NCBI GenBank assembly: GCA_905479265.1 | Contig: CAJQLX010000058.1 | Span: 1-49,734 of the forward strand | From: an uncultured Alphaproteobacteria bacterium | GTDB lineage: Bacteria > Pseudomonadota > Alphaproteobacteria > UBA7985 | Reading direction: 5' to 3' | Length of the DNA: 49,734 nt | Shown here: in pieces, positions 1-49,734 of the stretch | Layout of the letters: each line of letters opens with the position of its first letter | Position numbering within the stretch: the stretch's first letter is position 1 | Translations under genes and position numbers: made by a program | The notes under the pieces: generated by a model | The model's input: only the letters and a program-made list of their open reading frames with translations | What the model was told of the DNA's origin: nothing | Database searches by the model: none

Positions 1-1
1 T

Positions 2-940
2 GACAGTCGTTTGGGAAAGATGCTGTTTATTGAGAAGCACAGACCGGACTTCATCAGGTTCATAGACACAGACACAATCTCTCTAAACGAAGCATACACA
101 GCAGTTAGAAGAACACGAGAAGACAAGATGCCATCCTTGGCAAAAGGCACTTGGAACAGTCTCAACGAGAACTCTGCTGACTTTGTTTTTCATCATAAGT
201 CATCAAAGAGAATGGATGAGGTTCAGGACGGTTCAGTCAATCTTGTTCTTACCTCCCCACCATACTGGAACAAGAGGATTTACACGTCTGAAGGTTTAGG
301 GAATGAAAAAGATCCTGATGAGTTTGTAGATAATCTCACAGAGCATATGCGGGACATATGGAGGGTGTTGGATGACAAAGGGTCATTCTTCCTCAATCTG
401 GGAGATACATTCTTTGAGAACAAGTTGCAGAACATACCGCATAGGGTGGCACTGGGTTTGGTCTCTCAAGGATGGACTCAGAGAAACACAATCATCTGGC
501 AAAAAACAAATCCAAAGCCCCAAAGTTCAAAGAACAGTCTCTCTCCAACTTACGAGTTCATCTTTCATTTGGTGAAGAATGCGGACTACCACTACCAACA
601 CACTTTGATGGAACAGAAGTCTCCATCTGTCGCCATAGCACCCAGACATAGGGCTACTGGAACTGATGATACTGAAAAAGTAGGTCATCCTTACATTCCA
701 AGAGATGGGAAAAATATGGGTGATTACTGGAGTGAAGATGTTGTCAAAAGTGCTGTGGGTCGTTCACTTGATACCCAGCATCCAGCCCCTTTTGCTGAAG
801 AGATATTGATACTGCCTATCCTTCAAACCACACAGGAAGGGGATACAGTTTTGGACCCGTTTATGGGTGCCGGGACAGTTGGTAGAATATCAAACGCATT
901 AGGCAGGAAGTTCATCGGGTATGATGTTGTGAGATATTGA
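2..940 (+). CDS. DNA methyltransferase (beta-type, probably N4-cytosine), 5'-truncated
   Basis: The frame is open to the left edge, so the true start may lie outside the window; internal candidates are TTG at 11 and ATG at 20. The motif order is that of a beta-class amino-methyltransferase: the catalytic TSPPYW motif lies in the first third and the SAM-binding DPFMGAGT motif near the C-terminus. SPPY catalytic motifs are typical of N4-cytosine enzymes. The first about 40 residues, with the segment SLNEAYTAVRR, resemble the end of a ParB/KorB-like nuclease domain, so the full protein may be a ParB-methylase fusion of the kind found in phages. No restriction endonuclease is visible beside it, so it is probably an orphan modification or anti-restriction enzyme. 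Base composition is AT-rich, unlike the chromosome after 3.2 kb. Family call is firm; specificity is inferred. Confidence 0.85.
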   Translation, partial: DSRLGKMLFIEKHRPDFIRFIDTDTISLNEAYTAVRRTREDKMPSLAKGTWNSLNENSADFVFHHKSSKRMDEVQDGSVNLVLTSPPYWNKRIYTSEGLGNEKDPDEFVDNLTEHMRDIWRVLDDKGSFFLNLGDTFFENKLQNIPHRVALGLVSQGWTQRNTIIWQKTNPKPQSSKNSLSPTYEFIFHLVKNADYHYQHTLMEQKSPSVAIAPRHRATGTDDTEKVGHPYIPRDGKNMGDYWSEDVVKSAVGRSLDTQHPAPFAEEILILPILQTTQEGDTVLDPFMGAGTVGRISNALGRKFIGYDVVRY

Positions 941-1276
941 GAGCTGGACGGTGAAATCTATGTCTTGGTCTGTCTATCGGTATAGAACCTAAGAGTAATA
1001 CCCAAAAAAAATAGTAAAAGTTGCGTGTGGGTATATGAAACAAACATTTACTATTTTTCATCTATGCGCATTAGGAATAAGTATTTTTCATTATTGTAAG
1101 CAATAAAGTGTCTTACAGACTTATAAATACTAATGAAGATACGACCAAAATGTATTCTCATTAGTTTAGTGTAGCACGCATTCTATTATCATACATTATA
1201 TCTTCATTTTTATTCGGTTTAGATTTTGAATAATCCAAACTGAAGTTTTTCTATGCAATAATACTGGATATAATAC
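941..1276. other. AT-rich intergenic region with inverted repeats and a T4-type late-promoter octamer
   Basis: No plausible gene is visible in these 336 bases. The stretch contains a hairpin TGTAAG/CTTACA (1095-1100 and 1112-1117), the octamer TATAAATA (1122-1129), a perfect 10-bp inverted repeat AATGAAGATA/TATCTTCATT (1132-1141 and 1199-1208), and a near-perfect hairpin GTTTAGATT/AATCCAAAC (1217-1225 and 1232-1240) just before the next gene. If that gene encodes a HUH replication protein, as suggested below, these hairpins are candidates for an origin or nick site. Confidence 0.5.
1122..1129 (+). promoter_or_regulatory. T4-like late promoter octamer TATAAATA
   Basis: An exact match to the TATAAATA consensus recognised by the T4 gp55 late sigma factor and its relatives in marine T4-like phages. 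It lies 147 bases upstream of the putative Rep gene in AT-rich DNA. The octamer can arise by chance in AT-rich sequence, so it supports a phage origin only weakly. Confidence 0.35.
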
Positions 1277-1984
1277 ATGAACCTTGATTTAGACATTAAC
1301 CTATCAAAATACCTAAACAACCCAGAGTCATCAAAAGCAGAATGGAATGTTTTGGTAAAAGAGGGATTAGAACGACAACTACATAAAGATATTTGTGAAT
1401 CTATTAATATTTATAAGGCAGAACCTATTTTCTATCATCTAACACTACGGATGAATGAAAAGTGGATGAGGCAGTTTTCAAGGAAGAGCAGCTATAGGAC
1501 TCAGGTAATCTGGGACATTACATCTATGCTTTTAGGCAAGATAAACCTGCGTCTGGTGAAGCACCCTACCCGCACCTGTAGTCAGCCATATAACCTGAGA
1601 TTTTGGACTGCGACTGAGAACAGAACCCAAGAAGGTTCCTACACAGATGACCATTCACACACACTACTGATGGTAAACCCAAAACATATTGAGAAATGGT
1701 CTAACCCCAATCAGTTAGGGTCCATAGTTCAGTCCATTCTTCATAAGAGCAGACCATTCACAGCAAGGGGCATAGAGACCCATCTTGCCCGAGACTGCCA
1801 CTCTGTAGATGTGAGACACATCACCTCCCCAGAGCAGTTCCACAAAACCACAGACTATGGACTGAAGACTGCCGCAGACAGGGACACAGATAATGCCTTT
1901 ACGATAACAAACCAAAATAGTTGGAGAACAATCTATGCCGAACAGAATGATGCAAGACAGAACCCTAACCTTCCGTCTGCCTGA
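1277..1984 (+). CDS. putative HUH-type replication initiator / endonuclease
   Basis: A 235-residue protein with no family I can name outright. Three short segments occur in the order expected of HUH replication initiators: a hydrophobic beta-strand FYHLTLRM (around residue 52) as motif I, HSHTLLMV (around residue 126) with two histidines spaced as in the metal-binding motif II, and DYGLKTA (around residue 193) with tyrosine and lysine spaced YxxK as in motif III. The preceding segment VDVRHI also fits the strand that usually precedes motif III. The gene is followed, with a 50-bp overlap, by a CopG-like repressor, and preceded by hairpins, both common around rolling-circle rep genes. No helicase domain is present. 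The function is inferred from motif spacing only; an unrelated phage protein is the alternative. Confidence 0.45.
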   Translation: MNLDLDINLSKYLNNPESSKAEWNVLVKEGLERQLHKDICESINIYKAEPIFYHLTLRMNEKWMRQFSRKSSYRTQVIWDITSMLLGKINLRLVKHPTRTCSQPYNLRFWTATENRTQEGSYTDDHSHTLLMVNPKHIEKWSNPNQLGSIVQSILHKSRPFTARGIETHLARDCHSVDVRHITSPEQFHKTTDYGLKTAADRDTDNAFTITNQNSWRTIYAEQNDARQNPNLPSA

Positions 1985-2141
1985 CGATATTTACCAAAAG
2001 ATTGATTACCTTGCCGAGCAAAACTGGTGTTCAGTTTCAGCAGTAGTGAGGAATGCCATTCGCAGAGAACTGAATGCGAATGAGGAACTCTTTGAAGAAG
2101 ACTACATCAAGTCCACCAAGCATCATTTGCGGGCATACTAA
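1935..2141 (+). CDS. CopG/Arc-like ribbon-helix-helix DNA-binding protein
   Basis: A 68-residue protein. After a short leader, RTLTFRLPDDIYQKID forms the beta-strand and first helix of a ribbon-helix-helix fold, followed by a turn and the helix VSAVVRNAIRREL; this is the CopG/MetJ/Arc pattern. A GGAG ribosome site (1923-1926) lies 8 bases before the ATG; a second in-frame ATG at 1947 is also possible. The gene overlaps the end of the putative rep gene by 50 bases in another frame, so the two are probably co-translated. Small RHH proteins beside rep genes often act as copy-number or autorepressors; that role is inference here. An antitoxin role is the alternative, but no toxin is adjacent. Confidence 0.75.
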   Translation: MPNRMMQDRTLTFRLPDDIYQKIDYLAEQNWCSVSAVVRNAIRRELNANEELFEEDYIKSTKHHLRAY

Positions 2142-2243
2142 GCACCCGTAAGACGATGTGAAATCCGTGAAAATAGGGGGTGTTTATCACTCTCTCTACA
2201 GAATGTTCCTAAACCAAAAACATACAAAATTGAGGAACAGAGA

Positions 2244-2456
2244 ATGCTTCAACATACGAACTTTGAAGAACTATTCAACGAACTCAAATCCATCCAGCAC
2301 CTCAATCAGCAGGGATACAACTACTCAATTGAAACCTTTGCTCTTCATAACGAAGGCACCCGAGATGACTGGGATGGTAATATAGATGGAGTAGCATCCA
2401 TCCTCAAAAACCACGCATCTTCCAACACGATGAAACTGATTGTGGTGCGAGGATGA
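2244..2456 (+). CDS. small hypothetical protein of the mobile segment
   Basis: A 70-residue protein that I do not recognise. It is acidic and soluble-looking, without signal peptide or membrane segment. A GAGGAA ribosome site lies about 8 bases before the ATG, and its stop overlaps the next start (ATGA, 2453-2456), which supports it over the alternative frame at 2158-2385. Such tight packing of very small genes is usual in phage genomes. Confidence 0.55.
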   Translation: MLQHTNFEELFNELKSIQHLNQQGYNYSIETFALHNEGTRDDWDGNIDGVASILKNHASSNTMKLIVVRG

Positions 2457-2665
2457 AGACCTTCATAGAACTCACAGACCACCTACAGACAGACCCTGTA
2501 TCTGCTGCTGATGATATTACCGAGAGCAAAGGGTTTCTTAGGAAGGGTGCTGCTGCTTTTACCCTGCAGAGTAGAAACCATTCTAAGTCTGCTCAATCCT
2601 CCTTCAAGCAGTCCCTAACAGCACTTACAGGTGCCAAGGGTAAAAATCTACCCCAGAAAAGTTAG
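2453..2665 (+). CDS. small hypothetical protein, N-terminal half of a frame-split gene
   Basis: A 70-residue reading frame starting MKTFIELTDHLQ, an opening style common in small proteins of T4-like marine phages. It starts within the ATGA overlap with the previous gene. The frame ends at TAG (2663-2665), but shortly before, after GGT AAA at a run of five A residues (2642-2646), the -1 frame continues with sensible coding sequence to 2835. Read through a -1 shift (or with a sixth A), it gives a protein of about 127 residues with helical, Leu/Lys-rich content and a basic RRRR tail. The split may be a sequencing or assembly error, a mutation or programmed frameshifting. Confidence 0.5.
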   Translation: MKTFIELTDHLQTDPVSAADDITESKGFLRKGAAAFTLQSRNHSKSAQSSFKQSLTALTGAKGKNLPQKS

Positions 2666-2835
2666 ATGCTCTCTGTGAGGCATTTGAGGGTCTTCTGGCA
2701 GGACTTGATGAGATGACTAAGCAACTAAACCAAACCACAGCAGTTTCAGCATCATCTGCCTTACTCAACGAACGAACAGACAAAGAGATTTTAAATCTTT
2801 TGAAACAGAGCAAGACCAGTAGGAGACGCAGGTAA
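2642..2835 (+). other. -1 frame continuation of the preceding gene
   Basis: In the -1 frame a stretch beginning KSTPEKLDALCEAFEGLL runs without a stop to TAA at 2833-2835, ending in SRRRR. It joins smoothly onto the upstream frame across the A-run at 2642-2646. It has no good start of its own with a ribosome site; the first ATG in this frame is deep within it. Its TAA overlaps the next ATG (TAATG), as expected if this is the true 3' end of the upstream gene. Confidence 0.5.
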
Positions 2836-3008
2836 TGCCTACCAAACAGATATCTAAACTGAACCTACAGAAAATGATTCAGGGTCGTTCATATGCTGAG
2901 AAGTTTGACCTGATAGAGGTAGAGAACGAACAGCAAATCAGGGGTGTATCCACGGCACTAAAGAAGAAACTGAAGGATAACCCAGAGGCACTTATAGTTG
3001 TTTTATGA
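2835..3008 (+). CDS. small hypothetical protein of the mobile segment
   Basis: A 57-residue frame that starts in a TAATG overlap with the preceding -1 frame and ends TGA at 3006-3008. The product begins MPTKQISKLNLQKMIQG and is lysine- and glutamate-rich with probable helices. I recognise no family. The overlap with the preceding stop and the even coding character support translation; size and setting are typical of phage accessory genes. It is the last gene before the composition break. Confidence 0.4.
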   Translation: MPTKQISKLNLQKMIQGRSYAEKFDLIEVENEQQIRGVSTALKKKLKDNPEALIVVL

Positions 3009-3217
3009 GGTTTGTTTCCCTTTACTCTGCGATTAACAAAGTTTGAAAAAACGGTCACAAAATCAGTAAGTTAGGTTTTCAAAACGGGACTTTATCAAGT
3101 CTGTTTTTACAAAGACCTTACAAAGTATATTCGTAGAATGTGCAACCTATTGATTTTTCTGCGTTATTTTATGCACAAATCAAGGTATATTACTGAGTGG
3201 GAATAGGTCCGGCGCGC
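3009..3217. other. AT-rich spacer and abrupt junction to GC-rich chromosome
   Basis: About 195 bases of AT-rich non-coding sequence end at roughly 3200-3210, where the sequence turns GC-rich (GGTCCGGCGCGCC) directly against the dnaB stop codon. No direct repeat, tRNA or integrase gene is visible on this side of the join. The palindrome GGCGCGCC sits at the junction and could be chance. Confidence 0.6.
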
Positions 3218-4756
3218 CTAGTAGCCGGGTGAACCAGCAAAGCGGTCTTCGTCGATGTAGTCGGAGAACCGCGTTGTCGAGCCGTCAAAGAACAGCTTTA
3301 CGTCGCCGGTCGGGCCGTGACGGTTTTTGGAGATGATCACCAGCGCCTGATTGTGAATGTTGGACATGTGATCCTGCCAATCCGACATCCGGGCTTGGAA
3401 TGAACCTTCGTCCTCGTCGCCCCGCTTGATCGGAATTTTGCTCTGCTCGTAATAGGCTTCGCGATAGATGAACATCACCACGTCCGCATCCTGCTCAATC
3501 GAACCGGATTCACGCAAGTCAGCGAGCTGCGGGCGCTTGTCTTCGCGGTTTTCCACCTGACGTGAAAGCTGCGAGAGCGCGATGACAGGCACGTCGAGTT
3601 CCTTGGCGATCCCCTTCAGACCTCGGGTAATCTCCGAGATTTCCTGCACCCGGTTCTCAGACCCGCCAATCTTACCCTGCATCAGCTGCAAGTAGTCCAC
3701 GACAATCAGATCAAGCCCCCCGTACTGCCGCTTCAAGCGACGCGCGCGGGTGCGCAGTGACGACACGGGCAAGGCCGGCGTATCGTCGATGAAGAAATCC
3801 AGCGTTTCCAAGTCACGGGAAATCGTGAAGATGGTGTTGAATTGGTCCGAGTTGATCTCACCCTTACGAATGTTCTCTGAGCTTACGCCCGACTGCTCCG
3901 ACAACATACGCGTGGCGAGCTGCTCGGACGCCATCTCCAGCGAGAAGAACGCGACTTTGCCGTTGGCTTTCTGCGCCGCGTTAAAGGCCATGTTGGTCAC
4001 CAGCGCTGTTTTGCCCATCGCCGGACGCGCCGCGAGGATGATCAGGTCAGAGCGGTTCAAGCCACCGAGTTTTTGATCCAAATCACGAAAACCCGATGGA
4101 ATCCCTGTGTAGTCACCATCGCGCTTGACCGCTGCGTTGATAATATCGAGCGTGGATTTCAGGATCTTATCGAACGAATTCGGACCGTTCTCGATCTCAC
4201 CGCTATCAGCCAAGGAATAGAGCTGCTCCTCGGCTTTTTCGATTTGCAGCATGGGCGGGTTTTCAAGGTTAATCTGGAAAGCATCGTTGACGACGATTTC
4301 ACCCAAATCAATCAGCTGACGGCGCAGATGCATGTCATAAATCGTGCGGGCGTAGTCATTGGCGTTGATGATCGAGACAACGGCAGACTGCAGCACGGCA
4401 AGATAATGACCGCCGCCGATTTCTTCGAGCGCGCCGTCCTGATCAAACATGGTTTTCAGGCGGGCGGCGTCTGCGATTTCACCGTTCTCGATGATCGTCT
4501 TGATCGCCCCATAAATCCGCCCGTGAACCGGCTCGGCAAAGTGCTCGGGCAGCAGGTAATCAGAGACACGCTCGAAAGCGAGGTTGTTGGTCAGCAGCGC
4601 ACCCAGCAACCCTTGCTCCACCTCGATATTCTTGGGCGGAACACGGACACCCAAGCCCGGCTCAACCTCCTCGGTTGCGCGTGGCGCGGGTCCGGCGGGT
4701 CCGTCTTCGGGGGGTGAAAACGGATCGATGGGCGGCATGTCGTCGAAATTATCCAT
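3218..4756 (-). CDS. dnaB: replicative DNA helicase DnaB
   Basis: A 512-residue hexameric replicative helicase that unwinds DNA 5' to 3' at the fork and recruits primase. After an acidic, proline-rich leader (residues 1-35), the DnaB N-terminal helical domain spans roughly residues 36-145, and the RecA-like ATPase domain follows. The Walker A segment ARPAMGKTAL lies near residue 243, Walker B is LDLIVVDYLQLM, and the DnaB motif ESGSIEQDADVVMF follows. The gene is complete, ending GSPGY, and its stop lies within about 15 bases of the composition break. Upstream (4778-4794) is a 17-base box also found before the VWA gene. In many relatives the next gene downstream is alr or radA; here it is foreign DNA. 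Confidence 0.97.
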   Translation of the reverse strand: MDNFDDMPPIDPFSPPEDGPAGPAPRATEEVEPGLGVRVPPKNIEVEQGLLGALLTNNLAFERVSDYLLPEHFAEPVHGRIYGAIKTIIENGEIADAARLKTMFDQDGALEEIGGGHYLAVLQSAVVSIINANDYARTIYDMHLRRQLIDLGEIVVNDAFQINLENPPMLQIEKAEEQLYSLADSGEIENGPNSFDKILKSTLDIINAAVKRDGDYTGIPSGFRDLDQKLGGLNRSDLIILAARPAMGKTALVTNMAFNAAQKANGKVAFFSLEMASEQLATRMLSEQSGVSSENIRKGEINSDQFNTIFTISRDLETLDFFIDDTPALPVSSLRTRARRLKRQYGGLDLIVVDYLQLMQGKIGGSENRVQEISEITRGLKGIAKELDVPVIALSQLSRQVENREDKRPQLADLRESGSIEQDADVVMFIYREAYYEQSKIPIKRGDEDEGSFQARMSDWQDHMSNIHNQALVIISKNRHGPTGDVKLFFDGSTTRFSDYIDEDRFAGSPGY

Positions 4757-4777
4757 GCACTTTGTATAGCAGATAAC

Positions 4778-4794
4778 TACGCATAATCTCTTAC
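4778..4794 (-). promoter_or_regulatory. shared 17-bp promoter box, dnaB copy
   Basis: On the plus strand this reads CTACGCATAATCTCTTA and matches 8121-8137 at 16 of 17 positions. It lies 21 bases before the dnaB start, so it falls in the promoter or leader. It may be a common operator or a shared promoter element; I recognise no known regulator site in it. Confidence 0.45.
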
Positions 4795-4881
4795 GCTATT
4801 TAGGTGAAGATTCTGTTTTTCAGCCCTGCAGCAGGCGCCCGGCCCTTGTGAATAATCGGGATAAGGGGGATGGATCCACCC

Positions 4882-7800
4882 TTAGGGCTTCGTCACCAGC
4901 TGCGCCAAGCTATCGGCTTGCACGACCGCCTTCAGCATCAGCCCAAAGGATGACTTATCGCCGGATTTGACCGAAATCAGCCGGTTTACCACCTGCGATC
5001 CGGCTTGGGCTGTCACGCGATAGCGACCTTCTGGCAGCAACAACGTCTGGACGGCAGCCCCTGTTTTAACGGCACCGCCAAACCCGTTCGCATCGGTCGA
5101 GACCTGTTGGGGTACGATTGACCACTCGATGCTGTCATTGTCCAACGACCGCCCCGAGTCATCCAACAAGCTCAGCGTCACTTGGCCCAGGGAAAAATCA
5201 GGTTCCAGCGCTGTGACCTGCCCCGCCAAAACATAGAATTCCTGCTCCAGCTCAACGTCATTCACCCGCGACCGGAGCTGGTAGCCCCCGGCGGGTAACT
5301 GCACCATGTCGCCGTCCAAAGTCTGCGAGGTCACAATCGCGGCGCCTTGCATCTCAATGCGCCATTGCACGTCTATGCCCGCCGGGACCGCTTCGCCATT
5401 GTTGGCGAAACTCAAGCGAACCGCACCGTCGTTGAAGCGAACGCGCTCAAAAATGGGTTCACTCACCGGCTCTGAGGCATCGACAAAAACGGTCTGTGAA
5501 GCAACGAAGCCTTCAAATGCGACTTCGACATCATAAATGCCGGGTTTGAGGTCGATGGTGGCTTGCGGACCTTGGAAAGCGACCTGCTTTGCCGGATTGC
5601 GCGCATCGCGAAGCACCCACTGCAGATCTTCATCAATCGGCGCGCCGCTTTCCCCCGCAATCAGATCAAGGGAAACAGGCAGCGTTTCAACGGTAATGGC
5701 GTGAGCCGTCGTTTCACCCGCTGTCACGGTCAACGGATGACTCCAACGGTCCAGACCGATTTCAGCTTCCAGCGTATAAGCCGCTTCGGGCACATACAAG
5801 CGTCGCACTTCACCCGCCGCGACCGGTGTCTCTAGCGCGTAAAACGGGCTCGACACGCGCACCATCAGCGGCTGTATGGCGGCATCTGTCGCTTTGGTCG
5901 GATCAAGGCGCAACTCCAGCCGCGCCAAATCGAGCGAAAATTCGTGATCCGTGCGCTCAAAGGCCTCAACCGAAAACGCCTGCTCGACCAACTGACCATC
6001 CAATTCCGCGATAACCCGGTATTCGCCCGCCGTCTTTGGCAGCGACAAGGAGGCTCCCTGACCAGCATCCAGCGATGCGTTCGTGACGGCATCCTCAACG
6101 GTCCAGCTCAGCGCCACGTCTGCATCAAGCGGTACGTCCGGTGACAGCATGAAGCGAACGGTGTCTGGCTTTCGTGCAGCGACGATGGTCTGCGCCTCTT
6201 CCATCGCTGCTTCCAACATTGCGATGCGTTGGCTCAGATCCTCTTGCCCCAAGCGACACTGCGCGAGGCCATCGGTCAGGGTCTGATTCTGTGTTTCCAA
6301 CCGGGTGGCTGTGAGTTTGCTCTCCGCGGCCTGTGTCAGCGCATCATTGCGCGCGGTCACCAAACGCAGGTTTTCCGCTTTGGTCGCTTCGAGCGCTTCC
6401 AAGGCCGCGTTCAGGTCCGTGCGCATGGTCTCGCTGGCGGCCAAAACACCTGCCATTTCCAACTCAAGCGCTTGCCGCGCCTTCATATGGTCAAAGGCAG
6501 CCTCATTCACTTCCGCTTCCCAATTGGCTTTCATCGCCAATTGATTGGCTTGCAAGCCAGCGAGCAGATCGCGCGCGTCATTGACCCGCCGTTCCGCATC
6601 GGCCCGCTGTCGCTGCACCACCAAAACGTCCTGTTGCGCGTCCATCAATTCGGCTCGCACGGATTTGAGTTGCTCCAACAGCGCCGAACGCTCGCTTTCC
6701 AGTTCAGAAATCTGTACGTCCCGCCGGGCAATCACCTCCAACACTGGCAAATCATTGCCCTCAAGGGTTGGCTGTTCCTGATCCGCAAGGGGGCGCCCGG
6801 ATTCGAGGCTTTGGGCCAATTGCTGCGCCGACGAAGCCCGCAGAACGTTCTGGTCCAGCGCTTCTTCGATGTCATTGATCCGGCCATGCAGCTCCGCCGA
6901 TTGCGCGGCTGTTGCGGCCATCTCCGTTTCCAGCTTAGCCCGCCGCTGGACGAGTCGCTCGTACCCTTGGCGCAGCTTGTCCGCCGGTTCCGTCACCACC
7001 GCCGACACCTTGGCCATATCAGCCGCCAGATCCGCCCGACGGCTGAGACCCAACGTTCCAGAATTCCAAGCGTCCGTTTGATCCTGCATGCGGATCAGCA
7101 TGAGGTCGCGAGAGCCGAGTTGGTCGCGCAAGCGCTCTGCCGCCCCTCGGATCATCGCGATCTCGTCCTCCGCGCTCAATCCATCGGCAATCTGGAGTTC
7201 TTCGGTCAATAAATCACGCTCGGAAAAGGCATTCACACGGCCCGCGAGCGCGGAAACAGCATCGTCCAGCCGGGTCAGGTCACCCCGAATCCGGGTCAGG
7301 TCGCGCACCGACATATCCTGTTCCTGCAACAGCAGCCGCGCGATGCTGGCGGCTGAACGCTGTGCGTTGGATGTATGGGACAGCGACAGCGCCTTCGCAA
7401 TCAGCGGCGTCAAATCTTCGCCCGGTTCAGCAACAACAAAGGAGCCCCCGGCGCTGGACGGCAAGCACCGCAGCAAAGCCGCATCCGAGGCATCCATGCC
7501 CATTCCAATCAGATGAACGGGGATTTGCATCTGGGCCAAGGGCGCCGAAAGCGCGCAAGCGTTGCCGCCGCACTCTTCCGCCCCATCGGTCAGCACAACA
7601 ATCGCGCCCGGTCCGGCTTGCTGTGACAGGCGCGCAGCGGCGGTTTCGATCGCATCGGCCAAGGGTCGCATCCCGCGCTCTTGGGGGGCTTCCGCGCGCA
7701 GCGCTCGCGCCAACGCGGCGGGGGTGGCTGTGGGATTGGTCAAAACTTCAATGTCTGAGCAGTCAAAGTTTCGACGATGGCCAAAGGTAATCGCCCCAGA

Positions 7801-8073
7801 GCGGGTCGCGCTTGGCATGTTGGCGGTCGTTGCCGTAACGGCATCGCGAGCGGCTTCGAACTTGCTTGCGCCCCCGCCCCAGCCCTGATTCATCGAGCCA
7901 GATCCGTCCAACACAATCATGACATTCGACGTGTCTTTGAGCAGGGTTTCAAGGAAGTCGGATTCCTGCGCCAACGCTGCGCTGCTGCACAGCGCTCCAA
8001 CCGCAAGGGCGGCCCAACGGATGATTCTTGCACCCCACGGAAGGGAGCGGTACTGGTCCTGACCAAATGGCAC
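4882..8073 (-). CDS. secreted VWA-domain protein with coiled coil and five tandem beta-sandwich repeats
   Basis: A protein of about 1,063 residues from the GTG at 8073; a GTG at 8094 is an alternative. The open frame extends to 8442, but that would run into the ETF-QO gene and add sequence with no signal-peptide character. A signal peptide ends near SAALA-Q (residue 35). A von Willebrand A domain follows (about 50-230) with MIDAS motif DGSGS (56-60) and a later TDGAE. Residues about 240-630 are Glu/Ala/Gln/Leu-rich coiled coil. Five repeats of 80-87 residues (about 636-1047) follow, each with a W or hydrophobic strand, then L-P-x-G-x-Y and a closing V-x-A-G segment. This suggests a periplasmic or surface adhesion or scaffold protein; the function is unknown. 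It stands alone between dnaB and ETF-QO. Confidence 0.8.
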   Translation of the reverse strand: MPFGQDQYRSLPWGARIIRWAALAVGALCSSAALAQESDFLETLLKDTSNVMIVLDGSGSMNQGWGGGASKFEAARDAVTATTANMPSATRSGAITFGHRRNFDCSDIEVLTNPTATPAALARALRAEAPQERGMRPLADAIETAAARLSQQAGPGAIVVLTDGAEECGGNACALSAPLAQMQIPVHLIGMGMDASDAALLRCLPSSAGGSFVVAEPGEDLTPLIAKALSLSHTSNAQRSAASIARLLLQEQDMSVRDLTRIRGDLTRLDDAVSALAGRVNAFSERDLLTEELQIADGLSAEDEIAMIRGAAERLRDQLGSRDLMLIRMQDQTDAWNSGTLGLSRRADLAADMAKVSAVVTEPADKLRQGYERLVQRRAKLETEMAATAAQSAELHGRINDIEEALDQNVLRASSAQQLAQSLESGRPLADQEQPTLEGNDLPVLEVIARRDVQISELESERSALLEQLKSVRAELMDAQQDVLVVQRQRADAERRVNDARDLLAGLQANQLAMKANWEAEVNEAAFDHMKARQALELEMAGVLAASETMRTDLNAALEALEATKAENLRLVTARNDALTQAAESKLTATRLETQNQTLTDGLAQCRLGQEDLSQRIAMLEAAMEEAQTIVAARKPDTVRFMLSPDVPLDADVALSWTVEDAVTNASLDAGQGASLSLPKTAGEYRVIAELDGQLVEQAFSVEAFERTDHEFSLDLARLELRLDPTKATDAAIQPLMVRVSSPFYALETPVAAGEVRRLYVPEAAYTLEAEIGLDRWSHPLTVTAGETTAHAITVETLPVSLDLIAGESGAPIDEDLQWVLRDARNPAKQVAFQGPQATIDLKPGIYDVEVAFEGFVASQTVFVDASEPVSEPIFERVRFNDGAVRLSFANNGEAVPAGIDVQWRIEMQGAAIVTSQTLDGDMVQLPAGGYQLRSRVNDVELEQEFYVLAGQVTALEPDFSLGQVTLSLLDDSGRSLDNDSIEWSIVPQQVSTDANGFGGAVKTGAAVQTLLLPEGRYRVTAQAGSQVVNRLISVKSGDKSSFGLMLKAVVQADSLAQLVTKP
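4933..6168 (-). repeat. five tandem protein repeats (80-87 residues each) within the VWA protein
   Basis: Reading from the N-terminal side, repeats cover approximately residues 636-714, 715-795, 796-877, 878-960 and 961-1047. The shared pattern is a strand of the type VxLSL, a W-centred strand in most units, a stretch ending LPxGxYxV or similar, and a closing strand with AG. Identity between units is low, so they are old duplications of an Ig-like or carboxypeptidase-regulatory-like beta-sandwich rather than recent DNA repeats. Confidence 0.55.
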
Positions 8074-8120
8074 GGTCTGACTCCAAAACTGCACGTCTGA
8101 AACGGCTAAATTGCAAATTG

Positions 8121-8155
8121 CTACGCATAATCCCTTAAAACGACGGGTTATGCGT
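8121..8155. promoter_or_regulatory. palindromic operator-like element upstream of the VWA gene
   Basis: Perfect 8-bp inverted arms ACGCATAA (8123-8130) and TTATGCGT (8148-8155) are separated by 17 bases; adjacent CCC and GGG extend the symmetry with one bulge. The left half, 8121-8137, is the second copy of the box found before dnaB. The element lies 27 bases before the GTG at 8094 and 48 before that at 8073, so a repressor or activator site for the VWA gene is plausible. Confidence 0.45.
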
Positions 8156-8202
8156 CTTCTTAGCCAAGAGTGCTGCAAGCCGCGAGCCACGAATAAGGCC
8201 AC

Positions 8203-8232
8203 AAAAAAAGGCCTCCTGCAGGAGACCTTTTT
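8203..8232 (-). terminator. intrinsic terminator after the ETF-QO gene
   Basis: On the minus strand AAAGGTCTCC-TGCA-GGAGGCCTTT forms a 10-bp stem (one G-U pair) with a four-base loop, followed by a run of T residues. It begins 17 bases past the ETF-QO stop codon and isolates that gene from the VWA gene. The flanking A and T runs could also make it work in the other direction. Confidence 0.85.
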
Positions 8233-8248
8233 GATGCCGAGCAGAGGC

Positions 8249-9904
8249 TTACATGTTGCCGTAGTTCGGCCCACCGCCGCCTTCTGGCGTGACCCAATTG
8301 ATGTTCTGGGTCGGATCTTTGATGTCACAGGTTTTACAGTGCACGCAATTTTGCGCGTTGATCTGTAACTGCGGATTGGTGCCGTCGTCATCCCGCACAA
8401 TCTCATAAACCCCAGCCGGACAGTAGCGCTGCTCAGGTGCATCGTACTGCGCGAGGTTGATGGTGATCGGCGTGCTGCTGTCTTTGAGCGTCAGGTGGAT
8501 CGGCTGATCTTCCTCGTGGTTCACGTTTGCGACGTAGACCGAAGAGGTCTTGTCAAAGCTGATAACGCCATCGGGCTTTGGGTAGTCGATCCTTTTACAC
8601 TGATCCGCTGGTTTGAGCGTTTCGTGGTCTTTGTGCTTGTGCTTGAAGGTCCACGGCATCGGAATGCCCAAATTGGACAGATGCAGTTCCAGTGCACCAA
8701 CGCCGAAACCAGCCAGTCCGAGCTTGTGGAACCAAGGGCCAAAGTTCCGCGCCTTGAACAGCTCTTTGAACACCCAGCTCCGTTCCATGTTGGACTGGTA
8801 GTCTGTGACCTCAGCCGGGGCAGCTTCACCCTGCTGCAGCGCTTCGAACACCGCTTCAGCCGCAACCATGCCGGACTTCATCGCCGTATGAGAGCCTTTG
8901 ATCTTTGGAACGTTCAGGAAGCCAGCAGAGCAACCCAGCAGCATACCGCCGGGGAACGTCAACTTGGGAATAGACTGGAAACCGCCCTCGTTGATCGCAC
9001 GCGCCCCGTAGGACAACCGCTTGCCGCCTTCGAGCATCGGTCTGATCTTTGGGTGCTGCTTGAAGCGCTGGAATTCATCGAACGGGCTCAGGTGTGGGTT
9101 TTTGTAATCGAGCGCGACCACGTAACCGACGTAAGCCTGATTGTTGTCGAGGTGATAGATAAACGAACCGCCCCACGTATTCCAATCCATCGGCCAACCC
9201 GCCGAGTGCAGGATCGAACCTTCTTTGTGCTTCTCGGGGTCAAGCTCCCACAGCTCTTTAAAGCCAATGCCGTACTTTTGCGGGCTGGAGTCGTCGGCCA
9301 GACCAAAGCGCTCGATCAACTGCTTAGACAGCGAACCGCGCACGCCTTCGGCGAACATGGTGTACTTGGCGTGCAGCTCCATACCCGGCTCAAAGCCAGA
9401 TTTTTGCTCACCATCACGACCAATGCCCATGACACCGGTTGCAACGCCCTTGACCGAGCCATCGTCGTTATACAGCACTTCAGATGCCGGGAAGCCGGGG
9501 AAGATTTCGATGCCCATGCCTTCGGCCTGCTCCGCCAACCAGCGGCAAACGTTGCCCAGCGAGACGATGTAGTTGCCATCGTTATGCACTTGCTCAGGCA
9601 TGGCCCAGATCGGCATGGAAATTCCATTAGCCTCGGTCAGGACCATGAATTTTTCATCCGTGACGGGAACGTTCAGCGGCGCGCCGCGTTCTTTCCAGTC
9701 TGGGAACAACTCGTCCATTGCGCGCGGTTCCATCACCGCACCTGACAGGATATGAGCGCCGACCTCCGAGCCCTTTTCGAGCACAACAATCGCCAGCTCT
9801 TCACCCTTTTCCTGCGCCAGCTGCTGCAATCGGATTGCCGCAGAAAGTCCAGAGGGGCCGCCGCCGACAATGACGACGTCTACTTCCATCGCTTCGCGTT
9901 CCAT
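8249..9904 (-). CDS. electron transfer flavoprotein-ubiquinone oxidoreductase
   Basis: A 551-residue membrane-associated enzyme that passes electrons from ETF, reduced by acyl-CoA and other dehydrogenases, to ubiquinone. The FAD-binding dinucleotide motif GGGPSG is at residues 14-19. The C-terminal ferredoxin-like domain supplies the 4Fe-4S ligands as C495, C520, C523 and C526 (CPAG and NCVHCKTCD). I chose the ATG at 9904 because MEREAMEVDVVIVGGG matches the usual family start and GGGAG lies 9 bases upstream; the frame extends to 10066 without family-like sequence. It is a single gene with its own terminator, transcribed divergently from the UDG gene; the ETF subunit genes are not in the window. 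Confidence 0.96.
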   Translation of the reverse strand: MEREAMEVDVVIVGGGPSGLSAAIRLQQLAQEKGEELAIVVLEKGSEVGAHILSGAVMEPRAMDELFPDWKERGAPLNVPVTDEKFMVLTEANGISMPIWAMPEQVHNDGNYIVSLGNVCRWLAEQAEGMGIEIFPGFPASEVLYNDDGSVKGVATGVMGIGRDGEQKSGFEPGMELHAKYTMFAEGVRGSLSKQLIERFGLADDSSPQKYGIGFKELWELDPEKHKEGSILHSAGWPMDWNTWGGSFIYHLDNNQAYVGYVVALDYKNPHLSPFDEFQRFKQHPKIRPMLEGGKRLSYGARAINEGGFQSIPKLTFPGGMLLGCSAGFLNVPKIKGSHTAMKSGMVAAEAVFEALQQGEAAPAEVTDYQSNMERSWVFKELFKARNFGPWFHKLGLAGFGVGALELHLSNLGIPMPWTFKHKHKDHETLKPADQCKRIDYPKPDGVISFDKTSSVYVANVNHEEDQPIHLTLKDSSTPITINLAQYDAPEQRYCPAGVYEIVRDDDGTNPQLQINAQNCVHCKTCDIKDPTQNINWVTPEGGGGPNYGNM

Positions 9905-10090
9905 GACCTCAATCTCCCAAGTCATAGGGGACTTCTTGGCGGCCTGCGTCGCTGATGCATGTACGATCAGCGAGCTTTGGGGCTTGAGCCAATGTGAAAT
10001 CCCTTCCACATTCATAAGAACAATATTGAGCGGACCATAGACAATCAGTCTGCACGCGCAACGCAAACAAACCGGATGCGACTTCTATTC

Positions 10091-10981
10091 ATGTCAGAAA
10101 CGCTCAACACGACTGTCTACGACCCGGCCCTGTGGGCTGAGGCTGTCGCTTGGCAGCAGGAATGCGGCGTTTTCGATCTTTTGTCGGATCAGCCCGTAGA
10201 CGCTTTTGCCGCACGTGAGCTGGAAAAGGCATCCGCGCCAGCGGCGATTCGCACCGACGCCGCGCCGCGTCCTGCGGCTGCGCCAGCACGGCCCGCAGCC
10301 CCTGCGCGCGCAAAACCCGCTGCCGCGCGCCCCCCAACCAACCAGCACGCTCGCCGTGGTTTAGAGGCGGTTGCCGATATTGCAGAAGCGGAGAAGCGCG
10401 CCGCTGCGTGTTCGTCCATCGAGGAATTGGTGGCCGCCGTTGAGGACTTTGACGGCTGCTTGCTCAAAGACACGGCCAGCAACACCGTTTTTGGCGACGG
10501 ACCGACCGACAGCGACATCATGATCATCGGCGAGGCTCCCGGCGCAGACGAGGATCGCCAAGGCCGCCCCTTTGTTGGCCGATCGGGTCAAATGCTTGAC
10601 GAGATGCTCTCTTATATAGGGCTCAAGCGAGAAGAAGACTTCCGCATCACCAATATCGTCTTCTGGCGACCACCGGGGAACCGCAAACCCAATGCCGGCG
10701 AAGTCGCTTTGTGCTGGCCGTTTTCCAAGCGCCATATCGAGCTTGTCCAGCCAAAGGTTATTCTGGCCGTTGGTGGCTTGTCGGCGCAAACCCTGCTCGA
10801 CCCCAACTTGCGGATCACGCGAGAGCGGGGGAAGTGGCGGTCGCTGGATGTTAGGGGCAGTGCTGTTCCTGTGCTGCCAACGCTGCACCCGGCTTACTTG
10901 CTGCGCCAACCGGTCAACAAGCGCGAGGCCTGGACTGATCTGCTGACGCTCAAACAGTTCCTGAACAATCCGGAAGGCTGA
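10091..10981 (+). CDS. family-4-like uracil-DNA glycosylase, with two iron-sulfur ligands replaced
   Basis: A 296-residue DNA repair enzyme that removes uracil from DNA. A non-catalytic N-terminal part with an Ala/Pro-rich linker (about residues 50-80) precedes the glycosylase domain. Motif A is GEAPGADEDRQGRPF, followed by NIVFWRPPGNR and the HPAYLLR motif. Family 4 enzymes hold a 4Fe-4S cluster with four cysteines (TthUDGA C14, C17, C86, C102). Aligning by motifs, this protein keeps the equivalents of C17 (DGCLL) and C102 (ALCWPF) but has Phe and Trp at the other two, so a cluster is unlikely. An ATG at 10076 is an equally possible start; neither has a clear ribosome site. Its stop overlaps the moaB start. 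Confidence 0.88.
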   Translation: MSETLNTTVYDPALWAEAVAWQQECGVFDLLSDQPVDAFAARELEKASAPAAIRTDAAPRPAAAPARPAAPARAKPAAARPPTNQHARRGLEAVADIAEAEKRAAACSSIEELVAAVEDFDGCLLKDTASNTVFGDGPTDSDIMIIGEAPGADEDRQGRPFVGRSGQMLDEMLSYIGLKREEDFRITNIVFWRPPGNRKPNAGEVALCWPFSKRHIELVQPKVILAVGGLSAQTLLDPNLRITRERGKWRSLDVRGSAVPVLPTLHPAYLLRQPVNKREAWTDLLTLKQFLNNPEG

Positions 10982-11535
10982 TGATGATGATGACCCAGTC
11001 CATACCCGCCCGCTTTGACGAAACCCGTCCTTTTTTGGCGGTCAATATCGCTGTGCTCACGGTGTCCGACACGCGGACTGCGGAAACGGACAAAAGCGGT
11101 GATGCGCTGGCGGCCATGATCGAAGCGGATGGCCACTTGGTTGCCCATCGGTTGATCCTGAAAGACGACGCAGACGTGATCGCCGCCCAGCTCGACGTCT
11201 GGATCAGCGATCCGACCATCGATTGCATCATCACCACCGGCGGCACGGGCGTAACAGGCCGCGATGTGACACCCGAAGCCTTTGACCGTGTGCTTGAAAA
11301 GAAAATTGATGGGTTTGGCGAGATGTTTCGCTGGCTGAGCTTTCAGATGATCGGCACCTCTGCGCTGCAGTCCCGCGCCGTGGGCGGCGTGTCGCAAGGC
11401 ACCTATATGTTCGCCCTGCCCGGTTCAACCGGCGCGGTGAAAGACGGTTGGACAAAAATTCTCCGCTTTCAGCTGGATAATAGACACCGGCCCTGCAACC
11501 TCGTGGAATTAATGCCCCGGCTGCAAGAAGTCTGA
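10981..11535 (+). CDS. moaB: molybdenum cofactor biosynthesis protein MoaB
   Basis: About 184 residues of the MoaB/Mog family, which bind and adenylylate molybdopterin on the way to molybdenum cofactor. The family motifs are clear: VLTVSDTRT near residue 27, the glycine-rich GGTGVTGRDVTPEA near residue 80, and ALPGSTGAV near the C-terminus. The start is a run of four ATG codons (10981-10992); GGAAGG at 10972-10977 best fits the second or third. It overlaps the UDG stop by one base (TGATG), so the two are translationally linked. The link between uracil repair and cofactor synthesis is only genomic. Confidence 0.94.
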   Translation: MMMMTQSIPARFDETRPFLAVNIAVLTVSDTRTAETDKSGDALAAMIEADGHLVAHRLILKDDADVIAAQLDVWISDPTIDCIITTGGTGVTGRDVTPEAFDRVLEKKIDGFGEMFRWLSFQMIGTSALQSRAVGGVSQGTYMFALPGSTGAVKDGWTKILRFQLDNRHRPCNLVELMPRLQEV

Positions 11536-11554
11536 GAGAGCACGCAACCGATCC

Positions 11555-12610
11555 ATGGCACTGACTGAAACTCAACTCGAATATATTTCGACCAGCGTAG
11601 AAGCCTTGGGTTTAAGCGCCGATCCGATCCGGCCTTTGCGCTTGCGCAGCCTGAGCCATGAGCACGTGCGGGTCGCAAACCACGGTGTTGTGCGCATGCC
11701 CATCGCGCTGCCGAACGAGCGACACTGGACCCAGTGGGCCGATTTTCAGGCTGAGGCTTATGGAACGCTTGGCCGGCGCAACCTGTCGCCCCGTTTCTTT
11801 GCGTCCCTGGACTCCTGTCCCGCCCTGCCAAACGGTGGCGCTCTTGTCGAGTTTGTCCAAGGCCGCTTGCCCCGACTGCCCAAGGACTTTCCAGCGCTGG
11901 CCCGGTTCTTGGCTAAACTGCACCAACTGCCGCCACCGCCCCAAGATATGTGTGGCCTGCCCTATCACAGCGAGCCCCTGCTCGCGGCCATGCAGGATAT
12001 TCTTGAGCAAGCCCAATATCTCGCTGAAGCCCCCATTACCGACGGCACGCGCAAAATCCTAGAATCTGAGCTGACGTGGCTCGATGGTTTTGCGACGTCG
12101 GGCTGGGTCCGTATGGGCGCACCGCCCTTTGGCTTGACGATTGGCCGCGCGCATCCGGGTGATTTCCTCATCAACGACCAAGGCGAAGCGGTTCTGTTGG
12201 ATGTTGAGAACCTGCACTATGGCCTCAGCATCCTCGATGTCGGTGCCCTGTCTATATACCCGGCAACGGTTTGGGATATGGGGGTCAAAAGCGATTTGAC
12301 GGAAATGGACGTGCTTGAGTTCCACCGCCATTACCTTGATGCCCTGCCCAAAGCCCACCGCACCCACTACGCGCCTTGGCTGCAGGTGGGACGCCGGATT
12401 GCCACGCTGCGGCTTCTGACATGGGCGTGCATGTGGCTTGTACGGCACCGGCGTCCGGGCGACCAATGGGCCGCCGACAAGCGCCCGCCGGGGATCATGA
12501 CGCACGCGCTCACCCAAGCGCAACATTTCGTGTCAGAACCCGTTGTTGGTGCTCTGCGGTCAGAATGGATGCGTAGAGATGGGCTTTGTGCGCAGATTAA
12601 TCGGTTATGA
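11555..12610 (+). CDS. aminoglycoside/choline-kinase-like phosphotransferase (APH family)
   Basis: A 351-residue protein with the protein-kinase-like APH fold. The catalytic loop reads [10 protein letters not shown] (around residue 194), with the expected Asp and Asn, and the metal-binding Asp lies in LLDVEN (around residue 212). An N-terminal lobe with DFQAEAY supplies the position expected for the helix C glutamate. The substrate cannot be read from the sequence; housekeeping members phosphorylate small molecules, sugars or proteins, and nothing suggests drug resistance. It starts 19 bases after moaB and its stop overlaps the rnhB ATG (ATGA), so it belongs to a UDG-moaB-phosphotransferase-rnhB operon. 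Confidence 0.78.
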
Positions 12611-13197
12611 CCGACCTCTTCGGCAGCGAAATTATCGCAGGCATCGACGAAGTGGGGCGCGGCCCCCTTGCCGGTCCGGTTGTCACCGCTGCGGTCATAT
12701 TGCCCAAGCCCATCGTCGGTTTAGCCGATTCCAAGACCCTTAGTAAGAAACGGCGCGAGGCGCTGTTTCCGCAGATCATGTCCCAAGCGCTTGTGGGAAT
12801 CGGCGCGGCCTCTGTCTGTGAGATTGATCAACTCAACATTTTACACGCCACCATGCTGGCCATGCGACGCGCCGTCCTGCGCCTTCCCGCCGTGCCGACG
12901 CTGGCGTTGGTCGATGGCAATCAGAACCCGGGCCTGGGCCTGCGCACGGAATTAATCGTCAAAGGGGACACCAAGGTTCCTGAGATTTCTGCGGCTTCCA
13001 TCGTCGCGAAAGTCATTCGCGATCGTCTGATGAGCAAACTTGCGCTGAAGTATCCGGTTTATGGGTGGGAGAGTAACGCGGGCTATGGCGCAAAGCGGCA
13101 CCGCGACGCGATGGCGGAACAGGGCGTCACCGCGCATCACCGCCGAAGCTTCGCGCCGTTACGGGAGTGGTTGGAAAGTGAGACATTTGTCGCATAA
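12607..13197 (+). CDS. rnhB: ribonuclease HII
   Basis: A 196-residue enzyme that cuts the RNA strand of RNA-DNA hybrids and removes single ribonucleotides misincorporated in DNA. The N-terminal motif [14 protein letters not shown] carries the first catalytic Asp-Glu pair (residues 14-15 region), a second Asp lies in ALVDGNQNP, and [10 protein letters not shown] provides the conserved helix. The length is normal. It overlaps the upstream gene by four bases (ATGA). Downstream, 150 AT-rich bases separate it from ccrM, a frequent partner in Alphaproteobacteria. Confidence 0.96.
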
Positions 13198-13308
13198 CTC
13201 GCTGCACATCAAGAACACAAAAGGAACAAGTTTTCGTACTGCGCCTATCTCAACACACCTTTGTAGGCTTTGGTTTAAGAAGAACAGATAGAGTGCTGTT
13301 TTTGCTGA

Positions 13309-14448
<1,140 letters not shown>

Positions 14449-14462
14449 GTTGACGAGGAATT

Positions 14463-14481
14463 ACTGGCAATTTCAGCCAGT
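14463..14481. other. hairpin between ccrM and mutY stop codons
   Basis: ACTGGC (14463-14468) and GCCAGT (14476-14481) form a perfect 6-bp stem with a seven-base loop in the short space between the convergent genes. It lacks a T-run in either direction, so it is not a convincing intrinsic terminator. Confidence 0.35.
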
Positions 14482-14500
14482 GGAAGGGCTTTGGATCAGC

Positions 14501-15598
14501 TCACTTATTTTCAAGAGCGTGCCTTGCGATTTTTTTCATGATCGTGGGTAAGGCAAATTGATCCAAGTTCTTTGAGGGCGCCCACGTGGCGCCCTTTTTT
14601 TTCGCCTCGATCACGCGCACCGCTTGGTCGATCGCAGGGGCTGGCACCACCACCACCCGCACGCGCAAATGAAAATGCGTGAAGGTGTGCTCGATTTCGC
14701 CGGGAATCATGCGTCCCTGCAGCTCGGACGGCGTCGCATCGGGCCAAACCTCGCCCCACTCGGTTCCCGGGACTTCCATCATTCCCCCCAGCAATCCCGT
14801 ATCGGGCCGGCGCGTGAGCAGGACGTCGCCTTGTTCGTTTTCGATCCAATAGGCAAGCCCGAACCGGGTTGGCTTGGGCTTTTTGGGCGCCTTTTTGGGA
14901 AACGCCGCCGCGCGCCCCTGTTCCATCGCCTGACAGCCCTCAGCGATGGGACACAGCAGGCACGATGGCGAGCGTGGGGTGCAAATGCCTGAGCCCAAAT
15001 CCATCATGGCTTGCGGAAAATCGCTGTTTCGCGCGGCGGGGGTAACGCGGTCGGTCAGCCTTTTGACCGCTGGTCTGGCTTTGGGCAGCGGGTCTTCCAA
15101 CGCGTACCAGCGGCTGATGACCCGCTCCACATTGCCATCGACAACAACGGCGCGCTGGTCAAAAGCAATGGCGGCAATCGCAGCAGCGGTATAGGCGCCA
15201 ACGCCGGGCAAGGTCAGCAAGTCCACCTCATCGCGCGGAAAGACGCCTTGACGGTGGTGAGCAATCTCAACCGCGCATTTGTGCAGGTTTCGGGCGCGGG
15301 CGTAGTACCCCAAACCCGCCCAAGCGGTCAGAACGTCATCCAAGGGCGCATCGGCCAGGGCTTGGACGGTCGGCCAAAGCGCTGTGAATTTCTCAAAATA
15401 GGCGCGAACCGTTGCCACAGTTGTTTGTTGCAACATGATTTCCGAGAGCCAAACGTGGTAAGGGTCAGCCACGGCGTCGCCCGTCGCCCGCCAAGGCAGG
15501 GTTCGGCGGTGCTGATCGTACCAAGCCAATAGCCGGTCGGAGAATGATTGCTCCAACGGATCAGGAGAGACAGAAACGGGTGGATCGGAATAAGCCAT
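14501..15598 (-). CDS. mutY: adenine DNA glycosylase MutY
   Basis: A 365-residue base-excision repair enzyme that removes adenine mispaired with 8-oxoguanine. Catalytic Glu lies in SEIMLQQT (around residue 54), the helix-hairpin-helix in LPGVGAYTA, and the catalytic Asp in VVVDGNVERV. The 4Fe-4S loop is complete with C-x6-C-x2-C-x5-C spacing (CTPRSPSCLLCPIAEGC). The C-terminal NUDIX-like domain that reads 8-oxoguanine spans about 235-355. Its 3' coding end contains, on the opposite strand, a perfect terminator hairpin for ccrM. The 5' end overlaps that of the divergent DUF721 gene, so the promoters of both lie inside coding sequence. Confidence 0.96.
   Translation of the reverse strand: MAYSDPPVSVSPDPLEQSFSDRLLAWYDQHRRTLPWRATGDAVADPYHVWLSEIMLQQTTVATVRAYFEKFTALWPTVQALADAPLDDVLTAWAGLGYYARARNLHKCAVEIAHHRQGVFPRDEVDLLTLPGVGAYTAAAIAAIAFDQRAVVVDGNVERVISRWYALEDPLPKARPAVKRLTDRVTPAARNSDFPQAMMDLGSGICTPRSPSCLLCPIAEGCQAMEQGRAAAFPKKAPKKPKPTRFGLAYWIENEQGDVLLTRRPDTGLLGGMMEVPGTEWGEVWPDATPSELQGRMIPGEIEHTFTHFHLRVRVVVVPAPAIDQAVRVIEAKKKGATWAPSKNLDQFALPTIMKKIARHALENK
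14576..14602 (+). terminator. intrinsic terminator for ccrM embedded in mutY coding sequence
   Basis: GGGCGCC (14576-14582) pairs perfectly with GGCGCCC (14588-14594) around the loop CACGT, followed by eight T residues (14595-14602) on the plus strand. It lies 128 bases past the ccrM stop, inside the convergent mutY gene, where the same bases encode the KKKGATW stretch. It is among the strongest terminator-like structures seen in the window. Confidence 0.75.
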
Positions 15599-16137
15599 TG
15601 TCGAAGGATGTAGGACGAAGCGGTCCGCGCGGCAAAGACTCCGCGCGCAAAACCGCCAAGCGCTCTTACAAAGCGCAAGGCCTGTCGCGGCTCATCCCCA
15701 AGGTGCTCAAGGATGGCTTGGGGCGCAAAGGCAGTCTCGAAGCGGACTTGGCCTTGCATTGGCGCGACGTGGTTGGCGCGGATCTGGCCAAATGGACCCT
15801 GCCCACCAAAATTACCTATGCCGATCGCAAGATGCGGCGGCGGGGGACACTGATGATCCTGGTCCACCCCGGCTACGCCCAATTTGCGCAGATGGCTGAG
15901 GGCGATATTCTGTCGAGCACCAACCAATTTCTTGGTCACGGGCGGGTCGAGAAAATCCAACTCAAGCAGACCCATAGCGTCAGCTTTGGCACTCATCGCA
16001 AAACTGTGAGCGTTCGTGGGGTCGCAGACCACGCTTCAGCGCTGGAACCCAGACGCGAAAGACGCCAAAATGGAGATCTGGATACGGCGCTCGAAACTCT
16101 CCGCCAAAGCGTTGCAGAACGCGAGAGACAGCGCTAA
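15580..16137 (+). CDS. DUF721 (DciA-like) protein
   Basis: About 185 residues from GTG at 15580, with AGGAG 12 bases upstream; ATG at 15544 would add twelve residues and is also possible. A basic N-terminal tail (RGKDSARKTAKR) leads into the DUF721/KH-like domain containing LSRLIPKVLKDGL, LHWRDVVGADLA and LMILVHPGYAQFAQMAEGDIL. DciA proteins load the replicative helicase in bacteria lacking DnaC, so this may serve the DnaB encoded at the start of the chromosomal part; assignment as DciA rests on the domain only. It overlaps the 5' end of mutY head-to-head and is followed by dsbA and smc on the same strand. Confidence 0.8.
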   Translation: MDRNKPLSKDVGRSGPRGKDSARKTAKRSYKAQGLSRLIPKVLKDGLGRKGSLEADLALHWRDVVGADLAKWTLPTKITYADRKMRRRGTLMILVHPGYAQFAQMAEGDILSSTNQFLGHGRVEKIQLKQTHSVSFGTHRKTVSVRGVADHASALEPRRERRQNGDLDTALETLRQSVAERERQR

Positions 16138-16157
16138 ATCGCATAAGTTACCCACAA

Positions 16158-16192
16158 GAATCTGCACGACTCCGGTTGTTAGTGACCGACTC
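16158..16192 (+). promoter_or_regulatory. three helically phased GANTC sites upstream of dsbA
   Basis: GAATC (16158-16162), GACTC (16168-16172) and GACTC (16188-16192) start exactly 10 and 20 bases apart, within the 74-base gap before the dsbA-like gene. By chance GANTC is expected about once per 256 bases. The sites are targets of the CcrM encoded 2 kb upstream, so methylation-dependent control of dsbA-smc transcription is plausible. Confidence 0.5.
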
Positions 16193-16211
16193 GAGTGGAT
16201 AAGAGCAAAGG

Positions 16212-16904
16212 ATGAATTCGATGTTGAAACTTGTCGCACCCTTGGGTGTTGCTGCTGCAGCCTTGCTGGTGCTCGCCTCGCCGAGCCTCGCCCAAGAGAG
16301 CACGGCAGACGAAACCACAGCGGCTGAGCCTGCTGCGGACTACGTGATGCTGGCCAGCGACGGCGGTCTGGGCACCGGGGTCTATGATGATGACACCTAT
16401 GAAGGTCTGCCGGACGCGCCGATTGTTTTGATCGAATACGCGTCCCTGACATGCCCACACTGTGCAGCGTTCCACGACGAAGGCTACCCGGAGCTCAAAG
16501 AATACATTGATGCCGGTCAGCTGGCGTACGTGTTCCGTGATTTCCCCCTCGATGGAGCGGCTTACCGCGCTGCTCTCTCTGCGCGCTGTTTGCAGGGTGA
16601 AGCGTACTTTGGCGCGATCGATGCCTTGTTTGCCAACCAGCGCGACTGGAGCCGGGGTGGGTCAGAAGACGACTTGGCGCGCGAGATTTCGGCGCTGACC
16701 GGTCAAACCGAAGACGAATATAAATCCTGCGTGGGTAACACCGAAAACCAGCAAAAGCTGATCGAGCGTTACAACACGGCGATCGATCTCGGCGTCGATG
16801 GCACCCCGCGCATTTACATCAACGGTGAGCTTTACACCCCAAACCGCGGCTGGTCACAGATCGGCGACGAAATTGCGCGCTTGGTAAAGAAGCTCAAGGT
16901 CTAA
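16212..16904 (+). CDS. periplasmic DsbA-family thiol-disulfide oxidoreductase
   Basis: A 230-residue exported protein. The signal peptide ends at SLA-Q (residues 25-28). The thioredoxin-fold domain has the active site CPHC at residues 81-84 in YASLTCPHCAAFHDE, an inserted helical domain containing a second cysteine pair (ARCLQG and KSCVGN), and the cis-proline loop GTPRIYING. It most likely introduces or reshuffles disulfide bonds in periplasmic proteins. ATG at 16212 is preceded by AAAGG. It precedes smc by 13 bases, an arrangement seen in many Alphaproteobacteria. DsbB and other partners are not in the window. Confidence 0.92.
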   Translation: MNSMLKLVAPLGVAAAALLVLASPSLAQESTADETTAAEPAADYVMLASDGGLGTGVYDDDTYEGLPDAPIVLIEYASLTCPHCAAFHDEGYPELKEYIDAGQLAYVFRDFPLDGAAYRAALSARCLQGEAYFGAIDALFANQRDWSRGGSEDDLAREISALTGQTEDEYKSCVGNTENQQKLIERYNTAIDLGVDGTPRIYINGELYTPNRGWSQIGDEIARLVKKLKV

Positions 16905-16917
16905 GACGAGGGTTCAT

Positions 16918-19900
16918 TTGGTCGCGTTCACAAAACTCCGAATCCAAGGCTTTAAGAGCTTTGTTGATGCGACCGATTTCCACATCGAACCGGGTGTCAC
17001 CGGTGTCGTAGGGCCAAACGGCTGCGGCAAATCCAACATTGTCGAAGCGCTGAAATGGGTCATGGGCGAGTCCCGATCCAAGCAGTTGCGCGGCGCGGAT
17101 ATGGAAGAAGTCATTTTCAATGGCTCTTCCGACCGCCCCGCCCGCAACGTGGCCGAGGTCGAGTTGGTCATGTCAAACGCGGACGGCTCCCTGCCACCGC
17201 AATACACCGAACACCCCACTGTTGGGGTTTCTCGCCGGATTGAACGCGGCAAGGGTTCGGACTACCGAATCAACAAATCACGCAAAACCGCTGGCGAAGT
17301 AAAGCTGCTGTTTTCCGACGCAGGCTCAGGCGCGGCGTCCTCTGCGATTGTTTCGCAGGGCCGTGTGGCGTCCATCATCAACGCCAAGCCGGTCGAACGT
17401 CGCCAAATCCTCGAAGAAGCAGCAGGCATCGTCGGGCTCGCAGCGCGCCGCCGCGAGGCAGAAAACCGTCTGCGCGCCGCAGAAACCAACCTTGAGCGGC
17501 TCGAAACCGTGATGAATGCCCTGCAAGAGCGGTTGAAGACGCTGGAAGGGCAAGCAAAGCAGGCGGAAAAATACCGCCGGCTCACGGATAAAATGACCCG
17601 GCTGAATGCTCAGCTGCATTATTTGCAGTGGGTGGCCCAGACGCGGACGGTCGAACGGTCCAAGGAAACCTTGGTCAAAGCTGAAAGACGCGTGGCCGAG
17701 GCTGAAGCGAACGCCGCTCGGGCCAACAAGGCATCGATCAACCTGTCCACTGACCTGCCAGACTTGCAAAAGCAAGAGGCGGAAGCCGGTGCGAAGCTGC
17801 AAGCGTTTTTGGTCGCCAAAGACGGTTTGGAGCGAGACAAGGCGGACATCGAACGCGCGCTGCAAAACAACGCCAACCAGCGCCAGCAGCTGGAACAAGA
17901 CAAAGTGCGAGAAGCCAATCTCGTGACCGACGCCGAATCGGCCTTGGCACGACTGGCTGCAGAAGAAACCGACCTGAAGACCGCCAGCGAAGGCGAAGCT
18001 GACGCGCTCGAAGCGCTGGAGACGGCTGTTGAGACGGCCAATTCCGCCGTTAGCGGGCTGGAGCAAGACATGGCCAACGCCCGCGCTGATGTCGCCCGTG
18101 TTGGTTCAGAGATCACGGCGCGGACCACCGGGCTGAACCAAGCAAAACAGCGCCTTGAAGCCCTGACCACCCGCCGAGAACGGCTGGAAGGTCAAATCAA
18201 CGACATTCAATCGCGGGATTCCGAAGGCGCAGCACACGCCGAAGCCCGAAGCCGTGCCGAAGCCCTGCAAACCGATCACGATGCCGCCGCACAAGCGCTC
18301 ACGACCGCTGAAGCCGCAATGACCGATGCGCGCGACGCCGAACAAGCCTCGCGCGCCGAAGCCGACGCTTTGGCCCGGGCAGAGGCTCAGTTGCGCGCCG
18401 AACTGGGTGGCTTGCAGAAACTGCTTCAGGCCAGCGCGAACCAAGGCAGCACCAGCGCACAACCGGTGCTGTCTTCCATCCGCGTTCAGGACGGCTTTGA
18501 AGCGGCTTTGGCCGCCGTGATTGGCGATGCGCTGCAAGCACCTGCGGGCGCGCAGGACAAGGGCGATTTTTGGCTCGACGCCGCCGGGTCTGACGGCGCT
18601 GCCTTCACCCTACCCGCAGGAACCACCCCGCTGCGTGACGTGGTTGATGCCGCGCCGACAGCGCTGAATTTACGACTGGCAGCGTCCGGTGTGGCCGGTT
18701 CAGCGGCAGAAGCGTCTGCGATGCAGCCGACTTTGCGCCCCGGTCAGCGGTTGACGACCAAAGATGGTGGCTTGTGGCGCTGGGATGGCTACACGGTCCT
18801 GCCGGGCAAAATTCCGGGCGCAGCGCGCCTGCTGGAGCAGCGCCGACGTGCCGAAGAGCTTGAAGCACTGATCGCCAGCAAGCAGTCTGACACCGCCAAT
18901 TCTCGCACCAAAGCCGAGGCTGCGGCCAGCACGCTCAAAGCGGCGCGCACCGCAGAAGCGCAGGCGCGGCAGAACCTGCAGATGGCTTATCGCGCCCTGA
19001 CCGGCGCGCAGAGTGAGCTGTCGCGGGTCGAGGCCAAGGCGGCTAAGATCGAGGCCGAAAGCGGTGCTTTGCGCGCTGCTCTCCAGACACTGTCAACAGA
19101 CCACGAAGAAGCATCGGTCGCCTTTGACGCCGCACAAGCCGCCTATGATGGGCGTCCCGATGCCGAAGCTATGCAGTCCCGCGTGGACGTGCTGCGCCCC
19201 CAAGTCGAAGACGCGCGCCGCACCCTGACCCAAGCGCAAGCCGAACGCGAACAGCACAAGCGGGACGCCTCCACCCGCAAAAACCGCCTTGGCGCGATCA
19301 CCACAGAGCGGTTTTCGTGGGACGGTCGTCTCAAGAACGCTGAGCATCAGCACGCACAGCTGAAGCAGCGCGACGCCACACTCTCGCAAGAACGGGAATC
19401 GCTGGAAAATCGTCCAGCGGAAATCGCACAGCAGCGCGAAACGCTGGAAAACAACATCCGCGACGCGCGCGACGCGGTTGAACGCGCTGTGGCCGCTGTC
19501 TCCGACCGCCGCGCTGCGTCCTCCACAGCAGACGCTGAAGCGCGTCAGGCGGAAAAGGAAGCCGGGTCGGCGCGGGAAGAATTGGTCACAGCAAAACTCA
19601 CCGCTGAAACAGAAATCGAGCGGAAGGACGAGCTTGCCGCTGCGATTAAGGAGACTTTCGCCGCGGGGCCACAGGCGCTGCCCGGTCTGGCGGAGCTGGA
19701 TCCAGCCGGTGATTTGCCGCTCAAGGGCGACACCGATCGCGCTTTAAAGGCTGCAATCCGCGACCGCGATGCTTTGGGTGCGGTCAACCTGCGCGCTGAA
19801 GAGGAAAGCACGGAACTCAGCGACGAGCTTGCGACCTATGAGGAAGAGCGCGCAGACCTGAACAAGGCCATTGATAAGCTGCGCAAAGCCATTTCAAGCC

Positions 19901-20409
19901 TGAATAAAGAAGGCCGCTTGCGCCTTGCTGATGCCTTCAAGAAAGTAAATGAGGCCTTTCAGGAGACCTTTACCCGCCTGTTCAATGGCGGGACAGCGCA
20001 ACTGGAGCTGATCGACGGTGACGACCCGCTGAATGCTGGGCTGGAGATCTACGCGCAACCGCCGGGTAAGAAGCTGACATCGTTGGCACTGATGTCCGGT
20101 GGTGAACAATCCATGACGGCAACCGCGCTAATTTTCTCCCTGTTGCAGACCAATCCCGCACCGATCTGTGTGCTCGATGAGGTCGACGCACCACTGGATG
20201 ACCACAACGTCGCGCGATTCTGTGATTTGGTCGGCGAATGGGCGCGTAAGTCGAACACGCGCATTGTGGTTGTGACCCACCACCCGGTCACGATGTCGCG
20301 GGTAGACCGCCTATTCGGTGTAACAATGGCTGAAAGGGGCGTTTCAAGCCTTCTTTCCATCGATTTGGACGAAGCACTTGTGCATGCTTCTACAGCAGAG
20401 GCGGGTTGA
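16918..20409 (+). CDS. smc: chromosome segregation protein SMC
   Basis: A 1,163-residue condensin ATPase that compacts and separates sister chromosomes. The N-terminal Walker A GPNGCGKS is at residues 32-39. Two long coiled-coil arms (about 170-500 and 665-1000) flank a hinge domain (about 500-660) that is divergent, as usual in this class. The C-terminal head has the ABC signature LMSGGEQS (near 1057) and Walker B VLDEVDAPLDD (near 1084). The start is TTG at 16918, supported by GAGGG (16908-16912) five bases upstream and by the expected N-terminal FTKLRIQGFKSF. The kleisin partners scpA and scpB are elsewhere. Confidence 0.97.
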   Translation: MVAFTKLRIQGFKSFVDATDFHIEPGVTGVVGPNGCGKSNIVEALKWVMGESRSKQLRGADMEEVIFNGSSDRPARNVAEVELVMSNADGSLPPQYTEHPTVGVSRRIERGKGSDYRINKSRKTAGEVKLLFSDAGSGAASSAIVSQGRVASIINAKPVERRQILEEAAGIVGLAARRREAENRLRAAETNLERLETVMNALQERLKTLEGQAKQAEKYRRLTDKMTRLNAQLHYLQWVAQTRTVERSKETLVKAERRVAEAEANAARANKASINLSTDLPDLQKQEAEAGAKLQAFLVAKDGLERDKADIERALQNNANQRQQLEQDKVREANLVTDAESALARLAAEETDLKTASEGEADALEALETAVETANSAVSGLEQDMANARADVARVGSEITARTTGLNQAKQRLEALTTRRERLEGQINDIQSRDSEGAAHAEARSRAEALQTDHDAAAQALTTAEAAMTDARDAEQASRAEADALARAEAQLRAELGGLQKLLQASANQGSTSAQPVLSSIRVQDGFEAALAAVIGDALQAPAGAQDKGDFWLDAAGSDGAAFTLPAGTTPLRDVVDAAPTALNLRLAASGVAGSAAEASAMQPTLRPGQRLTTKDGGLWRWDGYTVLPGKIPGAARLLEQRRRAEELEALIASKQSDTANSRTKAEAAASTLKAARTAEAQARQNLQMAYRALTGAQSELSRVEAKAAKIEAESGALRAALQTLSTDHEEASVAFDAAQAAYDGRPDAEAMQSRVDVLRPQVEDARRTLTQAQAEREQHKRDASTRKNRLGAITTERFSWDGRLKNAEHQHAQLKQRDATLSQERESLENRPAEIAQQRETLENNIRDARDAVERAVAAVSDRRAASSTADAEARQAEKEAGSAREELVTAKLTAETEIERKDELAAAIKETFAAGPQALPGLAELDPAGDLPLKGDTDRALKAAIRDRDALGAVNLRAEEESTELSDELATYEEERADLNKAIDKLRKAISSLNKEGRLRLADAFKKVNEAFQETFTRLFNGGTAQLELIDGDDPLNAGLEIYAQPPGKKLTSLALMSGGEQSMTATALIFSLLQTNPAPICVLDEVDAPLDDHNVARFCDLVGEWARKSNTRIVVVTHHPVTMSRVDRLFGVTMAERGVSSLLSIDLDEALVHASTAEAG

Positions 20410-20431
20410 GGCTGCATCCACCTCCCTGCGC

Positions 20432-20460
20432 TTGACGACCCTTTCCCTGAACCCTACACG
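20432..20460 (+). promoter_or_regulatory. candidate promoter of the F0 ATP synthase operon
   Basis: TTGACG (20432-20437) and TACACG (20455-20460) are separated by 17 bases in the gap between smc and atpI. The -35 matches five of six consensus positions; the -10 is weak, as often in Alphaproteobacteria. The ATG of atpI is about 69 bases downstream. Confidence 0.4.
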
Positions 20461-20528
20461 TTCGCTCAAACTTGCTGAGTTTCGAGCTGCGCTTTACGGG
20501 GCGTGATTGGGGCTCAAGAGAGCACAAA

Positions 20529-20864
20529 ATGTCGAACGACCCGAAATCGCCCAGCTCTGGCTTGGAAGACTTAGACGCGCGCATCAAAGCAGCGCGACCC
20601 AAGTTGGATGATGCGGCGCTCTTGCGCGCCAAAAGTTCGGCCAACGATGCAGCGTCTCAAGCGCTGACGGTGGCCTTTGCTTTTGTGCTGTGTATCGCCG
20701 TAGGCGCAGGGGTTGGACTTTGGATAGATCGGTTCCTCGGGACACTCCCGTGGTTCATGATCATTGGATTCTTCGCCGGGTTTGGTCTCGGCTTTTGGTA
20801 CATGCTGTTTAAGGCGCGTCAGTTTGATGAGCGCCAGAGAGAACGGGGAACTGACGATGGCTGA
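20529..20864 (+). CDS. atpI: ATP synthase accessory protein AtpI
   Basis: A 111-residue membrane protein of the AtpI family, which helps assemble the c-ring. A polar N-terminus is followed by two transmembrane segments (about residues 45-68 and 75-96) with the motif GVGLWIDRFLGTLPWFMI. ATG at 20529 is preceded by AAGAGAG; the open frame extends upstream without family sequence. The stop overlaps the atpB start by eight bases, showing one operon. Confidence 0.93.
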   Translation: MSNDPKSPSSGLEDLDARIKAARPKLDDAALLRAKSSANDAASQALTVAFAFVLCIAVGAGVGLWIDRFLGTLPWFMIIGFFAGFGLGFWYMLFKARQFDERQRERGTDDG

Positions 20865-21606
20865 TAAAAACGAGAACGGCTCTGCATTCGACCTGCTGGG
20901 CCAGTTTGACATCGCGCCGATCAAGGCGGTCAAGGATACCCCGTTCGAGTTCATTACAAACTCAGCGTTCTTTATGATCCTGACGGTCGCGGTGATTGCC
21001 GTGCTGATGCTGGTATTTACCGCTAGCGCGCGGGTGGTTCCGGGTCGCCGTCAAACACTCTCTGAGATCATCTACGACTTCGGCTTTGGCCTTGTGACCG
21101 ACATTTTGGGCAAGCATGGCCGCCCGTTCCTACCGTTTGTGCTTTCCGTCTTCCTGTTCGTGTTCGTAGCGAACATGTGGGGGATGATGCCGTACTCATT
21201 CACCGTTATGTCCCACGTCTCGCTGACAGCATTCATGGCGGTCGTTATCTTCAGCATGGTGATCTACATCGGCGTGCGTCGTCACGGCCTGAAGTGGTTC
21301 TCCCTGTTCGCGCCAAGCGGTGTTCCGTTTTGGCTGCTGCCCTTCATGATCTTCATCGAAGTCCTGTCGTTCTTCGTTCGCCCCCTCACGCACTCGCTGC
21401 GTTTGTTCGCGAACATGACGGCGGGTCACATCGTCTTGAAGGTGATCGGCACCTTTGCTTCATTCACGCTCATCGGCGGTATCGCGCTTCTTCCAGCGCT
21501 GGTTGCCCTGAGTGCTTTGGAATTCCTGGTGGCGTACCTCCAGGCATACATCTTCGCTCTTTTGGCTGCGGTTTACCTCGCAGACGCAGTTGAACTGCAC
21601 CACTAG
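20857..21606 (+). CDS. atpB: ATP synthase F0 subunit a
   Basis: A 249-residue integral membrane subunit that forms the proton half-channels against the c-ring. Multiple transmembrane segments are obvious; the essential arginine is R182 in HSLRLFANMTAGH (R210 in E. coli numbering). ATG at 20857 is preceded by GGGGAA and overlaps the end of atpI. A 9-bp hairpin follows at 21621-21641, before atpE. The product is of the proton-translocating type as far as can be judged. Confidence 0.97.
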   Translation: MADKNENGSAFDLLGQFDIAPIKAVKDTPFEFITNSAFFMILTVAVIAVLMLVFTASARVVPGRRQTLSEIIYDFGFGLVTDILGKHGRPFLPFVLSVFLFVFVANMWGMMPYSFTVMSHVSLTAFMAVVIFSMVIYIGVRRHGLKWFSLFAPSGVPFWLLPFMIFIEVLSFFVRPLTHSLRLFANMTAGHIVLKVIGTFASFTLIGGIALLPALVALSALEFLVAYLQAYIFALLAAVYLADAVELHH

Positions 21607-21620
21607 ATCGTTTTCTCCGG

Positions 21621-21641
21621 AAGTCCCGATCATCGGGGCTT
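21621..21641 (+). ncRNA. hairpin between atpB and atpE
   Basis: AAGTCCCGA (21621-21629) pairs with TCGGGGCTT (21633-21641), with one G-U pair and a three-base loop. There is no T-run, so it is unlikely to terminate. Between the genes for subunits a and c, a stem like this could mark an RNA processing or stability site. Confidence 0.5.
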
Positions 21642-21685
21642 TCACTTCCTAACCGTCGACATTTGAAATTCGAGAAGGAAACGTC

Positions 21686-21913
21686 ATGACGTTGGAAATG
21701 TTTAAGGCGCTTGGCGCTGGTCTCGCTACCATGGGCTTCATCGGCGCTGGTATCGGCCTTGGCACCATCTTCGGCAACTACTTTCAGGCTGTATCCCGCA
21801 ACCCTGCGTCTCAGGACAAGTTCCAGACCTGGTTGTTCGTAGGCTTCGCACTGACGGAAGCACTGGGCATCTTCGCATTGCTCATCGCTTTCATGATCAT
21901 GTTCGTGATCTAA
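21686..21913 (+). CDS. atpE: ATP synthase F0 subunit c
   Basis: A 75-residue proteolipid that forms the rotating ring. Two transmembrane helices are joined by the polar loop VSRNPASQDK; the first has the GAGIGLG glycine pattern that packs the ring, and the proton-binding glutamate is E58 in FALTEALG. A strong AGAAGGAAA ribosome site precedes the ATG. The gene is flanked on both sides by RNA hairpins, which may raise its expression relative to other subunits, since the ring needs about ten or more copies. Confidence 0.98.
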   Translation: MTLEMFKALGAGLATMGFIGAGIGLGTIFGNYFQAVSRNPASQDKFQTWLFVGFALTEALGIFALLIAFMIMFVI

Positions 21914-21919
21914 ATACTG

Positions 21920-21939
21920 AAGCCCGCTCCGGTGGGCTT
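21920..21939 (+). ncRNA. hairpin directly after atpE
   Basis: AAGCCC (21920-21925) and GGGCTT (21934-21939) form a 6-bp stem with an eight-base loop. Only a short T stretch follows, so it could be a weak terminator or a 3' end stabiliser for the atpE message. Confidence 0.5.
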
Positions 21940-21957
21940 TACGTCGACGGTAAACTC

Positions 21958-21995
21958 GCAGCACCGTCACAGGCTTTGGTCCTGCGCGGTGCTGC
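21958..21995 (+). ncRNA. long hairpin between atpE and atpF'
   Basis: GCAGCACCG (21958-21966) and CGGTGCTGC (21987-21995) are perfectly complementary over 9 bp. Inside the 20-base loop CAGG and CCTG can add a further 4-bp stem. The structure lies in a 174-base spacer, the longest gap in this operon. Confidence 0.55.
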
Positions 21996-22087
21996 AAGTT
22001 ACCAACGTTGACACCGAAATTCCGGACCCTCGATGGTGGCGCGCAACGCCGCCTACGGTTCACAACACTCGCTAACGGGAGGCCCGC

Positions 22088-22582
22088 ATGCCTCAGTTTG
22101 ATATCCTCGGTGACGGCACGGCCATGGGTCTGAACCTGCTTTGGTTCATCATTACCTTTGGCCTGACCATGCTCATCGTTTCAGTCGGCTTGCGCCGGAT
22201 TGAGACCGTTCGCAGTGAGCGCGATGCGCTGACCTCGGGCAACATCGATCGCGCACAAAACCTTTCCGACGAAGCCAAAGCCATGATGGCGGCTTACGAG
22301 GAAAAGATGGCGACGGCGCGTTCCGAAGCACAAACCATCATCAAAGCGGCTTCCGATGAAGCAGCGGCGAAGGCGGCAGAAGCTCAGGCGAAGCTGGCGG
22401 CGGATCTCGCGACCAAGCAAGCCAGCGTGGAAAAGGCAATCGCCGATCAGACCTCAGCAGCGCTTTCCGAGTTGTCGGACGTTGCTTCTGACACCGCTCA
22501 AATCGCGGCGTCGCAGGTTCTGGGCGTAAAGCTTGATGACAAGAAACTGACTCAAGCGGTGAAGGAGCTTGGCAATGGCTGA
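22088..22582 (+). CDS. ATP synthase F0 subunit b'
   Basis: A 164-residue peripheral-stalk subunit. A single N-terminal membrane helix (about residues 13-35) is followed by a long Ala/Glu/Lys-rich helix that dimerises with subunit b. Photosynthetic and many other Alphaproteobacteria have two different b subunits, and this is the first, b' (often called atpF' or atpG). A GGGAGG ribosome site precedes ATG at 22088, and the 3' end overlaps the atpF start by eight bases. Confidence 0.93.
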   Translation: MPQFDILGDGTAMGLNLLWFIITFGLTMLIVSVGLRRIETVRSERDALTSGNIDRAQNLSDEAKAMMAAYEEKMATARSEAQTIIKAASDEAAAKAAEAQAKLAADLATKQASVEKAIADQTSAALSELSDVASDTAQIAASQVLGVKLDDKKLTQAVKELGNG

Positions 22583-23099
22583 TAACAGCGCAAACACCAA
22601 CATCATCACCTACCACCTCGACCCTTCCAACCCAAAGTTCTGGGTCGCAGCGGGTACGATCGCATTCCTCGCCTTCGTCTTCTGGCGCGCCGGTGGTGCA
22701 ATCCTGAAGTCACTGGACTCACGCGGCACTGAAATCTCCAAGCAGATTGATGAAGCGGGCGAGCTGCTGGCTCAAGCCGAAGCGCAGATGGCGGAGTACA
22801 AGGCCAAGTTTGGTCAAGCCGACGTCGACGCGGGCGCCATCATTGAGCAAGCCAAAGAAGAAGCGGTCCGTCTGGCTGAGAAGTCTGCCACCGATCTCGG
22901 CGGCCTTTTAGAGCGCCGCAGCGCTGCGTTCGATCAACGCATGAACCAGCTGCAGGTGCAGGCGCAGAACGATCTGAAGTCTCGCGCAGCCGAGCTGGCC
23001 ATTGGTGCCCTGCGCAAGTCCTTGCCAGAACAGTTGGATGCAGCCGCACTGGCTTCGCTGGCTGACACCGCCATTGACGACCTGCCCAACCGCGTTTAA
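22575..23099 (+). CDS. atpF: ATP synthase F0 subunit b
   Basis: A 174-residue second peripheral-stalk subunit. The membrane helix is at about residues 25-43 (FWVAAGTIAFLAFVFW), followed by the long stalk helix. ATG at 22575 with GGAG upstream gives MADNSAN; a TTG at 22569 would add two residues. It overlaps the b' gene and ends the F0 operon, with a strong terminator 27 bases on. F1 genes and subunit delta are elsewhere, as usual in this class. Confidence 0.95.
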   Translation: MADNSANTNIITYHLDPSNPKFWVAAGTIAFLAFVFWRAGGAILKSLDSRGTEISKQIDEAGELLAQAEAQMAEYKAKFGQADVDAGAIIEQAKEEAVRLAEKSATDLGGLLERRSAAFDQRMNQLQVQAQNDLKSRAAELAIGALRKSLPEQLDAAALASLADTAIDDLPNRV

Positions 23100-23125
23100 C
23101 CGCAACAGGGCAGGCATTCAAAACG

Positions 23126-23149
23126 AGGGGCTTCGCGGCCCCTTTTTTT
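23126..23149 (+). terminator. intrinsic terminator of the F0 operon
   Basis: AGGGGC (23126-23131) pairs with GCCCCT (23138-23143) around TTCGCG, followed by seven T residues (23143-23149). It begins 27 bases after the atpF stop. Confidence 0.9.
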
Positions 23150-23189
23150 GTGGCCAAGGTTAGCGCTGAAAATCACCAGCGAGACCAGC

Positions 23190-23897
23190 ATGACGGCACT
23201 CTCACAAGGGATGAAAACCGGACTACGCGAAGGCGCAATCGTGGGCCTGACGGCGGCATTGCTGGGTATCATGTACTCGCTGGCGGCGTTGGAAGCGGGG
23301 CTGAGCGCGCTTGAGGCCGTGTTTTATTCCGCTGTTGTGTACTCCGCCGCCGTGCAGTTTGCGGCCTTGGGTGCTGAAACAACCCTTGGCGCGGTCCTGA
23401 CGCTCTTGTCTGGCAGTTTGTTTATCTGCTCTCGCAACGTCCTGATGTCCCTCGACATGGCGCGCAAATCGCAGGGCCGATTGGCCGAATTGCTGTCCAT
23501 GACAGGGTTGGTGGATGCTGCGTGGGCCATGTCGCGAGGGTATAAGAAAGACGACTTCTGGGGCTATTTCTGGGGCCAAGCCATCGCCATTTATGCCCTT
23601 TGGATGGTGGGCGCCGTGGCTGGTGTAACCATCCCGATTCCCAGCCATCCCGCCATCGACGCGGCGTTCGCAGCGACGCCCGTGGTGTTCTTTGCCCTGA
23701 TGATCGCGCTGATATGGCGCAACGGCACCAACAAGATCCCCTCCTTGGCCACCGCCGTGCTGACCATTCTGGCGGCGAAAGGGCTGGCATTGCCCGATAC
23801 ATTGGCCGCGCTGCTGGGTGCGAGCGTCGCTGCGGTGACCTTTGTCCTGCTAGCCCCAATGGAAACCGAAGACACCACACCGGACACGCCGTCATGA
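23190..23897 (+). CDS. azlC: AzlC-family branched-chain amino acid exporter, large subunit
   Basis: A 235-residue inner membrane protein with about six hydrophobic segments. The N-terminal GLREGAIVGLTAALLGIMYS and the VYSAAVQFAALG segment are characteristic of AzlC/YgaZ. With AzlD it exports branched-chain amino acids or their analogues; the exact substrate is inferred. ATG at 23190 gives the normal family start, while the open frame reaches back to the atp terminator. The stop overlaps the azlD start (ATGA), as in most azlCD pairs. Confidence 0.88.
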   Translation: MTALSQGMKTGLREGAIVGLTAALLGIMYSLAALEAGLSALEAVFYSAVVYSAAVQFAALGAETTLGAVLTLLSGSLFICSRNVLMSLDMARKSQGRLAELLSMTGLVDAAWAMSRGYKKDDFWGYFWGQAIAIYALWMVGAVAGVTIPIPSHPAIDAAFAATPVVFFALMIALIWRNGTNKIPSLATAVLTILAAKGLALPDTLAALLGASVAAVTFVLLAPMETEDTTPDTPS

Positions 23898-24211
23898 GGG
23901 CGGAGATCATCCTGCTGGGTTTTGCGCTGTCAGCTGTTGTGATGGTGAGCCGCATGGGGCCCTTTGCCTTGCTCGCTGGCCGTCAAATCCACCCTCGCCT
24001 GCGGAAACTGATCGAGATTATGCCCGGCTGTGCCATCGCGGGCTTTATGACCACATGGGCCTTGCCCGGGGAGGGCGAAGGGCTGCTGGATAAGCTCCCG
24101 CTCTGGATCGGCGCTGGGACGGCTATGGCGATATGCTTAACGTCGGGCCGTTTGCTGCTGGGGATGGTTGCGGGCTTGACCGTGGCAGCCCTAGGATCGC
24201 TCGTCCTTTAA
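23894..24211 (+). CDS. azlD: AzlD-family branched-chain amino acid exporter, small subunit
   Basis: A 105-residue membrane protein with about three or four hydrophobic helices, including the family text VSRMGPFALLAGR and MPGCAIAGFM. It starts within azlC (ATGA overlap at 23894-23897), so translation is coupled. Its last 21 bases overlap the end of the convergent PEP-binding gene. It forms a complex with AzlC. Confidence 0.87.
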   Translation: MRAEIILLGFALSAVVMVSRMGPFALLAGRQIHPRLRKLIEIMPGCAIAGFMTTWALPGEGEGLLDKLPLWIGAGTAMAICLTSGRLLLGMVAGLTVAALGSLVL

Positions 24212-26209
24212 CGCCGCCTGTGCCGCAGCCAGCCGCGCAATCGGCACGCGATAGGGCGAACACGAGACGCTGTTGAACCCAAGATCATGGGCCAGCATCA
24301 CCGAAGACGGCTCCGCCCCCTGCTCCCCACACAATCCCATCGGCATATCCGCTTTGGTGATCCGGCCTCGCTCGACGGCGATGGCCAACAGCTCGCCCAC
24401 GCCTTGCTCATCGAGAACCCGAAAGGGGTTTGATGCCAGCAGACCAAGATTGCGGTATTCCGGCATAAACGTGCCCGCGTCATCCCGTGACAGGCCAAAG
24501 GCCAACTGGGTCAGGTCATTGGTGCCAAAGGAGAAGAAATCGCAACCCTGGGCGATTTCTTCGGCGCGCAAGCAGGCCCGAGGCGTTTCGATCATCGCGC
24601 CGATGCCAATGCTTTGCCGGGCATCTTCGGTGACAATCGGCTCCAATCGCTCGCGCAGGATCGAGACTTCGCTCGCAGACGAGATCAGGGGCAGCATGAT
24701 ATCAACATGCGGCTGAATGCCTTGCTTGCGCGCTTGTCGGCAAGCAGCCATCAGCGCGCGGACTTGCGACTCGTAAATCTCGGGGAACATGATGCCCAAG
24801 CGGCAACCGCGCAGCCCCATCATGGGATTGGCTTCGCGCAGGGCTTCGAGCCGACGCTGAATGCGCAGTAAGCCCAAGCCCGTGGCTTCGGCGAGCTGCT
24901 CAATCTCCCCGCTTTCGGATGGTAAAAACTCATGCAGCGGCGGATCGAGCAAGCGCACGGTCACCGGTTTGCCTTGCAAAACCACCAGCAGGCGCAGGAA
25001 TTCCGCTTGCACCAGTGGTTCCAGTTCCTTGAGCACGGCTTCGCGCGCGTCCACGGTTTCCGCGAGGATCATCCGCTGGACGTCGCCCAGTCGCTCAGCG
25101 TTGAGGAACATGTGCTCGGTTCGGCACAATCCAATGCCTTCAGCACCAAAATGCAGCGCCAGTTCGACTTCTGCGACGGTTTCGGCATTGGCCAAAACCT
25201 CCATTGACCGCGTCGCATCACACCACTTCATGATCTTGTCAAAGGCTTCCGGCAGAGTCGGTTCTTGGGTCTCCACCCGGCCCGGCAGCACACGGCCAGA
25301 GGTTCCATCGATGGTAAGCCAGTCGCCCTCATAGAACAGTTGGTCGCCGATTTTCAGCGTCCGGCTGTCGGGATCAACGTCCATCTCTCGAACGCCCACG
25401 ACACAGGGCTTACCCAAGCCGCGCGCGATCACTGCCGCGTGGCTGGTCATCCCACCCGCGCGCGTGACCACACCCGCCGCCACGGTTATGGCGCGGATGT
25501 CTTCGGGCGTTGTTTCCTTACGCACCAACAAAACCGGCCCAGCGCCTGAGGTTTGGGCCACGTCAATGGCATCCCGCGCAGAAAAGTAAATGCGCCCCGC
25601 CACAGCACCGGGGCTGGCGTTAATCCCAGTGGCAATGGTCAGGTTCTCGCCGCCGGGGGCCAAGCGTGGGTGCAGCAGTTCTTCGAGGTCCAGTGCCGAA
25701 ATCTGCGCCAAAGCCTGAGCCTGGGTCAGATGTTCGGTTTCAACCAGATCCACCAAAGCGGTGAACTTCTGACGCGGGGAAAGCACCAAGGCCTCAGCAT
25801 CGAAGATTTTACCATCGGCAATGGTCAGCTTCAGCGGTTGGCCCAACGTCGCCTCCGCCTGTGCCGCCAAATCACCGCCGGTCGCCTCTCCGGTCGAGGC
25901 GTCGCGACTATCGATTTCAACCAGCGTGGCGGCAGGGGTTTCCTGAATCACCCAAAAGCGTGGCTCTTCATCCACCAAACCGACCATGCGCGCCCGTTCG
26001 AGCGCTTGGCGCTGCTTGCTGAGGGCTGTTTCGATCTCTTCAATCGACGTGGACGAGCGCAAGCGCGCGCCTTCATACCGCAGAGAAATGTCCACCTTGA
26101 GCGCCGCTGCGGCTTCCCGCACGGCGTCATCGGTTTCGCACAAGGTCAGGGGGGCGACGGGCAATCCTGCCGCCGCCAACTTCTCAAGTCGGCTCGCTAC
26201 TGTTCCCAT
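24191..26209 (-). CDS. PPDK-like PEP-binding protein with degenerate ATP-grasp domain
   Basis: A 672-residue relative of pyruvate phosphate dikinase, which usually has about 880 residues. The phosphohistidine domain is intact, with H257 in GGMTSHAAVIAR, as is the C-terminal PEP/pyruvate TIM barrel, with the catalytic cysteine in MGLCGEQG. The N-terminal ATP-grasp region has shrunk to about 185 residues: only echoes such as LRYEGARLRSS and SRDASTGEATGG remain, so ATP-dependent phosphorylation is unlikely. It might transfer phosphate between PEP and another carrier or be regulatory. It lies 40 bases after glyS on the same strand, probably in the glyQ-glyS operon. The 3' end overlaps azlD. Confidence 0.82.
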   Translation of the reverse strand: MGTVASRLEKLAAAGLPVAPLTLCETDDAVREAAAALKVDISLRYEGARLRSSTSIEEIETALSKQRQALERARMVGLVDEEPRFWVIQETPAATLVEIDSRDASTGEATGGDLAAQAEATLGQPLKLTIADGKIFDAEALVLSPRQKFTALVDLVETEHLTQAQALAQISALDLEELLHPRLAPGGENLTIATGINASPGAVAGRIYFSARDAIDVAQTSGAGPVLLVRKETTPEDIRAITVAAGVVTRAGGMTSHAAVIARGLGKPCVVGVREMDVDPDSRTLKIGDQLFYEGDWLTIDGTSGRVLPGRVETQEPTLPEAFDKIMKWCDATRSMEVLANAETVAEVELALHFGAEGIGLCRTEHMFLNAERLGDVQRMILAETVDAREAVLKELEPLVQAEFLRLLVVLQGKPVTVRLLDPPLHEFLPSESGEIEQLAEATGLGLLRIQRRLEALREANPMMGLRGCRLGIMFPEIYESQVRALMAACRQARKQGIQPHVDIMLPLISSASEVSILRERLEPIVTEDARQSIGIGAMIETPRACLRAEEIAQGCDFFSFGTNDLTQLAFGLSRDDAGTFMPEYRNLGLLASNPFRVLDEQGVGELLAIAVERGRITKADMPMGLCGEQGAEPSSVMLAHDLGFNSVSCSPYRVPIARLAAAQAALKDERS

Positions 26210-26249
26210 ACTAAAGCCGATGCTCCACGCAAGCGTTGGGGCGGGGCTG

Positions 26250-28337
26250 TTAGCCTTCCAACGCAGATAAACGGACCACGGAATCTACAGAACCAAGGAA
26301 CTGAGACAAGAGCGCAAGACGGTTTTCCCGGATTGCTGCGACATCGGCGTTCACCATGACACCTTCAAAGAAGCCATCGATCGGCGCGCGAAGCTTCGCC
26401 AACTCGCCAAAAGTGCCACTGAAATCCTCTGCCGCGAGGTATTCCCCGGCCTTGGAGCCTGCCAGCGCGGCGTGAAGGGCTTTTTCCGCTGGTTCCTCGA
26501 ACAAGCCCGCGTCAACCGAGCCAAGCTCTAGGCCGCCTTTGGCCTTTTTTGCCTCCGCACGCAGAATGTTAGCCGCTCGGCGGTACCCGGCAAGCAAATC
26601 AGCCCCGGAGTCTGTGCCCACAAAGTCGCGCAAAGCCTCAACTCTCTTGGTCACACGCACCAAATCATCGTCCATGCTAGACCCTGACTCAAACACAGCC
26701 GCGATCCAATCGTGGCGCAAACCTCGGTCCTTGAGCGTGACTTTCATCCGGTCCGCCATGAAACCCAGCAGATCAGCCGAAATGTCGCTTTCACCGCCGT
26801 ACAGCATTTCGGCTTCACGGAAGGCATTGATCAGCGGCACGCGGATGTCATTTTCAACCAGCAAGCGGACGACACCCAGCGCAGCCCGGCGCAGCGCAAA
26901 TGGATCTTTGGAGCCTGTGGGCTTCTCATCAATCCGCCAGAACCCGACCAGCGCATCAATTTTGTCCGCCAGTGCAACAGCAACCGACAGCGGCGCAGAA
27001 GGACAATCGTCGTTGGGGCCAAGGGGGGAATAGTGCTCGCTGATTGCTTGCGCGACGGCCCCATCTTCGCCGTCGTGCGCGGCATAGTACGCGCCCATCA
27101 CGCCTTGCAATTCGGGGAATTCACCGACCATGCCGGTCGTCAAATCCGCCTTGGATAACCGCGCAGCCGAACGCGCCGCATCACGGTCTGCGCCCTTGAT
27201 GTAAGAACTCAACCACGCCGCAAGCGGGGCCATGCGATCAATCCGGTCGCCAACGGTGCCCAACTTGGCATGGAAAACGATGGAAGACAGCGCCGGAACC
27301 CGGCTGTTCAGCGTGTCCTTCCGGTCCTGATTCCAGAAAAATTCAGCGTCAGACAAGCGAGCCGCCAAAACGCGCTCATTACCGCCTGCGATCCGCGCAA
27401 AGGTCTCGGCTTCGCGCTTGCCATCGGCGACGGTGATGAAATACGGCGCGAGGCTGCCATCAGCCTGCTGGAGCGCAAAGTACTTCTGATGCTCCTTCAT
27501 CGACAGCACCAACACTTCTTTGGGAACAGCCATAAAGCGATCAGGAATCTGCCCGCGAACAATGGTTGGCCATTCGACCAAACCTGTGACTTCGCTGAGC
27601 AAACCGGCATCTTCGATCAACGTACAGCCCACGTCCTCGGCTGCTTTGCGTGCCCCTGCCAAAATCGCGTCTGCGCGCTCGGTTTGGTTCACCACGACAG
27701 AAGCGTCGCGCAATTGGTCTTCAAAGCTCGACGGATCAGTCAGCGCAATAACGCCATTGCCCGAGAACCGGTGCCCCTCGGTCTCTCGACCGAATACGAT
27801 GCTCTCGCCGTTGCCCAGATCAAGCTGACCGGGCACCACGTGCGAACCGAACAGCGCCGCGACGCGGTGGAGGGGACGCACCCAACGGAAGGAACCACGC
27901 CCCCAGCGCATGGACTTGGGCCAGGTAAAGTCCCGGATGGCTTTTTCGATCAAGCCGGGCAGCAGGTCGATGGTTTGCTGTCCTTTGATGTGCTGAACGG
28001 CGAAGTAAAAGTTGCCCTTGGGTGTTTCGCGCAGTTCGGCGTCGTCCAAAGACGCGAGACCGTTGGCGCTCAAGAAGCCGGCGACGGCTTGCTCTGGCGC
28101 GCCTTCTCGGGGACCGCGACGCTCTTCGCTGCGGTCCTCTTGCGAGGTTGGAATGTCGGCGATCCGCAAGGCGATGTGGCGGGGTGCGAACCATACGGTC
28201 GTCGCGCCGATCTTCAGCCCTTCGCCCTTGAGCGCATCCGCGATGGACTTGGCAAGATCGTTCGCCGCGCCCTTTTGCATGCGCGCTGGGATTTCTTCGG
28301 AGAACAGGTCAATCAGCAGGGTTTCAGTCGCGCTCAT
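26250..28337 (-). CDS. glyS: glycyl-tRNA synthetase beta subunit
   Basis: A 695-residue subunit of the alpha2-beta2 glycyl-tRNA synthetase. It begins LLIDLFSEEIPARMQKGA, the standard family opening, and contains the HD-like central part and the C-terminal anticodon-binding and DALR regions (FGELAKLRAPIDGFFEGVMVNADVAAIRENRL contains the usual FFDGVMV-like motif). The length is normal. It follows glyQ with a two-base gap, so the subunits are co-translated. Confidence 0.97.
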   Translation of the reverse strand: MSATETLLIDLFSEEIPARMQKGAANDLAKSIADALKGEGLKIGATTVWFAPRHIALRIADIPTSQEDRSEERRGPREGAPEQAVAGFLSANGLASLDDAELRETPKGNFYFAVQHIKGQQTIDLLPGLIEKAIRDFTWPKSMRWGRGSFRWVRPLHRVAALFGSHVVPGQLDLGNGESIVFGRETEGHRFSGNGVIALTDPSSFEDQLRDASVVVNQTERADAILAGARKAAEDVGCTLIEDAGLLSEVTGLVEWPTIVRGQIPDRFMAVPKEVLVLSMKEHQKYFALQQADGSLAPYFITVADGKREAETFARIAGGNERVLAARLSDAEFFWNQDRKDTLNSRVPALSSIVFHAKLGTVGDRIDRMAPLAAWLSSYIKGADRDAARSAARLSKADLTTGMVGEFPELQGVMGAYYAAHDGEDGAVAQAISEHYSPLGPNDDCPSAPLSVAVALADKIDALVGFWRIDEKPTGSKDPFALRRAALGVVRLLVENDIRVPLINAFREAEMLYGGESDISADLLGFMADRMKVTLKDRGLRHDWIAAVFESGSSMDDDLVRVTKRVEALRDFVGTDSGADLLAGYRRAANILRAEAKKAKGGLELGSVDAGLFEEPAEKALHAALAGSKAGEYLAAEDFSGTFGELAKLRAPIDGFFEGVMVNADVAAIRENRLALLSQFLGSVDSVVRLSALEG

Positions 28338-28339
28338 GA

Positions 28340-29278
28340 TCAGACCTCCACAGACATGGGTTGTGGTTGCTCGCCGCGCCCGCCGGGGCTATCGGCCCAG
28401 GCCTCTGCGCAGCCCTTGGCCAGCGTCCGAACGCGGCCAATATACGCCTGCCGCTCCGTCACTGAGATCACGCCGCGCGCGTCTAACAGGTTGAACAGGT
28501 GCGATGCTTTCATGGTCTGATCATAGGCCGGCAGCGACAAAGGCGGCTCTTGGCTCAGCAAGTGCTTGGACATGGCTTCGGCGTCTTTGAAATGCTGGAA
28601 CAGCGCGTCGGTGTCGGCGTGTTCGAAATTATAGGCCGAGAACTCCTGCTCTGCTTGCAGGAAAACATCGCCGTAACACTTGCCGCCTTGGTCGGTCGGA
28701 ATGCCGTCCCAGTCCAGCTCGTAGACATTGTCCACGCCCTGCACGTACATGATCAACCGCTCAAGACCGTAGGTCAGCTCCAGCGGGACGGGGTTACAGT
28801 CGATGCCGCCGACTTGTTGGAAGTAGGTAAACTGGCTGACTTCCATACCGTCACACCAGATTTCCCAACCCAGACCCCAAGCGCCCAGCGTTGGGCTTTC
28901 CCAGTCATCTTCAACAAAGCGTACATCGTGCTTTTGCAGGTCAATGCCGAGCACCTGAAGCGATCCCAAGTACAGCTCTTGCGCGTTCGCAGGGCTTGGC
29001 TTCATCAGCACCTGAAACTGGTAGTAATGCTGCAAGCGGTTGGGGTTCGCGCCATAGCGACCATCGGTAGGACGGCGCGAGGGCTGGACGTAGGCGGCGT
29101 TCCAGATGGTGTCGCCAATGGACCGCAGCGTTGTGGCCGGGTGAAAGGTTCCAGCGCCCACTTCCATGTCATAGGGCTGAAGGACCACACAGCCTTGATC
29201 CGCCCAATAGGTTTGTAGGTTCAGGACGAGGCGCTGAAAACAAGTTGCCTTGTCAGCCTTTTGCTTCTGAAAAGTCAC
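28340..29278 (-). CDS. glyQ: glycyl-tRNA synthetase alpha subunit
   Basis: A 312-residue catalytic subunit with the class II synthetase core. The text [26 protein letters not shown] near the N-terminus and [28 protein letters not shown], with its motif 2 arginine, are diagnostic. The start is GTG at 29278, preceded by GAGAG. It lies upstream of glyS in the same operon; the 126-base gap to sppA shows no gene or strong terminator. Confidence 0.98.
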
Positions 29279-29404
29279 GGGGTCTGGCTCTCAGGTGATG
29301 TCGATGTTGACCCAGACCCTAGCGCCTTGCGCGCCGGGAAAACAGCAGCGATCCAACGGGACGCCCCCGCCTGCCCTGCAACCCTCCGCTGGTCCAGCCG
29401 AGGC

Positions 29405-30274
29405 TTAGAGGCCGTACTGACCCCACAGCGCCCGCTGTTCAAGCGCTGTCATGGCCGCGTTTATGGGGTCATCGCCCCGTGAGCCAAGCAGGTTGAGGAA
29501 CGACAGGCCGCGCTTGGGCTTGTTCACCAGCTTGATCTGTACCTTCTCACCAAAGCGCGCGCGCAGGGTTGAACGCATATCTCCGAGGCCATCGACCATT
29601 CCCAGCTCAAGCGCCTTTTCGCCAAGGAAAACGTCGCCGTTCATCAGACTGCGCGGCTCATCGACTTTGAATTTGTCGCCCCGGCGCTGCTCGACGAAAC
29701 GGCGGAAAATCTCATGCAGGTCGAGTTGCAACGACTTGATCCACGCGACATCGCTTTCTTTTTCAGCGCTGAACGGGTCAAGCCGGGATTTGTTTTCACC
29801 TGCGGTATAAATCCGCCGATCAACACCGAGTTTCTCCATCAAGCCCGTAAAGCCAAAACCACCACTGATCACACCGATCGAACCAACAATGGACGCCGGA
29901 TCGGCGACAATTTCATCAGCGGCACAGGCCAACCAGTAACCGCCACTGGCAGCGACATCTTCGGTAAAGGCGATCACGGGCACGTTTTTCTCATCCGCCA
30001 ACTGCCGAATGCGTGCTGCGATGAGGTTGGATTGAACCGGACTGCCACCGGGCGAGTTGATCAGAAGCGCGACCGCCGACAAACCCGACGGCTTGAACGC
30101 CTTTTCAATATCTCCCGCCAAAGCCTCCAAGCTCAACACCGGACCACTCCCGCCCAAGGGACCGCTGCTTTTCGCCGGACTGATCACGCCGTGCAGCCGC
30201 AAAACATTCACGCGACCCGGGCCGCCTGAAGAGCCGCCAACCAGTCGATTAAGGAGAGGAATTCGCTTGAGCAT
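29405..30274 (-). CDS. S49 family signal-peptide peptidase-like serine protease (SppA-like)
   Basis: A 289-residue peptidase of the short, single-domain SppA class. The catalytic serine lies in DVAASGGYWLACAADE (around residue 117) and the lysine in AGENKSRLDPF (around residue 169), with INSPGGSP forming the oxyanion strand. There is no obvious N-terminal membrane segment, so it may act on the inner face of the membrane or in the cytoplasm. It would degrade signal peptides or small membrane-associated proteins. It begins three bases after the crotonase stop on the same strand, and glyQ follows 126 bases downstream. Confidence 0.88.
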   Translation of the reverse strand: MLKRIPLLNRLVGGSSGGPGRVNVLRLHGVISPAKSSGPLGGSGPVLSLEALAGDIEKAFKPSGLSAVALLINSPGGSPVQSNLIAARIRQLADEKNVPVIAFTEDVAASGGYWLACAADEIVADPASIVGSIGVISGGFGFTGLMEKLGVDRRIYTAGENKSRLDPFSAEKESDVAWIKSLQLDLHEIFRRFVEQRRGDKFKVDEPRSLMNGDVFLGEKALELGMVDGLGDMRSTLRARFGEKVQIKLVNKPKRGLSFLNLLGSRGDDPINAAMTALEQRALWGQYGL

Positions 30275-30277
30275 ATT

Positions 30278-31042
30278 TTATTGGCCTTTGAAGGTGGGGC
30301 GACGACGCTCGGTGAAAGCGGCGACGGCTTCTTGATAATCTTGACTGTCGTACAAATGATCCGTGATTGCGCATTCGGCTTGGCTGCCCGGCTCGGGCGC
30401 TTCGTTCAGCACGCGCTTGTGCGCTCGATGGGACAACGGCGCGTGTTCCAAAATGGCCGACAGCCTCTGGTTTATAAAGCCATCGAGGTCATCTGCAACA
30501 TCATTCACCAGCCCGATGCGGACAGCCTCCGCCGCGTCAATGGTTCGTGCGGTGTACACCAAATCCAACGCGTGTGCGGGTCCAACCAACTGGCGCAGGC
30601 GGTCGAGCGGCAGGGCATTGTAAGCAAAACCCATCTTTGCGGGGGGTATGCAGAACCGCGCCGCTGGCGCTGCAAAGCGTAAATCACAGGACAGCGCAAT
30701 CATCGACCCGCCGCCAAAGCAGGCTTGGTGAATGCGGGCGATGGTGGGAACCGGGATCGCGGCCAGCGCGACAAGCGCGCGGTCCACTTCGGCGTTATAC
30801 GCCTGCGCCGCCGCTGCGCCCATGCGAATATCAGAGAACTCCGTGATATCGCCGCCCGCGCAAAAGGCACGATCACCCGCCCCGCTGATCACCACGGCCG
30901 TCACATGATCATCAGCCGCCAAATTGTCAGCAAGGGCGGCAAGCGCCGCCCAATGTTCGAGCCGCAAGGCATTGAGGCGCTGTGGCGCATTGAGATGCAG
31001 ACGGGCGACGCCGTCATCGTCTTGGATATGAAGGTCAAACAT
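30278..31042 (-). CDS. crotonase-fold acyl-CoA enzyme lacking both hydratase glutamates
   Basis: A 254-residue enoyl-CoA hydratase/isomerase family protein. The CoA-binding and oxyanion segments are present (FCAGGDITEF at about 60-69 and FGGGSMIALSCD at about 109-120). Aligning with rat enoyl-CoA hydratase, Glu144 is replaced by M114 and Glu164 by P134, so ordinary hydration is not expected. Other crotonases use different residues for isomerisation, hydrolysis or decarboxylation; the true reaction is unknown. It lies between an ArsR-type regulator and sppA on the same strand, so it may be controlled by that regulator. Ribosome site AAAAGG precedes the ATG. Confidence 0.87.
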   Translation of the reverse strand: MFDLHIQDDDGVARLHLNAPQRLNALRLEHWAALAALADNLAADDHVTAVVISGAGDRAFCAGGDITEFSDIRMGAAAAQAYNAEVDRALVALAAIPVPTIARIHQACFGGGSMIALSCDLRFAAPAARFCIPPAKMGFAYNALPLDRLRQLVGPAHALDLVYTARTIDAAEAVRIGLVNDVADDLDGFINQRLSAILEHAPLSHRAHKRVLNEAPEPGSQAECAITDHLYDSQDYQEAVAAFTERRRPTFKGQ

Positions 31043-31068
31043 GCTGGCCTTTTAACAAGGCAGCGCCG

Positions 31069-31455
31069 CTACCGCGACTGGTTTGATTGCTGGCGGAAAT
31101 CCACGTGCTCAACGTTGCCGTCGGAGTAGTTGCTGCTGGCACCGGAGAACAGGGATTGCACGTTATCGAGCATGGCCACGGCGCGTTCTGAGGCAATCGA
31201 GTAGAAAATCGACTGCGCCTGACGCCGCGTTTTCACCAGCCCGTCGGACCGCAAAATCGCCAGATGCTGTGACAGTGCCGACTGGCTCAAGCCAACGCGC
31301 TCGGCAATGTCGTTCACCGACATTTCCTTGCCCCGCAGCAGCAGCAGGATCACCAGACGCCGATCGTTTGACATCGAGCGCAGCATTCGGCTGGCAGACT
31401 CAAGATCAAAACCCGCGATCAACGTGGCATGGCTATGGCTGTTCGTTTCCGTCAT
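31069..31455 (-). CDS. ArsR-family winged-helix transcriptional regulator
   Basis: A 128-residue protein with the ArsR winged helix: SNDRRLVILLLL, then MSVNDIAERVGLSQSALSQHLAILRSDGLVKTRRQAQSIFYSI. The ELCVCDL metal-binding motif of ArsR/SmtB sensors is absent (it reads GKEMSVNDI), and there are no cysteines, so it probably senses something other than a thiophilic metal, or a redox-independent ligand. ATG at 31455 is chosen; TTG at 31473 would add six residues. It precedes the crotonase gene by 26 bases and diverges from tusA, so it may regulate either. Confidence 0.86.
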   Translation of the reverse strand: MTETNSHSHATLIAGFDLESASRMLRSMSNDRRLVILLLLRGKEMSVNDIAERVGLSQSALSQHLAILRSDGLVKTRRQAQSIFYSIASERAVAMLDNVQSLFSGASSNYSDGNVEHVDFRQQSNQSR

Positions 31456-31501
31456 GTTAGCGATGTTTCGCAAAAACTCGGAAAGTCAACGCCCATGCGT
31501 G

Positions 31502-31507
31502 TATAAT
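31502..31507 (+). promoter_or_regulatory. candidate -10 element for tusA
   Basis: A perfect TATAAT in the gap between divergent arsR and tusA. No good -35 is found at the standard distance, so an activator or extended recognition may be needed. The tusA start lies 82 bases downstream. Confidence 0.35.
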
Positions 31508-31588
31508 GTTGAAACCGGGTAAGGGCGGTTCGTCAACGATGCCGCCCAAGGCCGCTCACCTGCTTAAAATACCAAGGAACGTAACAGT

Positions 31589-31813
31589 TTGGTAGATTTG
31601 GATCTGACGGGGCTCAAGTGCCCTCTGCCCGTCTTGAAAGCGCGCAAAGCGTTGCGCGGTTACGATGAAGGGGTCGAAGTGCGCATTCGTGTCACCGACC
31701 CGCGTGCGCCCGCCGACTTTAAAGCTCTGTGCGATACAGTGGGCCACGCAATGGTGTCCGAAGAGCGGGACGGCGATGGGAAAATCCTGACGCTGCGCGT
31801 TCACAACCCCTAG
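31589..31813 (+). CDS. TusA-like sulfur carrier protein
   Basis: A 74-residue SirA/YeeD/TusA family protein. The signature DLTGLKCPLPVLKARKAL holds the single conserved cysteine (residue 11) that carries persulfide sulfur. Members serve tRNA 2-thiouridine formation, molybdenum cofactor synthesis or sulfur oxidation; which applies is not visible, though moaB elsewhere in the window makes cofactor synthesis possible. The start is TTG at 31589 with AAGGAA upstream. It is convergent with a tiny membrane-protein gene. Confidence 0.88.
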   Translation: MVDLDLTGLKCPLPVLKARKALRGYDEGVEVRIRVTDPRAPADFKALCDTVGHAMVSEERDGDGKILTLRVHNP

Positions 31814-31822
31814 CGGCCCGCT

Positions 31823-31942
31823 TTAGCCGCCAAAATAAGCAACCAACTGATCGGCAAAAATCCACATGGCCACACCCGCGGCGAGCAAGAGCGCGGAGAA
31901 CGTGGCTAGGATCTTCATGCGGATTTTCTTCTGTCTGTTCAT
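31823..31942 (-). CDS. very small single-helix membrane protein (39 residues)
   Basis: A basic N-terminus (MNRQKKIRMK) is followed by one hydrophobic helix of about 20 residues and a short aromatic tail ending YFGG. GTGAGG lies six bases before the ATG at 31942, a good ribosome site. The stop lies nine bases from that of convergent tusA. The layout matches a small inner-membrane protein with its N-terminus inside; no function can be named. Confidence 0.5.
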   Translation of the reverse strand: MNRQKKIRMKILATFSALLLAAGVAMWIFADQLVAYFGG

Positions 31943-32052
31943 GCGAGCCTCACGTAAATTACCAACAGAAACCTGAAGTCACACCCATAGCCCTGCGCTC
32001 GTCCGCGTGCAAAACAAAGGATGGATGAACAGGACAGGAGAGGACGGCTGAC

Positions 32053-33012
32053 ATGGCAAATCTGATCTTCACGCACCCAGCCTGCGCCTTGCATGGCGAC
32101 GTGCGGACTTCCCAGAGCGCCGCCCCAAAGGGCTGGAACCACCCAGAGCAACCAGCGCGCCTGCACGCTGTTCTGCAGGGGCTGTCAGCGACAGATGGCT
32201 TGGCCGCGATCGAGCGGCTGGAGCCGGGCAAAGCCAATCCCGAACGGCTTAAAACGCTTCACGGTCACGACTACGTTGATGCCATGCTTCAACCCGTCAG
32301 AACCGGAGACGTGCGGTGGGTTGATGACGATACCGGTCGCACCGCCGGAACCTCTGACGCGGCGCTGCTGGCCGCAGGCGGGGCCATCGAAGCGGCTGAG
32401 CGGGCGATGGCAGGCAAGGCCAAGCGTATCTTTGTCGCCACCCGTCCCCCCGGCCACCATGCCGAACCCAACCGTGCGATGGGCTTTTGCCTGTTCGGCA
32501 ATGTTGCGTTGGCGGCGAACCGTGCGCTTGAGATGGAAGCCCGCAAGGTTGCTGTGCTGGATTTCGACGTCCACCACGGCAACGGCACGCAAGCCCTGCT
32601 GTGGGATAACCCCAACACCTTGTTTATCAGCAGCCAACAGATGCCGCTGTGGCCGGGCAGTGGTGATGCCAGCGAAACGGGCGCGCATGATAACGTCATG
32701 AACATCCCGCTTGACCCCGGAACCACCAGCGCGGGCTTGCTGGAGGCGTGGAAACCCGCGCTGGATCGCGTGGATGCGCTGGAGCCAGACCTGATTGTGA
32801 TTTCCGCCGGGTTTGATGCCCACGCCGACGACCCGCTGGCCGGTCTGAATGTTGAGGAAGACGGTTTTGCCGCCTTAACGGCGCAGATCGTGGCGCTGGC
32901 TGACAGCCATAGCCAAGGCCGGGTTGTTTCCGTGCTCGAAGGCGGTTACGACCTGCCTGCCCTGACCCGCAGCGTAACGGCGCACGCAAGCGCCCTGTTC
33001 CAAGGAATATGA
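32053..33012 (+). CDS. histone-deacetylase-family (AcuC/HdaH-like) hydrolase
   Basis: A 319-residue zinc-dependent deacetylase of the arginase/deacetylase fold. The active-site histidines lie in RPPGHHAEPNRAMGFC, and the zinc ligands in VLDFDVHHGNGTQ and ISAGFDAHADDPLAG; the GGYDL motif near the C-terminus is also present. Bacterial members remove acetyl groups from proteins, polyamines or other amides; the substrate is unknown. GGAGAGGA precedes ATG at 32053. It is the first gene of a tight run ending with the RlmD-like gene; xseB follows after three bases. Confidence 0.93.
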   Translation: MANLIFTHPACALHGDVRTSQSAAPKGWNHPEQPARLHAVLQGLSATDGLAAIERLEPGKANPERLKTLHGHDYVDAMLQPVRTGDVRWVDDDTGRTAGTSDAALLAAGGAIEAAERAMAGKAKRIFVATRPPGHHAEPNRAMGFCLFGNVALAANRALEMEARKVAVLDFDVHHGNGTQALLWDNPNTLFISSQQMPLWPGSGDASETGAHDNVMNIPLDPGTTSAGLLEAWKPALDRVDALEPDLIVISAGFDAHADDPLAGLNVEEDGFAALTAQIVALADSHSQGRVVSVLEGGYDLPALTRSVTAHASALFQGI

Positions 33013-33015
33013 GAA

Positions 33016-33264
33016 ATGGCTGAGAAAGAACTGCCCGACGACATCCGGGCGATGAGCTTTGAGCAAGCGCTGGACGAGTTGCGCGGCATTGTTGATGGGT
33101 TGGAGCGCGGCGATGGCTCGCTGGACCAGAGCATCAAGGCCTATGAACGCGGCTCGTTGCTGCGGATGCATTGCGACGCAAAGCTGCGTGAAGCGCATAT
33201 GAAGATCGAGCAAATCCGCGTCAAATCTGACGGCTCCGCCGAAACTGAACCCTTCGACGCCTGA
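33016..33264 (+). CDS. xseB: exodeoxyribonuclease VII small subunit
   Basis: An 82-residue helical protein with the typical text MSFEQALDELRGIVDGLERGDGSLDQSIKAYERG. It binds XseA to make the single-strand exonuclease; xseA is not in the window. It lies three bases after the deacetylase gene and five before ispA. Its place ahead of ispA-dxs is widely conserved in Proteobacteria. Confidence 0.95.
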   Translation: MAEKELPDDIRAMSFEQALDELRGIVDGLERGDGSLDQSIKAYERGSLLRMHCDAKLREAHMKIEQIRVKSDGSAETEPFDA

Positions 33265-33269
33265 TCCCG

Positions 33270-34157
33270 ATGGATTTCGCGACCCAGCGCGCTGCCTATC
33301 TCACGCAGACAGAAGCGGCGCTCAGCCGGGCTTTTGCCGACTGGAGTGCGCCTGCTTTGGCCCCGGAAATCCGGGTTGAGGACGCCAGCGCCTATGCCTT
33401 GCTTGGCGGTGGTAAGCGGCTGCGCGCGATGCTGGCGCTTGCGGCGGGTGAGACCGTGGGCTTATCAACCACGGACGCTGAACGCATTGCCGTCGCCGTT
33501 GAAACGCTGCACGCCTACAGTCTGGTTCACGACGACTTGCCTGCCATGGACGACGCCGACACCCGGCGGGGTCAACCGTCGGTGCATCGCAAGTTCGATG
33601 AAGTCACCGCCATTCTCACCGGCGACCAACTGCTGACCTACGCGCTCGGCCATCTGGCTGAAGTGCCCTTGGCCCTGCGCGCCCTTTCGGAAGCAGGCGC
33701 ACAGATGGTGCGGGGGCAAATGTTGGATTTGCTCAGTGAGCGCGATGGGGTTGCGTTGGACCTCGCCGCATTAGAACGGCTGCAAGCACAGAAAACCGGC
33801 GCGATCATCCGCTTTGCCTGCGAAGCGCCTGCGCTGGTTGCCCATGACGCGACGGCGTCGAGCGCGCTGCGGTCCTTTGGCGTGCATCTGGGATTGGCGT
33901 TTCAGATTACCGACGACATCCTAGATGCCGTTTCAGACGCAGAAACATTGGGCAAACCCGCCGGTGCCGATGCACAGGCCGGAAAAGCCACGTTTGTCAC
34001 GGTGTTGGGCCTGGACGCCGCCCGTGCGCGCAGCGAAAAGGAAATTTCCGCAGCAAAGACTGCCCTTGAGCCACTTAAAGGCCATATAAAGGGAAGCAGT
34101 GCGGCACTGACATTCCTGTCATCTTTGGCAGATTTTGTGCTAACTCGCCGCAATTAG
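33270..34157 (+). CDS. ispA: farnesyl diphosphate synthase (short-chain polyprenyl synthase)
   Basis: A 295-residue prenyltransferase that condenses isopentenyl and dimethylallyl diphosphate to farnesyl diphosphate. The first Asp-rich motif is DDLPAMDDAD with GGGKRLR upstream, and the second is DDILD in AFQITDDILDA. Bulky residues before the first motif (AYSLVHDD) suit C15 products; a geranylgeranyl product cannot be excluded. It lies in an isoprenoid operon with dxs, 59 bases downstream. Confidence 0.95.
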   Translation: MDFATQRAAYLTQTEAALSRAFADWSAPALAPEIRVEDASAYALLGGGKRLRAMLALAAGETVGLSTTDAERIAVAVETLHAYSLVHDDLPAMDDADTRRGQPSVHRKFDEVTAILTGDQLLTYALGHLAEVPLALRALSEAGAQMVRGQMLDLLSERDGVALDLAALERLQAQKTGAIIRFACEAPALVAHDATASSALRSFGVHLGLAFQITDDILDAVSDAETLGKPAGADAQAGKATFVTVLGLDAARARSEKEISAAKTALEPLKGHIKGSSAALTFLSSLADFVLTRRN

Positions 34158-34216
34158 CCCGATTCTGGGCGGCACAGTAGGTCCGCCCTCTCACAGAAAA
34201 TGTCACGTCTGGCCTT

Positions 34217-36175
34217 ATGACCCAACAGCCGACCCAACGCCCGCTCACCCCAACACTCGACAAGGTGATCAACCCCGAAGACCTGCGCGCACTCGGCGAT
34301 CATGAGCTGCCTGCGCTGACGGATGAATTGCGGGCGGAACTGATTGATGCTGTCAGTCACACGGGCGGTCACTTGGGTGCAGGCTTGGGCGTGGTCGAGT
34401 TAACGGTGGCGCTGCACCGGGTCTTCAACACACCGCACGACCGCCTGATTTGGGATGTGGGGCACCAGTCCTATCCGCACAAAATCCTAACCAGCCGCCG
34501 CGAGCGCATCCGTACCTTGCGGCAGAAAGACGGACTGTCAGGTTTTGTTCGGCGCTCAGAAAGCGAATACGACGCCTTTGGCACCGCGCACTCTTCAACG
34601 TCGATCTCAGCAGCGCTGGGCATGGCCGAAGGCATGAATATGCGCGGGGATAAAGGCGGGCAGGTGATCGCGGTGATTGGCGATGGGGCCATGTCTGCGG
34701 GTATGGCGTACGAGGCCATGAACAATGCTGAAACTGGCAAAGGTCGGTTGACCGTCATCCTCAACGACAACGAAATGAGCATCGCGCCGCCCGTTGGCGC
34801 CATGTCTTCCTATCTTTCCCGGCTATCAACCAGCAGCGCCTACCAAGGCTTGCGTGATATCGCCAAAGGCATCGCAGAAATCTTTCCCCGCCCCCTGCAA
34901 ACCGCTGCAAAGCGCGCAGAGGGCTTTGCCCGGACCTATGCGACGGGCGGGACGATGTTCGAAGAGCTGGGCTTCTACTACATCGGACCGATCGACGGGC
35001 ATAACCTCGACCACCTGTTGCCCGTGCTGGAAAATGTTCGCAAAGCCAGCGAGCAGGGCGCGGGGCCGTTCCTGGTCCATGTTGTCACGCAAAAGGGTAA
35101 GGGCTACGCGCCTGCTGAAGCCGCTGCAGATAAATACCACGGCGTCGCCAAATTCGACGTTGTGTCCGGTAAGCAGTCCAAGCCGCCGTCCAACGCGCCC
35201 AGCTACACCAAAGTTTTCGCCGAATCGCTGATCCGCGAGGCTGAAAAAGACGACCGCATCACCGCCATCACCGCCGCCATGCCGACCGGGACGGGGCTGG
35301 ACAGCTTTGGCGAGCGTTTTCCCGAACGTACCCATGACGTCGGGATCGCAGAACAGCATGCCGTAACCTTTGCGGCGGGTTTGGCCTGCGAGGGCATGAA
35401 GCCGTTTGTGGCGATTTACTCAACGTTCCTGCAGCGCGCCTATGATCAGGTCATCCACGACGTCGCTTTGCAGGGTTTGCCGGTCCGCTTTGTGCTCGAC
35501 CGGGCTGGCTTTGTTGGCGCTGACGGTCAAACGCACCACGGCGCCTATGACATTTCCTATCTGCTGACCGTGCCGGGCATCGTCGTTGCGGCCCCAGCAG
35601 ACGAAGCGGAATTGGTCCACATGACCGCAACCGCCGCCGCTCATGAAGACGGTCCCTTTGCCTATCGCTTCCCCCGCGGTGATGGCGTAGGCGTTGATTT
35701 ACCGGCCCAAGGCGTGCCGATGGAAATCGGCAAGGGCCGTGTGGTCCAAGACGGCGTGGGGGTCGCCCTGATCTCCTACGGCTCTCGGCTTCAAGACACC
35801 CTCAAGGCCGCGGAAAAGCTTTCGGCCAAGGGCTTCAATCCGACCGTCATTGACGCGCGCTTCGCCAAGCCGCTGGATACTGCACTGATCGACGACGCTG
35901 TTCGATCCCACGAAGCTGTTTTGACCGTCGAAGAAGGCTCCTCTGGCGGGTTTGGTGCTGCTGTGCTGAGCCATCTCGCTGCATCCGGCCAGCTCGATCA
36001 GGGCGTAAAAATCCGCACGCTGACCATGCCAGACGCTTACATCGACCACATGAGCCCCGCCGATCAACTCGCCCACGCCGGATTGGATAGCGCGTCCATT
36101 GCCTGCACGGCCCTGCAACTGATGGGTTGGGACGAAGCTGAGGCCGTTCTGACCATCTCTGCACTGTCCGCCTAG
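34217..36175 (+). CDS. dxs: 1-deoxy-D-xylulose-5-phosphate synthase
   Basis: A 652-residue thiamine-diphosphate enzyme that joins pyruvate and glyceraldehyde-3-phosphate in the first step of the MEP isoprenoid pathway. Motifs include [17 protein letters not shown] near the N-terminus, the thiamine-binding [17 protein letters not shown] followed by NDNEMSI, and the second-domain [10 protein letters not shown] with the catalytic glutamate. Length is normal. It is translated from ATG at 34217 and followed by tlyA after one base. Confidence 0.97.
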
Positions 36176-36176
36176 G

Positions 36177-36899
36177 ATGCGGCTGGATGCGCGGCTGGTT
36201 GCGGCGGGTAAAGTGACAAGCCGCTCCCGTGCGGCAGACCTGATCAAGCGCGGACTGGTTACGCTGGATGGCAAGCGCCTGAAAGCCAGCGACAAAGTCA
36301 CCACCACCGACTTTGACCGCCTCGACATCAGCGACCACCGCTGGGTTTCTCGTGCTGCGCTCAAGCTGGTTGAAGCCTTGCGCCAATGCCCCGACTTTGA
36401 CCCACGCGGTCACGCTTGTATCGACATTGGTGCATCGACCGGCGGGTTCACAGAAGTTCTGCTTGATGCCGGCGCGACGCATGTCCTCGCGCTGGATGTG
36501 GGGCACGACCAACTCCACCCCCGCCTGCGCAAAAACACGCACATCAGCAATCTTGAGGGCTTTAATGCGCGGGATCTGGCACCGGAGCTCCTGACCGAGC
36601 ACGGCATTACCCGGCTGGTTTCTGACGTCTCCTTCATTTCTGTGACCAAAGCGCTTGAGCCGGCCCTCCGCGCTTTGCCGGTGGGCGCACAGGCGCTGAT
36701 CCTGATCAAACCACAGTTCGAGGTGGGCCGGGACGGGTTGCAGAAAGACGGCGTGGCCAAAGACCCCGCTAGCGCGCTACAGCTGGTGCAAGACTGGTTG
36801 AGCGAGCAGCACCCGGACTGGGCGATTGTTTGGCAAGGGGATAGCCCCATTCATGGCGGCGATGGCAACCGCGAATTTTTGATGCACGTGGTACGGTAA
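36177..36899 (+). CDS. tlyA: TlyA-family rRNA 2'-O-methyltransferase
   Basis: A 240-residue protein with an N-terminal S4 RNA-binding domain (RLDARLVAAGKVTSRSRAADLIKRGLV) and a C-terminal FtsJ-like methyltransferase. The SAM motif is CIDIGASTGGFTEVLLDAGA (around residue 81). TlyA methylates cytidines in 16S and 23S rRNA and affects capreomycin sensitivity in mycobacteria; the hemolysin label is historical. The stop overlaps the next ATG by one base (TAATG). Confidence 0.93.
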   Translation: MRLDARLVAAGKVTSRSRAADLIKRGLVTLDGKRLKASDKVTTTDFDRLDISDHRWVSRAALKLVEALRQCPDFDPRGHACIDIGASTGGFTEVLLDAGATHVLALDVGHDQLHPRLRKNTHISNLEGFNARDLAPELLTEHGITRLVSDVSFISVTKALEPALRALPVGAQALILIKPQFEVGRDGLQKDGVAKDPASALQLVQDWLSEQHPDWAIVWQGDSPIHGGDGNREFLMHVVR

Positions 36900-38185
36900 T
36901 GAGACGCAAGCAACGCAAGGGCGGCGGCAAGCAGCTGCAAGGCACAATCGACAGCATTGGTGGACGCGGCGACGGCGTCCTGACCCCGCCCCCGGGCGCA
37001 GACGGACCGATCTTTGTTCCGCTGACCGTACCGGGCGACGAAGTGCGGGTGCAAACCACCTCAAAGTCCGCCTCTGGCACGCAGTCGGAGATCATCGAAC
37101 TGCTGCACGAAGGCCCGGACCGCGTTGACCCCCCTTGTCCGCATTATGGCGCGTGTGGGGGCTGTCAGTTGCAGCACTGGAGCCTTGAGGCGCAGCGGAA
37201 CTGGAAACTCACGCGGATCGAAGAAGCCGTGAGCCGAGCGGGGTTTGACCCCGCCTTGGTGCTGCCTTTGGAAAGCGTGGAGGCCGGCAGCCGGCGACGC
37301 GCTGAATTCATCGCCCTGCAGCCTGCGGGCAAGCCCGTCCAAATCGGTTTTCGGCGTCGATCCTCGCATTGGGTCGAGGTGATCGAAAGCTGCATGGTTC
37401 TCGCCCCCGAGCTGGTCGAGGCATTGCCCCTGCTCCGCGACGGACTGGACGGCTTAATCACCGACCGCGACGGCTTGCGGGTGCATCTGACGCTGGCCGA
37501 CAACGGTTTGGACATCGCACTCAGCGGCAGCATGACCGAAGGCTTTGAGACCCAAGACCGCTTGGCGGGGCTGGCTCGGTCGGCTGGATGGGCCCGTCTG
37601 ACCCACAACGATTTTCCCATTGCCGCCCAAGGTGAGCCCTTTGTTGAACTGGGCGGCGCGAAAGTCGCCCTGCCCCAGCGTGCGTTTCTCCAACCCTCGC
37701 GCGATGGGCAGGCCATCTTGCAAAGCCTGGTGCTGGCCGCGATCCCTGATGACGCCAAACGCGTGATGGATCTCTATTCCGGCCACGGCACGTTCGCGCT
37801 GCCGCTGGCCGAGCGCGGCCACACGGTCGAGGCCTATGAAAGCAGCGCAGCCGCGATAACGGCGCTCAAGGCCGCCGCCAATGCTGCTGGCATGACCATG
37901 CACGCGGCCACCCGCGATTTAGCAACGTGGCCGCTCTCTGGTGCTGCGTTGAAAAAGGTGCAAGCGGTGGTCATCGACCCCCCACGCGCCGGTGCCAAAG
38001 CCCAAACCGAGGCCTTGGCCCAAGACGGCCCACCAACAATTGTTGCCGTCAGCTGCAACCCCGCGACCTTTGCCCGCGATGCGCGCACCCTGCGGGAGGG
38101 CGGTTACAGCCTCGAATGGGTGGCTCCACTGGACCAGTTTCTGTTCACCGGTCACGTAGAATTGGTCGCACGCTTCTACCGTTAG
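36899..38185 (+). CDS. TrmA/RumA-family m5U RNA methyltransferase (RlmD-like)
   Basis: A 428-residue enzyme. An N-terminal TRAM-like RNA-binding domain (GTIDSIGGRGDGVL) is followed by iron-sulfur ligands in CPHYGACGGCQLQHW. The SAM motif is MDLYSGHGTFALPLAERG, DPPRAGA follows, and the catalytic cysteine is in VSCNPATFARD. Family members form 5-methyluridine in 23S rRNA (U747 or U1939) or tRNA; the exact target is not determinable here. Last gene of the deacetylase-to-methyltransferase run; a terminator-like structure follows at 38268. Confidence 0.93.
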   Translation: MRRKQRKGGGKQLQGTIDSIGGRGDGVLTPPPGADGPIFVPLTVPGDEVRVQTTSKSASGTQSEIIELLHEGPDRVDPPCPHYGACGGCQLQHWSLEAQRNWKLTRIEEAVSRAGFDPALVLPLESVEAGSRRRAEFIALQPAGKPVQIGFRRRSSHWVEVIESCMVLAPELVEALPLLRDGLDGLITDRDGLRVHLTLADNGLDIALSGSMTEGFETQDRLAGLARSAGWARLTHNDFPIAAQGEPFVELGGAKVALPQRAFLQPSRDGQAILQSLVLAAIPDDAKRVMDLYSGHGTFALPLAERGHTVEAYESSAAAITALKAAANAAGMTMHAATRDLATWPLSGAALKKVQAVVIDPPRAGAKAQTEALAQDGPPTIVAVSCNPATFARDARTLREGGYSLEWVAPLDQFLFTGHVELVARFYR

Positions 38186-38255
38186 CGGGTCACAGCCCCT
38201 ATATATCTAGCAAGTCTGGCATTTCTGCCGCTGCTGAGGCAGGATAACCGCGATT

Positions 38256-38294
38256 TTCGAACCTCAGAAGGTTCGAACCCCCTGAACCTTTTTT
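38256..38294 (+). promoter_or_regulatory. two mutually exclusive hairpins, attenuator-like, before the BI-1 gene
   Basis: The first hairpin pairs TTCGAACCT (38256-38264) with AGGTTCGAA (38269-38277), perfect over 9 bp with loop CAGA. The second pairs AAGGTTC (38268-38274) with GAACCTT (38284-38290), followed by T residues to 38294, and looks like a terminator. Both use 38269-38274, so only one can form. The T-run ends 14 bases before the BI-1 ATG. It may be the terminator of the upstream operon or a switch controlling the BI-1 gene. Confidence 0.55.
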
Positions 38295-38308
38295 CTTCGG
38301 AGGACACC

Positions 38309-39121
38309 ATGTCGAACAACTTCGACAATGATCCAATCAGATATGGCAACGCCAGCAATGCTGCGGTGGATGCTGGTTTACGGACCTTCTTCCGGTCTGT
38401 TTACAACTACATGATCGCAGGTCTCGCCGTGACCGGTATTGTCGGTTTCGTCGTGGCTTACTTTGCGTTCCAAGACGGCTCTGTTCTGGGCCAAATCCTT
38501 TACGGCTCACCCGTTCGTTGGGTGGTGATGCTGGCGCCTCTGGGCCTGTCCCTGATTTTCGGTGGCCGCATCTACACGATGAAGCCGTCATCGGCACAGG
38601 CCGTGTTCTGGGCGTTTTCCGCGCTCATGGGTGTGTCGCTGTCATTCATCATGGCCTTTGCGATCAGCAGCGTTGGCGCACAGCAGTTGGCGAATGCCAC
38701 CGGCTACTCCGGTCCCGTGGTGCTGAAAGCCTTCCTGTCGGCTTCCTTGGGCTTCGGTATCCTGTCGCTCTTCGGTTACACAACCAACCGTGACCTCAGC
38801 GGCATTGGCTCCATCGCTATGGCTGGCTTGATCGCCGCGATCATCGCGTCCTTTGCGCAAATCCTTTTGGGCAACGTGATGGGCATCGGCATCTTCCAAG
38901 GCGGCCTGTTCGACATCATCATCAGTGTGGTGATCATCGCAGCATCCTTGGGTCTGATCGCGTTCACGACACAGAACCTCAAAGGCCTGTACTACCACGC
39001 TGCACAGCAGGGTGACGCAGACCTGGCGAAGTCTTACGCCATCGGCGGCGCGCTGAGCCTGTACATCAACTTCATCAACCTGTTCCTGTCTCTGCTGCGC
39101 CTGTTTTCTGGCCGTAACTAA
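38309..39121 (+). CDS. Bax inhibitor-1 (YbhL/YccA-like) family membrane protein
   Basis: A 270-residue inner membrane protein with about seven transmembrane helices after a polar leader. The text VYNYMIAGLAVTGIVGFVVAYFAF, the repeated hydrophobic segments and the end ALSLYINFINLFLSLLRLFSG are diagnostic. Relatives include the calcium-leak channel BsYetJ and YccA, which interacts with FtsH. CGGAGGA precedes ATG at 38309. It has its own strong terminator at 39151 and a possible attenuator upstream, so it is probably regulated as a single gene. Confidence 0.94.
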   Translation: MSNNFDNDPIRYGNASNAAVDAGLRTFFRSVYNYMIAGLAVTGIVGFVVAYFAFQDGSVLGQILYGSPVRWVVMLAPLGLSLIFGGRIYTMKPSSAQAVFWAFSALMGVSLSFIMAFAISSVGAQQLANATGYSGPVVLKAFLSASLGFGILSLFGYTTNRDLSGIGSIAMAGLIAAIIASFAQILLGNVMGIGIFQGGLFDIIISVVIIAASLGLIAFTTQNLKGLYYHAAQQGDADLAKSYAIGGALSLYINFINLFLSLLRLFSGRN

Positions 39122-39150
39122 GACTTGTTTCTCAGTTGAAGCTCTATGTA

Positions 39151-39179
39151 GGGGCGCCGGTTGACGGCGCCCCTTTTTT
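39151..39179 (+). terminator. intrinsic terminator after the BI-1 gene
   Basis: GGGGCGCCG (39151-39159) pairs perfectly with CGGCGCCCC (39165-39173) around a five-base loop, followed by six T residues. Confidence 0.95.
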
Positions 39180-39318
39180 GTTTCTCATGGCTCTAAGCGC
39201 CGTAAAATATTGTGGATAAATCTGGGTAAAACTGGCGGGAAAGAGACGAAGGTTTGCCGGGTTGCTCTCCCATAAGGTGAGGTTTGCAAAATGCATCGAA
39301 TGAACGAATTGCACCTAA

Positions 39319-39380
39319 ACCGAAAAAAATCCTTGATTTCAGTGCTTTTCGCAGCGTACTTAGGACGAGATTTTTTCGGT
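39319..39380. promoter_or_regulatory. inverted repeat enclosing a candidate promoter upstream of the sigma-54 regulator
   Basis: ACCGAAAAAAATC (39319-39331) matches the reverse complement of GATTTTTTCGGT (39369-39380) with one extra A. CCT and AGG just inside extend the symmetry. The pair encloses a possible promoter and lies about 60 bases before the regulator start. Confidence 0.4.
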
Positions 39381-39439
39381 CGCATATTGTTACGTCGTAA
39401 TTTGGTTTTGCCTACGCTTTGGCATGGGATTTGATTTTG

Positions 39440-41065
39440 ATGAGCGCACAACGCTTTAAAGTATTACTCGTGGAAGATGAGCAGCCCTTGGTTTCCTTGT
39501 ATAAGGAATATCTGAAGGAAGAGCCTCTAGACATTACCCACGCCAGCAGCGGCAAAGAAGCCCTCAAGCATCTCGCCCAGCACGAACCCGATGTGATCCT
39601 GCTCGATGTCCGTTTGCCAGACATGAGCGGCACCGAGATCCTCGACTTTATCCAAGAACGCGGTCTGAGCTCTGCGGTCATCATGATCACCGCCCACGGT
39701 TCGATCAATATGGCCGTTGAGACCATGCGCGGCGGGGCTTACGATTTCCTCGTCAAGCCGTTCAACCGTCAACGTCTGGTACAAACGCTGTCCGCCGCTC
39801 TCAAGCGCGAAAGCATCAAGCAGCAAGTGATCGCCAACCCAAAGCCCGTCTCGACCAAGGGCTTTCAGGGCTTTATCGGCAAGTCCAAAGCCATGCAGGT
39901 TATTTACCGCATGGTCGAATCCGCTGCGCCGTCCAAAGCAACGACCTTCATTACCGGCGAGTCCGGTACGGGTAAGGAAGTCACGGCTGAAGCCATTCAC
40001 AAGCTCTCACCCCGCGCGAAAAAACCGCTCGTGGTCCTGAACTGTGCGGCGATCCCGAAAGACCTGATGGAATCCGAAATCTTCGGTCACGTCAAAGGCG
40101 CCTTTACCGGCGCGATCAGCGACCACGAAGGTGCAGCCTCGCAAGCCGAGGGCGGTACTCTGTTTCTCGATGAAATCTGTGAAATGGATTTGCACCTGCA
40201 ATCCAAACTCCTGCGCTTCATCCAAACGGGCACGTTCACCAAAGTTGGCGGCAACCGTCAGCAAAAGGTGGATATCCGCTTCATCTGTGCGACCAACCGT
40301 GACCCCTTGGTTGAAATTGGCGAAGGGCGCTTCCGGGAAGACCTCTATTACCGCTTGCACGTGATTCCAATCCACCTGCCGCCGCTGCGCGCACGCGAAG
40401 GCGATACGCTGGACATCGCCCGCAAGATCCTCATCGAATTCGCTGCTGAAGAGAACAAGCGCTTCCACGACTTCGATCCCGAAGTCTCCCGCATGTTCCT
40501 GAACTACCCTTGGCCGGGTAACGTGCGACAGCTGCAGAACGTCATTCGTAACATCGTCGTCTTGAACAAAGGCGAGCTTGTCACCGCCGACATGGTTCCG
40601 GCCCCCGTGAACCCCGTGGGCTCCGGTCCTGGCCGCGTGCCGGGCATGATGGCCACCAGCAGCACGTTTGCCCCTTCCTTACCGTCCCAGGGCGGTGCTT
40701 CGCCAATGGCCGTTGCGCCACCGCAAAACAGCGTTCCTTCTGCCTCGAACAGCCCCTTGGCTGAAAACCTCGCGGCCGAAGCCCTTCGCGCGACCACCGG
40801 CGGGTCAACCAACCCCATGGGCATGGCGCGGCCATCAGCGCCGTTCGAAGGCATCGTAAACCCAGCCGCCACGGGCGAGAGCGCGCCGATCCGGCGACGC
40901 GTCGAAGGCATTTTGCCGCTGTGGGAAACCGAGAAACAAGCCATCGAAGACGCCATCGAATCCTGCGGTGGCAACATTCCGAAAGCGGCTGCGCTGCTTG
41001 GTATCTCCGCCTCGACGATTTACCGAAAGCGCCAGCATTGGGAAACGCTTGAAGCCAAGGACTGA
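39440..41065 (+). CDS. sigma-54-dependent response regulator (NtrC/LuxO class)
   Basis: A 541-residue activator. The receiver domain (residues 4-120) has acidic E12/D13, phospho-acceptor D56 in LLDVRLPD and the VKPF lysine. The AAA+ domain (about 145-385) has Walker A GESGTGKE, the sigma-54 contact loop GAFTGA and Walker B GTLFLDE. A long Pro/Ala/Ser/Gly-rich linker of about 100 residues separates it from the C-terminal Fis helix-turn-helix (GGNIPKAAALLGISASTIYRKR). ATG at 39440 gives the normal MSAQRFKVLLVEDE start. No histidine kinase is adjacent, so it is an orphan regulator here; LuxO-type quorum or motility control is conjecture. Confidence 0.93.
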   Translation: MSAQRFKVLLVEDEQPLVSLYKEYLKEEPLDITHASSGKEALKHLAQHEPDVILLDVRLPDMSGTEILDFIQERGLSSAVIMITAHGSINMAVETMRGGAYDFLVKPFNRQRLVQTLSAALKRESIKQQVIANPKPVSTKGFQGFIGKSKAMQVIYRMVESAAPSKATTFITGESGTGKEVTAEAIHKLSPRAKKPLVVLNCAAIPKDLMESEIFGHVKGAFTGAISDHEGAASQAEGGTLFLDEICEMDLHLQSKLLRFIQTGTFTKVGGNRQQKVDIRFICATNRDPLVEIGEGRFREDLYYRLHVIPIHLPPLRAREGDTLDIARKILIEFAAEENKRFHDFDPEVSRMFLNYPWPGNVRQLQNVIRNIVVLNKGELVTADMVPAPVNPVGSGPGRVPGMMATSSTFAPSLPSQGGASPMAVAPPQNSVPSASNSPLAENLAAEALRATTGGSTNPMGMARPSAPFEGIVNPAATGESAPIRRRVEGILPLWETEKQAIEDAIESCGGNIPKAAALLGISASTIYRKRQHWETLEAKD

Positions 41066-41081
41066 TCCGTCCACTGTTTCC

Positions 41082-41567
41082 GTGACAAAGCGCGTGGTGT
41101 TCGACACCAACGCGCTTTTTCGTTTCCACGTCCGCGCCTTGATCCTGCACATGGCGCACGCCCAAGCCATCACCCCACTGTGGTCCGCACGCACGGTTGA
41201 AGAACTGCGCGGTGTTCTGAGCGCAAGGGGGAAATCAGGCGCTGAAGACTTCTTGGGGCAGCTGCCAGCGAGCACGATCTTGGCCACCGGCGCTGGTATC
41301 GCGGCTAAGGGCTTCCGTGACCCCAGCGATCTGCACGTGGTTCAAGCCGCCATCGACGGCCACGCTTCGGTTATCGTCACACAGAACGCCCGCGACTTCC
41401 CCGCCAAGCACCTGCGCCCCTTGGGGATCGAGCGGCTGTCACCGGACGGATTTTTTGCGACACACCTCGCCGCACTGCCCGTGGGTCTGGACCCTGCCGA
41501 TCTGCGCCGCGCCGGCCTGAGCCAGACGGCAAAACGGTTTAGCCCGTTTTTGGCAGACCGTGGATAA
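41082..41567 (+). CDS. PIN-domain protein, toxin-like, without adjacent antitoxin
   Basis: A 161-residue putative nuclease of the PIN_3 type. The expected acidic residues appear in VVFDTNALF (near the N-terminus), EELRGVL, DPSDLHVVQAA and TQNARDF. The start GTG at 41082 lies 16 bases after the regulator stop. Most such proteins are toxins that cut RNA and are held by a small antitoxin, but none is encoded next to it, so either it is solitary or it has another role. The 3' end overlaps that of convergent rbfA by 29 bases. Confidence 0.78.
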   Translation: MTKRVVFDTNALFRFHVRALILHMAHAQAITPLWSARTVEELRGVLSARGKSGAEDFLGQLPASTILATGAGIAAKGFRDPSDLHVVQAAIDGHASVIVTQNARDFPAKHLRPLGIERLSPDGFFATHLAALPVGLDPADLRRAGLSQTAKRFSPFLADRG

Positions 41568-41904
41568 GCCGGTTCATGTGGTCCGCCTTGTCAAAGGCAT
41601 CATCGGGAACAAAGGTCAGCTTGGGCGTGAACTTCATGGTGAGCTGACGGCCCAAGGCCGCTTGCAGCGTGGTTTTGTGCCGCGTCAGCGCTTCCTTCAA
41701 CTCCTTCACCGGGACCAAGGCCACCCCGCCAAGGGCGGTAAAAAACACCTTGGCATGCCGCAAGTCCGGGGACGGATCGACATGGGTGATGGTGATGGGC
41801 TGCTTATCCAAAACTTTATCGGAGAAATTGCTTTTGGCCAATTCCGCAGACAGGATTTTGCGGATACGCTCCGCGACACGCTGTTGACGATGAGATTCAG
41901 CCAT
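41539..41904 (-). CDS. rbfA: ribosome-binding factor A
   Basis: A 121-residue KH-fold protein that helps mature the 30S subunit. MAESHRQQRVAERIRKILSAEL and the DPSPDLRHAKVFFTALGG segment are typical, and the end contains the FVPDDAFDKADHMNRLI pattern. It stands alone here rather than in the usual nusA-infB-truB neighbourhood. It overlaps the end of the PIN gene. Confidence 0.94.
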   Translation of the reverse strand: MAESHRQQRVAERIRKILSAELAKSNFSDKVLDKQPITITHVDPSPDLRHAKVFFTALGGVALVPVKELKEALTRHKTTLQAALGRQLTMKFTPKLTFVPDDAFDKADHMNRLIHGLPKTG

Positions 41905-41986
41905 AACGGCCTCCTATCTGCTCGGGGACTGGCCCACTATGGAATGAATCGAGTCATGAATCATTAATAAACTCGCCGATGGACCT

Positions 41987-43276
41987 ATGACCGCCACACC
42001 CCAAAGCGCTCGCTTCTCGGTGAGTTTGATCTTCCTGATCTACGGAACCTTGATTGGCTCATATTTGCCTTACCTGCCCTTTGTGAAGGACCGGTTTGGC
42101 ATAGGAGAAAGCGCTTTCAGCATGGGCTTCCTGTTTGGAGCCGGTGGCGCGCTGCTGTCCTTGCCGCTTGCGCCTTGGATTATCAAGCAAGTCGGAACCC
42201 GAAAAGCCGTCCTGATCATGTCCCTGTGCTACCTGAGCATGGTGGGTTTCATGATGGCAGCACCGTCCTTTCCCATCTTTCTGGCTGTGTTTCTGATGGT
42301 AGGCCTGACGATCAGCACGTGGGAAATCGCCGTCAACTCGCAGGCCTCAGCGATTGAAGACCAAATGGGTCGGCCTGTGATCTCCTCAATCCACGGGTTT
42401 TGGTCGCTGGGAACCTTTATTGGTTCGGCTGCGATGGCCGGTTGGTTGTTCTTGGAGTTGAACGGTATATGGCTGATTTGGGGGCTGATCGCACTGAGCT
42501 TTCTGGCCCTGCCCAAAGTCTATGGCGGCTTGATGCGGCGGGAACAGATTCCGGCGGAGAGCACGTCCGAATCGCCGCCACTCAAGCTGAAATACATGTT
42601 CTATCCCCCCTTGATCGCCGTCGCCTTCTACATGATCGCTGGATACATGCTCGAAGGCACCTTTCAGGACTGGGGCGCGTTTCTGGTGCGTGAGTTGGAA
42701 CTGGGGCGCGGGGCTGAGATTGTACCGGAAAACCTCTGGCACTTATTGCCCGCCGCCGAAGCAGACGCCCGGCGCGCCGCCGCCGTCTCGGGCGGAATCG
42801 CACTGGCGTCGTTTACCGCCCTAATGACCCTAGGCCGGATGGTGGGTGACCCGATGATTGCGCAGATTGGTCGCGCAGGAACGCTGCAAATCGGTGGCGC
42901 GATTGCGGTCGTTGGGATCCTGCTGGTCTCCTTGGAAGACCGCACGCTGCTGACGTACGTGGGCTTTGGATTGGTGGGGCTTGGCACGGCAAACATTGTG
43001 CCTCAAGTCATCAAAACCGCAGACTCAACCCCCGGCCTGCCACCGGGTGTGGCGATATCCATCATCACGGCGGTGGGCTTCATCGCCTTTATGGGTGGTC
43101 CTGTCAGCATTGGTTTCTCCGGTGAGCACTTTGGCTTCCGGATCACGTTCTTGGCGCTGTCGATCTTCCCGCTCATTCTCGCCCTGACCGCCGGCATATT
43201 GCTGCGGTGGTTCGAGCGAGGGCGCCAGCGCGAAGCGGCGCAGCGGGCGGTTGCGGCGGATGATACAGCAGGCTAG
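41987..43276 (+). CDS. major facilitator superfamily transporter
   Basis: A 429-residue transporter with about twelve hydrophobic helices in two halves and a central polar loop. Segments such as FLIYGTLIGSYLPYLPFVKDRFGIGESAFSMGFLFGAGG place it near the YbjJ-like group; the substrate is unknown. The N-half loop reads KQVGTRKAV, a variant of the MFS loop motif. The stop is immediately followed by the stop of convergent cobT with no bases between. Confidence 0.84.
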   Translation: MTATPQSARFSVSLIFLIYGTLIGSYLPYLPFVKDRFGIGESAFSMGFLFGAGGALLSLPLAPWIIKQVGTRKAVLIMSLCYLSMVGFMMAAPSFPIFLAVFLMVGLTISTWEIAVNSQASAIEDQMGRPVISSIHGFWSLGTFIGSAAMAGWLFLELNGIWLIWGLIALSFLALPKVYGGLMRREQIPAESTSESPPLKLKYMFYPPLIAVAFYMIAGYMLEGTFQDWGAFLVRELELGRGAEIVPENLWHLLPAAEADARRAAAVSGGIALASFTALMTLGRMVGDPMIAQIGRAGTLQIGGAIAVVGILLVSLEDRTLLTYVGFGLVGLGTANIVPQVIKTADSTPGLPPGVAISIITAVGFIAFMGGPVSIGFSGEHFGFRITFLALSIFPLILALTAGILLRWFERGRQREAAQRAVAADDTAG

Positions 43277-45205
43277 TTAGTGCCGCCCCATCAACCCCGC
43301 CGCCAAAGCCTCAGCCGCCATTTTCCGCAAAGCGTCTTCGTCAAACAGCGAAACCAAGTGATCCATCATCGCGCCGCCGAGTTGCTCAGCGTCCGTGATC
43401 GTCACCGCGCGCTGGTAATAGCGCGTGACATCGTGACCAATGCCGATGGCAACCAATTCCACGTCTGACTTCGTCTCGATGGACTCAATGACGTCCCGCA
43501 GATGCTTTTCGAGGTAATTGCCGCTGTTTACCGACTGCGTGCTGTCATCGACCGGCGCGCCGTCAGAAATCACCATTAGCACCCGACGGTTTTCAGGCCG
43601 CACAGACAGGCGTTTCATCGCCCATTCGAGCGCTTCGCCGTCAATGTTTTCCTTCAGCAAGCCTTCGCGCAGCATCAAACCGAGGTTCTTGCGCGCCCGA
43701 CGCCAAGGCGCATCCGCAGACTTGTAGATGATATGACGCAGATCGTTCAGGCGACCGGGGTTTGTTGGACGGTCGGCCGCGAGCCAATCTTCCTTGGACT
43801 TTCCGCCCTTCCACTGTCGGGTGGTAAAGCCAAGGATCTCCACCTTGACCCCACACCGCTCCAGCGTCCGCGCCAAAATGTCGGCACAGATCGCAGCGGT
43901 GGAAATCGGCCGGCCCCGCATCGAGCCGGAATTGTCGATCAGCAGCGTCACAATCGTGTCGCGGAAATCAGTATCGGTTTCGACCTTGAACGACAGCGGG
44001 TTGGTCGGGTCGGTAATCACCCGTGTCAGGCGCGCGGTATCCAGCAAGCCTTCTTCGAGGTTGAATTCCCAAGACCGGGTCTGCTTCGCCATCAAGCGGC
44101 GCTGCAAGCGGTTGGCCAGTTTGGACACCACGGACTGCAAGGACGTCAATTGCTGGTCCAGCATTAACCGCAGGCGCGTCAGTTCTTCGGCATCACACAA
44201 ATCAGCCGCCTCAACCACTTCATCGTGCTTGTTGGTGAAGGCCTTGTAATCGTGCGGTGGCGGGTCGTTGGACGGGGGGCGATATTCCGGTGTCATATCC
44301 GGCTGCAAGGGCGCTTCGTCGCCTTCTTGCATTTGGGAACTATCATCGGACTGAACATCGTCCTGCTCACCGGCTTGCTGCTGGTCTGAGGCCTGCTGAT
44401 CATCCGGATTGGAATCCTGCGGCTGGTCGTCCTGCTGGCCGTCGTCTTCGCCGCGCACGTCGTTGGAATTCGTGTCCGTATCGTTTTCGTCGCCGGCATC
44501 CTGATCATCGTCAGGTTGATCGTCCGGCGCTTGATCGATTTCAAACTCCAGATCGCGCAGCAAATCCCCGGCGATTTCAGCAAACGCGCTTTGGTCGTCC
44601 AGATTGGCTTTGAGGCGCTCTAATTGCTCAAACACACTGTCGCTCAAATGCGGCTTCCACAGGTCCACGACCGGCTGAGCATTTTCCGGCACGTCCCATT
44701 CGCCTTCGCTCAAGTGCTCGCGGGCCAAGTACCGCATGACCTCCGCCAAGGGCGCTTCTTCTTTGGCGTTGACGAATTTGAGGTTCAAGTCAGAAACGCG
44801 TTGCTCGTGCGCAGCCTGCAGGTTCTGCCGAACACCGCCCATATCGCGCGAGCCCAGCGCCTCATAGCGCACCTGCTCCATCGCATCAAAAACCTGCCGC
44901 GCGGTCATTTCAACCGGGGCCAAGCGCGTGTGCAGTTTCTCGTCATGCAAGGATTCACGCAGGGCGTTCTGATCGCACTCGCCACGCACCAACGCCTGCT
45001 CGGCCGGGGTCATTTCCCGGCTGGGCGAGGTGATGAAGACATCGTTGCCGATTTTGCCCCGTGCGTTCGACGCAAAAACAGCCTCCAGCTCTTTGTTCCC
45101 CGACAGCGCGCGCAACGTCGCCGACGTGGATTGCCGGAAGTCTTCCTGCAGGCTCGCCCGACGCTTGTTGGACGATGGGATTTTGAACGACGCAGGCTGT
45201 GCCAA
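43277..45205 (-). CDS. cobT: aerobic cobaltochelatase subunit CobT
   Basis: A 642-residue subunit of the CobNST complex that inserts cobalt into hydrogenobyrinic acid a,c-diamide for cobalamin synthesis. The N-terminal CobT domain is followed by a very acidic Asp/Gln-rich middle (about residues 215-310), and a C-terminal VWA domain with MIDAS motif DNSGS near residue 425. CobT and CobS form an AAA+ chaperone-like ring. The large catalytic CobN is not in the window. It follows cobS after three bases. Confidence 0.95.
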
Positions 45206-45208
45206 AAC

Positions 45209-46174
45209 TTATGCCGCCTTATCCAGAACCAGGTCTTCGCCAAAGGCGCGCTGGAAGTACTCGGCGATCACCGGACGCTCCAGCTCATCACACTTGTTCA
45301 GGAAGGAAAGCTGGAAACCCAAACCGACGTTGCCGGCCAAGTATTCCGCATTCTCTGCCCATGTCAGCACCGTACGCGGGGACATGACGGTTGAGATATC
45401 ACCGGCCATGAAGCCCTTGCGGGTCAAATCGGCCAGCGCCACCATGGACTCGACCGTCTTGCGGCCTGCTTCGGTCTGGTAACCGGGCAACTTCGCGAGA
45501 ACGATCTGCGCCTCAACAGCGCGGGGCAAGTAGTTCAGTGTGCAGACAACAGACCAACGGTCCATCTGGCCTTGGTTGATTTGCTGCGTGCCGTGGTACA
45601 GGCCCGTCGTATCACCCAAACCAACCGTATTCGCCGTTGCAAACAGGCGGAAGTGCGGGTTGGGGCGGATGACTTTGTTCTGGTCCAACAGCGTGAGCTT
45701 GCCGTCCACTTCCAACACGCGCTGAATCACGAACATCACGTCGGGACGACCCGCATCATATTCGTCAAACACCAGCGCCATCGGGCGCTGCAGCGACCAC
45801 GGCAGCAGGCCTTCACGGAATTCCGTAATCTGCTTGCCGTCCTTGAGCACGATGGCGTCTTTGCCGACCAGATCAATACGGGACACGTGGCTATCAAGGT
45901 TCACACGCACCAAAGGCCAGTTGAGCCGGGAGGCCACCTGCTCGATATGCGTGGATTTACCGGTGCCGTGGTAGCCCTGAACCATCACACGGCGGTTGTG
46001 CTTAAAACCCATCAGAATGGCGAGCGTCGTGTCGCGATCGAAGATGTAGTTTTCATCGTGATCGGGCACGTATTCGTTCGCCTCGGAAAAGGCAGGCACG
46101 TCCAAATCAGCATCAATGCCAAAAGCGTCGCGGACGTTTACGGTGGTGTCTGGTGCCGTGAGCTCTGTCGTCAT
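45209..46174 (-). CDS. cobS: aerobic cobaltochelatase subunit CobS
   Basis: A 321-residue AAA+ ATPase of the MoxR-related CobS group. Walker A is GYHGTGKST (residues 67-75) and Walker B lies in ALVFDEYDAGRPD. It forms hexamers with CobT that power cobalt insertion. The start ATG at 46174 gives the family N-terminus. This gene, cobT, the J-domain gene and bolA form a conserved cluster in Alphaproteobacteria. Confidence 0.95.
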   Translation of the reverse strand: MTTELTAPDTTVNVRDAFGIDADLDVPAFSEANEYVPDHDENYIFDRDTTLAILMGFKHNRRVMVQGYHGTGKSTHIEQVASRLNWPLVRVNLDSHVSRIDLVGKDAIVLKDGKQITEFREGLLPWSLQRPMALVFDEYDAGRPDVMFVIQRVLEVDGKLTLLDQNKVIRPNPHFRLFATANTVGLGDTTGLYHGTQQINQGQMDRWSVVCTLNYLPRAVEAQIVLAKLPGYQTEAGRKTVESMVALADLTRKGFMAGDISTVMSPRTVLTWAENAEYLAGNVGLGFQLSFLNKCDELERPVIAEYFQRAFGEDLVLDKAA

Positions 46175-46265
46175 AGTGGCTTACCTTCAAGTCAAATTTC
46201 CAGCGTATTACACTCAAGCGAGAAAGCGCCTGCAAGGGCGCTTCGTGCAAGGCTGCGAGCCGGGT

Positions 46266-46913
46266 TTATTCAGTATTCTCGATAATGTCGCGGACAAGGG
46301 AATAAGCGGCGTTCACAGCTTTCATCTTCTCCTCCGCGGTTGGATCGTCTTGGTTCAAGTCAGGATGTAGCTTGCGAACCAAATCTTTGTAGTGCGATTT
46401 CAATTCTTCTGCGGTGACAGGCGGTTGAATTTCGAGGGTTTCGAAAGCCTGACGATACTCAGGCGGCAGAGAGCGCAGCAAGCGGCGGGTGTCCCGCGCT
46501 CGGATCTCCGCTTCGTCGCGCTCTTCTTCTTCGAAAATGCCAAAGCTGTCTTTGAACGCATTTCCTGCGAAAGCATTGGCACGCTTTCCTGCCTGATCCC
46601 GGCCCTGCTCACCAAACCGCCATGTGGGTCGGTCCCACGTCATGGCGGCCAGCCGGTCGCGCTCAACGGCGCCCGGGGTCATGCCTTCGAAGTAGTTCCA
46701 AGCCTTGTTATATTCGCGCACGTGTTCGAGGCAAAAGTGGTAGCGCTCATTGACGCGACGGCGGGATTTGGGCGCGGGGAATTGCCCTTCTTCCTTGCAG
46801 CCGGGTGCTTCGCAAGTGCGCACACGCTTTTTGGCGCGCGCCTTCTCACGCTCTTCTGCGCGGCTGGTGCGTTTGAAAGGTTGTTTAAGGGCGTCTTCTG
46901 CGCTTCGGTCCAT
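46266..46913 (-). CDS. J-domain protein with C-terminal DnaJ domain
   Basis: A 215-residue protein. A basic N-terminus and a Cys-containing segment (CEAPGCKEEGQF, then FCLEHVREYNKAWNYFEGM) may bind zinc. The J domain is at the C-terminus (about 160-215), with the HPD motif at residues 183-185. It would stimulate an Hsp70 for a specific client. It is usually found next to cobS and bolA in this class, so it may assist cobaltochelatase or iron-sulfur assembly; that is inference. Confidence 0.88.
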   Translation of the reverse strand: MDRSAEDALKQPFKRTSRAEEREKARAKKRVRTCEAPGCKEEGQFPAPKSRRRVNERYHFCLEHVREYNKAWNYFEGMTPGAVERDRLAAMTWDRPTWRFGEQGRDQAGKRANAFAGNAFKDSFGIFEEEERDEAEIRARDTRRLLRSLPPEYRQAFETLEIQPPVTAEELKSHYKDLVRKLHPDLNQDDPTAEEKMKAVNAAYSLVRDIIENTE

Positions 46914-46966
46914 GGATTTGCCGGGTTATAGGTGAATGAATCACAAGACTTTGGAGAATAGGCGAA

Positions 46967-47221
46967 ATGAACGTGCAGGAACAGATCGAAGCCAAGCTAA
47001 TCGCAGCACTGTCCCCTGACATTTTGGAGGTGGAAAATGAATCTCACCTTCATGCTGGGCACGCAGGCAGTCCGAATTCAGGCGATTCCCACTTTAAACT
47101 GACACTAAAGGCCTCAAGCCTAGACACTCTGACGCGGCTAGAGCGCTACCGGAAGGTGCATTCGATTTTGGCCGAAGAATTGGCTGGACCGGTCCATGCC
47201 CTTTCAATTTCATTCAAATAG
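46967..47221 (+). CDS. bolA: BolA-family protein
   Basis: An 84-residue protein with the class II KH-like BolA fold. The text ESHLHAGHAG...GDSHFKLTLKASSLDTLTRLERYRKVHSILAEEL is typical. BolA proteins bind monothiol glutaredoxins through a shared iron-sulfur cluster and influence iron homeostasis and cell shape; DNA binding is also described. A GGAG site precedes the ATG. It diverges from the J-domain gene. Confidence 0.92.
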   Translation: MNVQEQIEAKLIAALSPDILEVENESHLHAGHAGSPNSGDSHFKLTLKASSLDTLTRLERYRKVHSILAEELAGPVHALSISFK

Positions 47222-47249
47222 GATGGATTTGCAGCGCGGCTTCGTACAA

Positions 47250-47273
47250 AAAAGTGCATAAAGGAGCACTTTT
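47250..47273. terminator. hairpin with flanking A and T runs after bolA
   Basis: AAAAGTGC (47250-47257) and GCACTTTT (47266-47273) form a perfect 8-bp stem with an eight-base loop. An A-run precedes it and four T residues close it. It may terminate bolA, and possibly transcripts coming from the right. Confidence 0.55.
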
Positions 47274-47327
47274 GGTTGTATTTTGGTGATAATTTCACTT
47301 GCATGGTTATGTAATTCATAGTTACTA

Positions 47328-47340
47328 CTCGCTATACGAG
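47328..47340. promoter_or_regulatory. small palindrome upstream of the RHH gene
   Basis: CTCG (47328-47331) and CGAG (47337-47340) flank CTATA, just ahead of the RHH gene. A TATA-like core inside a short palindrome is suggestive of a promoter with an autoregulatory operator, but both elements are short and could be chance. Confidence 0.2.
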
Positions 47341-47376
47341 ATTTATTTTTCGTGTTTCACTTTATTGGAGGCATCC

Positions 47377-47622
47377 ATGCTGCAACAAATTTCACGCAAC
47401 GAAGCGCCAAAGTCCATTCACCCGATCCGTAACGTGCGGGTAGAAGGACGCCGGACATCCGTTCGGTTGGAACCAGAGTTCTGGGCAGGGTTAAACGAGC
47501 TGCTAGAGGAAGAGAAAGTCTCCCTCGACCAGTTCTGTGACTACGTCCAGCGCCGCAAGGGACAAGCGTCGTTCTCGTCCACCATGCGCGCACAAATTCT
47601 GGAGTATTTCCGCCGTCGCTAA
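47377..47622 (+). CDS. ribbon-helix-helix domain protein (RHH_4-like)
   Basis: An 81-residue protein. VRVEGRRTSVRLEPEFWAGLNELLEEEKVSLDQFCDYV fits the RHH_4-type ribbon-helix-helix seen in Rhodospirillales and relatives, a probable small DNA-binding regulator. ATG at 47377 is chosen because GGAGG lies six bases upstream; the open frame begins at 47299 but that leader lacks family character. Its stop codon lies at the base of a 6-bp hairpin (47622-47638) shared with the end of the convergent DUF2889 gene. Confidence 0.75.
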   Translation: MLQQISRNEAPKSIHPIRNVRVEGRRTSVRLEPEFWAGLNELLEEEKVSLDQFCDYVQRRKGQASFSSTMRAQILEYFRRR

Positions 47623-47636
47623 GGGGCTCTCCGCCC

Positions 47637-48305
47637 CTAGCGGGCGCTCTGGTCCAGCTTTGCCGCGGCAGCGTCTTCGGCGTCTGGATCAAAAAAGTCG
47701 GGCCAGTTTCTCTCCACAACTTCCGACCACGGCGCATGCGCGTGGCAGGAACCCAACAGGCCCGGACGTTTTTTCGGTTTTTCACGACTCGTAGCGCCAG
47801 CGGACTCTTCCGCCTGGCGCTTTTTTTCTTCCGCTTCTTCGCGCCGGCGAATGATCGGCCACATGGACTGATAGGCAACCGTGCCCATGGCACGCAGCAT
47901 TTCAGTGATATGGGTACAGCCGAACGGCGTCCCGATGGCCTCAGCCGCTCGCTTGTTAAAGCCCGCGCCAATGGTCAGACCTTCCAACCGCGAATAGGCA
48001 TCGGTCGCACCGGGGCACATGCGGTAGGGCGAATAGAGTGTCGCCGCCACGGATTTATGGATTTTGAACGTATGATCGATGGTCAGGCGCAGGTGCATTT
48101 CATGCAGCGGCTCGCCCGCCGGGACGTAACCCCGGTCATGATTGTCGAAAGAGTTCGGCTTGAGATCGACAATTTTTCCTTCGACATCAAGCATTCCGTC
48201 TTCGCGTTCATAGCCACGAATATCGTAGCGTCTTTCGTGCAAGAGCTTGCGCCGATCGGCGGTTGGTAAGCCCTGCTGTGGATGTTGGGTACTGCGACCG
48301 TTCAT
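47637..48305 (-). CDS. DUF2889 protein
   Basis: A 222-residue protein of an uncharacterised family. The text DIRGYEREDGMLDVEGKIVDLKP, HEMHLRLTIDHTF, SPYRMCPGATD and GTPFGCTHITEMLRAMGTVAYQ matches DUF2889, with conserved Cys and His residues that could bind a metal. A lysine/glutamate-rich tail follows. The ATG overlaps the upstream gene's stop (48302-48305), so it is co-translated with the CNNM/CBS protein. The function is unknown. Confidence 0.8.
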   Translation of the reverse strand: MNGRSTQHPQQGLPTADRRKLLHERRYDIRGYEREDGMLDVEGKIVDLKPNSFDNHDRGYVPAGEPLHEMHLRLTIDHTFKIHKSVAATLYSPYRMCPGATDAYSRLEGLTIGAGFNKRAAEAIGTPFGCTHITEMLRAMGTVAYQSMWPIIRRREEAEEKKRQAEESAGATSREKPKKRPGLLGSCHAHAPWSEVVERNWPDFFDPDAEDAAAAKLDQSAR

Positions 48306-49606
48306 GGGGTGTTTTGCTCACTGGTTTTGCGCTGATTTCGTCTTCTTTGAGCCAAGACCGATTCTGGGGTCACGCGCAAGCGGGTGATTCGCAGACGGTC
48401 CCTGCCCAAAATCTCGAACTGGAAGCCCTGAAAGCTCAAAACCTGACCCACTTCTGGAATTTGACGACTTTCGTAAAGCACAAAGCCGGCCAGCGTGGAG
48501 GCGCGGTCGTCCGGCAAGCGCCAGCTGAGGTTTCGGTTCAGGTCGCGCAGGGAAATTTCGCCATCAATGATAAACGAGCCCCCGGCTTCGCGTTGAATGC
48601 CGCGGCGGACTTCGTCTTCCTCATCATCGATGTCACCCACGATTTCTTCAAGGATGTCTTCGAGCGTCACAACACCCTCTAGGCCGCCGTACTCATCAAC
48701 AACCAGCGCGAAGTGCTCGCGGCGGGAGCGGAAATGCTGCAGCTGCTCCAGCAGGGACGCGGTTCCGGGTACAAACCAAGGCGTCGCAACGATCTTGCCG
48801 ATGTCGAGCTTATCCGGGTCGCCATCGGCTTTGCGCAAGGCCCGGAACAGGTTCTTGGCGTGCAGCACACCAACGATGTTGTCCGGCTGCTCTCGCCAAA
48901 CCGGGAGCCGGGTGAAGGTGGAATTCAGCACCGAATCGATCAGATCCGCGTTCGACTGCCCCAGATCGAGGGACTCAATCTGGGAGCGGTGGGTCATGAT
49001 TTCGTCAACCGCCACGTCTTCGAGATCCAGAATCGAGCCGAGCATCTGGCTTTCAGCTTCATCTTCGGCATCCCCACTGGTGGCGTGCAAGGCGATGGCG
49101 CCGCGCAGCGCTTCTTCGCCCTCGTCATCATCGGCCTTGGGGGTTGGCAGCAGCAGAGAAATCACGCGCTGCAGCGCAAAGGTCGCCGGCGCAAACAACC
49201 CGGTGAGCAAAGCCAAGGGTCGAGAAACCCGCAGCGCGACGCTGTCCGGTTCGCGCAAGGCAAAGGTCTTGGGCAGGACTTCGGCAAAAACCACCACCAG
49301 CACCGTCATCACCACGGTCGCGACCACCACGCCAAACCCCCCAAACAGGGTACTGAACAGCGTGGTTGCCAAGGCTGAAGCCAGGATATTCACCAGATTG
49401 TTGCCAATCAGGATGGCGGAAACCACGCGATCCTTAATCGCGATCAACCGCTCGGACCGCGCCGCGCGGCGGTCTCCGCCCTTGGCCAAAAGGTGCATGC
49501 GCGCGGCATTCGCCCCGGTCAGGGCTGTTTCAGAACCGCTGAAAAAGGCAGAAGCCGCCAGCAACAGCACGATGACAAGCGAAATAGCGACCACAGTGGT
49601 CAACAC
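48302..49606 (-). CDS. CNNM/CorC-family (HlyC/CorC-like) CBS-domain membrane protein
   Basis: A 434-residue protein with an N-terminal DUF21 membrane domain of about four helices (residues 1-190), two CBS domains (about 205-330, with THRSQIESLDL and VVDEYGGLEGVVTLEDILEEIVGDI) and a C-terminal CorC_HlyC transporter-associated domain. Family members are linked to magnesium and cobalt efflux; hemolysin is an old label. The start is GTG at 49606, four bases after the aroB stop, so it is co-transcribed with aroB, a common alphaproteobacterial order. Confidence 0.92.
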   Translation of the reverse strand: MLTTVVAISLVIVLLLAASAFFSGSETALTGANAARMHLLAKGGDRRAARSERLIAIKDRVVSAILIGNNLVNILASALATTLFSTLFGGFGVVVATVVMTVLVVVFAEVLPKTFALREPDSVALRVSRPLALLTGLFAPATFALQRVISLLLPTPKADDDEGEEALRGAIALHATSGDAEDEAESQMLGSILDLEDVAVDEIMTHRSQIESLDLGQSNADLIDSVLNSTFTRLPVWREQPDNIVGVLHAKNLFRALRKADGDPDKLDIGKIVATPWFVPGTASLLEQLQHFRSRREHFALVVDEYGGLEGVVTLEDILEEIVGDIDDEEDEVRRGIQREAGGSFIIDGEISLRDLNRNLSWRLPDDRASTLAGFVLYESRQIPEVGQVLSFQGFQFEILGRDRLRITRLRVTPESVLAQRRRNQRKTSEQNTP

Positions 49607-49610
49607 GTGA

Positions 49611-49734
49611 TTAGGTCTCCAACCATTCGTTAAGAACTTTATCGACGGCCGCTTTGGGCACGTCTCTGTTTAGATGGGTATCACCGATCGATGTTGGAAC
49701 GATAAAGGTCGGAACGCCATCCTGCACCTTCTTA
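49611..49734 (-). CDS. aroB: 3-dehydroquinate synthase, C-terminal fragment (runs off the window)
   Basis: The last 40 residues before the TAA at 49611-49613 read KKVQDGVPTFIVPTSIGDTH and then a charged tail ending NEWLET. This fits the AroB end, where a D-K-K-V-x-D-G-x-x-x-F-V pattern is followed by the final helix. AroB forms the first ring of the shikimate pathway. The upstream part is beyond the window, so the call rests on a short motif plus its common position next to the CBS gene. Confidence 0.7.
   Translation of the reverse strand, partial: KKVQDGVPTFIVPTSIGDTHLNRDVPKAAVDKVLNEWLET

Follow-up and report, generated by a model that had tools for sequence, protein, structure and literature searches.

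Ribbon-helix-helix (RHH) proteins that control copy number repress their own unit, and a two-gene arrangement of Rep and RHH is ordinary for small replicons. In copy control of the pMV158 type (CopG-RepB), the RHH protein is paired with a nicking Rep. The HUH motif is defined with a hydrophobic residue at position U, and Y1 classes carry the signatures Y...Q or Y...NP (PMC6006769). In plasmid Reps the motifs are described in the order I-II-III (PMC5714925).

We analysed a window of 49,734 nt from an uncultured marine alphaproteobacterium, which is a whole contig (C58 of 61). A first-pass annotation had read two overlapping genes near its start as a possible HUH Rep plus CopG-type repressor cassette. 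The motif order, the RHH partner and the gene order sustain this proposal, but no family or fold match and no usable structural model were obtained, and the residue at U is Ser. An HUH-type Rep with an RHH regulator is our best reading, and the predicted strand/helix order also fits it. Judged from its sequence, the 235-residue protein is rather probably a very divergent single-tyrosine HUH endonuclease of the Rep type. In its anatomy the gene pair behaves as a Rep-RHH unit, but nothing establishes that the protein belongs to a named HUH family.

The AT-rich island at the contig start

The island begins at the first base of the contig and contains or adjoins the following features:

1-3205, no strand assigned: AT-rich island with all recognised genes on the plus strand; GC about 0.41, right edge near 3205 beside the dnaB stop
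2-940, plus strand: solitary N6/N4 DNA methyltransferase with its 5' end lost at the contig start (PF01555, E 3e-42; phrog_67, E 1e-43; frame open to the edge)
941-1276, no strand assigned: AT-rich intergenic region of 336 nt with hairpins, candidate origin or operator, from inverted repeats and folding
1012-1059, no strand assigned: element of 48 bp with an inverted repeat; its one counterpart in a same-genus genome is 83% identical (G005:C15:13537-13584; L114/L134)
1122-1134, plus strand: T4-late-promoter-like site TATAAATACTAAT, one mismatch from TATAAATACTATT, overlapping a hairpin arm
3218-4756, minus strand: intact host dnaB, homologous to the sister genome as far as its stop codon and no further

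The composition breaks sharply at the right edge, with a GC of 0.41 in the island against 0.565 in dnaB and a third-position GC of about 0.45 against 0.71. The palindrome GGCGCGCC lies at this break, directly after the dnaB stop (3210-3217). The methyltransferase is at most 39% identical to its best matches in phage and IMG/VR records, and only two other genomes of the class reach E 1e-20. The solitary methyltransferase, the small genes and the T4-late-promoter-like site point weakly to the phage-like segment that the first-pass annotation had described, but no phage relative was found, and Pfam and PHROGs found neither phage structural genes nor T4 core genes among the genes of the 3.2-kb segment. 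A search for gp23 gave no match in the genome itself and none in the control genomes either.

The hairpins noted before the Rep-like gene are borne out by the inverted repeats and the folding of 941-1276. One inverted repeat has 16-nt arms (1007-1022/1043-1058) that are 94% complementary, and the region folds better than 98 of 100 shuffles (z -2.3). Rfam gave nothing above threshold. Neither iterons nor a nick site were identified, which we count against the HUH Rep reading. The late promoter of T4 and KVP40 is TATAAATA and that of cyanophage S-PM2 is NATAAATA (PMC2984593). The proposed T4-type late promoter is a good sequence match and is rare by chance, appearing in 0 of 100 dinucleotide shuffles of bases 1-3205 and in 5 of 1000 shuffles of the intergenic stretch alone; however, it overlaps a hairpin arm, ends 143 nt before the Rep-like gene, and no T4-type gene was recognised on its segment. 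It is not enough for calling the segment T4-like.

We read the segment as a fragment of a mobile element (phage, satellite or plasmid) that either integrated past dnaB or was placed beside it by the assembly. It occupies the contig's first 3.2 kb and breaks off where it meets the stop codon of dnaB on a GC-richer chromosome, so the assembly may have created its link to the remainder of the window. Bases 1-3205 would then be foreign DNA lying outside this chromosome, a possibility that is independent of what the protein is and that we rate as evenly balanced. The position at the contig start and the abrupt change in GC argue for a join, as do the unrelated genes that the sister genome carries downstream of dnaB and the absence of the coding part from five same-genus genomes. 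Against it, a mobile element inserted past a housekeeping gene would give the same picture, and an AT-rich Rep-RHH unit elsewhere in the class (L138), which resembles the window segment beside dnaB, adjoins glmS, likewise at a contig start. The 48-bp element also speaks against a join, since it is common only to a same-genus genome and a pattern search did not find it in IMG/VR viral contigs or other species genomes; it is mild evidence that the segment is part of the genus's mobile gene pool. Aside from this element, the observations agree as well with integration downstream of dnaB as with an assembly join. No near DNA relative of the segment was found.

The same-genus copy of the 48-bp element adjoins an apparently truncated glycoside-hydrolase-like ORF. 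On the other side of dnaB, about 3.4 kb with a vWA-domain-like ORF (4787-8250) separate it from the next conserved gene, where the sister genome has about 200 bp. The sister genome also holds a second, partial dnaB (G005:C33:53430-54290), 80% identical over residues 225-512 and with one internal stop, about 19 kb from its intact dnaB. A 3.2-kb circle was considered and rejected: its two ends share no k-mer of at least 10, and no unbroken frame that has a clear start runs across the join.

An HUH-like motif triad in the 235-residue protein

1277-1984, plus strand: orphan 235-aa protein with HUH-Rep-like motifs (H126, H128, Y194, K197), from an ORF with an ATG start and motif reading

The three HUH-like segments reported for this product were confirmed together with the ORF. 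FYHLTLRM lies at residue 52, HSHTLLMV at 126 and DYGLKTA at 193, in the Rep-type order I-II-III, with 74 residues from motif I to HxH and 68 from HxH to Y194. Read from the sequence, the candidate catalytic residues of motif III are Y194 and, at +3, K197. The middle residue of the HxH motif is Ser (HSH) and not a bulky hydrophobic U; HSH also occurs in L105, a PF23343-like protein that scores 26.3 bits against a cut-off of 27.8.

We then compared the triad (motif I, HxH and Y-x-x-K with wide spacings) with shuffled sequences and with control proteins of 180-400 aa from fetched loci. Of 200,000 shuffled versions of the protein, 120 fitted the pattern (0.06%, 6e-4), as did 4 of 485 controls, which places the triad above chance, although the regular expression was written with the 235-residue protein in view, so that these chance rates are somewhat optimistic and the true rate is probably somewhat higher. 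All four matching controls are HUH Rep or Rep-like, namely the pC194 Rep and three proteins fetched via the PF23343 family; none of the 481 unrelated controls matched.

The protein had been described as a Rep without a nameable family, and searches of Pfam, PHROGs, NCBIfam and PDB sequences agreed with this, returning nothing or noise only. PF23343 was not listed up to E 10, and hhalign against PF23343-type profiles scored no better than shuffles. No credible match came from tblastn searches of phage (50,697) and plasmid (72,556) records. Peptide-pattern scans of IMG/VR and the GTDB species genomes, which require identical short peptides, found no Rep relative, and a search with looser matching across 385 class genomes returned the window itself only, with no second Rep copy in its own genome. 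No Rep relatives were found in 50 methyltransferase-bearing viral contigs, and viral scans with the RHH protein and one small protein found no relatives of these. Several weak leads were rejected. The tblastn matches in Klebsiella and Serratia phages (E 0.04-5) are noise, as their frames lie beside or across unrelated genes and cover no HxH; a match in a human-faecal phage scaffold is antisense to sugar-kinase-like and nucleotidyltransferase-like ORFs; and a Taipeivirus lead and a weak Pfam match to FAIM1 were dropped.

The fold check that the first-pass annotation had proposed was run with AlphaFold2 and Foldseek. The single-sequence model is unusable (pLDDT 39; 32 for a truncated run), and Foldseek found no match at E 0.001 or better, but the order of the predicted elements fits. 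At low confidence, AlphaFold2 places a strand at 52-58, a helix at 73-94, a strand at 128-132, a helix at 146-157, a strand at 178-182 and a helix at 185-191, and the truncated run adds a strand at about 105-112. This predicted order is consistent with an HUH domain. In a MAFFT alignment, which is weak, H126, H128 and Y194 fall on the invariant H, H and Y of five PF23343-matching proteins. Because the protein has no relative by sequence or profile, no usable model, a Ser at U and no IS200/RAYT signatures, an HUH fold is no more than inferred for it.

The motifs may instead be coincidental, the protein having another fold and function, for example that of a phage accessory protein. We consider this somewhat unlikely. 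It would explain why no homologue or fold match is detectable and why U is Ser, and the motif definition is post hoc; on the other side stand the low triad rate in shuffles, the absence of false positives among the unrelated controls, the consistent strand/helix order and the RHH neighbour. Placement on the Y1-transposase side of the HUH group (IS200/IS605 or RAYT), as a single-strand transposase acting on the hairpins of its own element, is improbable: the DH-x-H...P context resembles PDHVHLLxxPP and the IS200/IS605 TnpA profile scored best of those tried (reached by 6 of 600 shuffles and 0 of 250 control proteins, a p of about 0.01 that is not significant because several profiles were tried), but the HHalign probability is 2.7%, a deeper profile shrinks the match to 22 columns round HxH, PF01797 is not listed and U is Ser, so that neither profile nor signature places the protein there, Y+4 is Thr against the Q or NP of classes 1 and 2 (PMC6006769), and there is no tnpB on the segment and no second copy in the genome.

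The RHH gene and small ORFs downstream

1935-2141, plus strand: 68-aa ribbon-helix-helix protein of the CopG/Arc type (PF01402 RHH_1 and Arc/CopG PHROGs)
2244-2456, plus strand: small ORF of 70 aa, no match
2453-2835, plus strand: small gene with an apparent -1 frame change near 2644-2662 that divides it into 70 aa and a further 63 codons in a different frame
2835-3008, plus strand: 57-aa ORF, weakly similar to a 64-aa ORF beside the L138 Rep-RHH unit

The overlap with a ribbon-helix-helix gene holds: the Rep-like and RHH ORFs share 50 nt in different frames, and the RHH product belongs to PF01402 RHH_1, just over the cut-off (E 2.5e-4; 21.3 bits against 20.5). Its match to ORF56-type copy control (E 0.009) is below the cut-off. 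In the split gene, frame 2 stops at 2665 and frame 1 is open and protein-like from 2644 to 2835 (STPEKLDALCEAFEGLLAGLDEM...), which may reflect a sequencing indel, decay or frameshifting. The score of the 57-aa ORF against the 64-aa ORF was reached by 6 of 20,000 shuffles, but since about 30 comparisons were made the resemblance is suggestive only.

Rep-RHH units in other alphaproteobacteria

In a PF23343 search of the class, eight genomes gave matches, of which two exceeded the curated cut-off; phrog_10883 matched clearly only once among 385 class genomes. At two of the PF23343 loci, L139 (G088; L106 on G088:C35, over the cut-off) and L138 (G119; L110 on G119:C32, below it), the next gene after the HUH gene, on the same strand, encodes 110 aa with an N terminus that looks RHH-like; this is judged by eye because Pfam gives no confident call. 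One of these two RHH-like neighbours aligned with the window RHH protein above 297 of 300 shuffles. Two recognised HUH genes followed by RHH-like genes support a Rep-RHH unit, but the pairing is not general, as no obvious RHH partner was seen at the other inspected loci (L104, L105, L107-L109 and L111). A serine resolvase (PF00239) lies beside the unit in L139, and a Recombinase-domain-like fragment beside that in L138 (PF07508, E 0.0024, below the cut-off).

Both units (L139:1170-3050 and L138:1003-2820) are small and AT-rich or lower in GC, combining an HUH Rep, an RHH-like gene and a serine recombinase or a weak fragment of one; the adjacent host genes are glmS in L138 and others in L139. 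They are possibly a family of integrative elements.

Proposed mechanism and significance

For an HUH Rep with an RHH regulator, the following course can be proposed. H126 and H128 would bind a divalent metal, and Y194, assisted by K197, would attack a nick site in a hairpin of 941-1276 and become joined to the 5' DNA end. The free 3'-OH would prime rolling-circle replication of the element. The RHH protein, probably translated from the same message as the Rep, would bind 941-1276 and repress the unit.

A bolder proposal, which we hold to be unlikely, is that the protein is the first of an HUH Rep family not yet recognised, in which the HSH centre is non-hydrophobic, and that its Rep-RHH unit serves replication and regulation in a marine phage or a satellite-like element that inserts past housekeeping genes such as dnaB and glmS. 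If the reading as an HUH Rep is confirmed, the protein would be an HUH nickase missed by present family models, and the Rep-RHH pairing in unrelated alphaproteobacterial islands would aid in recognising small marine mobile elements. If not, the locus still illustrates why the biology of islands at contig ends should be discussed only after a join test.

Comparison with known systems

The IS200/IS605 TnpA and RAYT proteins (Y1_Tnp, PF01797) share with the window protein DH-x-H followed by P, a single tyrosine and nearby hairpins, but the window protein is longer, lacks Y...Q or Y...NP and has no significant match to them. The Rep of pC194-type plasmids (Rep_1) has FLTLT, HFHVL and the Y region in the same order, and both proteins fit the triad pattern; unlike it, the window protein has no family match and lacks the cysteine-containing N-terminal part (CKNRFCPVC). 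The REP_ORF2-G2P Reps (PF23343; L106 and L110) resemble it in motif order, HxH, Y-x-x-K, small single-domain size and the same-strand RHH-like gene downstream. The window protein differs from them in its length (235 aa against 160-180), its larger spacings (74 and 68) and the Ser in HSH, and there is no significant sequence or profile similarity between them. In pMV158 the regulator gene precedes Rep, whereas in the window the Rep-like gene comes first and overlaps the RHH gene.
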